NCBI GenBank assembly: GCA_026120035.1 | Contig: JALRME010000003.1 | Location: 1,116,001 to 1,180,000 of the forward strand | Reading direction: 5' to 3' | From: Coleophoma eucalyptorum | Lineage: Eukaryota; Ascomycota; Leotiomycetes; Helotiales; Dermateaceae | DNA length: 64,000 nucleotides | Part shown: piece by piece, positions 1 through 64,000 of the stretch | How the letters are laid out: each line of letters begins with the position of its first letter | Position numbering within the stretch: the stretch's first letter is position 1 | Notes under the pieces: model-generated | Seen by the model: the letters and a program-made list of their open reading frames with translations, nothing else | What the model was told of the DNA's origin: nothing | The model's database searches: none | Translations under genes and position numbers: made by a program

Positions 1-3000
1 ATGGTGAGACCCCAGGTTGCCAAAGCACCACGGAGAGGAGCGATCGTTGGATCCTTCTTCCAGAAAGTGTTACCATAGCTGTTGAGTACCTCTGCCTCTT
101 GTCTCGCGGCCTCACGCTCAATGTGGTTCGCACGTTCTTGAGCATACTCTGATTCGTTGAAGATGCTGCCCTGGGCCTTCATAGCAGCAATCTCCTCGTG
201 CAAGTACTCAAGCTCCGACTCTTGCCACTGCTTGATGTTCTTCTTGCGCAGTTCGACTTGTCGGCGACGGTATTTGATATCAAGAAGAGGCGATGGGAAT
301 TGACCTGGGTTCTCACGAGCAGTGGTGAGGACACCCTTTCCGGGAGCCGGAACAGATCGGCCAATCTTATCGGTAGCAGTGGTGGTGAGACCAATGATAC
401 CGTAAATTGGAACACCCATATCGAGCGCAAGCTTGGCAGTCATGATGACCTGGATACCGCAACCTTGAGATTCCATGAAACCGTTTCTTGTGGTTGTAGT
501 TGGTCGAGACATCTCCTTTGGTGTGCGGCCGTGGGCGAACTCATCAACGGCGTTACTTGTAGCCTTCATGTTTGCGAACTCGTATGAACCTTCTTCTTGG
601 AAGTCATCAAAACCACCAACAAAACAGACGCGAGCCTTGCCCTCGACAATGGTCTCGTAACCAATGTCAATAGACTCGACGGCTGTGGCGCATGCACCAA
701 CAGGAGTCTTGATAGGACCAGTGGAAGAAATGAGCAACATATTGACCCAGGCGCTCATAGTGTTGATAAAGGACTCTTGTAGGATATCCTTCTGGAGAGG
801 CTTATCCAAGAAGCGGTCCTTATACATACCCCGAAGAGCGGAGGTACCACCAATACCGGAACCAATGCAGTTACCAACCTCAGATAGATGGACATACTTG
901 TAGAATTCGTATGGGTCGGTGATACCCGAAGCCAAGAGAGATTCGACAGTGCAGACAAGGACGAAGAGAGTGACTGGGTCGACTTGTGAGATAATGTCGT
1001 CTGGAATACCATACTTCTTCGCGTCCCATCCCGTTGGGATTTGACCAGCAACGAGGCGGTCGAACTTGAGTGCCTTGGGGATGAGAAGAGTGGCACCCTT
1101 CTTCATGCGGACAATATACTCGCCTGACTCGGGAATTTCAAAAATCTCAGCCTTCTCTCCATGCTCTCGCTTGAACTCCTCGGCAGTCTCCTTGGAAGTC
1201 TCAAACGGCTCCAAATCTTCCTCGATGACAACTTCTTGCAGAAGTTGCTTCTTGTTAGGATCATAGCCGTGGAACAATTCAGGCTCGATGAGACGTATAC
1301 CAGAGTGTTCGAGGATGTATTTCTCGTACTTGCCCTTGATGTCCTTATCGTCAACTGGCTCACCAGTCTTGGCATCAACCCAGCCAGCATATTGCTTACC
1401 CTTGATTGGGCCATTGTGATTCTTGATAAGACCCATAATCCAGGCCATCTCAACACAACCCTCAAGAGAGAACTCGCCATAAGCTTCCATCTCCCATCGG
1501 GTGCGGGAGTTACCCCAAGGTCCAACTTCAGCAAAACCGGTGACAACGACAACCTTCTCGAGGTCAACCATTCCCTTGAGATTCTCATTGAGTGGCTTGA
1601 CCTCCTTCTCCCAGTCTGGAAGCTGTGGGAAGTCGAACTTGATGTTGGCGCGGGGCTGGATCGTGACCTTCTTGTACAAAGCTTCACTGTCCTCACCATT
1701 GACAATCTTGTTCTCAATAGCAGTCTCCTTAGTGACAGCTTGGCGGACCTCGCTGGTCTCCATGATTTCCTTCCTCAACTTCTGCATAAGCTCGTTCAGG
1801 TTGGGGATGAACTGGAGACCACCGTTCAAGTCTGCAAAGACAGGCTCAGTCTGGCAAAGGTCTACAATAGATGGTGACATCAGGCCAAGGAGGTTGAATG
1901 CCATCTCTTGTTGGGAGAAGGTGCGGACACCATAAGCCTCAACACCTTCTGCAACCACGTTGTTACCAGCCATGAGACCGGTACCACGGGTCCAACCGAT
2001 AACAGCACCGCAGATAGTGAGGAAGTTGCCCCAGTTCTCAGAGTGCCATCTATTGAAAAGGGTCTCGAGACCCAACTTAGACTCGGAGTAGAGACCATCA
2101 TTACCGAAGGTACCGTGGTTGGGTGACAGCGGGATGACAACCTGAGCAGGTCGAGTCTCGAAGCCTCGCTCGGCCTTCTGAGTCTTGACGCATCCAAGAA
2201 GACGGAGGAGGTTGGTCAACATGATACGATGAGCAAGTTCAGACTTGGAGTCAATGCTGTCAATTTCACGACCGTTCTCGGAGATGGCAGCGAATGGAAC
2301 AACGAAGTCCAAATCCCAGCCCAAACCCTTCTTTGTATCATAGATGTACTCAACGAGATTCTCGACATCTTGCTTGCTACCTTGGTTGAAAGGTACAACA
2401 ATGAGTTGAGATCCACGAGAACCATATCGTGAGTACATGGCTTGGTAATATTCCGTAACCTCACGGGAGAAACGGCTGGTGGTGACAAGAACCTTGGCAC
2501 CTCCACTGATCAAGCCTTGAAGAACGTCGGCACCAATCGAGCCAGCTCCAGCGCCGGTCATCAGAACATTTTTGCCTTGGAAAGTAACTCCATCCTTGGC
2601 TGCTTGCTCCAAACCTTCGAGGTAGAGTCCAGTGAGCTTCTTGCTGTATTCCCAGCCGTGCTCATCCTTTCTCTTCAGATGCAAGAATGGAATCGTCTCA
2701 ACCTTGCCAGTCTTGTTGGCACCGTTGGTTAGAGGACGGGCAGCGGCCTTCTTGGCACCGTTAATCTTGCCATTCTTGTCCTCCTTTGGTATAATTTGAC
2801 CCTCATTCATTGCAAGAGAGCGAATAACATCGCCATACAAGCTCTTGATCTGAAGTTGAGAAGACTTGGAGAGCTTGTGTTGTTGCTTTATAAGCTTGTA
2901 GATGCGGCTCAAGTCGCTTTGGACCTTAGTGCGATTACCGTACTCAGAAATCTTACCACCATCGGCCATCTCGCGAACATAGTGTTCAAGCTTACGGACA

Positions 3001-4599
3001 CTAGTTCTTGGAACCTCTTCATAAGACATGTTACCACGAGCATCGATCGTCGTATGAGGTCCAGTGGGAATGGTAACATCCTTGTAGCAAGGAGCTCGGT
3101 CCAAGACCTCTCTACAATTCTCAATCAATTGCTGACCAAGTTCCTTCGCAAGCTTGTACGTCTCTCCACGCTCGGTAGGGCAGTTGTCAATGTGATACTG
3201 CATGAAGTCGAGGAGGGTTGGATTGGAACGGTTCATGATGCGGATACACTGGCTGACAATCTCACGGTCAACGGCTTGCAATCTGCCGAAGATAATATCG
3301 TAGTACATGGTCAAGGCATCTTGACGAGCCCAATTCCATGAAGAGTCGTAAACACGAGCTTTGAGAGAGCTGAAAACAGGCTCGATACCTGCAGCGTAAA
3401 ACTCTCCATGCTCAACATTCCACAGATCTAATTGTGCTTGCAGAGCTTGTTGTGATTGTTGGGCTCCAACGAAGGCCTTGTCTCCGGCTCTCAAATCCAT
3501 CTTCAGGTATCTTGCGAATAACTCGAGTTGTTGCTTGAAGAGAGCTCTTTGATCCTTGGTGAGCGCATCGATCGCGGCGGGATCCATCATCATTCCACCA
3601 CCTTCTCCGCCACTGGCAGCAGCGGTTGGAGCGGCCAAGCTGATTCCTGCATTTGCAGCGTACTTGTTCGAGACATCATCCAGGAAGGCCTTGGCGTCGT
3701 TTTCAGAGCCAAGACGTGCAGCTGGCTCCATGGTCAGTGCCAGGAGGAGTACACCATCTTGTCTCCCAGCTTGCAGTCCCCATCTTGTCTCAAGATACTT
3801 TCGTGCCGCTGTGATATTGAAACCTCCAGGCATTTTCGAGGAGATCAATCTTGCAATAAGAGATGAGGATTGCTTTCCGAGCTGTCCATTGAAGGTAGCT
3901 TGCATTGACGCTCCCAACTCATCGAGAGGAGTATCTTCTGGCTTTTCAGGCGTTGAACCGAATTCTTTGCCCAAATCACCAAGGATTTCGTTTTGAAGTG
4001 TAGATTTTCCTGTGTTTCGATTTCAGTTAGTTTCCAAGTCCAATTGTCGGTAAGCGGGGTTTCATTGAATGCGTACCTCCAACAAGGTCTTTGATGGCCT
4101 TGCTCAATGGAATCTCCAAGAATGGCTTCTTGAGCTTCTGAGCAATAAGGGATCTCACGATATCTACTGCGCCTACTGGGGCATCTGGTACTTGGGCCGC
4201 TGGACCAGCCGAGGCAGGTGCAGGAGCCGCCGCAACAGGAGCAGCACCAGCAGCTGGGGCAGCTGCGGCAGGTGCTGATTCACTGGAAGATGCTGCTGGA
4301 GCAGGCTCATCTTCGACTGGATCAACATCATAGTAAATTTCCTTCGCATCCTTGTTGTAGCACAAAATTTGTCGCTGAACAGATTTTGCTGCGTCGTAGG
4401 CTTCGTACTTGGAGGCAAGCGTTCGCTTTGCCATGACACCGAGGGTGTCTGCGGGACCGATCTCGACAATTCGCTCAGTAGTCTTCTCAGCGAGAATGAC
4501 ATCTTGGGTCTCAATCCATCTCACGGGTGAGGCAAATTGGTATGCCAAAAGCTCAACAAGGAGCGTATGGGCGAGCTCTTGCTCGACTTCGGGAGTCAT
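1..4599 (-). CDS. FAS2: Fatty acid synthase subunit alpha (FAS2), 3' end beyond window
   Basis: Alpha chain of the fungal cytosolic type I fatty acid synthase, which pairs with FAS1 to make palmitoyl/stearoyl-CoA. Two exons are visible: 4599..4077 and 4009..1, with a 67-nt intron (4010..4076). Residues 1-1510 of a family-typical ~1880 are present. In order these are the N-terminal MPT-completing segment, an Ala/Pro-rich linker (about 105-140), the acyl carrier domain with the phosphopantetheine serine in GGKSTLQNE (Ser177), the ketoreductase ([19 protein letters not shown]), and the ketosynthase with nucleophile Cys1281 in [10 protein letters not shown] (codon 692..690). The ketosynthase C-terminus and the phosphopantetheine transferase domain lie outside. 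The start codon fits the family N-terminus ([20 protein letters not shown]). FAS1 is divergent 2.3 kb away. Identity is very secure; exon 2 reads through without a stop. Confidence 0.97.
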
Positions 4600-6943
4600 A
4601 TTTGCAGTGTATTTTACGTCCGAAGACGGTTATTTCGAGCTTTAAAGGGGATCCAGTTGAACTACTCGAGGAGGGAAGTAGAGGCCGTGTCGTGGGGAGA
4701 TCGCGGTTGTTCAAGTTTAGATGCTCTCCTCGAAGAAAGTGGTAAGAGGAGGTATGGGCGAGCCGCTGGGAAAAAACGGCAAGAGTGATGCAATAAACAA
4801 GTGGTATATGAAGAATGGGTATTAAGGAATTGGACAAGTTCCCAGGGTTGATGGATGAGAATCAAGTTGTTAGGTCAAGCCAAATCGACAGACATGGACG
4901 AAGGGATGGGGATATTAGACAGAGAAGAAGCTTCACGGATCCCTAGGCCACTGGACCGGGTTTCCTAAGTTTGTTGGATTGAGCATTTTGTGATGGAGCT
5001 CAACGATCTTGCAGCTAACACAGAATAGGCTAGCGTTGGCAACATCGCCCCCCTACCTTGCTCCTCGACAGTAGCACCAACAATGCATCTACACGCTCTA
5101 ACACGCTCCCGCATCCACAAAAGCGAGGGCACCGCATCCGCAAGAGTCGCCGCACTGGAGATGTTGTTGGTATCTCGACGAAGTACGCAGCCTTGTTTGT
5201 GCAAGGTAGGCTTGGCCTATTACGCGCTCGGTATTTACTATATCGCCGTAGCTTCCATTTCGCAACATTCCGGTTAACTGTCCGGCTCATAGTTCAGGTG
5301 GATTCAGGCAGGCTAGCTGGGTAGCTCAACTCGTACGATGTTGGTCACCACTTTACAATGGTTGACCAGCAAGGCAAGGAAGGCACTCTGTCCTTTGTTC
5401 TCTCCTCGATTAGACCGCAGACGTGACCCCTTTACCCACCGTCACTCAAAAAAAAAAAGTATGCCAGGGTACCTGAGGTTTGGAGGGTCGCTAAGCGAGG
5501 TATCAAAATGAAATTCCACAGCCTTGGGAGGGATGGATGGAGAGTTGTGAGCGACTTCTAGAGCAGTATTGTACCGTAGTCAACCATCTTAAAAAGTCAA
5601 TGCCATGCTGCGAGGACTTGCGGCCACTTCCAGCCAATGCCCTCTTTCCCCAAAGATCTCTTTGCATACTATGTCTTGCGTGCGGGTTCTCCGCATACAT
5701 CCACCCGTATCCTCCGGTTTATCCTCCGGTTTCCGCCTTCTAAGGAATCCAATACGTTCTCAACAGAATCCATTACATGTGTGTAGGGGAATGCTGCTTT
5801 CATGATACTCACTTACGTGAAGGAGTCGCTTCATTTGCGAGGGCCGGTACCATGCTGCCGGAGAAGGCTGAGGAAAAGAACACCACAGGGTTCTCCTTCT
5901 GGGCAGTACTTTGTAATGTAATGGCCACATGACCATGGCGGGGCCGGCGAATTGACCCCTGAAATAAAAGAGTCGAGTGTCAAGAGCCATCACTTGATGG
6001 TGTTTTGATGCGCTGATGACGGTGTAGAAGAAATGCATCGCTTCAACCTGCCTCAGTCTATTTTAGCTGTCGTCGTTGCCGTCACCGTCACCGTCAAAGA
6101 GGAGGTGTGCTCTGTACTGCGTATTCCGTAAGTACGGCTGCTGCGACTCCGCTGTAGGAACAGAGCGAGGGGCATAGAGCATGGCGGCGAGAAAGTGCGA
6201 CCGACCAGCGCGGCAAGGCTCAACCCAACCTAATTGTAATCGCTCTTTATTTTATTGCCTGCCAATGCAATCCAATGCAGCGCGATAACGTCTGCGCCAA
6301 AAGTAAGTCCGCCGCCTCAGCAAAGTTCGTTAAGCTCCCCTCACTCCTCACTCGCTGTTACATCACTCCACCGCATTGACGGCCAATCAAAGACCCGCGA
6401 AAGATTTTGGTGGTATGCAGCTTGATCGCTCCTGCAGCTCGCTGTCCCCAACGCATGGCGCTAGTTGGAATTTTGGTTGAGCATCCGACTTTGAGCTTCC
6501 CGCAGGCAGGCCCGTTGCTCGCTCGCCTGTCTTTTCATGTAAAGAAAGTCAGCCCTTCAATTGTCCAGACACGAGAATTGTCCTCTCGATACTTCTCTCA
6601 AAGCAGTGCTCTCCTCTCCCCCATTCAGCCTCCCACTGCTCTAAGACATTTTCCTGTTTATATTTCTTTCCCTCCCAAGAGCTGTCCTGCTTCTATCCAC
6701 CATAATCCGCTCGTCAACACTTATACTAGACGCCTTTTTTTCCTTTGGCAACTAGAGAACCCTGCTGCAATTTGCAGCCAAACTGCCATTACTTTGACTC
6801 CTGCTCTTGATTGAGTATCTGGAGTTTTCGAACAGGTTTGTGGCTATTCCTCACGTGGCGGTAGCTCTGAGCTACGAACGACCATTTTTTTGCTGACTGC
6901 CCCTTGATGCATCCAGTCTAATACCACCGGCATACTCCTCAAT
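4600..6943. promoter_or_regulatory. Shared divergent promoter region of FAS2 and FAS1
   Basis: This 2.3 kb gap separates the two start codons of the divergent FAS genes and contains no credible gene. CCAAT pentamers, candidate HAP-complex sites, occur at 6262-6266, 6272-6276 and 6383-6387, on the FAS1-proximal side. A pyrimidine-rich stretch at about 6560-6760 and a 12-base A run near 5448 are typical of fungal promoters and leaders. Short ORFs here, for example 6407..6814, have no recognisable content. That the region regulates both genes is inferred from the arrangement. Confidence 0.6.
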
Positions 6944-9900
6944 ATGTACGGAACCTCTACAGGCCCTCAAACGGGTGTCTCGACTCCACGATCCTCCTCC
7001 TCTCTCCGACCTCTTGTCCTTACACATGGCTCCCTCGAGCACTCCTTTTTGATACCCACAAGTCTTCATTTTCACGCCTCGCAGATCAAGGACAGATTTT
7101 TGGCATCCCTGCCTGCACCAACAGACGAACTCGCACAAGATGATGAGCCATCATCTGTAGCAGAACTTGTAGCACGATATCTCGGATTCGTTGCCGACGA
7201 AGTCGAGGAAGGCGAGGATGATGCACAAGGCTCCTATGAGGAGGTTTTGAAGATTGTTCTCAACGAGTTCGAGCGGGGATTCTTGAGAGGAAATGAGGTT
7301 CACGCTTTGGTTGCCACTCTCCCTGGCATCGATGCAAAGAAACTCGAGGTTGTTCGAAGCTACTATGCAGCTCGTGCAGCCTTGCAGCGCCCCATCCGCG
7401 CTCACGAATCTGCACTTTTCCGCGCCGCGTCGGATGAGAAAGCGAAAATCTACAGTGTTTTTGGTGGACAAGGAAACATTGAGGAGTACTTCGATGAGCT
7501 TCGAGAGCTGTACAAAACTTACCCAGCCTTCATTGAACAGATGATTACCTCTTCCGCGGAACTCCTTCAAAATTTGTCCCGCGATCCCCGAGCGGAAAAG
7601 CTATACTCCAAAGGCCTTGATGTTATGACATGGTTGCATGACCCAGAATCAACACCGGACGTTGACTACATGGTTTCTGCGCCAGTTAGTTTCCCTTTAA
7701 TCGGTCTTGTACAATTCGCCCATTACAGTGTGACCTGCAAGGTCTTGGGGCTTACACCTGGACAATTCAGAGAGCGTATTAGTGGTACCACTGGTCATTC
7801 CCAAGGTGTTGTCTTGGCCGCAGCAACATCTGCTGCAGATTCTTGGGAGTCTTTTGAAAAGATTGCAACTGCTTCTTTAACAGTCCTTTTCTGGATTGGG
7901 TCTCGCAGTCAGCAAGCCTACCCAAGGACCTCTTTGGCTCCTTCAGTTCTCCAAGATTCATTGGATAATGGCGAGGGAACGCCCACTCCTATGTTGAGCA
8001 TTCGCGACCTATCCCAAGAAGAGATCCTGAAGCACATTGCAGCTACCAACCAATATCTTCCCGAGGATCGACACATTGCAATCTCACTCATCAACAGCGC
8101 CCGAAATGTCGTTGTCACTGGACCTCCCATTTCTTTGTACGGTCTCAACCTGCAGTTGCGCAAGGTTAAGGCCCCTACTGGACTTGACCAGACTCGAATC
8201 CCTTTCACAGAGCGAAAGGTCCGGTTCGCGAACAGGTTCCTGCCAATCACCTCCCCCTTCCACAGCCAATACCTCAAGGAAGCAACTGCAAATATCAATG
8301 AAGATCTTAAGGATATCAAGATTGATAGCAAGACCCTCGCAATTCCTGTTTATGATACCATGACAGGTAAGGATATCCGTGAGGATGGTGGAAACATTGT
8401 CCCTACGCTTGTGCGTCTCATTACACACGACCAGGTCAACTGGGAGAAGGCAACTGTCTTCCCAGGAGCCACACACATCCTTGATTTCGGTCCTGGAGGC
8501 ATTTCTGGTCTGGGTGTCTTGACCAGTCGCAACAAGGATGGTACTGGAGTCCGAGTTATCCTCGCTGGCGCAATCGACGGCACGGTACCTGAAGTGGGCT
8601 ACAAGCCTGAGATGTTTGACCGCGATGAGGAGCACGCTGTCAAGTATGCCATTGATTGGGTCAAAGAACATGGCCCGCGCCTCATCAAGACCACCAGTGG
8701 TCAGACTTTCGTTGACACCAAGATGAGCAGAGTTTTGGGCGTTCCTCCGGTTATGGTTGCTGGTATGACACCATGTACTGTGCCATGGGACTTTGTTGCT
8801 GCAACCATGAATGCTGGCTACCAAGTCGAGTTGGCTGGAGGTGGATATTACAATGCCAAGACCATGACCGAGGCTTTGACCAAAGTCGAGAATGCCATTC
8901 CAGCCGGACGTGGTATCACTGTCAATTTGATCTATGTCAATCCTCGCGCCATGCAATGGCAAATTCCACTCCTTGGCCAATTGAGAGCCGAGGGTGTTCC
9001 AATTGAGGGATTGACCATTGGTGCTGGTGTGCCTTCCATTGAGGTTGCACAAGAGTACATTGAGACCCTCGGACTGAAGCACATTGCTTTCAAGCCAGGA
9101 TCTGTTGAGGCAATTCAGGCAGTCATTAACATTGCGAAGGCAAACCCAACTTTCCCAGTCATTCTTCAGTGGACTGGAGGTCGTGGAGGTGGACATCATT
9201 CTTTCGAAGATTTCCATCAGCCAATTCTACAAATGTATGGCCGCATCAGAAGAAGCGAGAATCTCATTCTTGTCGCTGGCAGTGGCTTTGGCGGTGCTGA
9301 AGACACTTACCCATACCTTACTGGTACTTGGTCCGCCAAATATGGATATCCACCAATGCCATTCGATGGATGCCTCTTCGGCAGTCGTGTGATGACCGCG
9401 AAGGAAGCTCACACCAGCAAGAACGCAAAGAAGGCCATTACGGAAGCCGAAGGTCTTGATGACAGCCAATGGGAGAAGACATACAAAGGTCCTGCCGGAG
9501 GTGTCATCACTGTCAGATCCGAGATGGGTGAGCCAATTCACAAGCTCGCTACTCGTGGTGTCAAGTTCTGGGCGGAAATGGATGCCAAGATCTTCAGCTT
9601 GCCAAAGGAGAAACGTGTAGCTGAATTAAAGAAGCAACGCGCGTACATCATCAAGAAGCTCAATGATGATTTCCAGAAGGTTTGGTTCGGTCGTAACAAG
9701 GCCGGCGAGACAGTTGATCTCGAGGATATGACTTATGGTGAGGTTGTGCGCCGTATGGTCGACTTGATGTATGTCAAGCACGAGTCTCGCTGGATCGACA
9801 AGTCCTACGAGAGACTTACTGGAGACTTCATCCGTCGCGTTGAAGAACGTTTCACCGCAGGCCAAGGAAAGCCTTCTCTGTTGCAAAGCTATTCCGAGCT

Positions 9901-12900
9901 TAACGACCCCTACCCAACTGTCGAGCGCATCATGTCCGCCTATCCTGAGGCTGAAGACCAACTCATCAACGCTCAAGATGTCCAGCACTTCCTCATGCTG
10001 TGCCAACGACGTGGACAGAAGCCAACTACATTCGTCCCTGTCTTAGACGAGAACTTCGAATTCTTTTTCAAGAAGGACTCCCTCTGGCAATCTGAGGACT
10101 TGGAGGCTGTTATTGGCCAAGACGTTGGTAGAACTTGTATCCTGCAAGGTCCAACCGCCGTAAAGTACTCGAAGCTTGTGGATGAACCCATCAAGGATAT
10201 TCTTGATGGTGTCCATAACGCACACATTAAGGGTTTGACCCAAGATATTTACGGCGGTGACGAGTCTACTATTCCCGTTGTCGAATACTTTGGCGGCAAG
10301 CTTATTGAGGCTCCAACTGAGGCCAACTTTGAGGGTTTGACTATATTGGAAGACGGTACCGGTAAGGAAACCTACAAATTGTCTACGGCTCCAGCTACGA
10401 CACTTCCATCTCTCGAAGCTTGGTTGTCCCTCCTCGCTGGATCTAAGCGATCCTGGAGACATGCTCTCTTCACTTCCGAGGTTATTGTTCAGGGACAGAA
10501 GTTCCAAACAAATCCAATGAAGCGTATCTTCGCTCCAGTTCGTGGTCTTCTCGTTGAAATTGACAACCCTAAGGATTCATCAAAGACTGTCATCACTGTC
10601 AAGGAACAGCCAAGACCTAACCACTACGTCACGGTCATTGAAGTCAAGATGGTTGGCAAAAACGAGATATTAGTCAACATGATCAAGGATACTACTGCTG
10701 TCGGAAAGCCTGTCGCTCTCCCTCTCAAGTTCACCTACCACCCAGAGGCTGGCTACGCACCAATTCGTGAGGTCATGGAGGACCGTAACGATCGTATCAA
10801 GGAGTTCTATTGGCGCGCCTGGTTCGGCAATGAGGCTCTGGACCTGGATGCTTCCGTTACTGGTCAATTCAACGGTGGCAAGGCTACCATTACTAGTGAA
10901 GCCATCAATGATTTCGTGCACGCAGTCGGAAACACTGGCGAAGCATTCGTCGATAGGCCAGGCAAGGAGGTTTTTGCGCCTATGGATTTCGCCATCGTTG
11001 TTGGATGGAAAGCTATTACGAAACCTATCTTCCCAAGAACCATTGATGGTGATCTTTTGAAACTCGTTCATTTGTCAAATGGTTTCCGTATGCTGCCAGG
11101 CGCTGAACCCCTGAGAAAGGGCGACGAGGTCGAGACCACTGCTCAGATCAATGCCGTTATCAACCAAGACTCTGGCAAGATGGTAGAGGTCTGCGGTACT
11201 ATCACCCGAGATGGCAAGCCTGTTATGGAGGTCACCTCCCAGTTCCTTTACCGCGGTGCTTACACCGATTTTGAGAACACCTTCCAGCGCAAGAACGAGA
11301 CTCCAATGCAAATCCACCTTGCTACCAGCAAGGACGTCGCTGTTCTTCGATCCAAGGAGTGGTTCAGCTTGGATGAGCCAGACCATGAGCTACTTGGCCA
11401 GACTCTGATTTTCCGCCTGCAAAGTTTGGTTCGATTCAAGAACAAGACTGTCTTCAGCAATGTTGAGACTAGAGGTCAAGTCCTCTTAGAATTGCCAACT
11501 AAGGAGATCATCCAGGTGGCAAGCGTTGAGTACGAGGCTGGTGTTTCTCACGGCAACCCTGTCATTGATTACCTCGAGCGACACGGTAGCTCTATTGAGC
11601 AGCCCATCAACTTCGAGAATGCTATTCCTCTCAGCGGCAAAACCCCACTGCTTCTCAGAGCACCAGCATCCAACGAGACATATGCCCGAGTTTCTGGAGA
11701 TTACAATCCTATCCACGTCTCCCGCGTCTTCTCTAGCTACGCAAGCTTGCCAGGTACTATTACTCATGGCATGTACTCCAGTGCTGCTGTCCGAAGTCTT
11801 GTTGAGACCTGGGCTGCTGAGAACAACGTCGGTCGTGTCCGCAGTTTCCATGCCTCTCTTACTGGCATGGTCCTTCCTAATGACGACATTGAAGTAAAGC
11901 TTCAACATGTTGGTATGGTTGCTGGTCGCAAGATCATCAAGGTTGAAGCGAGCAACAAGGAGACTGAGGACAAGGTCTTGATTGGTGAGGCTGAAGTGGA
12001 ACAACCTGTGTCTGCGTACGTTTTCACTGGACAAGGTTCTCAGGAGCAAGGTATGGGTATGGAGCTTTATGCCAGCAGTCCTGTTGCCAAGGAGGTTTGG
12101 GACAGAGCTGACAAGCACTTCATGGACAACTATGGTAAGTTTAATTATTCATTACTGCCTTTATATACCGTACTAACCTGGTTAAGGCTTCGCTATTACC
12201 AACATTGTCAAGAACAACCCCAAGGAGCTTACGATCTACTTTGGTGGACCACGCGGAAAGGCTATTCGCCAAAACTACATGGCAATGACTTTCGAGACGG
12301 TGATTGCAGATGGCACGACCAAGTCCGAGAAGATCTTCAAGGAGATTGATGAGAAGACCACCTCGTACACCTACCGATCTCCAACGGGTCTGCTCTCTGC
12401 TACACAGTTCACTCAACCTGCCTTGACCCTCATGGAGAAGGCCAGTTTCGAGGACATGCGTTCTAAGGGACTCGTCCAACGAGACAGCAGCTTCGCTGGT
12501 CACTCATTGGGAGAGTACTCCGCTCTTGCAGCACTAGCAGATGTCATGCCAATCGAGAGTTTGGTATCCGTCGTTTTCTACCGTGGTCTTACCATGCAGG
12601 TCGCTGTCGAGCGTGATGCTACTGGCCGATCTAATTACTCCATGTGCGCTGTCAACCCCAGCAGAATTGGTAAGACCTTTAACGAGCAGGCACTTCAGTA
12701 CGTTGTCGAGAACATCGCTGAGGAGACTGGCTGGTTGTTGGAGATTGTGAACTACAACATCGCCAACATGCAATACGTTTGTGCCGGAGACCTCCGTGCT
12801 CTTGACACCCTCACTGGTGTCACGAACTACCTCAAGGTCCAGAAGATCGATATTCAGCAATTGATGCAGACCATGTCGCTTGACGATGTCAAGGCTCATC

Positions 12901-13277
12901 TTGTGGAGATCATTCAAGGATGTGCTAAGCAGACCGAAGAAAAGCCAAAACCTCTTGATCTTGCACGTGGTTTCGCTACCATTCCACTCAAGGGCATTGA
13001 TGTTCCTTTCCACTCAACCTTCTTGCGTTCAGGAGTCAAGCCATTCCGAAGCTTCCTTCTCAAGAAGATCAACAAGACAACCATCGATCCAAGCAAGCTG
13101 ATCGGAAAATACATTCCCAACGTGACTGCTCGTCCTTTCGAACTCACGAAGGAGTACTTCGAGGATGTCTACAGATTGACAAACTCACCCAGAATTGGAC
13201 ACGTTCTCGCCAACTGGGAAAAATACAACTCACCACAGACCAACGGTGTGAACGGGGTTGAGGGTGCGCATGCGTAG
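6944..13277 (+). CDS. FAS1: Fatty acid synthase subunit beta (FAS1)
   Basis: Beta chain of the fungal type I fatty acid synthase. Exons are 6944..12134 and 12187..13277, with a 52-nt intron (GTAAGT...CTAAC...AAG) splitting a Gly codon; the product is 2093 aa, the normal family length. Domain order is acetyltransferase (GHSQG, Ser286), FMN enoyl reductase ([20 protein letters not shown] and the [14 protein letters not shown] stretch), dehydratase double hot-dog ([10 protein letters not shown], His1591), and malonyl/palmitoyl transferase (GHSLGEYSA, Ser1837). All catalytic motifs are intact. The intron lies inside the transferase domain; reading through it gives a wrong C-terminus. The neighbour FAS2 is divergent, as in many Pezizomycotina. 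Co-regulation is likely but not shown. Confidence 0.98.
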
Positions 13278-14733
13278 ATATGATGACTTGATTCTCCTGG
13301 CGTTTTGGGATCCTTCTTTATAAGAAGAAAGACATGATTTAGCATTGTTAGCAAGCTTTTGCTGGTTTGTAATTTGATAGAAGGCTTCTTTTTTTTTCTT
13401 TGCGACTGTATACTTAAAAAAAAGAGACAATAGATGCAATGCATGTTCACATTTCAATATTCGATGTCTGAACTCGGGCTTTTATGTGAAGTGATATTAA
13501 AGTAAATTATGACACAGTTATGTCGCCTCGTGCTGGTTGATGTACCTACCCGTTGGTACTGTCTTGTTTCTTACTCGAAAAGCCACAGCGTGGCGGTCTT
13601 TTGCCAAGAGGCCGACCCTTCCCGTCAGACTTCCACGGGCCGAGGTGCTACAGAAGTGCCGCAGTCAAATTCTGATGGCCTTCCGCCTTCTCTCCGTGAC
13701 GATGCGGTGGTGCCGGTAGTGCTTGCTGCAGGGCAATGCAGGTCAGGTAACCAATGATCATTCTAAATACCTCCCCAGCAAAGACTCGCCTCGGTGATGT
13801 CTGGCAAATCAGTTCAGGACCCTTAACACCCGTCCACTTTCTCGTCACATATTGCATTTACCGGAATCTATGCCAGACCCATTTCATTGTCTGTCGTCAA
13901 CATGATTGGGTAGGAGGCTATTTTGTTCTTCTCCGGGGATGAGGTCTTGCCTATGCATAAGGTATGAGGGAACATCCGGGGAATGGCTTTGGAGATGATG
14001 TCCTCGCGTTTATGCAAAGAGCTGCTGCGGGGAAGAGTATCCAGGTGGAAGGAATGGCCCGTCGGTTAGTGATATCTATCGCATCCTTACTTCCTTGTGC
14101 GATGGCGAGGATGGTACGAAGGATAATTCCAGGATTGTACCCGGTCGTTCCTACGAAAGGAGGTGACATCTCCAAGAAGCTTCGGACTAGGTAGGTGCAA
14201 AACGAGTTCCCGATGTTTCTCCTTGTATAGATGTATAGGTGGGTTTTCAGAAAGGCTCTCGATGGTAATAACGAAGTGCTTCCGAACAACTCGTCCGATT
14301 GCTGCTTGGTATAGCTACTACCACTCCACCACTCCTCTAAGATTGCTTGCGAGTTCTCCACTCTTTAAACTTCCAGCACCCCGAGAGACATGTTCTGTTT
14401 ACTCGTTACGAACAGAGAGGTGGGGTAATGTCGAAGACACCAGGGGGCAGATGCAAGCGAAGCTTTTTTCTTGAGATGAACAGGCTGATTGACTTTCTAC
14501 CTGGATATATGCTGTAAACTGATCTACGCTTTGTAAGAAAGGACACAACCCTTCCGGAAGATGGAATATCTTAGCGTCTTAGCTCTTGCTCTCATGACGC
14601 AGGTACGGCAAATGTATTTCCCAGTTCCAGAGTGAGTTATAAACCAGCCCGACTCCCAAGCTCAAGGCCTCGTTTTCCTCCTTACCTCTCCTTCTCTCTC
14701 TACTCCCCCCTTCTCGTCGTCGCCCATAACACG
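13278..14733. other. Intergenic, FAS1 to tannase
   Basis: No gene recognised. It holds the FAS1 3' flank with T-rich runs near 13390 and the tannase promoter. A 136-codon minus-strand ORF at 13951..14361 has no family resemblance and is probably chance. A CT-rich leader (about 14670-14715) precedes the tannase start. Confidence 0.5.
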
Positions 14734-17041
14734 ATGTTCTCTCTCCTCCGGCCGCTCGGGCTTCTAACCCTCCTCACCACCAGCTCCCTCGCTACAGCGC
14801 AAAACCTCACCGTTACCGATCCCGCCGCCGCCTGCACAGCACTTGGCCAGAGTCTCGCTATCGAAAATGTCACAGTCAACTTCGTTGAATATGTGCCCGC
14901 CGGTACCAATTTGAGCTTGACCCAGGATTACAATCTCTCGACTTGCACAAGACCGAGCCAGGTTGTGCCCGTTGATCTGTGTCGAATCGCCATGTATGTC
15001 GCCACAAGTAACCGCTCAGGTGAGTTCGGGCCTTTTTCAGTTTACGGGGCCTTTTGGTTCTTTCTTCCCCTCTCGAACCATTTCTCTTAAGATTTTTGTG
15101 GGGTTCTGATCGGCAGTTGATATGTTGGCTTGGATCGCGTGTTCGGATATACATTATATATAGCTTATATGTTATGGATTTGTGGATTTTACTAAGACTT
15201 ACGTGATAGGGATTACTCTTGAGGGTTGGCTGCCGACAAACTGGACCGGGAGATTTTTGAGTAAGTACACCCAAGTTCCGAGTATTAAAGAATTATGCTG
15301 ACGAGATTTTAGTGACTGGCAATGGTGGTGTCTCGGGATGTCTTCAATGTAAGTGATCAATGGCCATTTGAACGACGGTGCTAAAGGGTTTATAAAGATG
15401 AGGATGTGGCGTATGCTACCTCGTTCGGATTCGCAGCTTTTGGTAAGCCAAATTATCCTATATACTTGGATTATTAGGTTGTATACAGGCTCACAATTTG
15501 CAGGACAGAATAATGGGCACAACGGTACTCGTGGCTACGTAAGTAATTCTCATGACCACCAAGTAATCTTGTCAGCACCTGACATCATCTCAGGCTTTCT
15601 ACCAGAACTCTGATGTAGTTGAGGATTTCGTCTATCGAGGCCTGCATACCGGTACTGTGGTAGGAAAACAAATCACAAATACGTACTATACCCAATCGCT
15701 TTCCACCTCCTTCTACTTGGGATGCAGCACCGGTGGAAGACAAGGATGGAAGATGATCCAAGACTACCCAGAACTTTTCGACGGTGTGGTTGTCGGAGCT
15801 CCGGTAAGTTTTCTTTGTTCCTGAGCTGGACTTTAACTGACTCTTATGATCAGGCTCTATATTTTCCCGCCCTGACCTCCTGGAGTGGGACATTCTACAC
15901 CATCCTCGGAAACAGTAGCAGCGACACCTTCGTCTCTTCTGACTTATGGACTGCCGTGCACACTGAGATTTTGAATCAATGCGACGGTATCGATGGTGCT
16001 ATGGATGGGATTATCGAGGATACACTCCTTTGCAACTTCCGTCCCGAGGCGATGCAATGTGCTCCAGGTATCAGCAACTCAACATCGTGTCTCACAAGCG
16101 CGCAAGTTGGTGCCGTTAGACAGGTCTTCACAGACTACTATGGTCTTGACGGTCTACTCATCTTCCCAAGAATGCAGCCAGGCTCGGAAGCCCTTGCAAA
16201 ATCCATCTACTACGGAGGTACCGATTTTTCCTATACCACTGATTGGTTCAGATATGTTGTTTATGGTAAGATTCTTACAGCGTTATAAACTTTGTAATAT
16301 CTCTGACTTTTGAACAGAGGATCCAAGCTGGGATCCAGCATCTTATACTCGAGCTGATGCAAAGGCTGCTATCGACCAAAACCCCTTCAATGCTCTGACG
16401 GGAAGTGGAGATCTCTCTGCATTCCAAAAGCACGGAGGCAAAGTCTTGCACTGGCACGGAGAGGCTGATGTAAGAGAATTCTTTAATTTTCATTTAAACT
16501 TTACTGATATAGGAAATCGGCAGTATATCATTACCTCTGACAACAGTCCTCGCTACTACAACCACGTTTCTCAGACCATGGGTCTACCATCATCTGAACT
16601 CGACGAGTTCTACCGATTCTTCCGAGTTTCTGGCACTGGTGAGTTGAGCACTATTTTACCTATACAGAATTCTATAGTCTTCATAGACCGAGAGGCTGAT
16701 ATAGATACAGGACACTGTACTGGTGGAGATGGCGCACACATGGTTGGGCAGCGAGCAGCTGAATCTGCGGCCACTGATCCTCAAAATAACGTCCTAGCCC
16801 GCATCATCACCTGGGTCGAAGATGGCAATGCACCTGAGACTATCACCGGCACAAAATACGTCAATGTGAGTGTCGTTCTCTCCTTACAGGTTTGAGCAGA
16901 ATTTGCTGACATTGGTTTCCCTATTAGGATGATGTTACCCAAGGTGTCGCATTTGTGCGGAACCACTGCAAGTACCCGCTTAGAAATGTGTACACCGGTC
17001 CTGCAAACTATACACAACCAGAGGCGTGGACTTGTATCTAG
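14734..17041 (+). CDS. Secreted tannase / feruloyl esterase family protein
   Basis: Secreted serine esterase of the tannase/FaeB family, which hydrolyses plant phenolic esters (tannins, feruloyl or chlorogenic esters). Eleven exons: 14734..15019, 15210..15260, 15313..15348, 15398..15442, 15504..15538, 15594..15803, 15854..16265, 16318..16469, 16524..16638, 16711..16865 and 16928..17041, giving 536 aa. A signal peptide covers about residues 1-23. The family CS-D-HC motif is complete: Ser196 in GCSTGGRQG, Asp409 in HWHGEAD, and His449-Cys450 in GHCTGG. An Asp/Gly-rich segment (CDGIDGAMDGIIED) matches the calcium site of the lid domain. Several N-glycosylation sequons are present. An in-frame ATG at 14632 would hide the signal peptide, so 14734 is preferred. 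Exact substrate cannot be told from sequence. Confidence 0.92.
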
Positions 17042-17726
17042 CGTTCTCACCAGATATACATATATATGTAATATTCCCTAGGAAGAAGGAATCTTTGCAA
17101 CTAGGGCTTTCATCCTGTATATATAATATTCTCTAGAAAAGAAAGAATCTTGAATAAGGAACCACCGAGTCTTGGTTTCAGACTTAGCTTAAACCTGGGA
17201 CCTCAAAGTTGTATCTAAAGGCAATGATTGTGAACAAAGATGCAGGTGCTTGTTGACCCATCGAGCACGTTATGTAATGGACAGTACCCATTGGGTCTGG
17301 GGATGTGAAAGCGCAAAACATGAACCGTGTTATGGTACTTGGTGCAAGCAGTTGGACTCTTTTGTGCAAAGCTAGAAGTGGGAGCTGAGCAGCTGTCTCT
17401 ATGCTTGGTATAAAGGATAAATGGCAACTGAAGCTATTGACAACAAAGAAAATCACCTCAAACTATGACGAAAGTTTGTCCGGGTAGCTGTCTTGGAAAG
17501 CCACGTGTAGCAAGGAGGCTGATCGATCATTATGATGAGGATGGTGGCTTGAATACGAAGGCAGGAAACTGATTTACCATTGCAATTTACACCCACTGTA
17601 AAATCCCTGATCTCTTAGTTACAGCAAAACTTATATGGACTGATCTATCACAAATTTTATGTAACTTTAGGTCTATACGTCTATGCATCATAACCTCGAC
17701 CTCGCCAACCACTTCACCGTGTCCAT
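17042..17726. other. Intergenic between convergent genes
   Basis: This is the 3' flanks of the convergent tannase and decarboxylase genes. A short AT-rich element of about 35 bp occurs twice (about 17061-17096 and 17118-17152). No gene is seen. Confidence 0.5.
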
Positions 17727-19338
17727 TCACGACAACACCTTCCTGGTGCTTACCTTTCCGTCTCGGAGTTCCTCGGTCGTGTCGACCAAGATATCAAATG
17801 CTTTCTTGATATATGGTTCTTCGGCGAGAGGATTGGCACTGACGACACGAATGACATAAGTGCTGTCAATAACACTGTGGGTAATGTATATCTCGCCTCT
17901 TTCGTTGATCAATTCATAGACAGCCTTGGTAATCTTATCTTGCTCTTCCTTGCCTTGCGTCTTCGGCACGATATTGAAGACCGTCAATGCAAAAGAAGGG
18001 CCTGTAACAACCTCGAACAGATCGTTTCGAGACTTCAAAAGACTGTGAAAGAGCTCTCCCAGCTTGACGTGTTTCCGGATGTGAGCTTGTAGGCCAAGAA
18101 CACCATATGTTCTCAACACGAACCAGATCTTGATACTGCGGAATCGTCGACCGAGAGGAATTTGCCAGTCACGGTAGTCCGTGACCAGCCCACTCTCGGA
18201 GAACTCATTTCGCAGGTACGCAGGTGTGATGGAGAGAGCGTCGATCAGATCTTTGCGCTTGCGAACAAAGAGACATCCGGCATCGAAATTGGTGAGCAGC
18301 CATTTGTGCATGTTCATCTCGAAAGAATGGAAATGCTGGAATGAGGCAGTAAGGTGCTGGTATTCGGGACAGACAAGTGCTGCACCAGCATAGGCCGCGT
18401 CAACATGCACCCAGATTTCTCCAGGAACATCCGGGGGGGCATGCTTGGCAAGAGTAGAGGCAATGGAGCCAAAGTCATCAACGCTACAGGTTGACGTCGT
18501 TCCCAAAGTCGACGTCAAGAAGAATGGCTCGAGTCCTTGAGATTTGCACTCTAGGATGGTCTTTTCTAATGCGTCTCCAGTCATGGCGAAGTTATTCTCT
18601 CTGGTAGTTGGTACAGAGCGGTATCGGACACCGCATATCTGAGCTGCTTTCTGTGTAGAGCTATGCGCCATTTCACTGCCCAATGCAACCATCTTGCTTC
18701 GCTTGTGCATGATTGCATCTTCGAGGGCAAGCCCAGATAGCTCTGCAGTTGTTTCTCTGAGATACTTATCTCGAGCTGCTACCATGACTGTGACAACTGC
18801 CTCTGATGCTGATCCTTGAATGACACCACCGCCATGAGTTGTGGACAGATAGCAGTCAGGAAGATTGAGCAGCTTTGCCAGCCAATCCATCACCACTGTC
18901 TCTAATTCAGTGACAGCAGGAGAGCAGATCCAATTGAAGGCAGGCGCTGTGAATGCTGCTGAATACAACTCTCCCAGCATGGCAGGGTAAGTGGACGAGG
19001 CCGGGAAGAAAGCCATGAAATTTGGCGATTGCCTGACACGGTCAGAAAAAGACATATACACTGGACAGAAAACTTACCAATGAGTCAGACCTGGCATGAT
19101 TTTCGATTCGATATCTTTCTGTATCTCAGCCCAAGATTCCCCTTCCTGAGGAGGAGCATCCGGCAAGAGCTTCTTCAGGTATCCTGGTTCCACATTGGAG
19201 ACGACTCTACGGTCTTCAATCGTATCATAATAGTTGACGACTATCGAGGTTCGTAAACTTGATATTCAAACAGTATTAGGAGCACTTACTCTCGTCAATT
19301 GCTGAGGCAGCAGCTTCTCTGAACTGGTTTGAATCCAT
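17727..19338 (-). CDS. PLP-dependent aromatic L-amino acid decarboxylase family protein
   Basis: Cytosolic group II decarboxylase that converts an aromatic amino acid (Trp, Tyr, Phe or DOPA) to its amine and CO2. Exons: 19338..19290, 19240..19078 and 19032..17727, giving 505 aa. The N-terminus follows the animal/plant pattern (MDSNQFREAAASAIDE, then NYYDTIEDRRV and VEPGYL). The PLP lysine is Lys314 in NMHKWLL, with HVDAAYAG upstream. His194 (MAHSSTQKA) stacks on PLP in this family. Tyr343 (PAYLRN) aligns with the catalytic-loop tyrosine that marks true decarboxylases; Phe there marks aldehyde synthases. The TDYRDWQIPLGRRFRS block is strongly conserved. It converges on the tannase gene. The individual substrate is not determined. 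Confidence 0.93.
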
Positions 19339-20251
19339 GATGTTGAGATTCTTTATGGCAAAAGTGGGTATCTTGAAGATAAATACAATTGATCAACTCG
19401 TACCACCTTTATACGATCTGGTTCCACCCACGTGCTCTTATACTTCTGAGGTTTCCACGGAGCTATCGGGATTATTTGAGGACTCACCCAGTGTCAATTA
19501 AAAGGCGTATGTCAATATTCAATGTCAACGTCAGCCACCCCGAAAACTCAAAAGTGATCCGACCGGGTAGCAAAACATTGCCGTCGGATAACGGGTAGTA
19601 GGCATCACAGCCGGTTACCAACTACACGTGCTACAGTAAGTAGAGGCGGCCGCTCGTGCAGCTAACGAAGTCATGGTCATTCACCGAAATTCGGATACGT
19701 TGGTGCAAGACTGCTTTGATACTTGCAGAGGAAGAAGGCATTCATGAAATGAGAGGTTGAGGTCCTGCTGTTGACTGGAAGTAAAAGGCCTGTTGCTCTC
19801 CAGAAGCAAGAAATTTGGCTCTGGCGAACATACTTGAAGAAGTCCTTTGGAAGATGGAAACTTTAGCAATGGCTAGCCAGGCATGTCCACAGATTACAAA
19901 TGTACCTTCGTGCTTAAGGTAGTGCAGCCAAGCACTTGTTGAAGGGTCTGTGGTCTCTGAAGTTTCTACTGAGGCTGTGCAATCCCACTGGTTTCGTATC
20001 TCTAGTGCTAGATATATAAAATATATTTCCTTCATTACTATCATTCACTAGCCGTGCTGTGCTCAGCCAAGCTCTCCCCGCTCGGCTAGCTGGTGGGTGG
20101 GTCTTGCTCGTCAACAGGAGCTCGCCCACAATGAAGACATGAGCGGACACAAGATCGTGAAGACTCCATCTCCTTAACGTGAATCATGTTCCCTCTATAT
20201 AAGCGAATTTGACAGATGTCCAGTATAAAAAAAAAAGTTGCAAAAAAGAAA
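19339..20251. other. Intergenic, decarboxylase promoter to tRNA
   Basis: No gene recognised. The decarboxylase promoter lies just above 19338. The segment becomes increasingly AT-rich toward the tRNA gene. Confidence 0.45.
20227..20247 (-). terminator. Pol III T-run terminators of tRNA-Asn copy A
   Basis: Minus-strand T6 (20247..20242) begins 5 nt past the discriminator base, followed by T10 (20236..20227). Runs of four or more T end Pol III transcripts. Confidence 0.75.
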
Positions 20252-20378
20252 CTCCGCTAGGAAGGCTTGAACTTCCAACCTCTCGATTAACAGTCGAACT
20301 GTTTTGAATTAGTTTGTGAATACTGATGAATTGATTACTTTGAATGCTTACCGCGCTAGCCAATTGCGCCATAGCGGA
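20252..20378 (-). tRNA. tRNA-Asn(GTT), copy A, with a 53-nt GT-AG insert at 26/27
   Basis: Complete tRNA on the minus strand. Exon 1 is 20378..20352 and exon 2 is 20298..20252; joined they give 74 nt. Acceptor stem TCCGCTA/TAGCGGA is perfect, the D-stem is GCGC/GCGC, the anticodon stem TTCGA/TCGAG has one T-G pair, the loop CTGTTAA carries anticodon GTT, and the T-arm is GGAAG-TTCAAGC-CTTCC. Discriminator G73 suits Asn. The A box (around the TGGCGCAATTGG segment) and B box (GTTCAAGCC) are both intact. The insert 20351..20299 begins GTAAGC, has CTAATTCA near its end and finishes CAG, exactly like a spliceosomal intron. No intron is present at 37/38. Two T runs just downstream can end Pol III transcription. 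Confidence 0.88.
20299..20351 (-). other. Spliceosomal-type insert in tRNA-Asn copy A
   Basis: A 53-nt insert lies between G26 and T27, read on the minus strand: GTAAGC at the start, CTAATTCA about 16 nt before the end, CAG at the end. Removing it restores GCGCG followed by TTCGACTG, as in uninterrupted eukaryotic tRNA-Asn. It is not at the position cut by the standard tRNA endonuclease. Confidence 0.75.
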
Positions 20379-21337
20379 TTGGATTTGAACATGTTAGACC
20401 ATCTGAACCAATGATCTGTTCTTTTTGTTTCTCAAGTTGTTATCTCAGGTTATATCCGGTAGGTTGAAGTAAGGTCATAGACAGGTTTTAGAAATGCTTG
20501 AGCACGTGTGTAAGAATAAGACATGGCTTGCCACTTGGCAGACGACAAAGAGTGCTGTTCAAAGGGAGAAAATGTTGAGGCTTTTCTTTTTTTCTAGAAG
20601 CTCTAGTCTATGAGAGAAATATCTGGGTAATCGATGTCCACACTCGTTTACTCCCCCCCCCCCCCTCCAACGGTCCCTCGACATATCAGAAATATTTCTT
20701 GGTACTAGGCAACTCTCAGCTCTCCCCTCTGCCTGAAGTTGCTTACATCCAATGGGATTTTTTTCTTATGCCTTGCGATAATCTAGGTCTTCTGAACTCT
20801 ATATTATCTTACAGTGAAATGGTGATACACTACAATGTCTGTCAAGAAACAAGATTGAAGGTAATTGGTATAAATAGTTCCGGGTTATCAGCTAGAAAGG
20901 AGGAGAATATTAAGTTTGCACCAGACAAATTAGATTTGACGATATTATACTATTTCCGCATGCCTAGGACAATATTGAACCAACAGTACTTCGATCTAGT
21001 GCCAATGCCAAATCTGTTGCTATGAATTATTGTCTACACAACTCTACCTCGCTTCCGTTTCTGTTGTCGATGCCCGCTGAAACAATTGCAACATGCTGAG
21101 CAACCACTCTGCCAACATTGATGAAAGGAAGAAAAAGGGATAAAAAAGGTTGGTCTTCTTCCTATGACTAAGGACCTGTTACCTCTGAAAAGCAGTTCAG
21201 GTATCTCACTGGTAAGCCCAAACAAACAAAGGCTTCATTCAATAAGGTAGGATGGTGATGGGCCGTGTTCGGCAAAAATAATGTCCGGGCAGGACGGGAA
21301 CAGGGCACATCCCGCTTAATGCAGCACCACTCCCACC
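20379..21337. other. Intergenic between the two tRNA-Asn genes
   Basis: AT-rich and without a credible gene. A run of about 14 C lies near 20654-20667. It could be decayed repeat sequence, but no element is recognisable. Confidence 0.45.
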
Positions 21338-21354
21338 AAAAAAAACGCAAAAAA
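21338..21354 (-). terminator. Pol III T-run terminators of tRNA-Asn copy B
   Basis: Minus-strand T6 (21354..21349) and T8 (21345..21338) lie 13 nt and 22 nt past the discriminator base of tRNA-Asn copy B. Confidence 0.75.
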
Positions 21355-21403
21355 TTTAGGAGATGAACTCTCCCGGGTGGGCTCGAACCACCAACCTCTC
21401 GAT

Positions 21404-21414
21404 TGCATACTGAG
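21404..21414 (-). other. Canonical 37/38 tRNA intron in copy B
   Basis: An 11-nt insert lies one base 3' of the anticodon, the standard position recognised by the eukaryotic tRNA splicing endonuclease. It is absent from copy A. Confidence 0.75.
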
Positions 21415-21425
21415 TAACAGTCGAA

Positions 21426-21479
21426 CTGGATAATGAATTAGATTTGATTCCTTGAGCGAAGATGTTGAGGATTACATAC
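21426..21479 (-). other. Spliceosomal-type insert in tRNA-Asn copy B
   Basis: A 54-nt insert at 26/27 with GTATGT donor, CTAATTCA branch-like motif and CCAG acceptor. Outside the ends and the branch motif it is largely unlike the copy A insert, as expected of an old intron at a shared position. Confidence 0.75.
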
Positions 21480-21506
21480 CGCGCTAGCCAATTGCGCCAC
21501 GGGAGA

Positions 21507-22690
21507 CAAGCTTGTTAACCAAGCTGTTTTTGATGCTGGATTCCTTGTTTCAATATATGTACTAACAACAAATCTGTGCACACAGCGCGGCGAGATTCTC
21601 ATCAAAGCTTCTGCAACAGAAAATAGCCGGTGGGTAAAATGATACCTCTTACTAGAATCAAACAAGTCCCCTTTATCAGGTTAGCCTATTATGTTCCCTT
21701 TGATCTAATCTTCTTTCATTTCATCTTATTAACCCTGTGACCTCTCATTGCTTCTGCACAAAAGAAATCCAAAATGAAATACCTTTGTAGTTCTAAGAGA
21801 GAGCTGTTCAGTTCCATGTATTGTGGCGGAGCATACTCATGTACGAAAAGAAAAAGCATATATATTTTCTTTTTGAAGCGCTATAATAGTTTGGGGTTGT
21901 ATATATCAAGGGGAAAAAAACAATTGTCATGTGGGAGGTTTGAACACATCTGAAGAAATACGACCGAAACCTATATGCGCAAAAGCACTGGACTCTTCCT
22001 TGATGCTTAGTGAAGTGCAAAAATCCATCGACCCTGTTCAAGAAATTGAATATATTTTTCACATTACTATTGGAAGTCTGGGAAAAATAGAACACAAGAC
22101 CAAAGGCATTCGCAATACTTGGCCGTTCATTATGCGGATGCTTGCTCATTTATTTATTTGAAAACGAGCCCCCTCTGGTGCCAACAAGTAAATAGTTGGC
22201 CTCATCCGATGTGTCGTTTTAATATTTGAAGAAAGTTATTTCATGTACTTTAGTATCACCGTCTTGAACTAGGACGGCAGAATCCGCCTTTTACCTAACA
22301 AGGTCATGAAATTCAGTATCAAAAATGTTACACGGAAACAAGTCTACGACAAAAGATATTTAAAGATAGTGTACTACTGATGACATATTTGACAAGTAAG
22401 CTGTATTTCGAAAACAAGGAAAATTGAATGCTATTGTCCTAGGTGCTAAGCCCTATATTCTCTCGTTATCTCCTAGAAACATCCTTGAACTTGTGACCAT
22501 AATTATAGATGAGCAAATTTGACACAAAAGTTCTAGATGCTAATCGTATATTGTTTGTCTAAATCCATCATGGGATGGTAAGTGTTTTTTGGGGGATCTT
22601 AGGTGGTGAAGCAGGAGTAAGTCATTTTAGCCTCGCACTAGTTTAGCTCTCCCACAACACTATTTGAACCCATTCCTATCCATCGATATT
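21507..22690. other. AT-rich intergenic stretch
   Basis: No gene recognised. Composition is clearly more AT-rich than the gene-bearing parts and stops are dense in all frames. It may be a decayed repeat, but no terminal repeats or coding relics are visible. Confidence 0.45.
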
Positions 22691-22708
22691 CACGTGATAA
22701 GACACGTG
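22691..22708. promoter_or_regulatory. Paired CACGTG E-boxes upstream of the Bre2-like gene
   Basis: Two CACGTG hexamers, at 22691-22696 and 22703-22708, are spaced 12 bp start to start and lie about 90 bp before the start codon. CACGTG is bound by bHLH factors such as Cbf1. A role here is inferred from position only. Confidence 0.5.
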
Positions 22709-22792
22709 ACGACGACGTTGAACGCAAACTGGACTCTCACCGCCTTTCACACCGCCCGCAATCTGCCGAGTTATTTTCTTCCAAGACTCAAG

Positions 22793-24530
22793 ATGCCGAT
22801 GTCACCAGAAGAAAGCTGGCTTAAGCTTCGCGAGGACCTCGACAACTTTAACAAAGAGCCGCACACCCTCAAAGAGTACGAGGTTTTCTTACAACGAAAG
22901 AAAGCAAACCACAACGACCGCTGTCGCAAGAATTCTCAGTGGCTCGCAATTCAAGGAGAAGCTGAGCGCCTCGGTCGTCGCGTACAAAGCAAGCCTCAAG
23001 ACCTTGTTTCTCAAGCCTTTCAAGACGACAATCCTCTACCTCATCCAACAAGCATCGTATCATCCTCACCTTCTACTCCTGACAATATGTCCGAAGCAAC
23101 ATCAACCTCGCGTAAGCGCAAGGTTTCCGAGAAGAAGCGTGAGAGCGAATTGTCCGAGAAGAAGCACGAGGGTGATCGCGCCGCCAATGTTACTCCTGCG
23201 CCAGCCGTCGAAGATGATCCTTCCCCAGTCGCCCTGTTGTATGAACCTCAACCATCTGCTTTCAATGCCCCTACCAATCCAGTTGCGATTCTCACCGAGG
23301 TCCGTAACCAGATCCCCGAGCATGAGTTCTATGCCTTTGAGTAAGTAACCCTATCCTCTTCAAGGCACATCAACGCTGACTCTCTACAGGACCGGCAACG
23401 CCCGTAACAGCACACGACGAGGTCTTAGATTTGAGCACAGTATTGCTGATCCCACATTCAAGCACTTCCAGAATCGCACAACTGAGATCGAGCCTTATGG
23501 CCCTCGCTGGAACTACATGGATCTAGCTGTTGACGAAACCTACCTCAACATTGACCACACTGTCGCGACGACAGGCTCCGGCTACCGATCTATCAAGGGT
23601 AACATTTGGGTACGCGAAGGACGATACTACCTCGAGTACAAGATTGTCAGAGGAATCCGTGAGAACGAGGAGAAGGAGAAGACTACCGGATACGTCCCCC
23701 GCGTTCGTATGGGCTTTGGACGACGTGAGGCCAATCTCAACACCAATGTCGGTGCCGACTGTTACGGTTATTGTCTTCGCGACGTGACTGGTGAGGCAAT
23801 CTGGAAGGCATCACCATTGAACACTGAAGGTGTTTACAAGGGCGAACCCTTGTGCGAAGGAGACGTTATCGGAATGGAGATCAACCTGCCATCTCTCGAG
23901 TTGCACATGAAGATCGTCAACGGTACATACAACCCTGCTGTGGACTTTAGTGTCATATCCAGCACCCCTTGCGCTACCAATATTGTCCGTGATCGTGCTG
24001 GATATGCCGCCAAGAGCAACCATTTCCTGGAGACGATCGAGCCTGTCCCGAGTAAAGTCTTACAGTCATGGGTCCGTAACCCTGCTAAGACGCGGACTGG
24101 CGACTTCGCAATTGACCCCAATCCTACTCACCCTCTTCCTGAGATGAGAACCCTCCCCGGTTCCTACATCAAGGTCTACAAGAATGGTGTCTTGCTAGGA
24201 AATGCCTTCAAAGACTTGCTTGCATTCCTTCCCCCAGCTAGCCACGTCAACCCGTCTCAACGACCATTGGACGATGGCCGATATGGATACTATCCTATGG
24301 GATCTTTCTTTGGCGGAGGAGCGGTCGCGATCAACTGTGGTCCTAACTTCGAGTTCCCACCACCTGAGTTCCAAGAGGAGCAGACCAAGGGAAAGGAAGC
24401 CGCCAAGGCAGCTGAAGGCGAGTCGCAACTTCCAGATCTCAAGCCAATTGGAGACCTCTACACAGACCTGATTGCGGAGGACATTGTTGCCGACTTGGTA
24501 GATGAGACTATCGCATCTCTGTTTCTCTAA
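22793..24530 (+). CDS. Bre2/Ash2-like SPRY subunit of the Set1/COMPASS complex
   Basis: Nuclear subunit of the COMPASS histone H3K4 methyltransferase. Exons 22793..23340 and 23390..24530 (49-nt intron), 562 aa. The first ~180 residues are charged and low-complexity with basic clusters (SRKRKVSEKKRESE). The SPRY domain follows (about 230-530): GYRSIKGNIWVREGRYYLEY, then RMGFGRREANLNTNVGADCY, GDVIGMEINLP, FYKNG-like VYKNGVLLGNAFKDL, and AINCGPNFEFPPP. The C-terminal helix IAEDIVADLVDE resembles the motif that binds the Sdc1/DPY30 dimer. An in-frame ATG at 22664 would add 43 residues of non-conserved sequence; 22793 is preferred. No PHD finger is seen, so it is Bre2-like rather than full animal ASH2L. 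Confidence 0.92.
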
Positions 24531-25257
24531 GTTTTCAACAAACAACCTTGGCAATAGTGAAGGCGCAGATCTTTTCAGGAAGTTCTTATCGAATGTTCTT
24601 CTTTCTTTTCAGATCAAGCCTAGAAATCTCGCTTCTACACTAGATGTCGGAGAGGGCCATTGATTGTTTTCGGTGAGACTAAACTATGGATGGTCGCTGG
24701 ATTTTATGGAAGCTTTCATTTCTGCATTGCATCATGGGGAGTTTATGGAAGAATGGGAGATACCCAAAAACATTACCACGTTTGTGGCAGTTGTTTATTA
24801 CTTGCATTGCTCAAGGAGTTGCGACTAAATGATAGTCCTCCAATACAATTGCGTTGATTTTATAATTGCATGTCTCTTGATTGTGATCTTCGTCTCCTTG
24901 ATATGCTCACAATCACCATCTCTTTAGCCTTCAGTAGATCCCAATCGGTTTTTCATGCGACATTGCGAGACCCTTGCACGTACAGAACAAGACTAGATTA
25001 GTGTAGTCAAGTGAAACATGCTCTTGCTCCCATATTTCATTGTGTAGACAAACAATATCCCTTACTATATCAGTAAGATACTGGACTTTCCACCGATAGT
25101 GACACTTCTAAATCACCATTTGGGGCACGATGACTAAGAATATCAGATGTATAAGTTGCAACAATTCTATGCCTGGAACAACTGGCCTGACTTTTCGTAA
25201 GCCGGAATACCACATAATTGATGATAACTCCGGCTTCCGAATGGCAGACATGCAAAA
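24531..25257. other. Intergenic between convergent genes
   Basis: The 3' flanks of two convergent genes. No gene or repeat recognised. Confidence 0.45.
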
Positions 25258-25863
25258 TCATCCAATCCTCGACATCCGTAACCGATCCTCAATAGCATGC
25301 AACCGGTCCTCGGAGTCACGCACCATACCCATCATATCGCGTAACAAAAAGTGTACGTCTGTGACCTCCTCGGCAATCCTCCGACTCTGCAAGCGCTGGA
25401 GACGGGTTGCGATGTTATTAATACCTTCTTTTGTCCGGAGCCACAAGATGCGGTGGTGCAGATCACAATTATAGTAATTCTGCGTAGCGTCGAAGCTCCA
25501 TTCTAATTCCTTCTCTCGGCCCTCATGCAGAGGTTCCAAGAACGGCCGTTCATAGTCCTTGAACTCTCGGATTAAGTCCTTCACGGCTTCGTTGATCACT
25601 TTCTGCGCGCCGCCCTCGAGATACAGGGACTTCGACTTGCCGGAATGGCTTTGGCTGCGTCTGCGAGTGCGTTTGAGGTGCTCTCGTTCTTCGTACAGAC
25701 CTTGTCGTAAGGTGGAGAGCGTATCGCGCACCTGCTGTGGTGCTTTGCCCAAGGTGAGGAAAGCATCCCAGAATGCGTGCAGCCAGATGGCTAGGGTGAA
25801 GGAGAAGGAGATGAAGCCGATGATGATGGAAGCTATGCTTATCGGCGCCAAAGCGGTGGTCAT
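25258..25863 (-). CDS. Uncharacterised membrane-anchored protein, 201 aa
   Basis: Single-exon gene. Residues 5-35 form one hydrophobic segment (ISIASIIIGFISFSFTLAIW), suggesting an N-terminal signal anchor. The rest is charged and helical, with an RTRRRSQSHSGKSKS basic patch (about 66-80) and heptad-like C-terminal sequence (about 140-200) that could form a coiled coil. I do not recognise the family. The overall style (short N-terminal membrane helix, then fungal-specific helical region) is common among Pezizomycotina-specific proteins. Coding is supported by the long uninterrupted frame, its composition and a sensible membrane segment. The divergent neighbour starts 858 bp away. Confidence 0.75.
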   Translation of the reverse strand: MTTALAPISIASIIIGFISFSFTLAIWLHAFWDAFLTLGKAPQQVRDTLSTLRQGLYEEREHLKRTRRRSQSHSGKSKSLYLEGGAQKVINEAVKDLIREFKDYERPFLEPLHEGREKELEWSFDATQNYYNCDLHHRILWLRTKEGINNIATRLQRLQSRRIAEEVTDVHFLLRDMMGMVRDSEDRLHAIEDRLRMSRIG

Positions 25864-26721
25864 TGTGCGAAGTCTAGCTCGTGGCAGGACGTCGTCGCAG
25901 ACATTGCTCTTTGTTTCCTTTGTTGTCCGGCAGTGCGGGATCTACTCAACTGAACTAAGTCGCTTGGTGGGCTCGGTGGGGTGGGATAAGGAAGGTTTGT
26001 GCTAGGAAAGCATGCTGACGACGAACCCGTTGCGCTAAGGTAGGTAGCTGTACTCTGTAGATGCTGTAGAATAAAAGAAAAGAAAGTATCTCCACCTCCT
26101 AGTTGAGACTACATGGCATACAGATCATTTTGGTAGAGACCGATTGGAAAAATGGCTGTGTAATCAAGAGATTGTACTGTGTACCTCAGTTGGACAGAGC
26201 TCCCACTCACTTATCGACGCTCCCTTGTAAGGAGCCTACAGTAGGTAGCTACACAGTAAGCCAACGCAATGAGGCATTTTTGAACTCGCACTTGTAAGCC
26301 ATGTTTCGAACGACACGTATACAGAACTCGTCTGCTTCTTCACCTCAGCTCCAAGAAGATGTCTACAAATTATAATTCAATGCAGGCCGGCGGCAAGCAC
26401 AAGAAATTGGTTGTACTGTAGAAGGCAAAAGCAGAGATTGGGTTATCTGGCGCTAATCCGAAACAAACACAATCACGAGGCGAGGAAGCTTGAGCGTAGA
26501 ATATTCCCCGATTGGCCAATCGTAGATGACGTAGTGTGGCTCAGCAGGGACCCTTCAGTGTATGGCATTGTGGCATGCTCAGAAACAAAGGAGCATGTGG
26601 CGTTGTGTGCAGTGACATTCATATCCAAGCAAGATTCCAACGACTCCCTGCCTCGAGCATTCTTCTTCTTTCATCTTATATTGTTCTTTTCTGCAGTCCA
26701 ACATCACTCAATACCGCCAAG
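25864..26721. other. Divergent promoter region
   Basis: Intergenic region between the start codons of two divergent genes. It contains no recognisable gene. Confidence 0.45.
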
Positions 26722-28049
26722 ATGATGGAATATTTTGCCTACAAGAAGATCAAGAAGCATCAGGCAGAGAAGAGAGCCGAGGCTGGGGCCCAGACGCCTA
26801 TTATCAACGACGAGGACGAACATTACCTCGAGCGCATTATTTCTGCCGAGGGCACACCGCCGCCCTTGCCAGCGAGACCTTCTGCGATCGACCATGGTGT
26901 AGCAGGAGATGCAACAGGGAGCAAATCGCAAATAGTGGTCCATAACGGCGAGGCTGAGAGCGGGAAGGAGAACAAAAGCAAGGGCAAGTCGAAGGAGAAC
27001 ACCAAAGGAAAAGATAAAGAGACGGATACCAAGGGGAGCAAGCTCGGGTTCATACAGCGGACATTCACTAAAAGGGTATGTATCTTGGAACTATGAAAGA
27101 AGGCTTCATGTACTAACAAGCACAGACGAAGAAACCAGAGAGCCTTAAACCCACCGAACCCGTACCAGCAGATGAAGCAGAGAAGGAAGAAGAAGACATC
27201 AACAAAGTACTCGACGAGCTGAATCTCGCAGCGGTAAACAACCGCGCGTTCAGCATTTCACAAGAATCCCAAGTGCTCGTCAAGAAATTCACCGTCATTC
27301 TCAAAGACTTAATCAATGGCGTACCAACTGCCTACGACGATTTAGTCAATCTGCTCGAAGATTCACAAGGCACCTTGGCCAAGAGCTACGACCACCTCCC
27401 CAGTTTCCTCCAGAAACTCATCACGCAACTACCCAACAAGTTGACGAGCAATCTTGCACCTGAATTGTTGGCCGTCGCCACCGAGGCTCAGGCTTTCAAT
27501 GTAGCAGGTGGTGCGAGTGCCGCGACAGCAGGCGGGCTGAAAGACGCCGCGATAAATTTCCTCAAACCCACGAGTCTGAAGGATCTCGTGACAAAGCCAG
27601 GTGCCGTGGTTTCTTTGTTGAAAGCAATTATGAATGCGTTGAAGTTGAGATGGCCCGCTTTCATGGGTACGAATGTATTGCTTAGTCTTGGTCTATTCGG
27701 TAAGTCCTTTCCCTGCTTTCAAATGACTCGGTGGCGGTCCAATATCTGACAATGTGAAATAGTCCTTTTGTTCGTATTCTGGTACTGTCACAAGCGCGGT
27801 CGCGAAGTCCGTCTAGCCAAGGAAGCAGTCGTGGACAGTGAAGGTCGCATCGTAGAGATGGAAGACGATCCCATGCTCGAGGCGGGCGGAGCAGGAGCTG
27901 CAGGATCAAGCAACGTGAATGGGAACTTGCGAACACCGCTGACAGGAAATACTCCACGGGGCCCTTCTCCAGCTGGTAGTCGAGCAGCTTCGGATAACGG
28001 CAAGGGGTTGGAGACTGCACCTTCAGGGAACAAGAAATCGAGAAAGTGA
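26722..28049 (+). CDS. Uncharacterised single-pass membrane protein, 404 aa
   Basis: Exons 26722..27075, 27126..27699 and 27763..28049; frames join cleanly. The N-terminal part (1-130) is highly charged (K/E-rich, KSKGKSKENTKGKDKE). The middle (about 150-300) is an amphipathic helical region with LAPELLAVATEAQAF and a Gly/Ala segment. One transmembrane helix follows (about 296-318, TNVLLSLGLFVLLFVFWYC), then a short basic stretch (HKRGREVR) and a low-complexity Gly/Ser/Pro tail. The positive-inside pattern puts the tail in the cytosol. No known domain recognised, so no function is proposed. The second ATG follows the first directly. Confidence 0.82.
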
Positions 28050-28670
28050 TGATCTAGTGATGGAAGATTCCCTTTGTCCAACGAATGATTCACCCAGCGA
28101 TGTCGGGCTACATGGCGAGGTCGAAGACGCTTTGCTACGAATTTTTGATGGAACGGAATTTATGTTAGATACCCCCCTTTTGCACCTGGTAACGGTCAAG
28201 ATGACATGATAAACGGATTGGCGACTCTTCTCATTTGGGATTTTATGAATGAAGGGGAACTGAAGAGGAAGCAAAGCAAATGTTGCTAGCTATAATGTAG
28301 ATCCTGCAAGCTTGGCGTTTGGTAATGCATGAATTAGATAGCAAAATAACGAAAATACCTCCAATCATTTCTGTGACAACAAGTATTATGTATTTACTTA
28401 CATGCGTTTTAATATGTGACACAGTAAGATGAATAAAACATTAGAGAACAGCATATCCGGAGAGGGACTTATGAATTGGTGGAGCAGCGTGACGGAGGTC
28501 GTGGAACGTAGCACCCTATGCAGTAAACAAACCGAAGCTTCATCTTCCCTTCATTTTCCTTTTACGTCGTACAATACATAAGTCTAGACTGTCTGCTACT
28601 GCTGACCACAGACAAAAAGATGCCGTTGGTACAAATTCCATTGGAACGCCTTCTACAACCCATTTACTTC
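28050..28670. other. Intergenic between convergent genes
   Basis: The 3' flanks only, T/A-rich in part. No gene recognised. Confidence 0.45.
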
Positions 28671-30904
28671 TTAAAATACTAACCCACTGTGAAAGAATTA
28701 GTAGCCGATCAGATATGCATGGTAGCAGAATTTAAAGTGGCGAGAAGAGGGATCGAAGTGGGATGGGGATTGTAGTAAAGAGGGGTGCGAAGAGACTTAC
28801 AGTTGATGAATCGCCTGAGGACCCTCCTCATTGAACTCGACACGGGACAAGAAGCCTTTAGAAGCACCTTGATCCACCACAAAGATGACCTTCGATGCCA
28901 CCTGAGCACCCAGGAAGACAGCTTCTTCATACGACTTCCACTCTGGAAAGTAGCCGGGAGGACTGGCAATCTTAATACTAGTTGGCGATTGAGAATGCGA
29001 GGAGTGAGAACTGTTTCCGTGCATGCCTGAAAAAGATGCTGCCATGTTTGGGTTAAGTGCTGGGTTCTGCGCGGTGGTTGCTGCGAGAAGAAGGGGGTTG
29101 ACGGCACTAGCTGATGGTGGACCATGGGGTGTTGAGAATGAGGCATTGGGTGTCTGTGCACCTGTACCACTTGGGGTAGCAAGATTAGATGGCAGCTCGC
29201 TCATGAACATTGTTGCTGAGCTTGGTGAAACCAGATAGCGGTTATTCAGCGTGCCTATCAGTGCATCCCTGAAGCCTCGGACTTTAGATCCAGACCCACA
29301 GATTATGAGGGCGTCCCAAGCATCTTGTCTTTTCGATACATCGTCCACTGATAAAATCGTCCTATAAATTGTATCCGCGATCGTGTCCAGGTATTCAGGA
29401 CTTGCAGCTTGGAATCTCTCTATTCCAATTTCAATATCTTTCCTCACGCGACCAGGATTTTCATCCTCCTTGGCTTTGCGCTTTTCATCTCGCCGGACGG
29501 CCTTTGCCTGCTCGCGCTTCGCAGCCTCCTCATCCTCAGGAACTGGGGCATCCCCGTTAGTAGGAGGTGCAGCTTCGGAGGCTGCTGGTTCTTCGGTAGG
29601 AGCAACGGCTGGCTCTGTGGTTGCCGGTGCAGGTACTGGTTCTGTAGCTGCTGGTGCTTGCGCAGGTTCTTCGACTGCTGGAGCAGGCACTGGCTCAGGA
29701 GTCTTTTGTCGCTTGGCATCTGGTGTATCAGACACAGTTTCTTCATAGTGGAACATGGCTCGAGGTCGCTTGGAGTTTGGAAGCCTAGTGGGTTTTGCAG
29801 CCGCCGCCTCTGCGGCTTCTCGGGCATCTTTTGCAGCCTTTCTTGACGCAGCTTTATCTGCCTTTTCCTTCTCTTTCTTGGCCAAGAATTCCTGTGTCTT
29901 GCCACTCGCCACAATACTTGCAACGTCCAATACACCATCATTATCAATAGCACCCTCCTCAGCCGCTCCTTCCTCTTCACCAACTTCTGTATCTGGACCT
30001 GGACCTCTCGGTGCTTCAGTGATCTTAGCACTAGGCCCCGAGGAGGATGCTCCTGTTGAGGCAAGCGCCGCTGGATTGCTGACAACTTCTTCTGGCGCCT
30101 CAGTACCAGGGTATGGAGTACCCGGTGCAAGAATCTCACAAATCGAGCTCTTCTTCAATTGCTCAGCCATATCTCTTGTGAAGCCCTTAGAAGCCAAAAG
30201 CTCCATCAATCTTTGTGTCATAGCTTCTCCTCCAGACCTTGGAGCTGTACCTCTTGCAGATATTTGAAATTCCGTGACCGCTGTGACATCCACCTTCTCA
30301 AATCCAACATCAATAACTGTAGCATTTCCAATTCCAAAGGCATAGGATGTAGCCAACCCACTGTCCATTATACAAAAGGCTGGCGTTCTGAACTTTTCAA
30401 ATACGAATTGTGTAATATCCTCGTGGTCTTTTGCTGTCCAAGCCGGTTGCGCAATCAGCATCACTGGCGTATGTAGCCCAGGAGAGAAAGTGCCGTGGAT
30501 GAATTGTAGGAAAGCGAAGAAGGCTGGCATGTTGTCTATCCGACCCTCTGCAAAATGTCAATATGAATATGCCAAGCTCGAAACTGGAGTCGCATACCTT
30601 TCAATGGCCATATTGCACCCTCATCATCTTCTGGATACTCAATCAATTCCTCGTCTTCCTCCACCTCTTCCTTAGACTCGCCATCCGCAGTACCGCCCAT
30701 TTCTGTATCGGCACCCTGATCTTTCTCCTTCTTCCTTGATCTAATCTTGTATGGCTCGAAACTCTTTCCATCTGGCGCTTGGAACATACGAGTCGGGAAT
30801 CTATGCGACGCTGGTGTAAATGATTCTGGAAGGCCCAATTGCGCTAGGGTAGTTTGGGATCCTGGCGCAATAATGAGGACGTTTTCATCCTTGAATGGAG
30901 GCAT
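28671..30904 (-). CDS. ARP9: Actin-related protein Arp9 (SWI/SNF-RSC remodelling complexes)
   Basis: Nuclear actin-related protein shared by SWI/SNF-type chromatin remodellers. Exons 30904..30598, 30547..28801 and probably 28686..28671, giving 689 aa. The N-terminus is actin-like (ENVLIIAPGSQTTLAQLGLP); the actin WPLxxG.I pattern is restored across intron 1 (WPLKEGRIDN), and later blocks include PVMLIAQPAWT and ATVIDVGFEKVDVTAV. A long Ala/Pro/Glu-rich insert (about 250-430) interrupts the actin fold, as in other fungal Arp9 proteins. The third exon is my inference: the apparent stop (…HQL) is created by a strong donor GTAAGT, and a CTAAT branch with TTCTTTCACAG acceptor follows, giving the end GLVF. 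Without that splice the gene ends at 28797 (685 aa). Confidence 0.9.
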
Positions 30905-31398
30905 TGTGCTGAATAAGCTGACTGGTCAAGCAGCACAGAATGAGAATGACAATGTAAAGTTTGTAGGACTGGCAGTGACAAATTCAAGGTTGTCCGCAAC
31001 CTGCTGGAGTGACCGTCAATTGGGAGCGAACGCGACAGACGAAGCGCGACGCTCTCAAAAACCTGGCGCTAACCTAATTTGGCAACCTCTATGCTCGCAG
31101 GTGTTCCAAATTCATAAGCTTTTCCTACCTCAGCGCTGATTTCTATTACTATAGCGATTTCATTTCCTGGATATCTGTTGGAGTCTATCTCGTTCGAACT
31201 CTAAAGTTCGTATCCACACAAATCGATTCGGCTGATCTGTAATTGCTGTGATGGCAACGAGTGAGTTTTAAAAACACTGCACCAGGTATATCATACAAAG
31301 TAGGTATTCCCTTAAACGCCTCCAGCTACTACCCTTGCAGCATTACCTTTCATAACGCCAAATGGATTTTTCGTTCCCTGCGTGCCGTTTCCAAGCTC
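30905..31398. other. Intergenic, Arp9 promoter
   Basis: Upstream region of Arp9 and 3' flank of Nse1. Nothing else recognised. Confidence 0.45.
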
Positions 31399-32439
31399 TT
31401 ACTCATCGTCTCCCTCTGCATCAGGGTCTCCGTCTTCGTTTTCCTCTTCTTCTCCATCGACAACCTGTTCTTGTCTTCTCCTGCTTCCACTCTTCCTCTT
31501 GCCCATTTGATAAGACTCCCTTGTTGTCTCTGCTTTTTCTCCAACGTAGTTCTTACCTGTCCACTCTGTCCCACATTTAGGGCATTTATTCCCTTCTCTG
31601 GTCCTGTGACCCTGCCAGTATGCAGCCTCGCAGATATCGTGTAATCTAGCATTACAATCCAAATTGGGACATCTCTGCCCGATCGTGATGATATCTGAGC
31701 AACCCATACACATCTTTACCCTTTGCCATTCACTAGGATCGTCAGAGTCGTTATAAGCTTCCACAAGCCAGCCTCGAAGCTCCATTAATGCGTGTGCAGA
31801 TAATGTGTACCATCCTTCTTTGCTCCTCTCAAACCAGCCTTCTACCACCATATCGTTTAGTATCTTTTCAGCCTGGGAAGAAGTCATGCCCTTGTCCACA
31901 GACTGGGTGGCTTGAGATTCATCGTCTCCAAGAATTTGTCTTCCTCCTTTTCTGACAGAGGAGTTCAGAGCCTGCATGCTCGTAACCCCCATTATTTCTC
32001 GCCGTGGTGTATTAAAAGTGTCAAACATGGCATCGATAAGTCGCTTGACGTATGCGAGTTCCTCCCTCGTTCGGGTCGTAGCGCCTTGAGTTATCAAATC
32101 ACTCGTACTATTCACAATAGCCCATATTCGTGTCTTTGTGACCTGATGTGCTGTGCTTCGGATTTCCATATCAAAAGGCGAAAGGGCATCCGCAGCCGCA
32201 GCAACATATGAATCAAAATCATCTTGTGTCACCTCTTCGGCGCTTGCTTGATCACCTGCGAGAGTTGTCAGTACTGGCTGCTGAGGAAGTTTGTTATGCG
32301 ACTTACCTGACGCTGTAAAAATGCCAGCAAGAATCGGTCGAGCCTCTTTCAAGGTGAGAGAGCCCCGCGCAATAAACGCTTGAAGAAATGCACGGTTCGT
32401 ATCATCGTAGCGCTGAGGAGGGTCATCGTCGACATCCAT
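31399..32439 (-). CDS. NSE1: Nse1, RING-like subunit of the SMC5-SMC6 complex
   Basis: Non-SMC element 1, partner of Nse3 and Nse4 in the SMC5/6 DNA repair complex. The frame is open for 346 codons, but 32306..32256 looks like a 51-nt intron (GTAAGT donor, CTGAC branch, CTCGCAG acceptor) that is in frame and stop-free; spliced, the protein is 329 aa. The N-terminal winged-helix region starts NRAFLQAFIARGSLTLKEA. The C-terminal variant RING is clear: CMGC, CPNLDC, an H-x2-C (LHDIC) and CPKC, the C4HC3-type pattern typical of Nse1. The tail is acidic (EEEENEDGDPDAEGDDE). The next gene upstream lies in tandem 309 bp away. Confidence 0.93.
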   Translation of the reverse strand: MDVDDDPPQRYDDTNRAFLQAFIARGSLTLKEARPILAGIFTASGKSHNKLPQQPVLTTLAGDQASAEEVTQDDFDSYVAAAADALSPFDMEIRSTAHQVTKTRIWAIVNSTSDLITQGATTRTREELAYVKRLIDAMFDTFNTPRREIMGVTSMQALNSSVRKGGRQILGDDESQATQSVDKGMTSSQAEKILNDMVVEGWFERSKEGWYTLSAHALMELRGWLVEAYNDSDDPSEWQRVKMCMGCSDIITIGQRCPNLDCNARLHDICEAAYWQGHRTREGNKCPKCGTEWTGKNYVGEKAETTRESYQMGKRKSGSRRRQEQVVDGEEEENEDGDPDAEGDDE

Positions 32440-32747
32440 TTTCGCAAACGAAGATATCTGAGGTGCTTTCGGCGTTACATACGTCTTGATCGGGGGGAGA
32501 CGCGACGAGGGGAATCTACGCGTTTTAGCGCGTCCCGGTGACTAATCACGTCATGTTGATCTTACAGGGCCCTTTTTCTCGACAATCCATTTTCATTGTT
32601 ATGTCAAGGACTTTTATATTTAAGGCATGATGCTTTTATTTCTGAGAACTAGATATCTCGAACCAATTTAGACGGCCACGATCAACCAGAACGCTATTCC
32701 AGCACAACCATGACTTGTACATGATGGCTCCCATTTCCAGGCAATCA

Positions 32748-33272
32748 CTAATCGGACGATGTCACGGTGACCATATTCTTATCTGTTTCGAGCAATTAGA
32801 CATGCCCAGATAAGTACTGGATTTTGTCATAAGCTCCGATACTTACAGAACGCAACATAGTTCTCAATGTTCTTGGCCTTTTCTTTTGCTTGAGGGTAGT
32901 ACCAAGCGGCATTCTTCAGCTCAGTTTCTGTACTGAAGTCAGTTCAACATTAGGCCTTGCCATCCAAATGTACTTACTATCAAGGTTGATAGTGTAGTAA
33001 GAAGCATCGCCCTTCCAGGGACAGTGAGTAGTATGATCGGTCTTGGTCAGGAGAGACTGGTTGACAGATCTGGAATCTCTTGAGCCACTGAGCCACGCAG
33101 GATATTTCAAGTTGGACCTTACGATGGTGGAAACTACGGCAGGGCATCAGCCTTTGCTTTATGTTTATGAATCCATGTTGACCAAGCTTACATAGACATT
33201 CCCCTCTACGACCTCATAGTTGTCAGTCTCGGCAATGACTCGGCCGGCAACTTCAGCTTTGGCGTGAGGCAT
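32748..33272 (-). CDS. DUF427 (NTP_transf_9) family protein, 99 aa
   Basis: Small soluble protein of the DUF427 family; its biochemical role is not established. Five exons: 33272..33192, 33133..33123, 33069..32978, 32927..32847 and 32782..32748 (81, 11, 92, 81 and 35 nt). The joined product reads VIAETDNYEVVEGNVY, FPPSSVNQSLL, TDHTTHCPWKGDASYYTI, AAWYYPQAKEKAKNIENYVAF, matching the family pattern in order. Exon 2 is only 11 nt; it supplies the conserved FPPS segment, which strongly supports it. Length is normal for the family. Confidence 0.9.
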
Positions 33273-35187
33273 CTTGTAGACTACGATTCTGTATTCTATG
33301 GACTTCAATAAGACTGAAGAGCTGGAATCTCAAGAAAGTTCTTTTGAATGTGTTAAATGTGTAGGAAGGGCGAGAGTATCTGTAAGAAGCTTACAAAGTT
33401 GAAGCCTTCAAGAGGGGTTATATTCGTCATTATCACGTGGGCGCTAGATTCAAGCCAAAAGTTACTTTTCCATTTCTAAGCTGTCTGCTGTACCATCCAG
33501 TTCGCATTACACAGCATTTTCTCGTGTCTGATGTCAGCATCCTTGGGAACCAATGTGTCCCTTTGCCTGGAGGTAATACGGAGTCACTGGTGAAGCTGGT
33601 TGACCACATCATATATAGCGACAGATTGATTACCTCGGGCTTCTAGGTCGGTCTTGATAGTGTAGCCTGCGTTCACCAATCATTGTCAATATTTTTTAGG
33701 GTTGAAGAATACATTCGGCTCTGGCATGGTACATCCACTCTCATATTCTCTTTCTTGGCTTCAACAACTCCGTGGTCTTCACCGCATTTCTCTTCCAATT
33801 AATATCTACCAGCTTTAATATCTGACAGAAACAAATGAGGCCAAACGTGTTTATGCCTATTATGTGGGTATGTAACTTATCGCACCAAACAGCACTGCAG
33901 CTGACGAAGCCCAGAGACCTTCTGACGTTACTTTCGACAGATTTATGCAAGTACTTGCTGCAGACCACAACTACTTAAGCGATTCGGCAGATTTAGTATA
34001 GCCTAACTAGGAGGAGTTCCTGAGATTAACCGCTGATATGTGCGTAAATGTCAAGTCTGCTATCAGTTGCTCCTGTTCTGACCGGTCTGTCTCAAGCGCT
34101 ACTACAACCTAGCGGGGCATACACTATGGAGAATAGTGAGGATAAAATTGCTCTTCTGCATGCGCAGCTATGCACGGCTTGTGCGGTGTACCAAACCTGC
34201 TAGCTACAGCTGCGGGCGTATCGCTGGTTCTGACGTCGGGCTGTCAAGAACGTCCACACATGGCAGGTACTGTAGGCGTTCGTGCTGTGGTAGTGGTTAT
34301 CTTATCGTTCCCTTGCCAATATATCCAGGTTCATGACATCGACGTGGAAGTAGGAGATAAGATCAAGGAAGCTGCAGGTAATTTATAAGTGCGAAATATT
34401 GACAATCATATGAGTTGCACTATAGCCGTGCTCTGCTCGCTCGCTTTGGTATTTACTAACAGGGACGTTTCCCTCTGCTTGCAGCCAATCACTGGCTTGG
34501 TCCGACTTAACTTTCGGCTGCTTCCAGGTTGCACCTGTCTATTGAAGGATCCCCGTCGAAGCTCTCTGAAGTATTGATAAGTGAAATTGCCGACCGACGA
34601 TTGGTGTAAATTCCACCCACTGCTGCGAAGACTCGCTGCGCAGGCCAACGGTCACCCATCACCGCCGCAATGTCGAGGGTGTATCTCATGCACACAGTAC
34701 AGAACCCCTCCTTCACTCCGTGCCTTGGCCACATGTGTACGGTCCAAACCAAGCCGGTGTCTGGTTCTGGAACTGTGGTGCGCTGCAATGGCATGCCATG
34801 GTTCGTGGGTGACTGCCGAGAAGCGATCTCAGGGTAGTAACGAGGGAAGTGGTCGGCTGATTGGCCGCGTTGGGAGATTGATCACCGCGTCGCTTCCTTT
34901 GATAAGAGGATGGGCGCTGCAGGCTTCAGGTCGCTTGGGGTGTCCAAGATTATCTCTGGCCGTCCCGGCATGGCATCTTCTGCGCAGTGTGGTAGACTTC
35001 CTCTTTGCTGGCTGCAGGTACACGGCCTAAGAGATTGGACCTGAGTGGCCATGTGATGCCAATCACATTCTCCGTGTCTTCAAGCATCCATCATGACGGA
35101 GAACGTTACATGCATATATCTATTGGTGCATTCCTCGTGGGAATCCAAAAAGTTGATCTTGTACCTTGTCTTGTCTTTGTCGCAGCT
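33273..35187. other. Intergenic, 1.9 kb
   Basis: Divergent region between DUF427 and the ceramidase. A 149-codon plus-strand ORF (34581..35030) has no recognisable content and a Cys/Arg-rich chance-like composition. No repeat seen. Confidence 0.45.
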
Positions 35188-37714
35188 ATGCAGCCCCTCC
35201 AGTACTCAGAGCTTCCGCAAGATGAGAGCGTGCAAGTCCAAGTACAGCATGAGAGGGTTGTTAAAAAGTCAAGTAGACAACTTTCTCTAGCGACGGCAGT
35301 TTCGTTGCTAACTATCGCGCTACTTATTGTTATTATTGCTTTCACGCGAGCCTCCAATTTCAGAGTGCCTCTCAGTATTGCTCTCGAGGAGACGGAATGG
35401 CTTCGCAACAACCGAGCGCGAGCTACTGGTGACGAGTATCTTGTAGGTGTTGGAAAGGCAGACATCACTGGGTACGTACTCGAAGCTCAAAGAAAATGCC
35501 CTTCGCTGACTGCCGTTAAACCAGCCCCGTTGTTGAGATCAACTTCATGGGATATGCAAGTTTGTCACAAGTCGGCACTGGTCTTAGACAAAGAATCTAC
35601 TCTCGGGCTTTCATCGTTGGCGATGCTAGCAATCCTGATGATCGATTTGTTTACTTAGTCCTGGATACACAGTCTGGAGACACGGCTATTCGCTATGGAA
35701 TCCTCGAAGCTCTCGCCAATCTAGGTGATGACTATGCCATGTACACTCAGGAGAACGTTGCCGTCACGGGAACCCACCAGCATTCTGGCCCCGGTGCCTG
35801 GGTAAACTATCTCCTGCCACAGATCACCAGTCTAGGGTTCTCTAAGCAGAGCTACCAAGCAATTGTCGATGGAGCTGTGTTGTCCATCCAGCGCGCCCAT
35901 CAAAACTTGACCACTGGTTATTTGAGCTATGGCGAGACTACCATTTTAGATACTAACATCAATCGAAGCCCTTATGCCTACGAAGCCAATCCCGCTGAAG
36001 AGAAAGCTTTGTATGACTACGATGTTGACAAGACTTTGTCCATGCTAAGATTTCAGCGTGCTTCTGATGGCTTGAACATGGGCGTTCTCACCTGGTTCTC
36101 CGTTCATGGAACATCAGCACTGGAAAACAATACCCACGTCACTGGAGATAACAAGGGTGTTGCAGCCTACTTATTCGAACAAGCAGCTTTGACTGATGAC
36201 ACTGCTGCAGACGGCTTCGTTGCGGGATTCTCGCAGTCTAGTGTTGGTGATACAACGTGAGTTCATACCTTAAAGTGGAACTTAGTGGGAGTTAAAGACT
36301 AACTTTAATAGCCCTAATGTTCTTGGGGCATGGTGTGATGATGGATCTGGGGAGATGTGCACATATGAAAACAGTACTTGTTCCGGATCCTCAGAGAACT
36401 GCCATGGTCGTGGCCCAGAATTTCAGAAGCTTGATCTAGGCATTTCAAGTTGCTACGAAATTGGTCGCAGGCAATATGCTGGTGCTTATTCTTTATATGT
36501 AACTCGCTGCTCAGGATCATATTGAATGGTTGCTGACAATTCTCATAGCAAACCTTTGACTCTGTCTCTACACCAATCATCGGAACAAGCGTTAAGTCAT
36601 TCCATACTTTTCAAGATATGGAATATTTCAACTTCACACTTCCTAACGGAACCATTGCGCAAACTTGTCCAGCGGCTCTAGGCTACTCTTTTGCTGCTGG
36701 CACAAGTGATGGTCCTGGAGCCTTCGACTTCACTCAAGCCGACTCTGGCGATGCTTCGGCAAATCCACTGTGGGCAGTTGTCGTTGACGTGATTAAGGCC
36801 CCTGGTGCCAAACAAGTAAGATAAACAATAATCTAATTATATGTCCTGATGCTAACTAACTGTCTCTATAGACTGCATGCCAAGCCCCCAAGCCGATTCT
36901 CCTAGATACAGGAGAGCTGACCACACCATATGACTGGTCGCCAAACATCGTAGACATGCAGATGCTCCGAGTCGGCCAACTCTTTATGGTCATATCCCCT
37001 AGTGAAGTGACCACGATGTCTGGACGCCGCTGGAAAGCAGCCGTTCAGTCGGCTGCGATTAATGCTTCTATCACAGATGATCCAATCGCCGTTGTAGGAG
37101 CGCCAGCAAACACATACGCGCACTACCTCACAACTGAAGAAGAATACGGTATTCAACGATACGAGGGTGCCAGTACTCTTTATGGTCCCCACACTCTCCA
37201 GGCATACATCAACGTTACAACCAGCAATATCGGATATCTTGCAGCAGACTCGACCAGCAGCCCGCCTCCCGGACCGTCTCCACCCAACTATTCCGACAGC
37301 TCGCTAAGCTTCATCACCGATGTTGTCTTTGACGGCGCCGTGTCTACAACCTTCGGAGACGTCACCTCACAGCCCGATGCAAGCTACTCAATTGGCGATG
37401 TTATAAACGCAACCTTCACGGGTGCCAACCCCCGCAATAATCTCAGACTTGAAGGTACTTTCGCCGCTGTAGAGATGTTGGGATCCGACGGCACGACCTG
37501 GACACAGGTTCGTAGTGATGCGGATTGGTTCCTTTCTTATACCTGGTATCGTGACTCGACACTTCTTGGCACAAGCCATGTTGATATCAGTTGGGAAACG
37601 GAGGACTATGCTACTGCGGGTACTTATCGTCTGGTATATTATGGTGACCACAAAGATCTTGGTGGGACGATTACCGCCTTCAATGGCACGAGCGATAGTT
37701 TTACCCTTTCTTAA
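35188..37714 (+). CDS. Neutral/alkaline ceramidase family protein
   Basis: Membrane-anchored ceramidase homologue (hydrolyses ceramide to sphingosine and fatty acid). Exons 35188..35471, 35525..36256, 36312..36498, 36549..36815 and 36872..37714, giving 770 aa. A type II signal anchor (about residues 36-56, LATAVSLLTIALLIVIIAF) precedes the catalytic domain, which opens VGVGKADITGPVVEINFMGYA. Zinc ligand motifs are present (GTHQHSGPG; WFSVHGTSALENNTHVTGDNKG). The nucleophile motif reads SSVGDTTPN: the position that is Ser in characterised ceramidases (…SPN) is Thr339 here, and the codon spans the exon 2/3 junction. The C-terminal Ig-like domain is complete. The fold is certain; activity is less so because of Thr339. 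Confidence 0.93.
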
Positions 37715-37848
37715 GCGCTGCTGGGTATTCTCATGATCATGCTCTGAAGTATTTAGGAGCCCTTTTCTTTTCCCATATGCCTAGGCGTATATAACTTTTC
37801 AGATGGTTTGTCTATGGTCTAATGCACATAATATTCCTATATCCGGAT

Positions 37849-39231
37849 CTAGACCTCCACGATCTTGTCATCATCATCATCATCGTTATCACTCTCTTCC
37901 TGACTTGCCCAATTACCCGGCTGTGAATTTGGAACACGAGAAAAGGCTTTGTTACTAGTCGATGGCCGCGGCACCAATGCTTTCATATCTCCATCCACCT
38001 TTTCTTCACCCTCCTCATCACGCATGAGCACCTGCACGAATCGCTCACAAACCTCTCGCACCTCGTCGTGCTCCACTTGTAGATGCAATTCTCGAATAAT
38101 CGGATATACCTTGATCTCTCGCATTAAATCTCTGCCCTCGCGCGTTGTCGTCAGAAGCATGAGTGTCTCGATGTGTGTTTGTATAATGGTAGGATCACTG
38201 TCTCGTTCTTTGTCGGGTGGGAGGAGTTGCAGATCTGGGAGCATGGCCATGGTATCATCTTCGTCGAACTCCTCGCTACCTGTGATGGGCAAGAGGAGGT
38301 ATGGCAAGATGTTGATCTCATCCTCCGATAGAAATGCTGGATGCGCCGGAATCTCGAAGGCGACGTTCTTGATTGTTGAGGCTACGCCCTTCCGTCTGAT
38401 GTCTGATTTGTGCTCTGTAAAGACAGTAAGTTTGGTCAGAGGCACGGCATCATCGTAGCTTTGCTTTGTGACAAAATACTTTCGCCCTTCCTCGTACTTT
38501 GCTAGATCGGCAAACAAGTATGCTAGGTAGTCGTAGTCGGCTTCTTTGTTGTATGTACCATCGGCTCCCTTGACGAACAGGTCCAATAGTTGATCGATCA
38601 CTTTTGTACTTGATCCCAACTCCTCCGGCGCAGGCCGTTCTAGTTCGAAGATCTTCTTCAGATCATCCCACTTCGCAAGGTTCGCCAGAAGCATCGCCAA
38701 CAAGTTCGCATTTGGCTCGGTTGGATTCTGCACGCAGTACGGCTTGCTTAGTTCCTGAGTATTGTGGTCGCAGGAAAGGAGGGCTTACTGTCACTCGGCT
38801 GAGAAGAGTACCTATGAATTCTTCATCTGAGGCGAGATCCTCCAGAACATCGCGATCTGTGGAGAGGTTTATGAGGATCGTAATGGCCTCTTTGGCGATT
38901 TGCTTGAAGAGGTTCAGTCGCATATTCCTGAGAAGTCGCAGATACTACTGACCTTGTAATCCCGCACCAGCAGCTTCAGGTCCTTGATAGGAAGCAGCTC
39001 GTTGGTTTTGAATATGGCAGGCTGTGATAGGGAATACGGAACCAAGTTCTCGACAGCTAGCAGTTTTCCCATCAGTCTCAAGAATGAGGGGAGGGGCAAT
39101 ACCAAAACTTACCAAGCTGTCTTACTTGAGTATTTCCATGGGATATGAAGTCCACAAGCTATGAGACATGTCAGCGTTTTCAACACGTCTTGGTGACACA
39201 GGTGTTTTACCTCTTCTAATTCTGTAGGCAT
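37849..39231 (-). CDS. HGH1: Hgh1, eEF2-specific chaperone (DUF383/DUF384)
   Basis: Armadillo-like cytosolic chaperone that helps TRiC fold elongation factor 2. Exons 39231..39211, 39158..39113, 39056..38953, 38902..38789 and 38727..37849, giving 387 aa. Helical repeats start LVDFISHGNTQVRQLAVENL; family blocks include KEAITILINLS, LLAMLLANLAK, YDYLAYLFADLAKYEEGRKYF, FTEHKSDIRRKGVASTIKNV and ILPYLLLPITGSEEFDEDD. The tail is acidic, with a run of Asp. The first coding exon is only 21 nt, but all splice sites are canonical and the frame closes. It is convergent with the ceramidase, 134 bp apart. Dph6, which also acts on eEF2, lies 3.4 kb further on. Confidence 0.93.
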
Positions 39232-40170
39232 TTTGTCGGTCTTGCGTGTTTGCTTTGCGGCGGCGACATCATTGCCAGCCAGAAATATTTAATTTTTGGA
39301 GGGGTTCCGGACCGAAAGCAGTCTAGTGTGAAGGCAGAATTGCAGACCGCCCCTAGCAGCATACCTCAATAATTAACCTCATTTCAAAGTTCTGTTGGCA
39401 GTGGCCCGTGTCCAAGTCGTGACGGGGAACGTTTGTGCATGAGTCAACCAACATTATACATTGGGTAATTCTGAGGTAGTCGCTCAAGTGTCCAACGCCA
39501 GAGAATTCTGATTTGCAAAAACAAAAAAAAAAATAGAAAAAAAATACCCTAGCCAGCTTAACGTATGCTACTTGCTGAGTGGTATGCACTCAAACTACAA
39601 AGTATGGTCCTCTGATGTTTCTTTCTTTCAACCAAAACTGTAGACTCGACATATTATTTGCAGTATGCACTCCACGGTGTCCAACCTTTTGGCTTTGGAC
39701 ATACTATTTATTCGGGAGGAACTAAAAAGGAATAAGACTTGGTACTTCAGAAAGCGAGAGGTTTGATTCATTTGTTTTGAGGATTTGATATACAGAAGGT
39801 CTTTGCTAAACCAGTATTGAGTACTTTTACATTACTTGAAACAAAATGCCGCTAAGGAAATGTCTCTAGTAGTTACCTTTGCCAGATCGGTGCATTCGAT
39901 GCATATTCAATCGTTGCTGGAGGCTGGCGACTACAAGAAGTCTCTCCCAAATCCTAAACGCCCGCAGAGGTACTTGAAGTAATAGAACCAAGCGAAACAG
40001 AAATACACAGAATGGTCTAAAATTCCAGTATGATGTAGATGGAACATGGGCCATTCATACTTGGGATGGCCCAGCCAGGAGATTATTTGCGAGACGAAAT
40101 TTTGTCCCGTCGCCTTGTGAGGTCTTTACCAGCACAATGTTAGGTTGTCATTCAGACCGAAGCTTGCACA
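39232..40170. other. Intergenic
   Basis: Promoter side of Hgh1 and 3' flank of the next gene. A near-pure A tract lies at about 39521-39544. No gene recognised. Confidence 0.45.
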
Positions 40171-40851
40171 TTATATGCCCTCCAAAACCATCAGTTTATC
40201 CACGTGCCCACGTTCATCCAAAATCCCAACTGCTCTGCCCTTGTAGTACAGAGGCAGCGAGGGCACAAAGCTCTTTGGAGACTCAAAGTAGAATGTTCGC
40301 ATGGGAGTGTTCTTGGAGAACTGCACTGTGACGGTCTCCGGGTTGACAGATTGAATAATGGCAGTGTAGTCCTTAGGCGTAAATCCTTCTCCCAGTCTAT
40401 CTTCGCCAGCGAAAGTGGTTGCGAGATCCTCTAATTCATACCACCCTTGCGCGCGAAGCTGCAGTAGCCATTGCACCTCGGTCTTGCCTTGGATGCGGGT
40501 GAAAGCAGGGTGTCGCTGGGGTGCAGCATCAGGTTCCTTGAACTGAAGCTCGAATAGCTTCTCCTGGTATGTGGTGACCTGATCGCGAAGGAAGTCGACG
40601 GCTCGGTTCTGCGCACCAAGTTCCTTTTCTAGCTCTTCGAATTTGCTTCCGAGCTCTTCGAGCTTGCTCTCGAGGATCTGGTTGGTCTCATTGGTGGCAT
40701 CGACGTAGCTGTCGGCTTCTGCCAGACGGGCTCGTAGATCTTTGATGATACGGTCCTTTTGGATCAGCTCAGCGGCTTGTCGCGCGACGAGCGTCTTCGA
40801 ATTGGTGTTTGGCACGTCAAAGCCAGCCGGGGGTCCGCGTAAGAAAGGCAT
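40171..40851 (-). CDS. Coiled-coil protein of unknown function, 226 aa
   Basis: Single-exon gene. Residues about 25-105 form a long heptad-patterned coiled coil (ELIQKDRIIKDLRARLAEAD, then ESKLEELGSKFEELEKELG). A compact globular C-terminal domain (about 115-226) follows, with alternating beta-type sequence (TVTVQFSKNTPMRTFYFESP, then YYKGRAVGILDERGHVDKL). I do not recognise the family. The complexity of the C-terminal domain and the clean frame argue for a real gene. A dimeric adaptor or tethering role would fit the architecture, but nothing shows it. Confidence 0.8.
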   Translation of the reverse strand: MPFLRGPPAGFDVPNTNSKTLVARQAAELIQKDRIIKDLRARLAEADSYVDATNETNQILESKLEELGSKFEELEKELGAQNRAVDFLRDQVTTYQEKLFELQFKEPDAAPQRHPAFTRIQGKTEVQWLLQLRAQGWYELEDLATTFAGEDRLGEGFTPKDYTAIIQSVNPETVTVQFSKNTPMRTFYFESPKSFVPSLPLYYKGRAVGILDERGHVDKLMVLEGI

Positions 40852-42595
40852 TGATTTACGGGCAATGGGATAACTCCTTTGAGCAACGAGGCCACTGTTG
40901 CTACATCGTGGTCAATATTCCAATCTCGCGAGTCGAAGGATGCATTCATTCATGCCAGCAAAACTCACCCTTGATCCATGATCCTTTATAAGTCGTTGTA
41001 GTATATGCAGTTTGCGCGCGGTTCGTTCGGTTGTGTAAGTGGATGCACAAGAAAGCTGTCGCCACCAAGGTGCAGGACAAGACGCACGAGCTATGTATGT
41101 ATTTCTATCCCGCCTCGAGAACCGGCTCTGTCGATGATCAGGCGTACAAAAGGAAATGAGGAATGGGAAAGGGGTTATCTATGTGATACTCGGGCTTTAG
41201 ATTATCCGCCTGTTCGGTTCGTTCTCCACTTCATCTTAGTGTGTACAAACAAACAATCGCGCTCAATCGCGCAAAAGTCGCGTGCAAACAGACTTTCATG
41301 GGTCCTTGATGTGGCAACGCGTGTTCCCAGGGCTGGGGATTCCAGGTCCTGGAATTCAGCAAAACCTTAGCATCTTCCCAAAAGTCAATCGCACTATTGA
41401 AAGACACCAAAGAACAACTAGTTTGCGCTTAGTGAGAGGACTTAGTGGTGTAACCCGGAGGCGTTCCTGTAAGGTACCAGGCCTAGCCGGCCTAAGGGGC
41501 CAGGGGTGCAACCTTAGGACTAAGCGACCCGTCCGCCACCTCGCGTGACTTTTCCCTCCCCAATCCGTTGTGTGCCATAGATCACAGTTGAGTGGTAAGT
41601 CCATGACGTGGTGCATCCTCAACCTGCTCTATCTTCTATTCTATTCTTACACATGTCCGCCACCACGAGTATGAAATAGCTTCTGTCGTAGATGCCGCGC
41701 AATCCCACTCTCCAAGCCTCGGCATTCGCAAGCCATCTCCAAGTCTGCCTCAACTTCTCCGCAAAATCTCGGCCAGCCTAAAGCTTTCTCAAGCCCAATC
41801 ACCCTCGCTCAAACTGCTTCCCTTCCCCTTACCTGGACTAAGTTGAAAGCTTGCCAAATCGTTGGGGCCTGGAAGCATGTCTAGGCATGTTCCATAGGGA
41901 CAAGGCCTCTGCAAGGCCCACTCACGACTTTGAACTTCTAAGTCAATAGTGATAGTCATCGTTAGCCTTTATTTTGAGATATTTCCGCGTAGGGTTCTTA
42001 CGTGGTTGTTCTAGTCTCCTACCTGTAATCCGAAACCAAGAAAGGCGTTGGTTAGTATTGCGTAACCCCGAAGACAGATTCACGGTCATATCAAAAGAAG
42101 GAACTCTATCAGTGCAAGTCCTGCTTTGTGGCCACCCCTCAACCAATAAAGTATCTTCACTTGCACTGCTAAATATTGAAGTCAATGACAGTAGAACTCA
42201 TCTGTAGCGACTTACAGACAGTATATCTAAGGTAGGTAGGCCGGTAGTCGGTGGCTAAGCGTGAAGCGGCAACGGCCAAACTCAAAGCATCTACCTATCT
42301 AGCCATAGAGTACGTAACTTCTCGCAGTTTTGGGTGCAAAGATTCCCTCATACTCTAATAACCTTGCCCTTGAATGTAGCTGCAACAGTGCTTGCTGATA
42401 ATACTTCGCACTTTTCTATTGCTTACTAGCTCCATATACCCGAAACGAGTAGTTGCTAGCGGTGCAGGAAACTTCACGGGTTTGTAAAGACTTCGATATC
42501 AAAGTGGATTCCCAGGAGCTGTTAAAATAAGTACAGTCACGAATTTGGCAGGGTTACTTCGCACGAGATATATTTGATAACCAAGTTATACAAAC
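40852..42595. other. Intergenic, 1.7 kb
   Basis: No gene recognised; ORFs are short and unlike proteins. The stretch near 41440-41530 is GC-richer with small palindromes, but no RNA family can be named. Confidence 0.45.
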
Positions 42596-45004
42596 TCAAG
42601 ATAGCAATAACACAGCCGCAACCCTCTTGCCATCTTGGTCCCAAATGCTTCTGCATGGGACTACGCCTGTCATTTTATCAACTGGCATAATCCCCATGTC
42701 GACATAGGAGAGGTATGCTTTTGGCATCTCCACACTTCCAGTAAATATTTCGGCAATGTGAGCTTCGAGATCATGACCGCCGACATCCATAGCGAAGGGG
42801 ATGACAAGAATCGTTTGTACAATTTTGCCATCGACGGTACAATGATAGACCTTCCCTCTGCCATTTGCGTCGTAGAGGGCCTGGAACTTCACAGTGCCAC
42901 CTACAATGCCTTGATGGGCGTGCCATTCTATGCCACTTTGACGCGGCAGTTCTTCGACCTCGACCGCAAATATTGGAGGGAATGCCTTCGTTTCCTCCTC
43001 AATTGAAACATTCTCCCAGTCAGGCAAAGACCTCGTCGTTTCTCTACCTCCATGGACCCGCATAGATCCATGGTGTTTCTCCTCCCAGAGATCTCGTTCT
43101 TCAGAATCCTCGTCTTCATCATCGCTCGGCGGTTGCCTGTGGAGATACGACCATGCTTGAATCGCTATTCTAGCTCGCTGTTCAATGAGTAGTGCAGACG
43201 TGCTAGGGAGATATGCTATAACGCTCGTCCACCAGCTGACATCCATCTCGACACCAATTCGCCATAGATGCTGGAGTGAGAGAATTGTCTGGAGTCGAAA
43301 GATTGAGAGGGTTTCTTCCTCTTTTCCTTCTATGTATGTCTTGTTAATAAGCAATTCAAACTTTATGAAAGGGGTTCATATACCTTTAATGGCTGGCAAT
43401 GCCATGGAGTGTGGTATCAATGGAATCTGTCCAGCGATAGTAACAGTCCATCCCTTACTTTCCTGCCCATCCACTGAGGAGATGGGATATGAAATTGCTT
43501 GAGAGTATGGTCCAATGTTGGCTGGAGCCCAGTATGATTGTGATTGCACATGTAAACACCTCTTGAGTACTTGTGTCTTGGAAGGTTTCAGAACTTGCAA
43601 ATGAATCAAAAGGCTCTTGCCCGTTGGAATTGCATCTCCGCAGGAGATAGTGACGCGAGATGGTGGATTTGGCTCCGTAAAGAGTGAACCATAGATCTGA
43701 TTGCATTAGTTTAAGTGCAGTATCTATAATCTAAGGAACCAAGAGCATCTAGACAGTTTTCTTACCTTGTTGATCGCTGCAAAGTCATCCATAGCTCTCA
43801 AGATAATCATAGTGGAGACTATGTTGGTAGCTTGAATTTGTGCTGCTTGCAGCTTTTGCTTGATCTGAGCGACTACGAGATGTGTCTCGTCGGCAATAGA
43901 AAGTTCTCCATTGGTCTCTGCTGAAACCGACCAATGCTCTATCACATCTCTCGTGCTTGAGCTTGGTGCTTTCAACGGCGGGGAAAATTGATTCCCATGC
44001 TGTGCCTCGTTAATAGATAGGCTTGCAAGACTGTTGGAAGAGTCGTTGGCGATTCCGAGATCCTCAAGTGCTTTCTCAAATCTTACGTCCAGCAGATCAG
44101 GTACACGCGCAACATCCGCCACGACCTGATCTTCAGATTTTATGGCAACCTCAGCATGTCGAATCTGCAACCAGGATGAACCACCACCCTCATCGACCAC
44201 CCTCCTATCGGATTCAGCAACCACAATCCTAGCCTTAAATAAGGTCTTTGGACCATCCACAACGAGAGTCTCAAATTCCCCTCCCTCTCCAAGTACAGCA
44301 CCATTTCCATCAGTACCAAACCTCTTCATAGACCTTTCCACCCTTGCGACAACACGAGTGGAGGCAATATTCTCCCATAGATAGCTCTCATCAAGACCAC
44401 CACTCGCCACCTTGATAATCCGCGCATCCAAACCCACGGCTTGCATATCACTTAAGAGCGAAGACTGCACCGCGGGCGGCAGAATCGGGTATTTCCATAA
44501 GTACGAGAGAGGAGTGAGTCCGAGGCGCAACGCGACGGATTCGACCCTGGTTCTTTGATAGGTAGACAGGATAGCACCAGTGCTGAGAGCATTAGCAGAG
44601 GGATGTGCAGCGATGATTCTCTTGAGGAGCGGAATCAGAGATTCCGTCTCATCCAGACTTTTACTATCATTTCCCTCCGCAACGGCGTGACTATAGCTCG
44701 TACCCGTCCGCACGGCGCTTCCGGAGATCTCCTGACGATAGAGCGGAATTCCGAGAGCTTGCTCGTATAATGGGATGACAGTATGTCCCACGGTCTGGAA
44801 CATGAAACTATTCAGGTCATGTTCTTCGTCGGCATCCGCATTCCCGTGTTCTGAGACAGACCCGGTTGATGCGGAAGTAGTGGGCGCTGGATACAAGTTC
44901 CCAAGCGCAATGACTTTGTGCCCGTTCTGCTGGCAGTGGAGAATAGAGTAGAAACTATCCTTGCCACCAGAGATAAGAGCGATGACATTCAGAGACCCCG
45001 CCAT
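42596..45004 (-). CDS. DPH6: Diphthine-ammonia ligase (Dph6) with C-terminal RidA-like domains
   Basis: Last enzyme of diphthamide synthesis on elongation factor 2: ATP-dependent amidation of diphthine. Exons 45004..43766, 43696..43384 and 43329..42596, giving 761 aa. The N-terminal PP-loop ATPase domain (1-260) has SGGKDSFYSILHCQQNGH and the diagnostic GEGGEFETLVVDGP. Two YjgF/RidA-like regions follow: one around 330-460 (NIVSTMIILRAMDDFAAIN, PPSRVTISCGDAIP) and one starting near 480 (ANIGPYSQAI, VTIAGQIPLIP). This fungal fusion is known from yeast Dph6. The acidic linker (PPSDDEDEDSEERD) separates the last domain from the C-terminal tail. Nothing is broken. Confidence 0.94.
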
Positions 45005-46177
45005 AGCATTTGGTTCGGTGCCTAAGATTATCAGATCTCAGTACCCCTTGCGACTGAGCGATGAAGGAGACCTTGTTAATTCGGTCACGGCTTAAATGCA
45101 AGAAATTTTCGCGAAATCAACCACTGTTCTATCTGAACGGAGACCTCGTGAAAAGTGAGTTAGTGACAGGTAGAATAGAGGCCATAGCAGAGATTTTCTC
45201 AACTTGACGAACAAAAACAACAGCAACTGGACAGGTGCTGATCCTGCATCGTTTTCAGGTCATAAGTCTCGGATATTGTGTGTTTGCTACTCGTCTTGAG
45301 GTTCGCAAGCTTGCTTAGTCAGGCTGCCACTTGCCGAGAACACAGAAACATGTCTTCTGCAGAACAAAACCTATGGATCATCGAAACGCACGCTCAAATT
45401 ATGAGCATGATGTCTCGCGATGATGTCTAGCTCTGTATCGCTGTATTAGTAAGGTGCATTACAGAACAGAAAACATCACAAGGTTAACTTACAAATTGAT
45501 GTTTTGGCTCCAGTTCCATTCTACTAATTCATCCTGGGAACCAAAATGGATTGTGATATGCTGTGGAATAAGGTTGATCGAGAAGAATCACATTCAGAGC
45601 TGAAGGAACAGTAGTAGACTGCGAAGAGAATTCTATACATTGCTAGCAGTTATGTCTACGGCCCAGCAAAATGGTAGCATTTGACAAGCACACAAGTCCC
45701 ATAGGATCTCGCTTTAAAAGATAATCAAAGGCTACAGAAATGAAGAACAGCTATGCAAACACATGACGGTTGACCAGCTCCCGCCTGGTAGGATATTACA
45801 ACGAATGTAAAGAAAGGTAAAAACGTATTCGCCCAACCCCTTTGATGTGTTCCGTTGTACAGTTGCCTCCTCCGAATGTCCATCCTCATAAAACCCAATC
45901 GTCACGCTAAGTTGGCACAAAAAATGTCTTGAAAGGAAATTTGGTACAAGTGAAGAGTAAAAAGCGACACACAAGCGCGCAAAGACGATAATCAACTTTT
46001 GAAGGAATTTTCCGCCCTCCGTCATAAACAACATTGTGGTAGTAGGACCGGTTCCCTAATGGTCAACCGCGTAAAATATAGCGGTGATCCGAATACGAAG
46101 CTGGAGTTGCCTCTTTGTTTTCATAAGATTCGTAAAGCGACAACGTCTGTGACGAGTCGAGATAATTCGAAGTGCTC
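45005..46177. other. Intergenic
   Basis: Dph6 promoter and the likely long 3' UTR of the zinc-finger gene. No gene recognised. Confidence 0.45.
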
Positions 46178-48112
46178 TTACTCGGAACGCTTGCGCTTCT
46201 TGCGGGTTTGGCTGTCATTGCCACTGCTACCATCGGATGATCGTTCAGTGTCACTGCCAGAAGCTGCTGCGGCGACGTTGAAGAGAACGTTGCCCAGAGT
46301 GCGGACATGCTCTCCATCAGGTGCATCCATATCGTCAGCAAGTTCGCCCTCCTCCAAGACACCCATGACAACGGCACCGCTGCCGTGTGTACGAGCGTGC
46401 TGGGAGAGGTTGTCACTACGCGAGAACTTCTTTCCGCACTCGTGACATTCAAATGGCTTCTCTTGAGTGTGCAGGGAACGAACGTGGCGCTTGAGATGTT
46501 CTTGACGTCTGAAGCGGCGGTTGCAGTCAGTGCAGACAAAGGTCTTGGAAGGATCCTCAGTCAATGATTGCTTGCGACCACGTCGGTTAACTGTTGGTTG
46601 TTGAGTAGCGCCATTGTTGGACTCAGTGCCAGCGTTGACATTACCAGTCGTGCTCTCAGAGCCAGAGTGGCTTGGGGCCGTTGAAGCTTGTTGACCTTCG
46701 GCACTCTCGGGTGCCTTGTCTCCACTGGCGTTGTTCATTGGAGCCTTGAACTTTCTTGAGCGGACCAAGTTGTCAAAGGCTGAGCTATCTTCAGAGCAGT
46801 TGGCAGACTTAGCAGCCTTCTTTGACTTCTTACGGGACTTCTTTTCTTGCTTGATCTCACTGTCGGATCCCGAAGCTGGTGGGCTTGGAAGTGCGACAGC
46901 TGCAAACTTCTCAGACTCCTCGAAGTCTTCCAGGTCGTCCTCGCTGACAAACTCCTCGTTGTGGATAGACAAAAGATCAGACGCGCTCAAGTCAGAAATT
47001 GTGCGTTGTCGCTTAGCACCCAAGTATTGTACGTGCTCTACAGTTGGCAGATTGACCAGGCCGTTCACGAAATCTTCTTCAGAGTCCAGGTCAGATAGAT
47101 CATCAAAGGCTGGAAGTCCGTCGATGGTGGAGGCCACAGAGAAGTTGAAGCTATGTGCGTGGGAGTTGTTCTTAAGGAAAGTCTCACCTCCAAGCATGAA
47201 TCTATGCTCCTCGTCGTCGCCGGAGCAGAGTGTGGGCAAAGGAGGAAACTCGACAGCAAGTGTGGGGTTAGAGGTCTGGCTTGCACTGGGGGCGCTTGTG
47301 ATAGCACCGACAGTGAGGTTTCGGGGATCGCAGAAATCGAACTCCTGTTGCTGAGGCTCGGAGGTAACTGAGTGGGGATATGGAGAGGGAGACGGTGAGA
47401 GTGATGGGCACGATGTTGCGGAAAGAAGTTCGCTAGCGTTGGAGGTCATAAGCGAATTGGGGTGGATGAAGACTGAAAAGGTGATTTTGTAAGTATTCGC
47501 GTGCTAAAGTCAATAAATTTCCGATTCGAGTTACGTACCTGGAGTCATTGGTGGAGATCCACATCTTGCCCACTCGTTCCCAGCAAGGTTCTCTGCCTGA
47601 ACCTCTCCTTCGCACCCTTCCTTGACGCCTTCAAATCGCTCGAGTCCAAAAAAGGTTGAGTTCATGGGAGTTGGCAGGACTTCGCAGTTTGAGGGACTGC
47701 TGATGGCACTTCCTGAGGCTGAAAGAGGTGGTGTGGCTGGGTAGTAGTACATCTCAGCCTCGTTGCACTCTTGCTCCATCATGACTCTGGGTGAATGGTG
47801 TTGGATCAAGATGGTTGGCTTTTGGTACATGGGTTGTGGAGATGCCATTGGGGTCATGTTCATTGCGTACGCCTGGTTGTAGATTGGCATTTGTGGCTGC
47901 GAAGTTGCAGAATTGGGCCTCGAGTAGATGGGAGTCGAAGGCATTGGCTGCATAGCCTGCATCTGTTGAAACTGGTAGTGCATTGGCATTGGCACACTGG
48001 GCTGCTGTGAGAAGTGGCCATGCTGACGGTTGTCAGGCTTTGGGTCTGGGTTGTAGTAGAAGAAGGGTGATTGTTGTCCCATGACTTGGGCAAACTGGTA
48101 GGACGAGTCCAT
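46178..48112 (-). CDS. Msn2/Seb1-like C2H2 stress-response transcription factor
   Basis: Nuclear factor of the Msn2/Msn4 group (Seb1/SebA in filamentous fungi), which binds stress response elements (AGGGG). Exons 48112..47539 and 47472..46178 (66-nt intron), 622 aa. The N-terminal half is Gln/Met/Pro-rich, as expected of an activation region ([17 protein letters not shown]). Acidic and Ser-rich segments fill the centre. Two adjacent C2H2 fingers (about 503-554) read [20 protein letters not shown] and [28 protein letters not shown] and RSDNLSQH are the Msn2-type recognition helices. The C-terminus has a basic cluster (RKKRKRSE) that may be the nuclear signal. The upstream region is exceptionally long and gene-free, and its nearest part carries apparent leader introns. 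Confidence 0.93.
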
Positions 48113-48139
48113 TTTGAATCTCCCTTATGCTTTAAACTT

Positions 48140-48197
48140 CTGCCGAAACGTCAGTTGCATTCCTCATGCACGATAATTCTCTCTCGCCAGAACGTAC
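48140..48197 (-). other. Probable 5'-UTR intron of the Msn2-like gene
   Basis: On the minus strand, GTACGT at 48197, a CTGAC branch motif and CGGCAG ending at 48140 make a 58-nt canonical intron 28 nt before the start codon. A second acceptor (CTAAT, then TTCTTCTCCAG) lies just upstream, near 48208, implying a further leader exon. Confidence 0.55.
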
Positions 48198-49670
48198 CGA
48201 CTAAACGCTGGAGAAGAAATGGGATGATTAGTGCACGCAGGCTGAAAGACCCAGTGAGTGTCTGGACAGCCGATAAATGCAGGTGCTAGACAATGACGGT
48301 AAAGTATATAGCGAGTGAGTGACTGTAGGACGGTTGCTGAAGAACCAAAAGTGTCTAATATCTGTAACGCTGGATGTGCTGCTGGTGATACATGTGCTGA
48401 CCAAAACTGCTATGAGAGACAAGCAGGTGGAGGACGATGATGACGATGGTAGAGAAATCCTAAGGAGGGTACGGAAGCAGATCGAGGTGGTTTTGCAGGA
48501 AAGACCAAGTCGAAGGAGTTTCCAAAAAAGATTGAGATGAGAACCGGGCAGACCACGGGCAATATAAGAAAGTTGTCGATAGATGATAGACCTGAAAGAG
48601 GGACGAGGGAAGGAAAGTGAGTGACGGGGACCCTGCGAATAAAGTACAATACAGAGCACAAAAGAAAGATGATCAGAGGCAGAGGTGTGTGATAGAAAGC
48701 GAGAGACAGATAGGCCGGGTGGTAGTAATGGTGGTGGTACCAAGTAAAGCATGGACAGCGGCGGGTGGGTGGAACCCGACTAGGAAGGGCAGGCTAAGGG
48801 TAGGACTGGATGGACTGGATGGAGCCAGGAACAGGACAAGAGGGTAGCAGTCTAGCAAGTTGGGTTGGTGGATGGCGAGAGAGTCGCAAATGCTGCACCC
48901 ATGTCTTCTGGGGGAGCCGGCAGCAGAGATGGGATGGATACGCTACAATCATTTCTAAATCTAGTCGACGGAACTCTGTCTGCATGATCCATGGTGGCAG
49001 GGCAGGGGACAGGGACAGGGGCCCCAGGGGCGACAGCAGCGCGAACAAGGCCAAGGTGCAAGGCCCATGGGGCAGGGGTGCTAGTGGTTGACGCTACCAC
49101 TCAGACTTCCCGGAGAATCATGGTGGATGGAGTGGGTAGATGGGTGCTTAGCTGGTTGGATGAATGGCGGCGGATGGATAAAGAGACAGAGAGAATAATG
49201 GAGTGCTACTATTGTCCGTAGAGTGGTTGATTGTCACTTGCTTGGGCCTAGCGGGACTTGACCCAACTGGGATGCACTTACGATGGATTGTATCGTAGAC
49301 AAGCCGAGCATTACTGTATGAGGTTACGATGGGATTTGGCTCTTGGCACTTGAGTCTGCCGGGATTAGTTCCATAGTGGACATTTTTGACTGCTGTTGAC
49401 TGATTGACTGCACTGACTGGCGGTGGTGTGAGTCGGCCAGTCTGTGGGCGGTCGTGAACGGCTGTTGTCTCTGTCCTGCGCCGGCGCTGGCTCAGAGTCA
49501 AGTAGCTCCCTCCACCAATCTATAATCAATATCGAAGCTATTCCAACTCTTTCGAGCATCATTTGCTAACCAGAAAGCCATCGTAAGCCCAGGGTTTGAT
49601 GGTCTTTGTTCGTATGTCTGTCTGCTGGACTTCGTGTCCTGAAGCCCAGCAGGGTCCTCCATTGCTAGCT

Positions 49671-49782
49671 AGGGCTGCCACGCTGCCACGCTGCCACTCA
49701 CCATGCACTATTCACCATTCACCCTTCACTACTCACCACCCACCCTACCACCACCCACCACTCACCACTCACCACGCCCGGC
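49671..49782. repeat. CAC/CCAC-rich simple repeat
   Basis: Starts with three GCTGCCAC-type units and continues as degenerate CTCACCA/CCACC units. Low-complexity tract only. Confidence 0.6.
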
Positions 49783-50060
49783 TTGACAAAGCGGCGACTC
49801 TGCTGGCCTCGTACGGCCAAAGAGTGTACCTTACCTGACTAACGAAAAATCAAAAGAAGTACGAGGTAGAATCAGAGTGGTAGCATTAATCTAGATGTGC
49901 ATGCATAAGCCTCCCCCCAGCCAGTACCACCCATTCTGTCCACCTCATACGCTCATACGAACGGCGACGAACACCACGAAACCACCCTACCCGTGCCCTT
50001 TGCTAGCTGTACTGACAAGGTAGGAGAGCATCGCGCACCCGTATCGCAAGACAGACAAGA

Positions 50061-50080
50061 CTCGCTCGCTCGCTCGCTCG
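50061..50080. repeat. (CTCG)5 microsatellite
   Basis: Five perfect tandem CTCG units. Confidence 0.85.
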
Positions 50081-53000
50081 TATGGCAGCGCACCGCGTCG
50101 TCACCTGTCGCCGGCATACTAATTGCATCGTAAAGTCAAGCCTCCTCCACTGGCCGGAGCTGGGTCTTACTGGATGCCAGCTTAATGATTTGTATTCAGG
50201 TGTCGTCTTGTTTTCACACAGATTGCGCGCCGATCAAGGATGGGCACAGCAGAGCATGGAATTGCATAACATCGTAATCATGCTGTCAGAAAGTCTGTCT
50301 GTGACTGTGCCGGTGCATCTTTTGGTAACATGCTTGTGGACCAGTTGATTAAGAGACGCGAGGAAGGAAATTGGGAGCGTCGAAATTCATGCAACTTGGT
50401 TGGTGTGAGACTCTAGGCGAGTAGGCGAGTAGAGAGCCTGAGAGGCACCATTTCAGAATTATTGGATGTGTTCATCCATCAATCAGCGCACAACCGTCTG
50501 AGCCCACATTATTGGTTTGATCCAACCAAGGAACGCATGGAAGTTCGACCATCGAATGTCTTGCATCATCCGCATCACACACTCAGCCACTGCTAGTCTA
50601 TTCAGCCCTCACGGCATGGGCCTCAGAAAAGTTCTGTGCCGAAAAGGTAGTTGATATGTGTACATGGAGATAATAGCATGGAGCCGTTGGGGTTTGTTCA
50701 TGCGATCTTGCCATGGCGCCCTCTGGTGCGGCGGCCTCTCCGGTCTCAATGCAAGCACACGATGCCGGCCGGTGAAATAACTACGTGGAGTGGATGAGGT
50801 GGAGAGAAACGCAGTTCCCGCCATGAGCTGAGTTTTTAGCAATGCAGCGACCGAAGGTTGTGATCAATATTTCCGTGTATAGGTCTGTAAGTCTATGCGC
50901 CGTCGTTTGCCCCACGAGGGCAGAAAGAAAATAGACTACCGCCCATCACCACCACACTAAGAAACACTATTACTACTACTATCACCACCGCCATCATCAT
51001 CACCCGCTGCAGTACGACCGAGCGAGACGCGTCGAGAGCCATTCAGCGCGTGAAGCCCCCCTCCCATATGCACGCTCAACGTTGCTCGAGCCCGAGTATG
51101 CTTGGTGCACCGGCAGAGCATGCAATCATCCCCTAGTTCGCGACATCTTAACTTTTTTCGCCCTCTCCAATGCGTGCGAGAGAAGCTTTGCGAAATGAGC
51201 TGGGAGACGACGACGTGACTGGCCATCTTGCCATTGTGTGTTTACTTCTGGCAGCGCGTTCTGCCGCGTTGACCACCAATCGATAACTTTTGCCCCTCCT
51301 TCATTTTTTCGTCTCCCCTTCAGCCTCACAACGCACCAGTGCGTCAGAGACAAAGTTATGCTTTAACTTCCATATCAGTCTATCGATAGGCGCTCCGTGG
51401 CTGCTGCCATGTCCAGGTCCATCATGCTTATCCTGCCGCTGCGTAAGGTACCAGGGCGAGTAGCCTGTGCCACTCAGCTGGCGACTACATGAGGATTTTT
51501 TGCCCCCGCAATCACTATCACACCCCATCCTACCTTACTGTCCTTGTGAATTGCCTATGACCCAGTCTTACGGATCGCCGAACGAATGGAGACTTGATCC
51601 GATGAGAATCCTCGAAACTTGAAACACTCCTCCAAGACCCGTCGACCGCCACAGGTAGAGGAGCTTGTTTGTTATGAGGACTAGGCTTGCTCTATTGGCC
51701 TGGATGCCATCTATCCAGACCTTCGGTTGTTGTTTGCCCACGACAACTTGTTTCTTTCCAAATCAATGACTCGTCATCTCGGCAAGCCTCACGCATCCAT
51801 TTATCATGGGCAAACATCGGTGCAGCTCCTCTGATATAGCACTTCAGCTGTGGTGCACCACAATGCGGATCATGCTGCTGCTATCCAGCTCCAAAATTAG
51901 GTGACTTAGTAGGCGGCTTAAGGACAAGCTGGAAAACCCAGTCTCTCGCCTCTAGAGACATGAGGTAAGCTGCAGATACATTGAGCAGACAGACTCACGT
52001 CTTCACCATTTTAACCCAGGTTCCGGGTACTATGGAACCAGTCTCGGAAGAGAGAGACGGAGCTCTGCTATCATGACGGCGGCCTTTCTCATTTTTTCAC
52101 GTAGTCAATGGCCAGGTTCGGAAGTCGAAAATTCCCGTGGTCTGGATCAACCGGAGAGGCTAAGTGAGCTGCTGTTGATCAACAGCTTCAAGATATGAGT
52201 GATTGAGGCAAGAGACCTAATACAACCCTCCCTCCGAGGAACCCCTCTCTTCCACGTAGCCCTACCAGATATGAAATTTTCTGGAAGAGACGTTTAAAGC
52301 GTGGTTGAGGCTTGCTGCAAGCCCCTGAGTGAATTCGTCGTTGGTGCAGGTCTACAAATTTTAGGAAGGAGGAACCTGGATTGATCCAAGAGCTGTCAAG
52401 ATGCAGCCCCGGGACAGATCGTCCCAACTTCTCGTTTTTGCCATGATATGCCACGCCGGTGTTTGAGACACTGTTGAATGACGCGGGGCGTGGCCCCAAA
52501 GCGAGGCCTATTTACTTTTGGTGCGTAAGAGAGGGGCATCCAGTACAGTAGCTGCGAGACCTCACTAAGATATTACTTATCGCGATAAGTAGCATCCCGA
52601 GACTTTTCACCTTCCGCCGTCATCATCGCCGACCATGACCTGGAGCGCAGATGGTTCCCTGGTTCTTGCTTGACTTTGGGGCTTAGGTGCTATTGGCGGT
52701 GCTCCGTTGACGGCTACTACAGGTACAGATCAAACACACTACAAGCCTCTATATGACCATTCTCTTGACGGCGTCACTCCCGGCTAGCGTCTCATCCATT
52801 TTTACATCACGAATCGTGGGCAAAGATTTCTGTCATCAGATCATATGCGTGGTGTGTTTATTTGTCTCTGATTCTTACTTTCCGTTGCCTTGAAATGATG
52901 CCCGTTATCACGGCTGCCCATTCACGAGCGATGAGAATACGAGGGTGGGAGGCGACGGTTTTCTGATTGATGGCTTAGGGCGGCTGAATTGAGTTACGAG

Positions 53001-56000
53001 CTGCCGTGCCACTGCCACAAAGGACTCGTTCTGCGCTGTGCCTGTTCCTGGCAGATTGCATAAAGTGATACTCGACAATGCATTAGCTGGTGCACGTTAA
53101 TCCTTAGCACACCGTATCTTATGCACGCGTTCCTAAGTATAGGTCAAAGCGCTTGCCTCATCCAGAATGGTGCAGGTTGGGCCCACCGCTCGCTGCTTTA
53201 GCATCCCGTTGCGTGTTAAGCAGCAGGGACGGTTCGGAGCAGCCTCGCTGCTCCGTCGCTGCATAAGTTTCGTGGCCACGACGCCTGCATACATTGCATA
53301 GTATCCAAAACTCGCCTGTGTGCGCATTATGAAGCAGCACCTCGGTGGAAGACTTCCAGAAGGAGCGGTTCTTTGGAAGCGACAAGGCACACACACACCA
53401 CCCATACCACCCATACCATACTGCTGCACACGCTTGCTAGCTGGCCGGAGCAGTCCGCCTTATCAGTCATGCATTTCATCCAGGTCTCCAATCGGGGATG
53501 CTTGAGTCAAGGAAGGTCATTCATTCACTCGTCGCTACTCCACCCTGCCACGCCTGCTAGACCTGACCTTTGGGTTTTCTGGGTGGCCGTCGGAGCCCGC
53601 TGGCCTGCTGCAGGTACCATGCAGGTACAATAAAGTACAGTACAGTGCTAAATCGGACAGTGTGCAGCTTCCTGCACCTCCAGAGTTTGCCGGCGAGCAG
53701 CTTACACCCAATGTAACCGGCTGCTGCTGCTGTGGCATATGTGTTCTCGACAGCTTTACCTTTCCTCCGTCTGCACACGTTCATCAGATGTCTGAATCGC
53801 TTCTTCCCGTTTTGCTATCGATTAGCCATTGTCCATGTGGGGCGTTCAGTTTGGTCAGGGTCCAGGGTCTAGAGAGTCTGGATTGCCGGTAGAGAGCCAA
53901 TCATCAGCCACCGGCAGCGCAACCACATCCGCGGGACTCGGGAGCATCTCGCAAACCCACGCAGTACAGTAGTTCTGAAGCCAATTTGACACTTGCTACC
54001 TTCCCTCTCCCATATAAGCGACCGGTCTGAAATCCTCTGGCGCAGGGTGTTGGTCTAGAGGAAACTACCGACCCATTGGGACGGCTGGTGAGTACGCCAT
54101 CAGAACGTGCTGGAAGAGACTTCCGAGACGTGTACTTCTTTTCTTGTCTGGTCTTGCCCTCTATTATACCTTCATTGTACAGTAATAGCTCCGCCGGCCC
54201 CGAAGAGTTTTCTTCCGTGGTTCCATCAGGAATGGGCCATTCCCACTGCAGCTACTTGCACCCCAAAAATACTTCCGATTATCTTAGCTCTTACATTATG
54301 AACGACAGATCTTCACCTAGGCTCAGCAGCCGGCGACGGTTGAAAAGTCGCTGGAGAGCCGATCTATCTCATTTCAACCTGCATACTCTAATTCGGCTGG
54401 ACCGTCGGTGATCACGTTTATTCGACAAGGGACTGTTCCTGTCCTCATGAGTAAAGAGTGGGCAAAAAAATTACCGATGCTGGTCGATAATCCCATTCTG
54501 CCCCAGATTCCTTCTGCTAATCACCGGGATGCACAGCTATTGGTTTCCACGCAGGTCCAATGTTGACTGCCCCGCAAGTCTGCATGAGGTCGGGTTAATC
54601 GAGGCCCGTTGCCTGTGGTTGAGACCATGACGGTACAAGATGGCGGTCTCGCTTGCTCAGGATAGGAAAGTTGGGAAAGCATCAAACATCGACGATGCAG
54701 CCAGGCCATATATAGAAGGAGCATAAAACATCTCTTTATCCAGAAAAACGCCTGCATCGGTCACTTGTTTGATATACATGCACCTCACGCAGTTACCCAT
54801 GGTCTTTAGCATGACATGTTCTTAAACATGCTGTCAATCTGCCGTGGAAGGAGCACCGTTCTTAATTGCGATCATCTGAGAAGCGATACCTCGAGACCTG
54901 ACCGAGTGGAGCCACTCCACGGGAGGGTCTGATGAAGCCAATTCGAAGAAGGTTGGAAAGCTGTCCCGAAGAGAAATGATGGTCGATTCAGGGTTCAAGA
55001 TAACCCTGTGCCGGAGAAGCCATCACGAATCATCCATCACGTTGGCGAGATCTTTGGACGGCCCACGTTCTTATGAGGCCTGAGATCCTGTCGACAGCTG
55101 GTTTCTTCCCCTGCCCGCCTGCACCACCGTTGTGGCAATGTGTTGCATCGAGATATACCAGCAGCGGATCATCACCTCAATCAGGGTGGCAGGCCCGAAT
55201 GAAGCATACCGACTACAGGCAATGATCCAAGAACTCTGATGACGGGCCTTCGAGAACGTTTCACGCCACAAAAAGAAGACTTTCAGATAACGCGGTGGGT
55301 CAATTGGGACGGGCATGTTAGAAATTGAGGGATTATTCTAATTTGATGGCGTTATGAACCATCGAATGATAGTTGCTGTCCGACCATTTGCAATCTCCTT
55401 CCGTACCGACCGGTTGGGCGGTTGCTTCCGCTGACCATGGACAAGGAAACAGAGTGGAGAGGCTCGAGTTTCGAAGACATTGACGAACCTTCTATCGCCA
55501 TGGGATGAATTCTCTAGAAATTGTTTGTGCTAAATCTGAAATTATGCATTGTCGAAGATCTCTTATGCATTTTGTTCGTCTGTTGTTGGCGATAGGACGA
55601 CTTTGGACTCTTGCCCTAGCATGACAGGGAAGACCGCGGTGAGCCAAGGCACTTTTCGTTCTCAGGCCAAAACAGCACCGCGTTGTTCTTGTGCGTGTTA
55701 AGCGACGTATGCATCGTCTCTGTGAAACATTGCATTACGGTCGAAAACGACATCCTTCCTTCCTACTTTCCTTCCCTCGGTTTCCGGTCCGGCAGGCACG
55801 TGTTCTCCATCGCCGGGATGCCTCGTTACAAACATCGATAAGTCCCTCGGCCTAAGCTTGCCTCTCACATGGAACTTCCTTGAGAGCATGTTGCGGCTCG
55901 CAGACCTGAAGGGCGCACCCATCCATCCAAATGATGTGTGCCAGCCTAGTCACGCTGCGTGTGCGCTGAATGTCATGCATGAAATAGGATTCCCTCAACC

Positions 56001-56492
56001 CCGCTCAAAAGGATTTGCCCACACTCACCACCAGCCAGCACTTCGTACATCACGCCTTTCTCAAGGCTGACAAGACTCTATTCGAACACAACTCAAAACT
56101 GACTGCTCGACTTTCTAAGGATTTTAGGTCGCTTTTTTCTCCACTCCACCTTCCTTCTCCTGCAAGCTGCACCCTTCAACTCACAGCCATGACTTGCGCT
56201 TTATGGAGGATGTCATCCTGACGATCGGTCGAGCTTTCGGGATATAGAATCCATATCTTACTGAAAGTACCGAGTGATACAATCTTCATCAGAGCTTAAA
56301 TCCTGGAGGAGTCTTTGTTGCTATAGATAGGCCTTGTAGTCTGGCACCGATAAGAAAAATGCCTTGCTTGAAGTTTGACGTCTTGATTCTTTTTTACAAG
56401 TGGGTTGGCCAAGCCACCATACCTTTCCATGCATCCTCTGTGTCTATTGTGCGCCCGAATGTCTTATCTGCCCTTTTTGCCTTTCTTTCTTT

Positions 56493-58611
56493 TCAGCTCC
56501 AATTCGTGCTGCTGCACGAATGCTCTCTTCCGTGTACAAAGTCAAATGCTTGTAATAAGCCCTTCAAATACACCAGAGCTGCAAGTACTACCAAGACATG
56601 AAAGATCTGATGACTTGCACCCACCAGATCAAAGCGTCTTTTACACCACCTCTCGGGAAACTAAATGTGATTAATTAGCATACCATCCTTCTCTAATCTC
56701 CAATCTCCAATCTCCAGTCTTCTCCTCCCCCAACCCCCACAACCCCAGAAAGTCAAAACAGATCAACATACCTTCACAGCATAGGCTGTCGCCCCCGTGA
56801 CATTCAGCCCCAGCGTCACCAAAACCCATGCAATACCCATCCGTTGGTTTTGTATCTCCCAGCTGTAAAGGTAGATCCCGTGCAAAACCGGTACCATGGT
56901 GAAGATGGCCAAGCTGCCAAACGTAGCAGCCCGGACGGGCCGTAGGTACGGATCGCGGAAGCGTGGCTGGAAAGTTGATATGGAGCACAGGATTGCAAGT
57001 AAGGCGAGCTATTTGAAGCGAAGGGGATTTGAGTCAGTCATTTCTCTCGTTGTTGTGGGTGAAGTTAAAGCTGGCTTGGCTATGCCCATATGCCATGGTA
57101 GTAGCCGACGAACGAGCTACTTCTTGTTGAGACGGAGATGCTAACTCACCATACTCCAATACCCAACCCTCAACCTTGTCTCGCATACAAACCCGTAGTA
57201 AACCAGCGGCACGGTGGCACCCCACATGAGCAAAATGACGCCCTGGAAATCCAGCTGGGCGCCAAAGGCGTCCATTTGGTGGCTGTGGTTCATGACGGTG
57301 TGATAGCTAAAGCCTCTCTGATCAATCTTCAAAGTTCTCATGGGTCCCACCCACGCGGTCCAGAAGCCCTTCAGGAGCGCCTGGCCCGGACCGTGGTACC
57401 GGGAGGGAGGGAGGGGGCTTACGTTGCAGATAAAGCAAAACAGATGGCGACCCCCGTGAAGTAGATGCCAAAGACTATCTTGTCCGCCGCGCTAGCTATG
57501 GACCATCGTGGCGGGATCTCGGTGTGCATGAAGTATAATGGGAGGAGGAGGAATATAATACTGCCCAAGACATGGGATAGAATGTTGACTGTTTGGGTTG
57601 ATTAGTAGTGTGGGTATATATTGGTTGACACCAAGTCATCTTCTGATCAGGGAGGAGGGGTTTAGGCTCCTAGCTCATGCACCAACTAGAGTCGGGGTGC
57701 TGGAAGAGTCCTGTCGAGCAAATGCACTAGCACTTTGCATCCTCGGATCTTGGAAGTCTTCAGGACTTTGATGGAGATATTTTTTGAGACAAAATAATGG
57801 AACCGACAATGTTCCCAGAATTCTTTCCTCCTTTCACTCCTCATCTGATTTCAATCCTTGTGGAAACAGCATGGAATGAAAGAACAAACTTTTAGACAGT
57901 GAAATAAGAAAGAAACAAAAATAACCAATAAAACTTAAAGTAGTAGCTCTATAACAATCGCGGATAATGAAGGCAGTACGAGACTTGGCTTACCAGTTTC
58001 ATTATGCCAATAACCCCAACTCTTCAGACATCCCCAGAGATCATTTGTTGCAGCTCTGAACAGAAGGTTAGCCCCGGAACCTAATCTTCACAGATCCCTA
58101 TGCAAGGAGCCAAGCAGCGTCAAGAATTCAACTCACCTATACCCAGTTTCAATGAAATGATTATCTTCCCTGTACAATTACACCAAACAATAATCAGCCC
58201 CCTCTACTCTATCATAATTTACCCCAACCAATAGCCAGCAAGGGCAAGCAGGAAAGAAAGCCAACTCACTGTTGCCAGACCTCTACCAGCCATTCAAACT
58301 CAAAATCAGCCCTACACATTCTTCCCAAAGGACAAAAAAAAAGCTAATTGCCGGAACTGGTAGGGTGCAAGGGGGGCGCGGGAACGGGAAGAGGGGGTGG
58401 GGGGGTTAGAAGAAGGCAAAAATACAAACAAAACACAAAGGCCAGACCACTAACCTAATTCCTCCCAGAGTCTCAAAAGAACCACGTCTTTGCAACGCGT
58501 ATATGCACGCCTACCTACATCCTTCTTGTCACCACCTCCAGCACCACCTGCAGCAAGCGAAGCCGGCGAAGCATCTCTGCTTTTTCGACTCCGAACCATT
58601 GCTTTTTGCAT
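56493..58611 (-). CDS. PAQR/Izh-type 7TM protein (adiponectin receptor / hemolysin III family)
   Basis: Integral membrane protein of the PAQR family; yeast Izh members affect zinc and sterol homeostasis and have ceramidase-like metal sites. Eight exons: 58611..58455, 58282..58270, 58169..58137, 58055..57994, 57588..57423, 57306..57150, 57008..56772 and 56660..56493, giving 330 aa. Signature blocks run in order: DNHFIETGYR, CLKSWGYWHNET, VNILSHVLGSIIFLLLPLY, ALSATYHTVMNHS (metal His), LDFQGVILLMWGATVPLVYYGF, and C-terminal ASHQIFHVLVVLAAL (two further His ligands). Exon 2 is only 13 nt but is required to join WEEL to WQQEDNHF. The first donor is GTTAGT, less usual. Frames close exactly. Substrate or ligand unknown. 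Confidence 0.92.
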
Positions 58612-60478
58612 ACGGAGAGAGAGAGCGCGCAAGAGAGACAGAGATAGAATGAGAGGTTGCGGCCGCCTAGATGCAGAGGGAAGGGATTTGCATATACCCC
58701 CCGGTTGTGCACAGCAAGGTGCAAAGGGAAGAGCAAAAAAAGGTAAAAAGCCAAAGGGGTTAAGGGTGGCTACGGGGAAGCAACAAAGAAAGTATATTTT
58801 GCGTGGTATGCTGCGTGGTTGGCGCGTGTCGTATATTGCGAGCGCATCCGGTCAATATGCACGCAAGTTCGTTAGAAGGCAAGAGAAGAAGCAAAAAAGA
58901 GCCGCCGGGACGCCTCCCCCCACAGATGTATTAGGATGCTTGCTGCCTTGTCGATTCGCTTGAGCAGGAGGACGGCGAAGAGGTGGGAAAAGCGAGGGTT
59001 TGGAATTATTTGATTGATCGTCTTTTGAGGATGAAAGAGAAACAGAAAAGAAGCGGTGAAGGGGGGGGTCAATTGGTTGTTGTTTTCTTTGGCACCATAA
59101 GTGTGTCACAAGAAATGGCGCGAGTGTTGCGCTTTGAGCCTCTAACACCTGCTTTTTTCCCCCGCTGGCAATTTAGAAAGGGCTAACTCGGAGCATGTGA
59201 TTTCTGTTTTCTTCCTTATAAGTCGTGCCAGGTTCTATCAGTTTTTTTGTTATACCGTAGCTTCGAATTCAAGTAAGTTTATTTTGTTTGACAGGCGCAC
59301 TTAGTAACAAAATACGCGGGCTATGATGATGTATCGGTTTTATGCAGATGCAATGCACCACGAAAAAACTATCGATGAAAAGAAAAACATATATGCATAA
59401 ATTTCAAGTCTCAACAATTAGATAGATGGCTAGCTACCTAGTTTAGTAAGCAGAGGTATAACCTGCTGTCAGCATTGATCATTGATCCTCATTGCTTTTG
59501 CCAACTAAAACTTCAGCCTCCCGGATATCTTCCTTCCCCTCGTTAGCGATTTCCGATGCATAAGGCAGTGGCTTTGAGGATGCATAGTGGGAAATCGCGC
59601 CATTCCCCATAAATGATGTGATGTATGCAGAGCGGATGGATAATGGGTGGTTTCGGCAGGCTGTAGATATTGATCATAAGCGATAGATCTCTGCATGTAC
59701 CCGACGCCGTGGAGTATACGCTGCGGCCCGTGAGTCTGACAACACATCGTTGCGTTTTCAAAGCCAGTAGGATGCCGCGTTTGCAAACCGGCCATGCGTC
59801 CTTAAGTTTGCTTAAGTTTGTTTGTGGAGTCAACATGCCGGTGGCAATTACGATAGATGATATATATCTCCTCAACTGTCTAATGCCATGTGATACCAGC
59901 CGCTCTAGTAGCCACGTCTCTCACACGAGTCTTATATTGGCAATGGACGTCACTAGAATAAAGAAAAATCAACTCAAGCCCGTTGTGCATGATGACCAAT
60001 CTCCAGCCTTCAGTCTTTCTGCAATTTGGAGGTGGAAGTGGGACATAGGTATCGGATGTGATATAAAACATGCTTTCGTGTGTTTGACTGCCTCAGTCAC
60101 CATGCCGAGGCGGGAACAAAACGAAAGCCAACGGCATGCCAGTAAAACGTCATTATTCATGATGAGTAACAAAGGTAATAAGTTTACTTTGATTGTTTTC
60201 AACTTTGTTGAGTTCTCCAGTGTCGCACGACTCCCCAATAGGCAAGCAGTGCTATCAGCAAGAATTTATGACAGGCATGCCACGCTCTTGTAATCAGCTG
60301 TTATTTCTGCCCAATCTGAATGAAGTACCAGAAGTGGCCTCATCCCAATTCTCGTCATCGCCCGATGCTATCTTCAAGTTGCTCAACGTATACCGAGGTG
60401 TTGGGTGTTGGATGCTGTGAGCCACCTTCTACCATACCACCCATTCCTTGAAGACTGACAAATCTCTTTGACACGCTC
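58612..60478. other. Intergenic, 1.9 kb
   Basis: PAQR promoter side and the 3' flank of the 7TM gene. A 207-codon plus-strand ORF (59670..60293) has no hydrophobic pattern, domain or codon regularity that I can recognise and is left unannotated. A short tandem CTTAAGTTTG pair occurs near 59802. Confidence 0.4.
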
Positions 60479-61910
60479 TCAGCGATTCTCTCTCTTTTCA
60501 GGTGACATAAACATATCTTCCAATACTGTATCTATAATCCACCTTTCGTCTCCTGCCACAGTAACTTGAGTGGACTTTCTACTACTCTCTGATTTCCTTG
60601 CGGGCTCATTCTCCGGGTCGTCCAAAGCGGAAAGCTCTACGTCAAAAATTTCCATAATATTCTCTGGTGATGAAAATACGCTTGCATAATGGGCCATTTC
60701 GCGTGCATTGGCTGTTCGTGCAAGTCGATTATTTTGAACTAGAGAGTCCTCGGAATCAGGCTCAATAATGAGTGGAGGTGAAATGTCCTTCGAGACGTTC
60801 GTGAGCCAATTTATAATTAGCACGGTCCAAGTAACTATCTCCAGCTGTCAGTTATGAAATAAGAGAGGATAATCATGCCAGAAGGGTTCGTTTCCAAGTT
60901 CGGTGATCTTTCTCCATGATGTTATGACCACAAATGGTGACAAAACTCACCATCCAATGTACAGAATGTAAAACACATCCATACCTGCTCGTGGCCATGC
61001 AGGATAGTAAGGGCAAGACAATTTGCGACTGTGACAACGCACATAGCAATGCACCCAATGAGCGTGTTTCGTATAACCTTTATAAGGTCAGCCTGGGGAA
61101 TAGCAATCGAAATATCCAAATCTGTGTTCTTCGTCTCATGCTGGAAGACCCGTGATGTCATTAGATCACCAATTCCTTTCGGGACAAAAGCTTTCAAGAC
61201 TCCTTTTGTCAGGTACGGTCGAAGGTAGTACACAAAGACCCAGGTCAGCCATACATTGACAAAAATATCGAAAAGGAGGAGTGCAAGAGCCACTGACAAC
61301 CTAAAGCCTATTAAACATTGTCCACTGGTCGGCTCATACAGCCACATATCCCAGATACAGAGGCAGATGGCGATGCTGCCAAACCCAAAGGTCACTGATA
61401 GCATGCCAGAGATATAGAACCAATCCTGCAAGCGTCTCCTCGTGATTGATCTCACGGCATGGGTCCGTTCAACAAGAAAAGCATATAGAGGCAATTTATG
61501 TCCCATATAGAACACCAGACAGATGATAATCGCAAGCTTACACGGGCGATCGGCTTGAGTACCGTATCCAAAAACCAGAATAGCAGAGAAGAAGCAAAAC
61601 AGCAGTCCAAGAATATAGATTAAGAGAGTAAGGGAGTGTATCGCAGAGAACCGATGCAGTGAACGACATTGTCGAATTGAGGATAATCGAAGGGCTGTCA
61701 AGTATCAGCTAGTAACTTGACAAACTTTCGCTGAACGAATTGAGACGTAAACATACATAGACAAGACGAGATGATTGCGATGCAAACTACGACAATGATG
61801 GTAAAGACAAGAGCACCTGCTCTAGCCTGAGGATCTGTTTCGGTCAAAAAAGAGTGTCGCCTTTTGTCCAGTCTTGCGTTCGCCACTGCTTGCATATTCG
61901 GATCGATCAT
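60479..61910 (-). CDS. Fungal orphan seven-transmembrane protein, 417 aa
   Basis: Exons 61910..61757, 61694..60951 and 60834..60479; all junction phases agree. Seven hydrophobic helices are visible, beginning with ALVFTIIVVVCIAIISSCL, then LLIYILGLLFCFFSAILVF, LAIIICLVFYMGH, MLSVTFGFGSIAICLCIW, LSVALALLLFDIFVNVWLTW, IGCIAMCVVTVANCLALTIL and a last one ending TWTVLIINWLTN. The FLVERTHAVR segment after helix 3 and the LDVTW segment near helix 7 recur in a Pezizomycotina-specific family of GPCR-like proteins. The cytosolic tail (about 120 residues) is Ser-rich and charged. Receptor function is only inferred from topology. PAQR lies upstream on the same strand. Confidence 0.87.
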
Positions 61911-63608
61911 GAGCTGCGGATTTTATCCACCTCTGGGGGGGGGTGTCGTATGCAAGGATATTTTGTATTCTGGATAGGTCGAACTGGATAGGTCGAACGC
62001 ATTACATGTGCAGCTCGTAGAGTTGGATTGAAGTGGCGAATTTGCTGAGAAGCAGCAGCAGAGGCTCACAAGATACAGCAGGTGTGCCGATAGCCCTGCA
62101 TTGCTCAGAAAAACTTGTTAAGAATAAAATGTACTGGTTAACACCGGAGAGGAAGATCTTGAACCGTAGGCCAGGAGTCAAGGCTAGGGGTTCGTGTATA
62201 GGAAGATAAGTATAAAAAGTGCTGCTGGGGGAAGTTCATCCTGTCCTTTGAAGCAAACCATTTTGTGGTGAGGTTGCAAGGACTACACTTGCGGAAACAG
62301 TTTGTTTCTCAAAGCGGAAGGAATCACTTGTCTCCCTCGCCGTTATCAGGCCATCACGAAGCGTCTCTTGCTTCTCAAGTATGTTGCACAACTATAAACT
62401 GCGACCGCTTTTGAAAGGCCTCATAGCATACCGAATTGTGCAAAAACAAAGTAGATGAAGCCCAAGATAGGTTTATGACAGAAGCCGTTTAATACTTCTG
62501 CCAGACCTCGTGCCACGGACACGTAACTTCACAGCCAACGACAACCCAGGAACAAGAAAACAAGCAAAATGCTGAAAACTATTCAGCTATTGGGCTTGAA
62601 ACGATCAAAATGCCCAGTCCCGAAAGAATATGCAGTTCACAGCTATGCAGTACATTGTAACGTACGTGTCTCTGCTGCTTGAAGCCATGAGGTGGACACA
62701 GAGAGGCAGTCATCTCCATTCTGCAACACCAGCAGCTAGAAAATTGAGTAGCTTCAATGCGGAGCGCCAAAATAAAGCATTGTATCGTACGACCACTCTG
62801 GTTCCACAAGCCTCCTCTCTATACGTAAGGGGCTGTGTGGAAGCAAAAGTACGGCATCCAGCGGATATGGTTGGTGTAGCAAAAGACTTTTCGAATAGAC
62901 ATTGAAGCTAAGCTCCCTTATCAGCTTGGCGGTGCCGTTCCTCCACGACTTGGCTTGTCTTGTGTTGCTTATGTCAAGCTAGTTCTACGGGTGCCAACGG
63001 TAGATCACGAAGATTGCCCCCACTGGGCTTGTATGGGTTGGGTTGCCTTTCCAGATGACAGTGAGCTTGGGGTTGGGGTTGTTCATGCGGTATTTCAGAA
63101 GATAGATAAGGTCGTGATGTTGCGAAGAATCCTGGATGTTGCACCTTCGATGTAAGATAGACAGTTGTTATGTAAACGCAAAGCTCTGCCCACCATGTCT
63201 TATCAATGGCCACTCCACGGACCGGCCCCATCTTCCACAATGTAGCACTCGATTATCACAGCACTAGCCCGCGATAGGTATTATTTTGCGGAGCCCCTGC
63301 CTCGGCCATTTTCCCCACCTATGGTAGGCATGGGCAGATGGATTTGCTATCGCAGCTAATCAGAGACCTCGTGTGCGAAGGCAAATGGGCTGTCAAGACA
63401 ATCAGGATGTCATGGAAATCTAAGACTACCGCGACCTGGTAATCGTATTGTCGGGCACGCCGTCGATAAGTCGAGCTTGCAAGGCGGCTTAGATGCAGGG
63501 GACCTGTGCATGCATAGCTAAAAGCACCTACCTTCCCCGCGGATTCTTTCTTGACCTTTCACCATTGCATTGCTGTATCGTCCATTGATCTTGCTAGAAG
63601 TCATTATC
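61911..63608. other. Divergent intergenic region
   Basis: Lies between the starts of the 7TM gene and the permease. A tandem pair of CTGGATAGGTCGAA occurs near 61969-61997. No gene recognised. Confidence 0.45.
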
Positions 63609-64000
63609 ATGGATGACATTAAGCACCCGGGTACGGTGGACTATGAGCCAGACGAAAAGAATGCCGTGCCAGCCTATGAATCAGACCATGTAGCCGAGGG
63701 TGCCGTCGAGAATGTCGACGACCTCAAGAGAAGGCTTAGTGGTCGACACATCCAGATGATCACCATCGGTGGTTCAATTGGAACAGCCCTGTTTGTCAGC
63801 ATTGGAAGTGGCCTCACAGCTGGAGGCCCCGGAAGCTTGTTGATTGCCTTTATTATGTATTGCCTCTGGTTGGCTGCGGTGAACAACTGTATTGCGGAGA
63901 TGTGTGGTATGTTACAGAAAGCGCTGCAGAATTGCAGTTCAGATGCTGCCTGCATCAGCTTGCAGCTCGGCAGCCTCCAGCCATAGAATAGGATATTGGT
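63609..64000 (+). CDS. Amino acid permease (fungal YAT/AAT family), 5' part only
   Basis: Plasma-membrane amino acid/proton symporter of the APC superfamily. Only exon 1 (63609..63906) is in the window; an intron starting GTATGT runs off toward the edge. The visible 99 residues are a charged cytosolic tail, then DLKRRLSGRHIQMITIGGSI, GTALFVSIGSGLTAGGPGS and the start of helix 2 (LLIAFIMYCLWLAAVNNCIAEMC), the family signature. Permeases of this type usually have 500-580 residues, so about 80% is missing. The start at ATG 63609 fits the usual short acidic N-terminus. Substrate not determinable. Confidence 0.9.

Follow-up and report, generated by a model that had tools for sequence, protein, structure and literature searches.

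Putative spliceosomal introns in nuclear tRNA genes of the fungus Coleophoma eucalyptorum

Seven nuclear tRNA genes in the genome of Coleophoma eucalyptorum were found to carry inserts of 53–57 nt with the signals of spliceosomal introns, three of them together with an ordinary tRNA intron. We put the probability at about 0.87 that these are working Pol III tRNA genes whose 53–57-nt inserts are removed by the spliceosome and whose introns at position 37/38 are removed by the tRNA endonuclease. The analysis began from a window of 64,000 nt (the whole stretch of DNA analysed; assembly GCA_026120035.1, contig JALRME010000003.1, positions 1,116,001 to 1,180,000) and was extended to 45.3 Mb of genome sequence. 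For one gene of the window, the nearest named protein belongs to Coleophoma cylindrospora (95%) and the next to Phlyctema vagabunda (87%); both species are Dermateaceae (Helotiales), in keeping with a helotialean source. The phenomenon is broader than the first-pass annotation of the window had thought: it extends over three isoacceptor families, with inserts at three different positions.

The window contains two tRNA-Asn(GUU) genes, both on the reverse strand. Gene A occupies positions 21368..21506 (139 nt with both inserts; C35:1137368-1137506). As the first-pass annotation had claimed, removing two inserts leaves a 74-nt tRNA-Asn(GTT), and its stem pairs are standard at 21/21 positions. The gene consists of a 27-nt exon 1 holding tRNA bases 1–26 (21480..21506), a predicted spliceosomal-type intron of 54 nt between bases 26 and 27 (21426..21479), an 11-nt exon 2 with bases 27–37 and the anticodon GTT (21415..21425), a canonical tRNA intron of 11 nt (21404..21414), and a 36-nt exon 3 with bases 38–73 (21368..21403). 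One base separates the anticodon from the 11-nt insert on its 3' side; this is the standard 37/38 site to which the insert had been assigned. The 54-nt insert reads GTATGT...CTAATTCATTATCCAG: it starts with GTATGT, contains CTAATTCA and ends in CCAG; its donor GTATGT (21474..21479), branch-like CTAAT (21437..21441, with the branch A 12 nt from the intron end) and acceptor CAG (21426..21428) agree with the annotation. The border of this insert can slide by one base, GT..AG being one of two possible frames. An intact A box, TGGCGCAATTGG (21488..21499), lies upstream of the insert and was identified by eye against the consensus; the B box GGTTCGAGCCC (21379..21389) was also assigned by its consensus. 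T runs of six and eight that resemble a Pol III terminator follow downstream (21338..21354).

Gene B (20252..20378), absent from the first-pass annotation, has an insert at 26/27 and no intron at 37/38. Its predicted spliceosomal-type intron is 53 nt long (20299..20351; GTAAGC...CTAAT...ACAG). A purpose-built covariance model scored gene A at 67.7 bits and gene B at 73.4 bits, both genes being among the 16 rows on which it was trained.

Neither gene was reported by ARAGORN or by the Rfam tRNA model in the unspliced window. With the insert cut out, ARAGORN called gene A as Asn(GTT); a run permitting anticodon-loop introns also returned Ala(GGC) for the cut gene, which was rejected in favour of Asn(GTT). 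Ser(ACT) and Asn(ATT) folds, obtained with anticodon-loop introns of 5–200 nt, were likewise discarded, since the cut yields a full cloverleaf. For two genes on other contigs described below, the labels given after cutting were '???' or Ala(GGC) (Asn gene on C4) and Leu(TAA) (Leu gene on C9); ARAGORN mislabels both genes because it places their 37/38 introns differently. The readings Asn(GTT) for the C4 gene and Leu(TAG), anticodon UAG, for the C9 gene were made manually on the basis of the paralogues. Chance was assessed by cutting the window at all 73 donor/branch/acceptor combinations, of which two, those of genes A and B, produced a same-strand ARAGORN tRNA across the cut. The corresponding number for six first-order-random windows was 0/513.

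The number of nuclear tRNA-Asn genes found in the genome was five: genes A and B (both on C35) and one each on C4, C32 and C46. All five (5/5) carry an insert of 53–54 nt at 26/27; a pattern search for insert-free nuclear tRNA-Asn genes, which the first-pass annotation had named as counter-evidence, brought up none. An 11-nt insert at 37/38 is present in gene A and the C4 gene, and the other three have none. A BLAST-type search with the mature tRNA recovered just two of the five genes, and a pattern search was therefore adopted. The pattern combined the anticodon loop and the T loop, with C32-T33 and the T loop fixed and 37/38 introns allowed up to about 29 nt. It gave 33 matches against 52 in the reversed control, hence the matches had to be sorted. 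They include the five nuclear Asn genes, one mitochondrial Asn, two Met and one Arg. The covariance model revealed no additional nuclear Asn gene among the 30 of the 33 matches that had a locus; the remaining three (C90) were assessed from their matched letters. Three Asn genes (L076; L079, window about 20379-20420; L083) share a block TGGTTCAGATGG...TTCAAATCCAA immediately 5' of the tRNA, and in L083 this block contains a B-box-like GGTTCAAATCC.

Two further families were affected. On C11, the insert of a tRNA-Lys(UUU) gene measures 54 nt (GTAAGC...TACTAAC...CAG) and separates bases 9 and 10. On C9, a tRNA-Leu gene is interrupted between bases 7 and 8 by a 57-nt insert (GTAAGT...CTAAC...TAG) and also has a 37/38 intron. 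By the box consensus, the Lys insert splits the A box and the Leu insert lies before it. Empty-site paralogues exist for both: a Lys(UUU) gene on C9 reads GCCCGGCTG-GCACAATTGG uninterrupted, and for Leu the sequence GGGAGTC-TGGCCGAG is found in three genes, one Leu(UAG) on C57 and a pair of Leu(CAG) on C23. These empty sites join at the GT-AG borders of the inserts. The cut that restores the mature sequence is GT-AG alone for Leu, whereas GT-AG is one of three possible slides for Lys and one of two for the two Asn genes tested.

The wider occurrence of such inserts was assessed with the covariance model in a survey that took in the first 100 of the 159 B-box sites. The search yielded 82 matches from 82 loci, one of them cut off at the locus end; five tRNA-Phe loci gave no match, so the model misses some tRNAs. 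An insert of at least 50 nt before the anticodon was present in six of the 82 matches. The Leu gene on C9 is a seventh, as it matches the model from base 8 onward only and its insert was recognised through ARAGORN after cutting. Shifts of 6–17 nt in four Ser/Leu rows of the model output were taken as misplaced 37/38 introns. Five tRNA-Phe genes and one tRNA-Trp gene have, by eye, inserts at 37/38 only. Among 14 tRNA probes, the Phe probe alone gave matches (five genes) and the other 13 none; a Trp pattern gave 19 matches, and the 12 examined as loci included the tRNA-Trp. A pattern for initiator Met had 0 matches genome-wide; either this tRNA carries an insert or departs from the usual T arm, or the pattern is at fault. 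A motif joining the D arm to a donor gave 0 matches in viral contigs and 0 in bacterial and archaeal contigs.

Introns at 37/38 are uncommon in fungal Gly, Asp, Glu and His tRNAs. Only 12 of the 82 matches in this survey (one of them cut off) were 74 nt or shorter, and the others looked by eye mostly as if they had a 37/38 intron (for example L014, L024, L042, L096, L105, L118, L123, L130 and L138), with Gly, Asp, Glu and His types included. Adjoining tRNA pairs were seen at L019 (C10, two Met), L090 (C23, two Leu(CAG)) and L036 (C46, Ile(AAU) with a second, cut-off match). Locus L027 (G000:C50:145760-145935) holds mitochondrial-like Ala and Phe tRNA copies on a second contig, which would be either mitochondrial DNA copied into the nucleus or another contig of the mitochondrion itself.

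The integrity of the insert-bearing genes was estimated from the five Asn genes spliced in silico, which represent three distinct mature sequences. All show a complete cloverleaf, a GTT anticodon and a downstream T run, as expected of nuclear tRNA-Asn(GUU), and 105/105 cloverleaf pair cells are standard. When the pairing partner was shifted by 1–3 columns, pairing fell to 29–53%. Six pair changes affecting both sides distinguish the Asn genes, in the acceptor and T stems. Shuffled alignments reached the observed pairing and covariation in 0/500 cases and the observed number of both-sided changes in 15/500; one of the five covariation measures, the number of further pair types, showed no excess (seven against 7.2 in the shuffles, reached by 362/500). 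T runs of at least five begin no more than 21 nt downstream of all seven insert-bearing genes. Among six comparison genes, four have a T run within 10 nt, and of Thr and Phe one has none in 45 nt and one has a run starting at 40; as these two are ordinary genes with no nearby run, T runs are not a sharp test. The folds of four precursors had z values between -0.46 and -1.36. For the five spliced Asn sequences (three of 74 nt, two retaining the 11-nt insert), the structure of lowest energy differed from the cloverleaf. Our conclusions were drawn without use of predicted folds.

These data bear on whether the interrupted genes are decaying or silent copies, with other, insert-free genes supplying the cytosol with Asn, Lys(UUU) and Leu(UAG) tRNAs. 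Insert-free paralogues are indeed present for Lys(UUU) and Leu(UAG), and the Asn search used limited patterns and was not exhaustive. Against this, the stems are intact in all five Asn genes found to carry the insert, the changes in them are compensatory, and T runs follow the genes; decay is unlikely for them because it would break pairs. Splice signals that are better conserved than the insert interior also argue against loss of function, and we regard silent copies as highly improbable.

The splice signals themselves point to removal by the spliceosome. GTAAGC/T and GTATGT donors and a CTAAY branch are the usual motifs of fungal introns. All seven tRNA inserts begin with one of these donors, both GTATGT and GTAAGC, each mRNA-like, occurring among the Asn inserts. 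The branch is CTAAY in six of the seven and CTAAG, off consensus, in the Asn gene on C46, and the branch A lies 10–12 nt before the insert end in all seven. The exon bases preceding the donors are GCG, CTG and GTC, as against the usual AG. When the Asn inserts of the five genes were compared in pairs, identity was 87% for the donor hexamer, 92% for the branch pentamer, 100% for the last three bases and 55% for the interior, values that are not independent because these inserts are related by descent. The inserts thus show what is expected of U2-type introns: GT-AG ends whose position follows from an empty site or from the mature RNA, a fungal donor and branch, and signals kept over the interior.

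The first-pass annotation had also claimed that the signals match those of protein-gene introns in the window. Of two such introns read by eye, that of a diphthine-ammonia ligase gene (GTAAGA...CTAATGCAATCAG) is close to the tRNA inserts. The second, from a decarboxylase gene, has GTAAGT as its donor, and nothing toward its end reads clearly as a CTRAY branch. A likeness in a structured RNA was found in the genome's own U6 gene (L173, G000:C33:149716-149814), the only one of five U6 matches above the Rfam cut-off. This gene has a 54-nt intron (GTAAGT...CTAAC...ACAG) between GATAC and AGAGA, which we take to be U6 exon sequence, and it resembles the tRNA inserts in its length and in having the branch A 11 nt from the end.

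The same borders bear on a second alternative, that some other mobile element, such as a degenerate group I intron or a short transposon, left the inserts as remnants that are excised by an unspecified route. A length of 54 nt is far below the group I catalytic core. Very short putative group I introns, of 56–81 nt, are proposed for fungal rRNA genes (PMC3160393). Against such remnants speak the GT-AG borders, which occur in U6 as well as at three tRNA sites and have a fungal-type branch 10–12 nt upstream, and the lack of any Rfam family hit with E no higher than 10 at window positions 21301-21600. We give this alternative almost no credence.

Alternatively, the tRNA splicing endonuclease could cut out the inserts, which would then be ectopic tRNA introns like those of archaea, nucleomorphs and Cyanidioschyzon merolae. 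A review records both multiple and ectopic tRNA introns from these lineages (PMC4090602), and the 37/38 introns in many tRNA genes here imply that the enzyme must be active. We scored the strict form of the bulge-helix-bulge (BHB), with a central helix of 4 bp. In all seven tRNA genes this helix has 0–2 of 4 pairs, as do 85% of random sequences. A BHB fold at the insert borders, which had been named as evidence for the endonuclease, was therefore not seen, but two 37/38 introns, those of gene A and the C4 gene, also score low (1–3 of 4), so failure on this measure excludes archaeal-type sites better than cutting by a eukaryotic endonuclease. The endonuclease would leave the GT-AG borders and the conservation of donor and branch unexplained, and U6, no known substrate of this enzyme, has the same build. 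We consider removal of the inserts by the endonuclease very unlikely. The sequence tests mostly support the spliceosomal reading that the first-pass annotation had proposed for the 54-nt insert.

We propose that these tRNA genes acquired U2-type spliceosomal introns and would be transcribed by Pol III from their A and B boxes. The spliceosome would then remove the 53–57-nt insert in the nucleus as a lariat, at 26/27 in Asn, 9/10 in Lys(UUU) and 7/8 in Leu(UAG); the tRNA would fold and be exported, and any 37/38 intron would then be removed by the tRNA splicing endonuclease and ligase. The eukaryotic tRNA endonuclease measures the tRNA body. Since the insert interrupts this folded body, the spliceosome would likely act first. 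The essential tRNA-Asn would thus probably need the spliceosome, and sometimes two splicing machines. With fair but lesser confidence, we expect cytosolic tRNA-Asn to be wholly spliceosome-dependent and some pre-tRNAs to be obligate substrates of two machines in sequence. At the same level of confidence, intron gain in tRNA genes would still be ongoing, because the Lys and Leu copies have empty-site paralogues, and translation of all AAY codons would be coupled to pre-mRNA splicing capacity because of the dependence of tRNA-Asn on the spliceosome.

Textbook accounts keep tRNA splicing apart from the spliceosome. A 2026 review does the same (PMC13149111). If our reading is correct, a tRNA family all of whose known genes depend on the spliceosome breaks this separation, and Pol III tRNA transcripts are able to enter the spliceosome. 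The genes would also provide natural pairs with and without an intron for studying spliceosomal intron gain. They carry a warning that tRNA finders miss genes of this kind, the Rfam model having found 0/2 in the window.

The claim that no example had been described agrees with the titles and abstract beginnings of the open-access literature, in which, among the matches listed, there were no spliceosomal introns of tRNA genes; subscription papers and preprints lay mostly outside this scope. In the sections available of a 2014 review on tRNA introns, non-canonical eukaryotic introns are called rare, nucleomorphs and C. merolae are named, and the string 'spliceosom' does not appear (PMC4090602). 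Introns outside 37/38, sometimes beside a canonical one, occur in archaea, nucleomorphs and C. merolae (PMC4090602, PMC9602550); the archaeal and C. merolae introns rest on BHB-type folds, and the nucleomorph route is called unknown in the former source (PMC4090602). Unlike the ectopic introns of archaea and C. merolae, the inserts described here have no BHB and have full mRNA-type signals. Gene A, the Asn gene on C4 and the insert-bearing Leu(UAG) gene also have canonical 37/38 introns, from which the 53–57-nt inserts differ in place, length, signals and predicted enzyme.

Known parallels come from other structured non-coding RNAs. Fungal U3 snoRNA genes contain normal spliceosomal introns, as the tRNA inserts appear to be, and a 2017 paper names U3 and U6 as the sole small structured RNAs for which frequent interruption is known, a list without tRNA genes (PMC5832005). 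Compared with U3, the tRNA genes have an internal promoter, three insertion positions, and paralogues with and without the insert. Fungal U6 snRNA genes, in Schizosaccharomyces pombe and others, also have mRNA-type introns, as does the U6 gene of this genome. Such introns are reportedly the subject of papers by Tani and Ohshima and by Canzler and others. The presence of U6 in the spliceosome may offer a route for accidental reverse splicing. U6 is a component of the spliceosome and tRNA is not, and tRNA may in addition need a second splicing system. As judged from the genes described here, mRNA-type introns in structured RNA genes transcribed by Pol III would extend to tRNA, with three of the seven genes carrying a tRNA-type intron as well.
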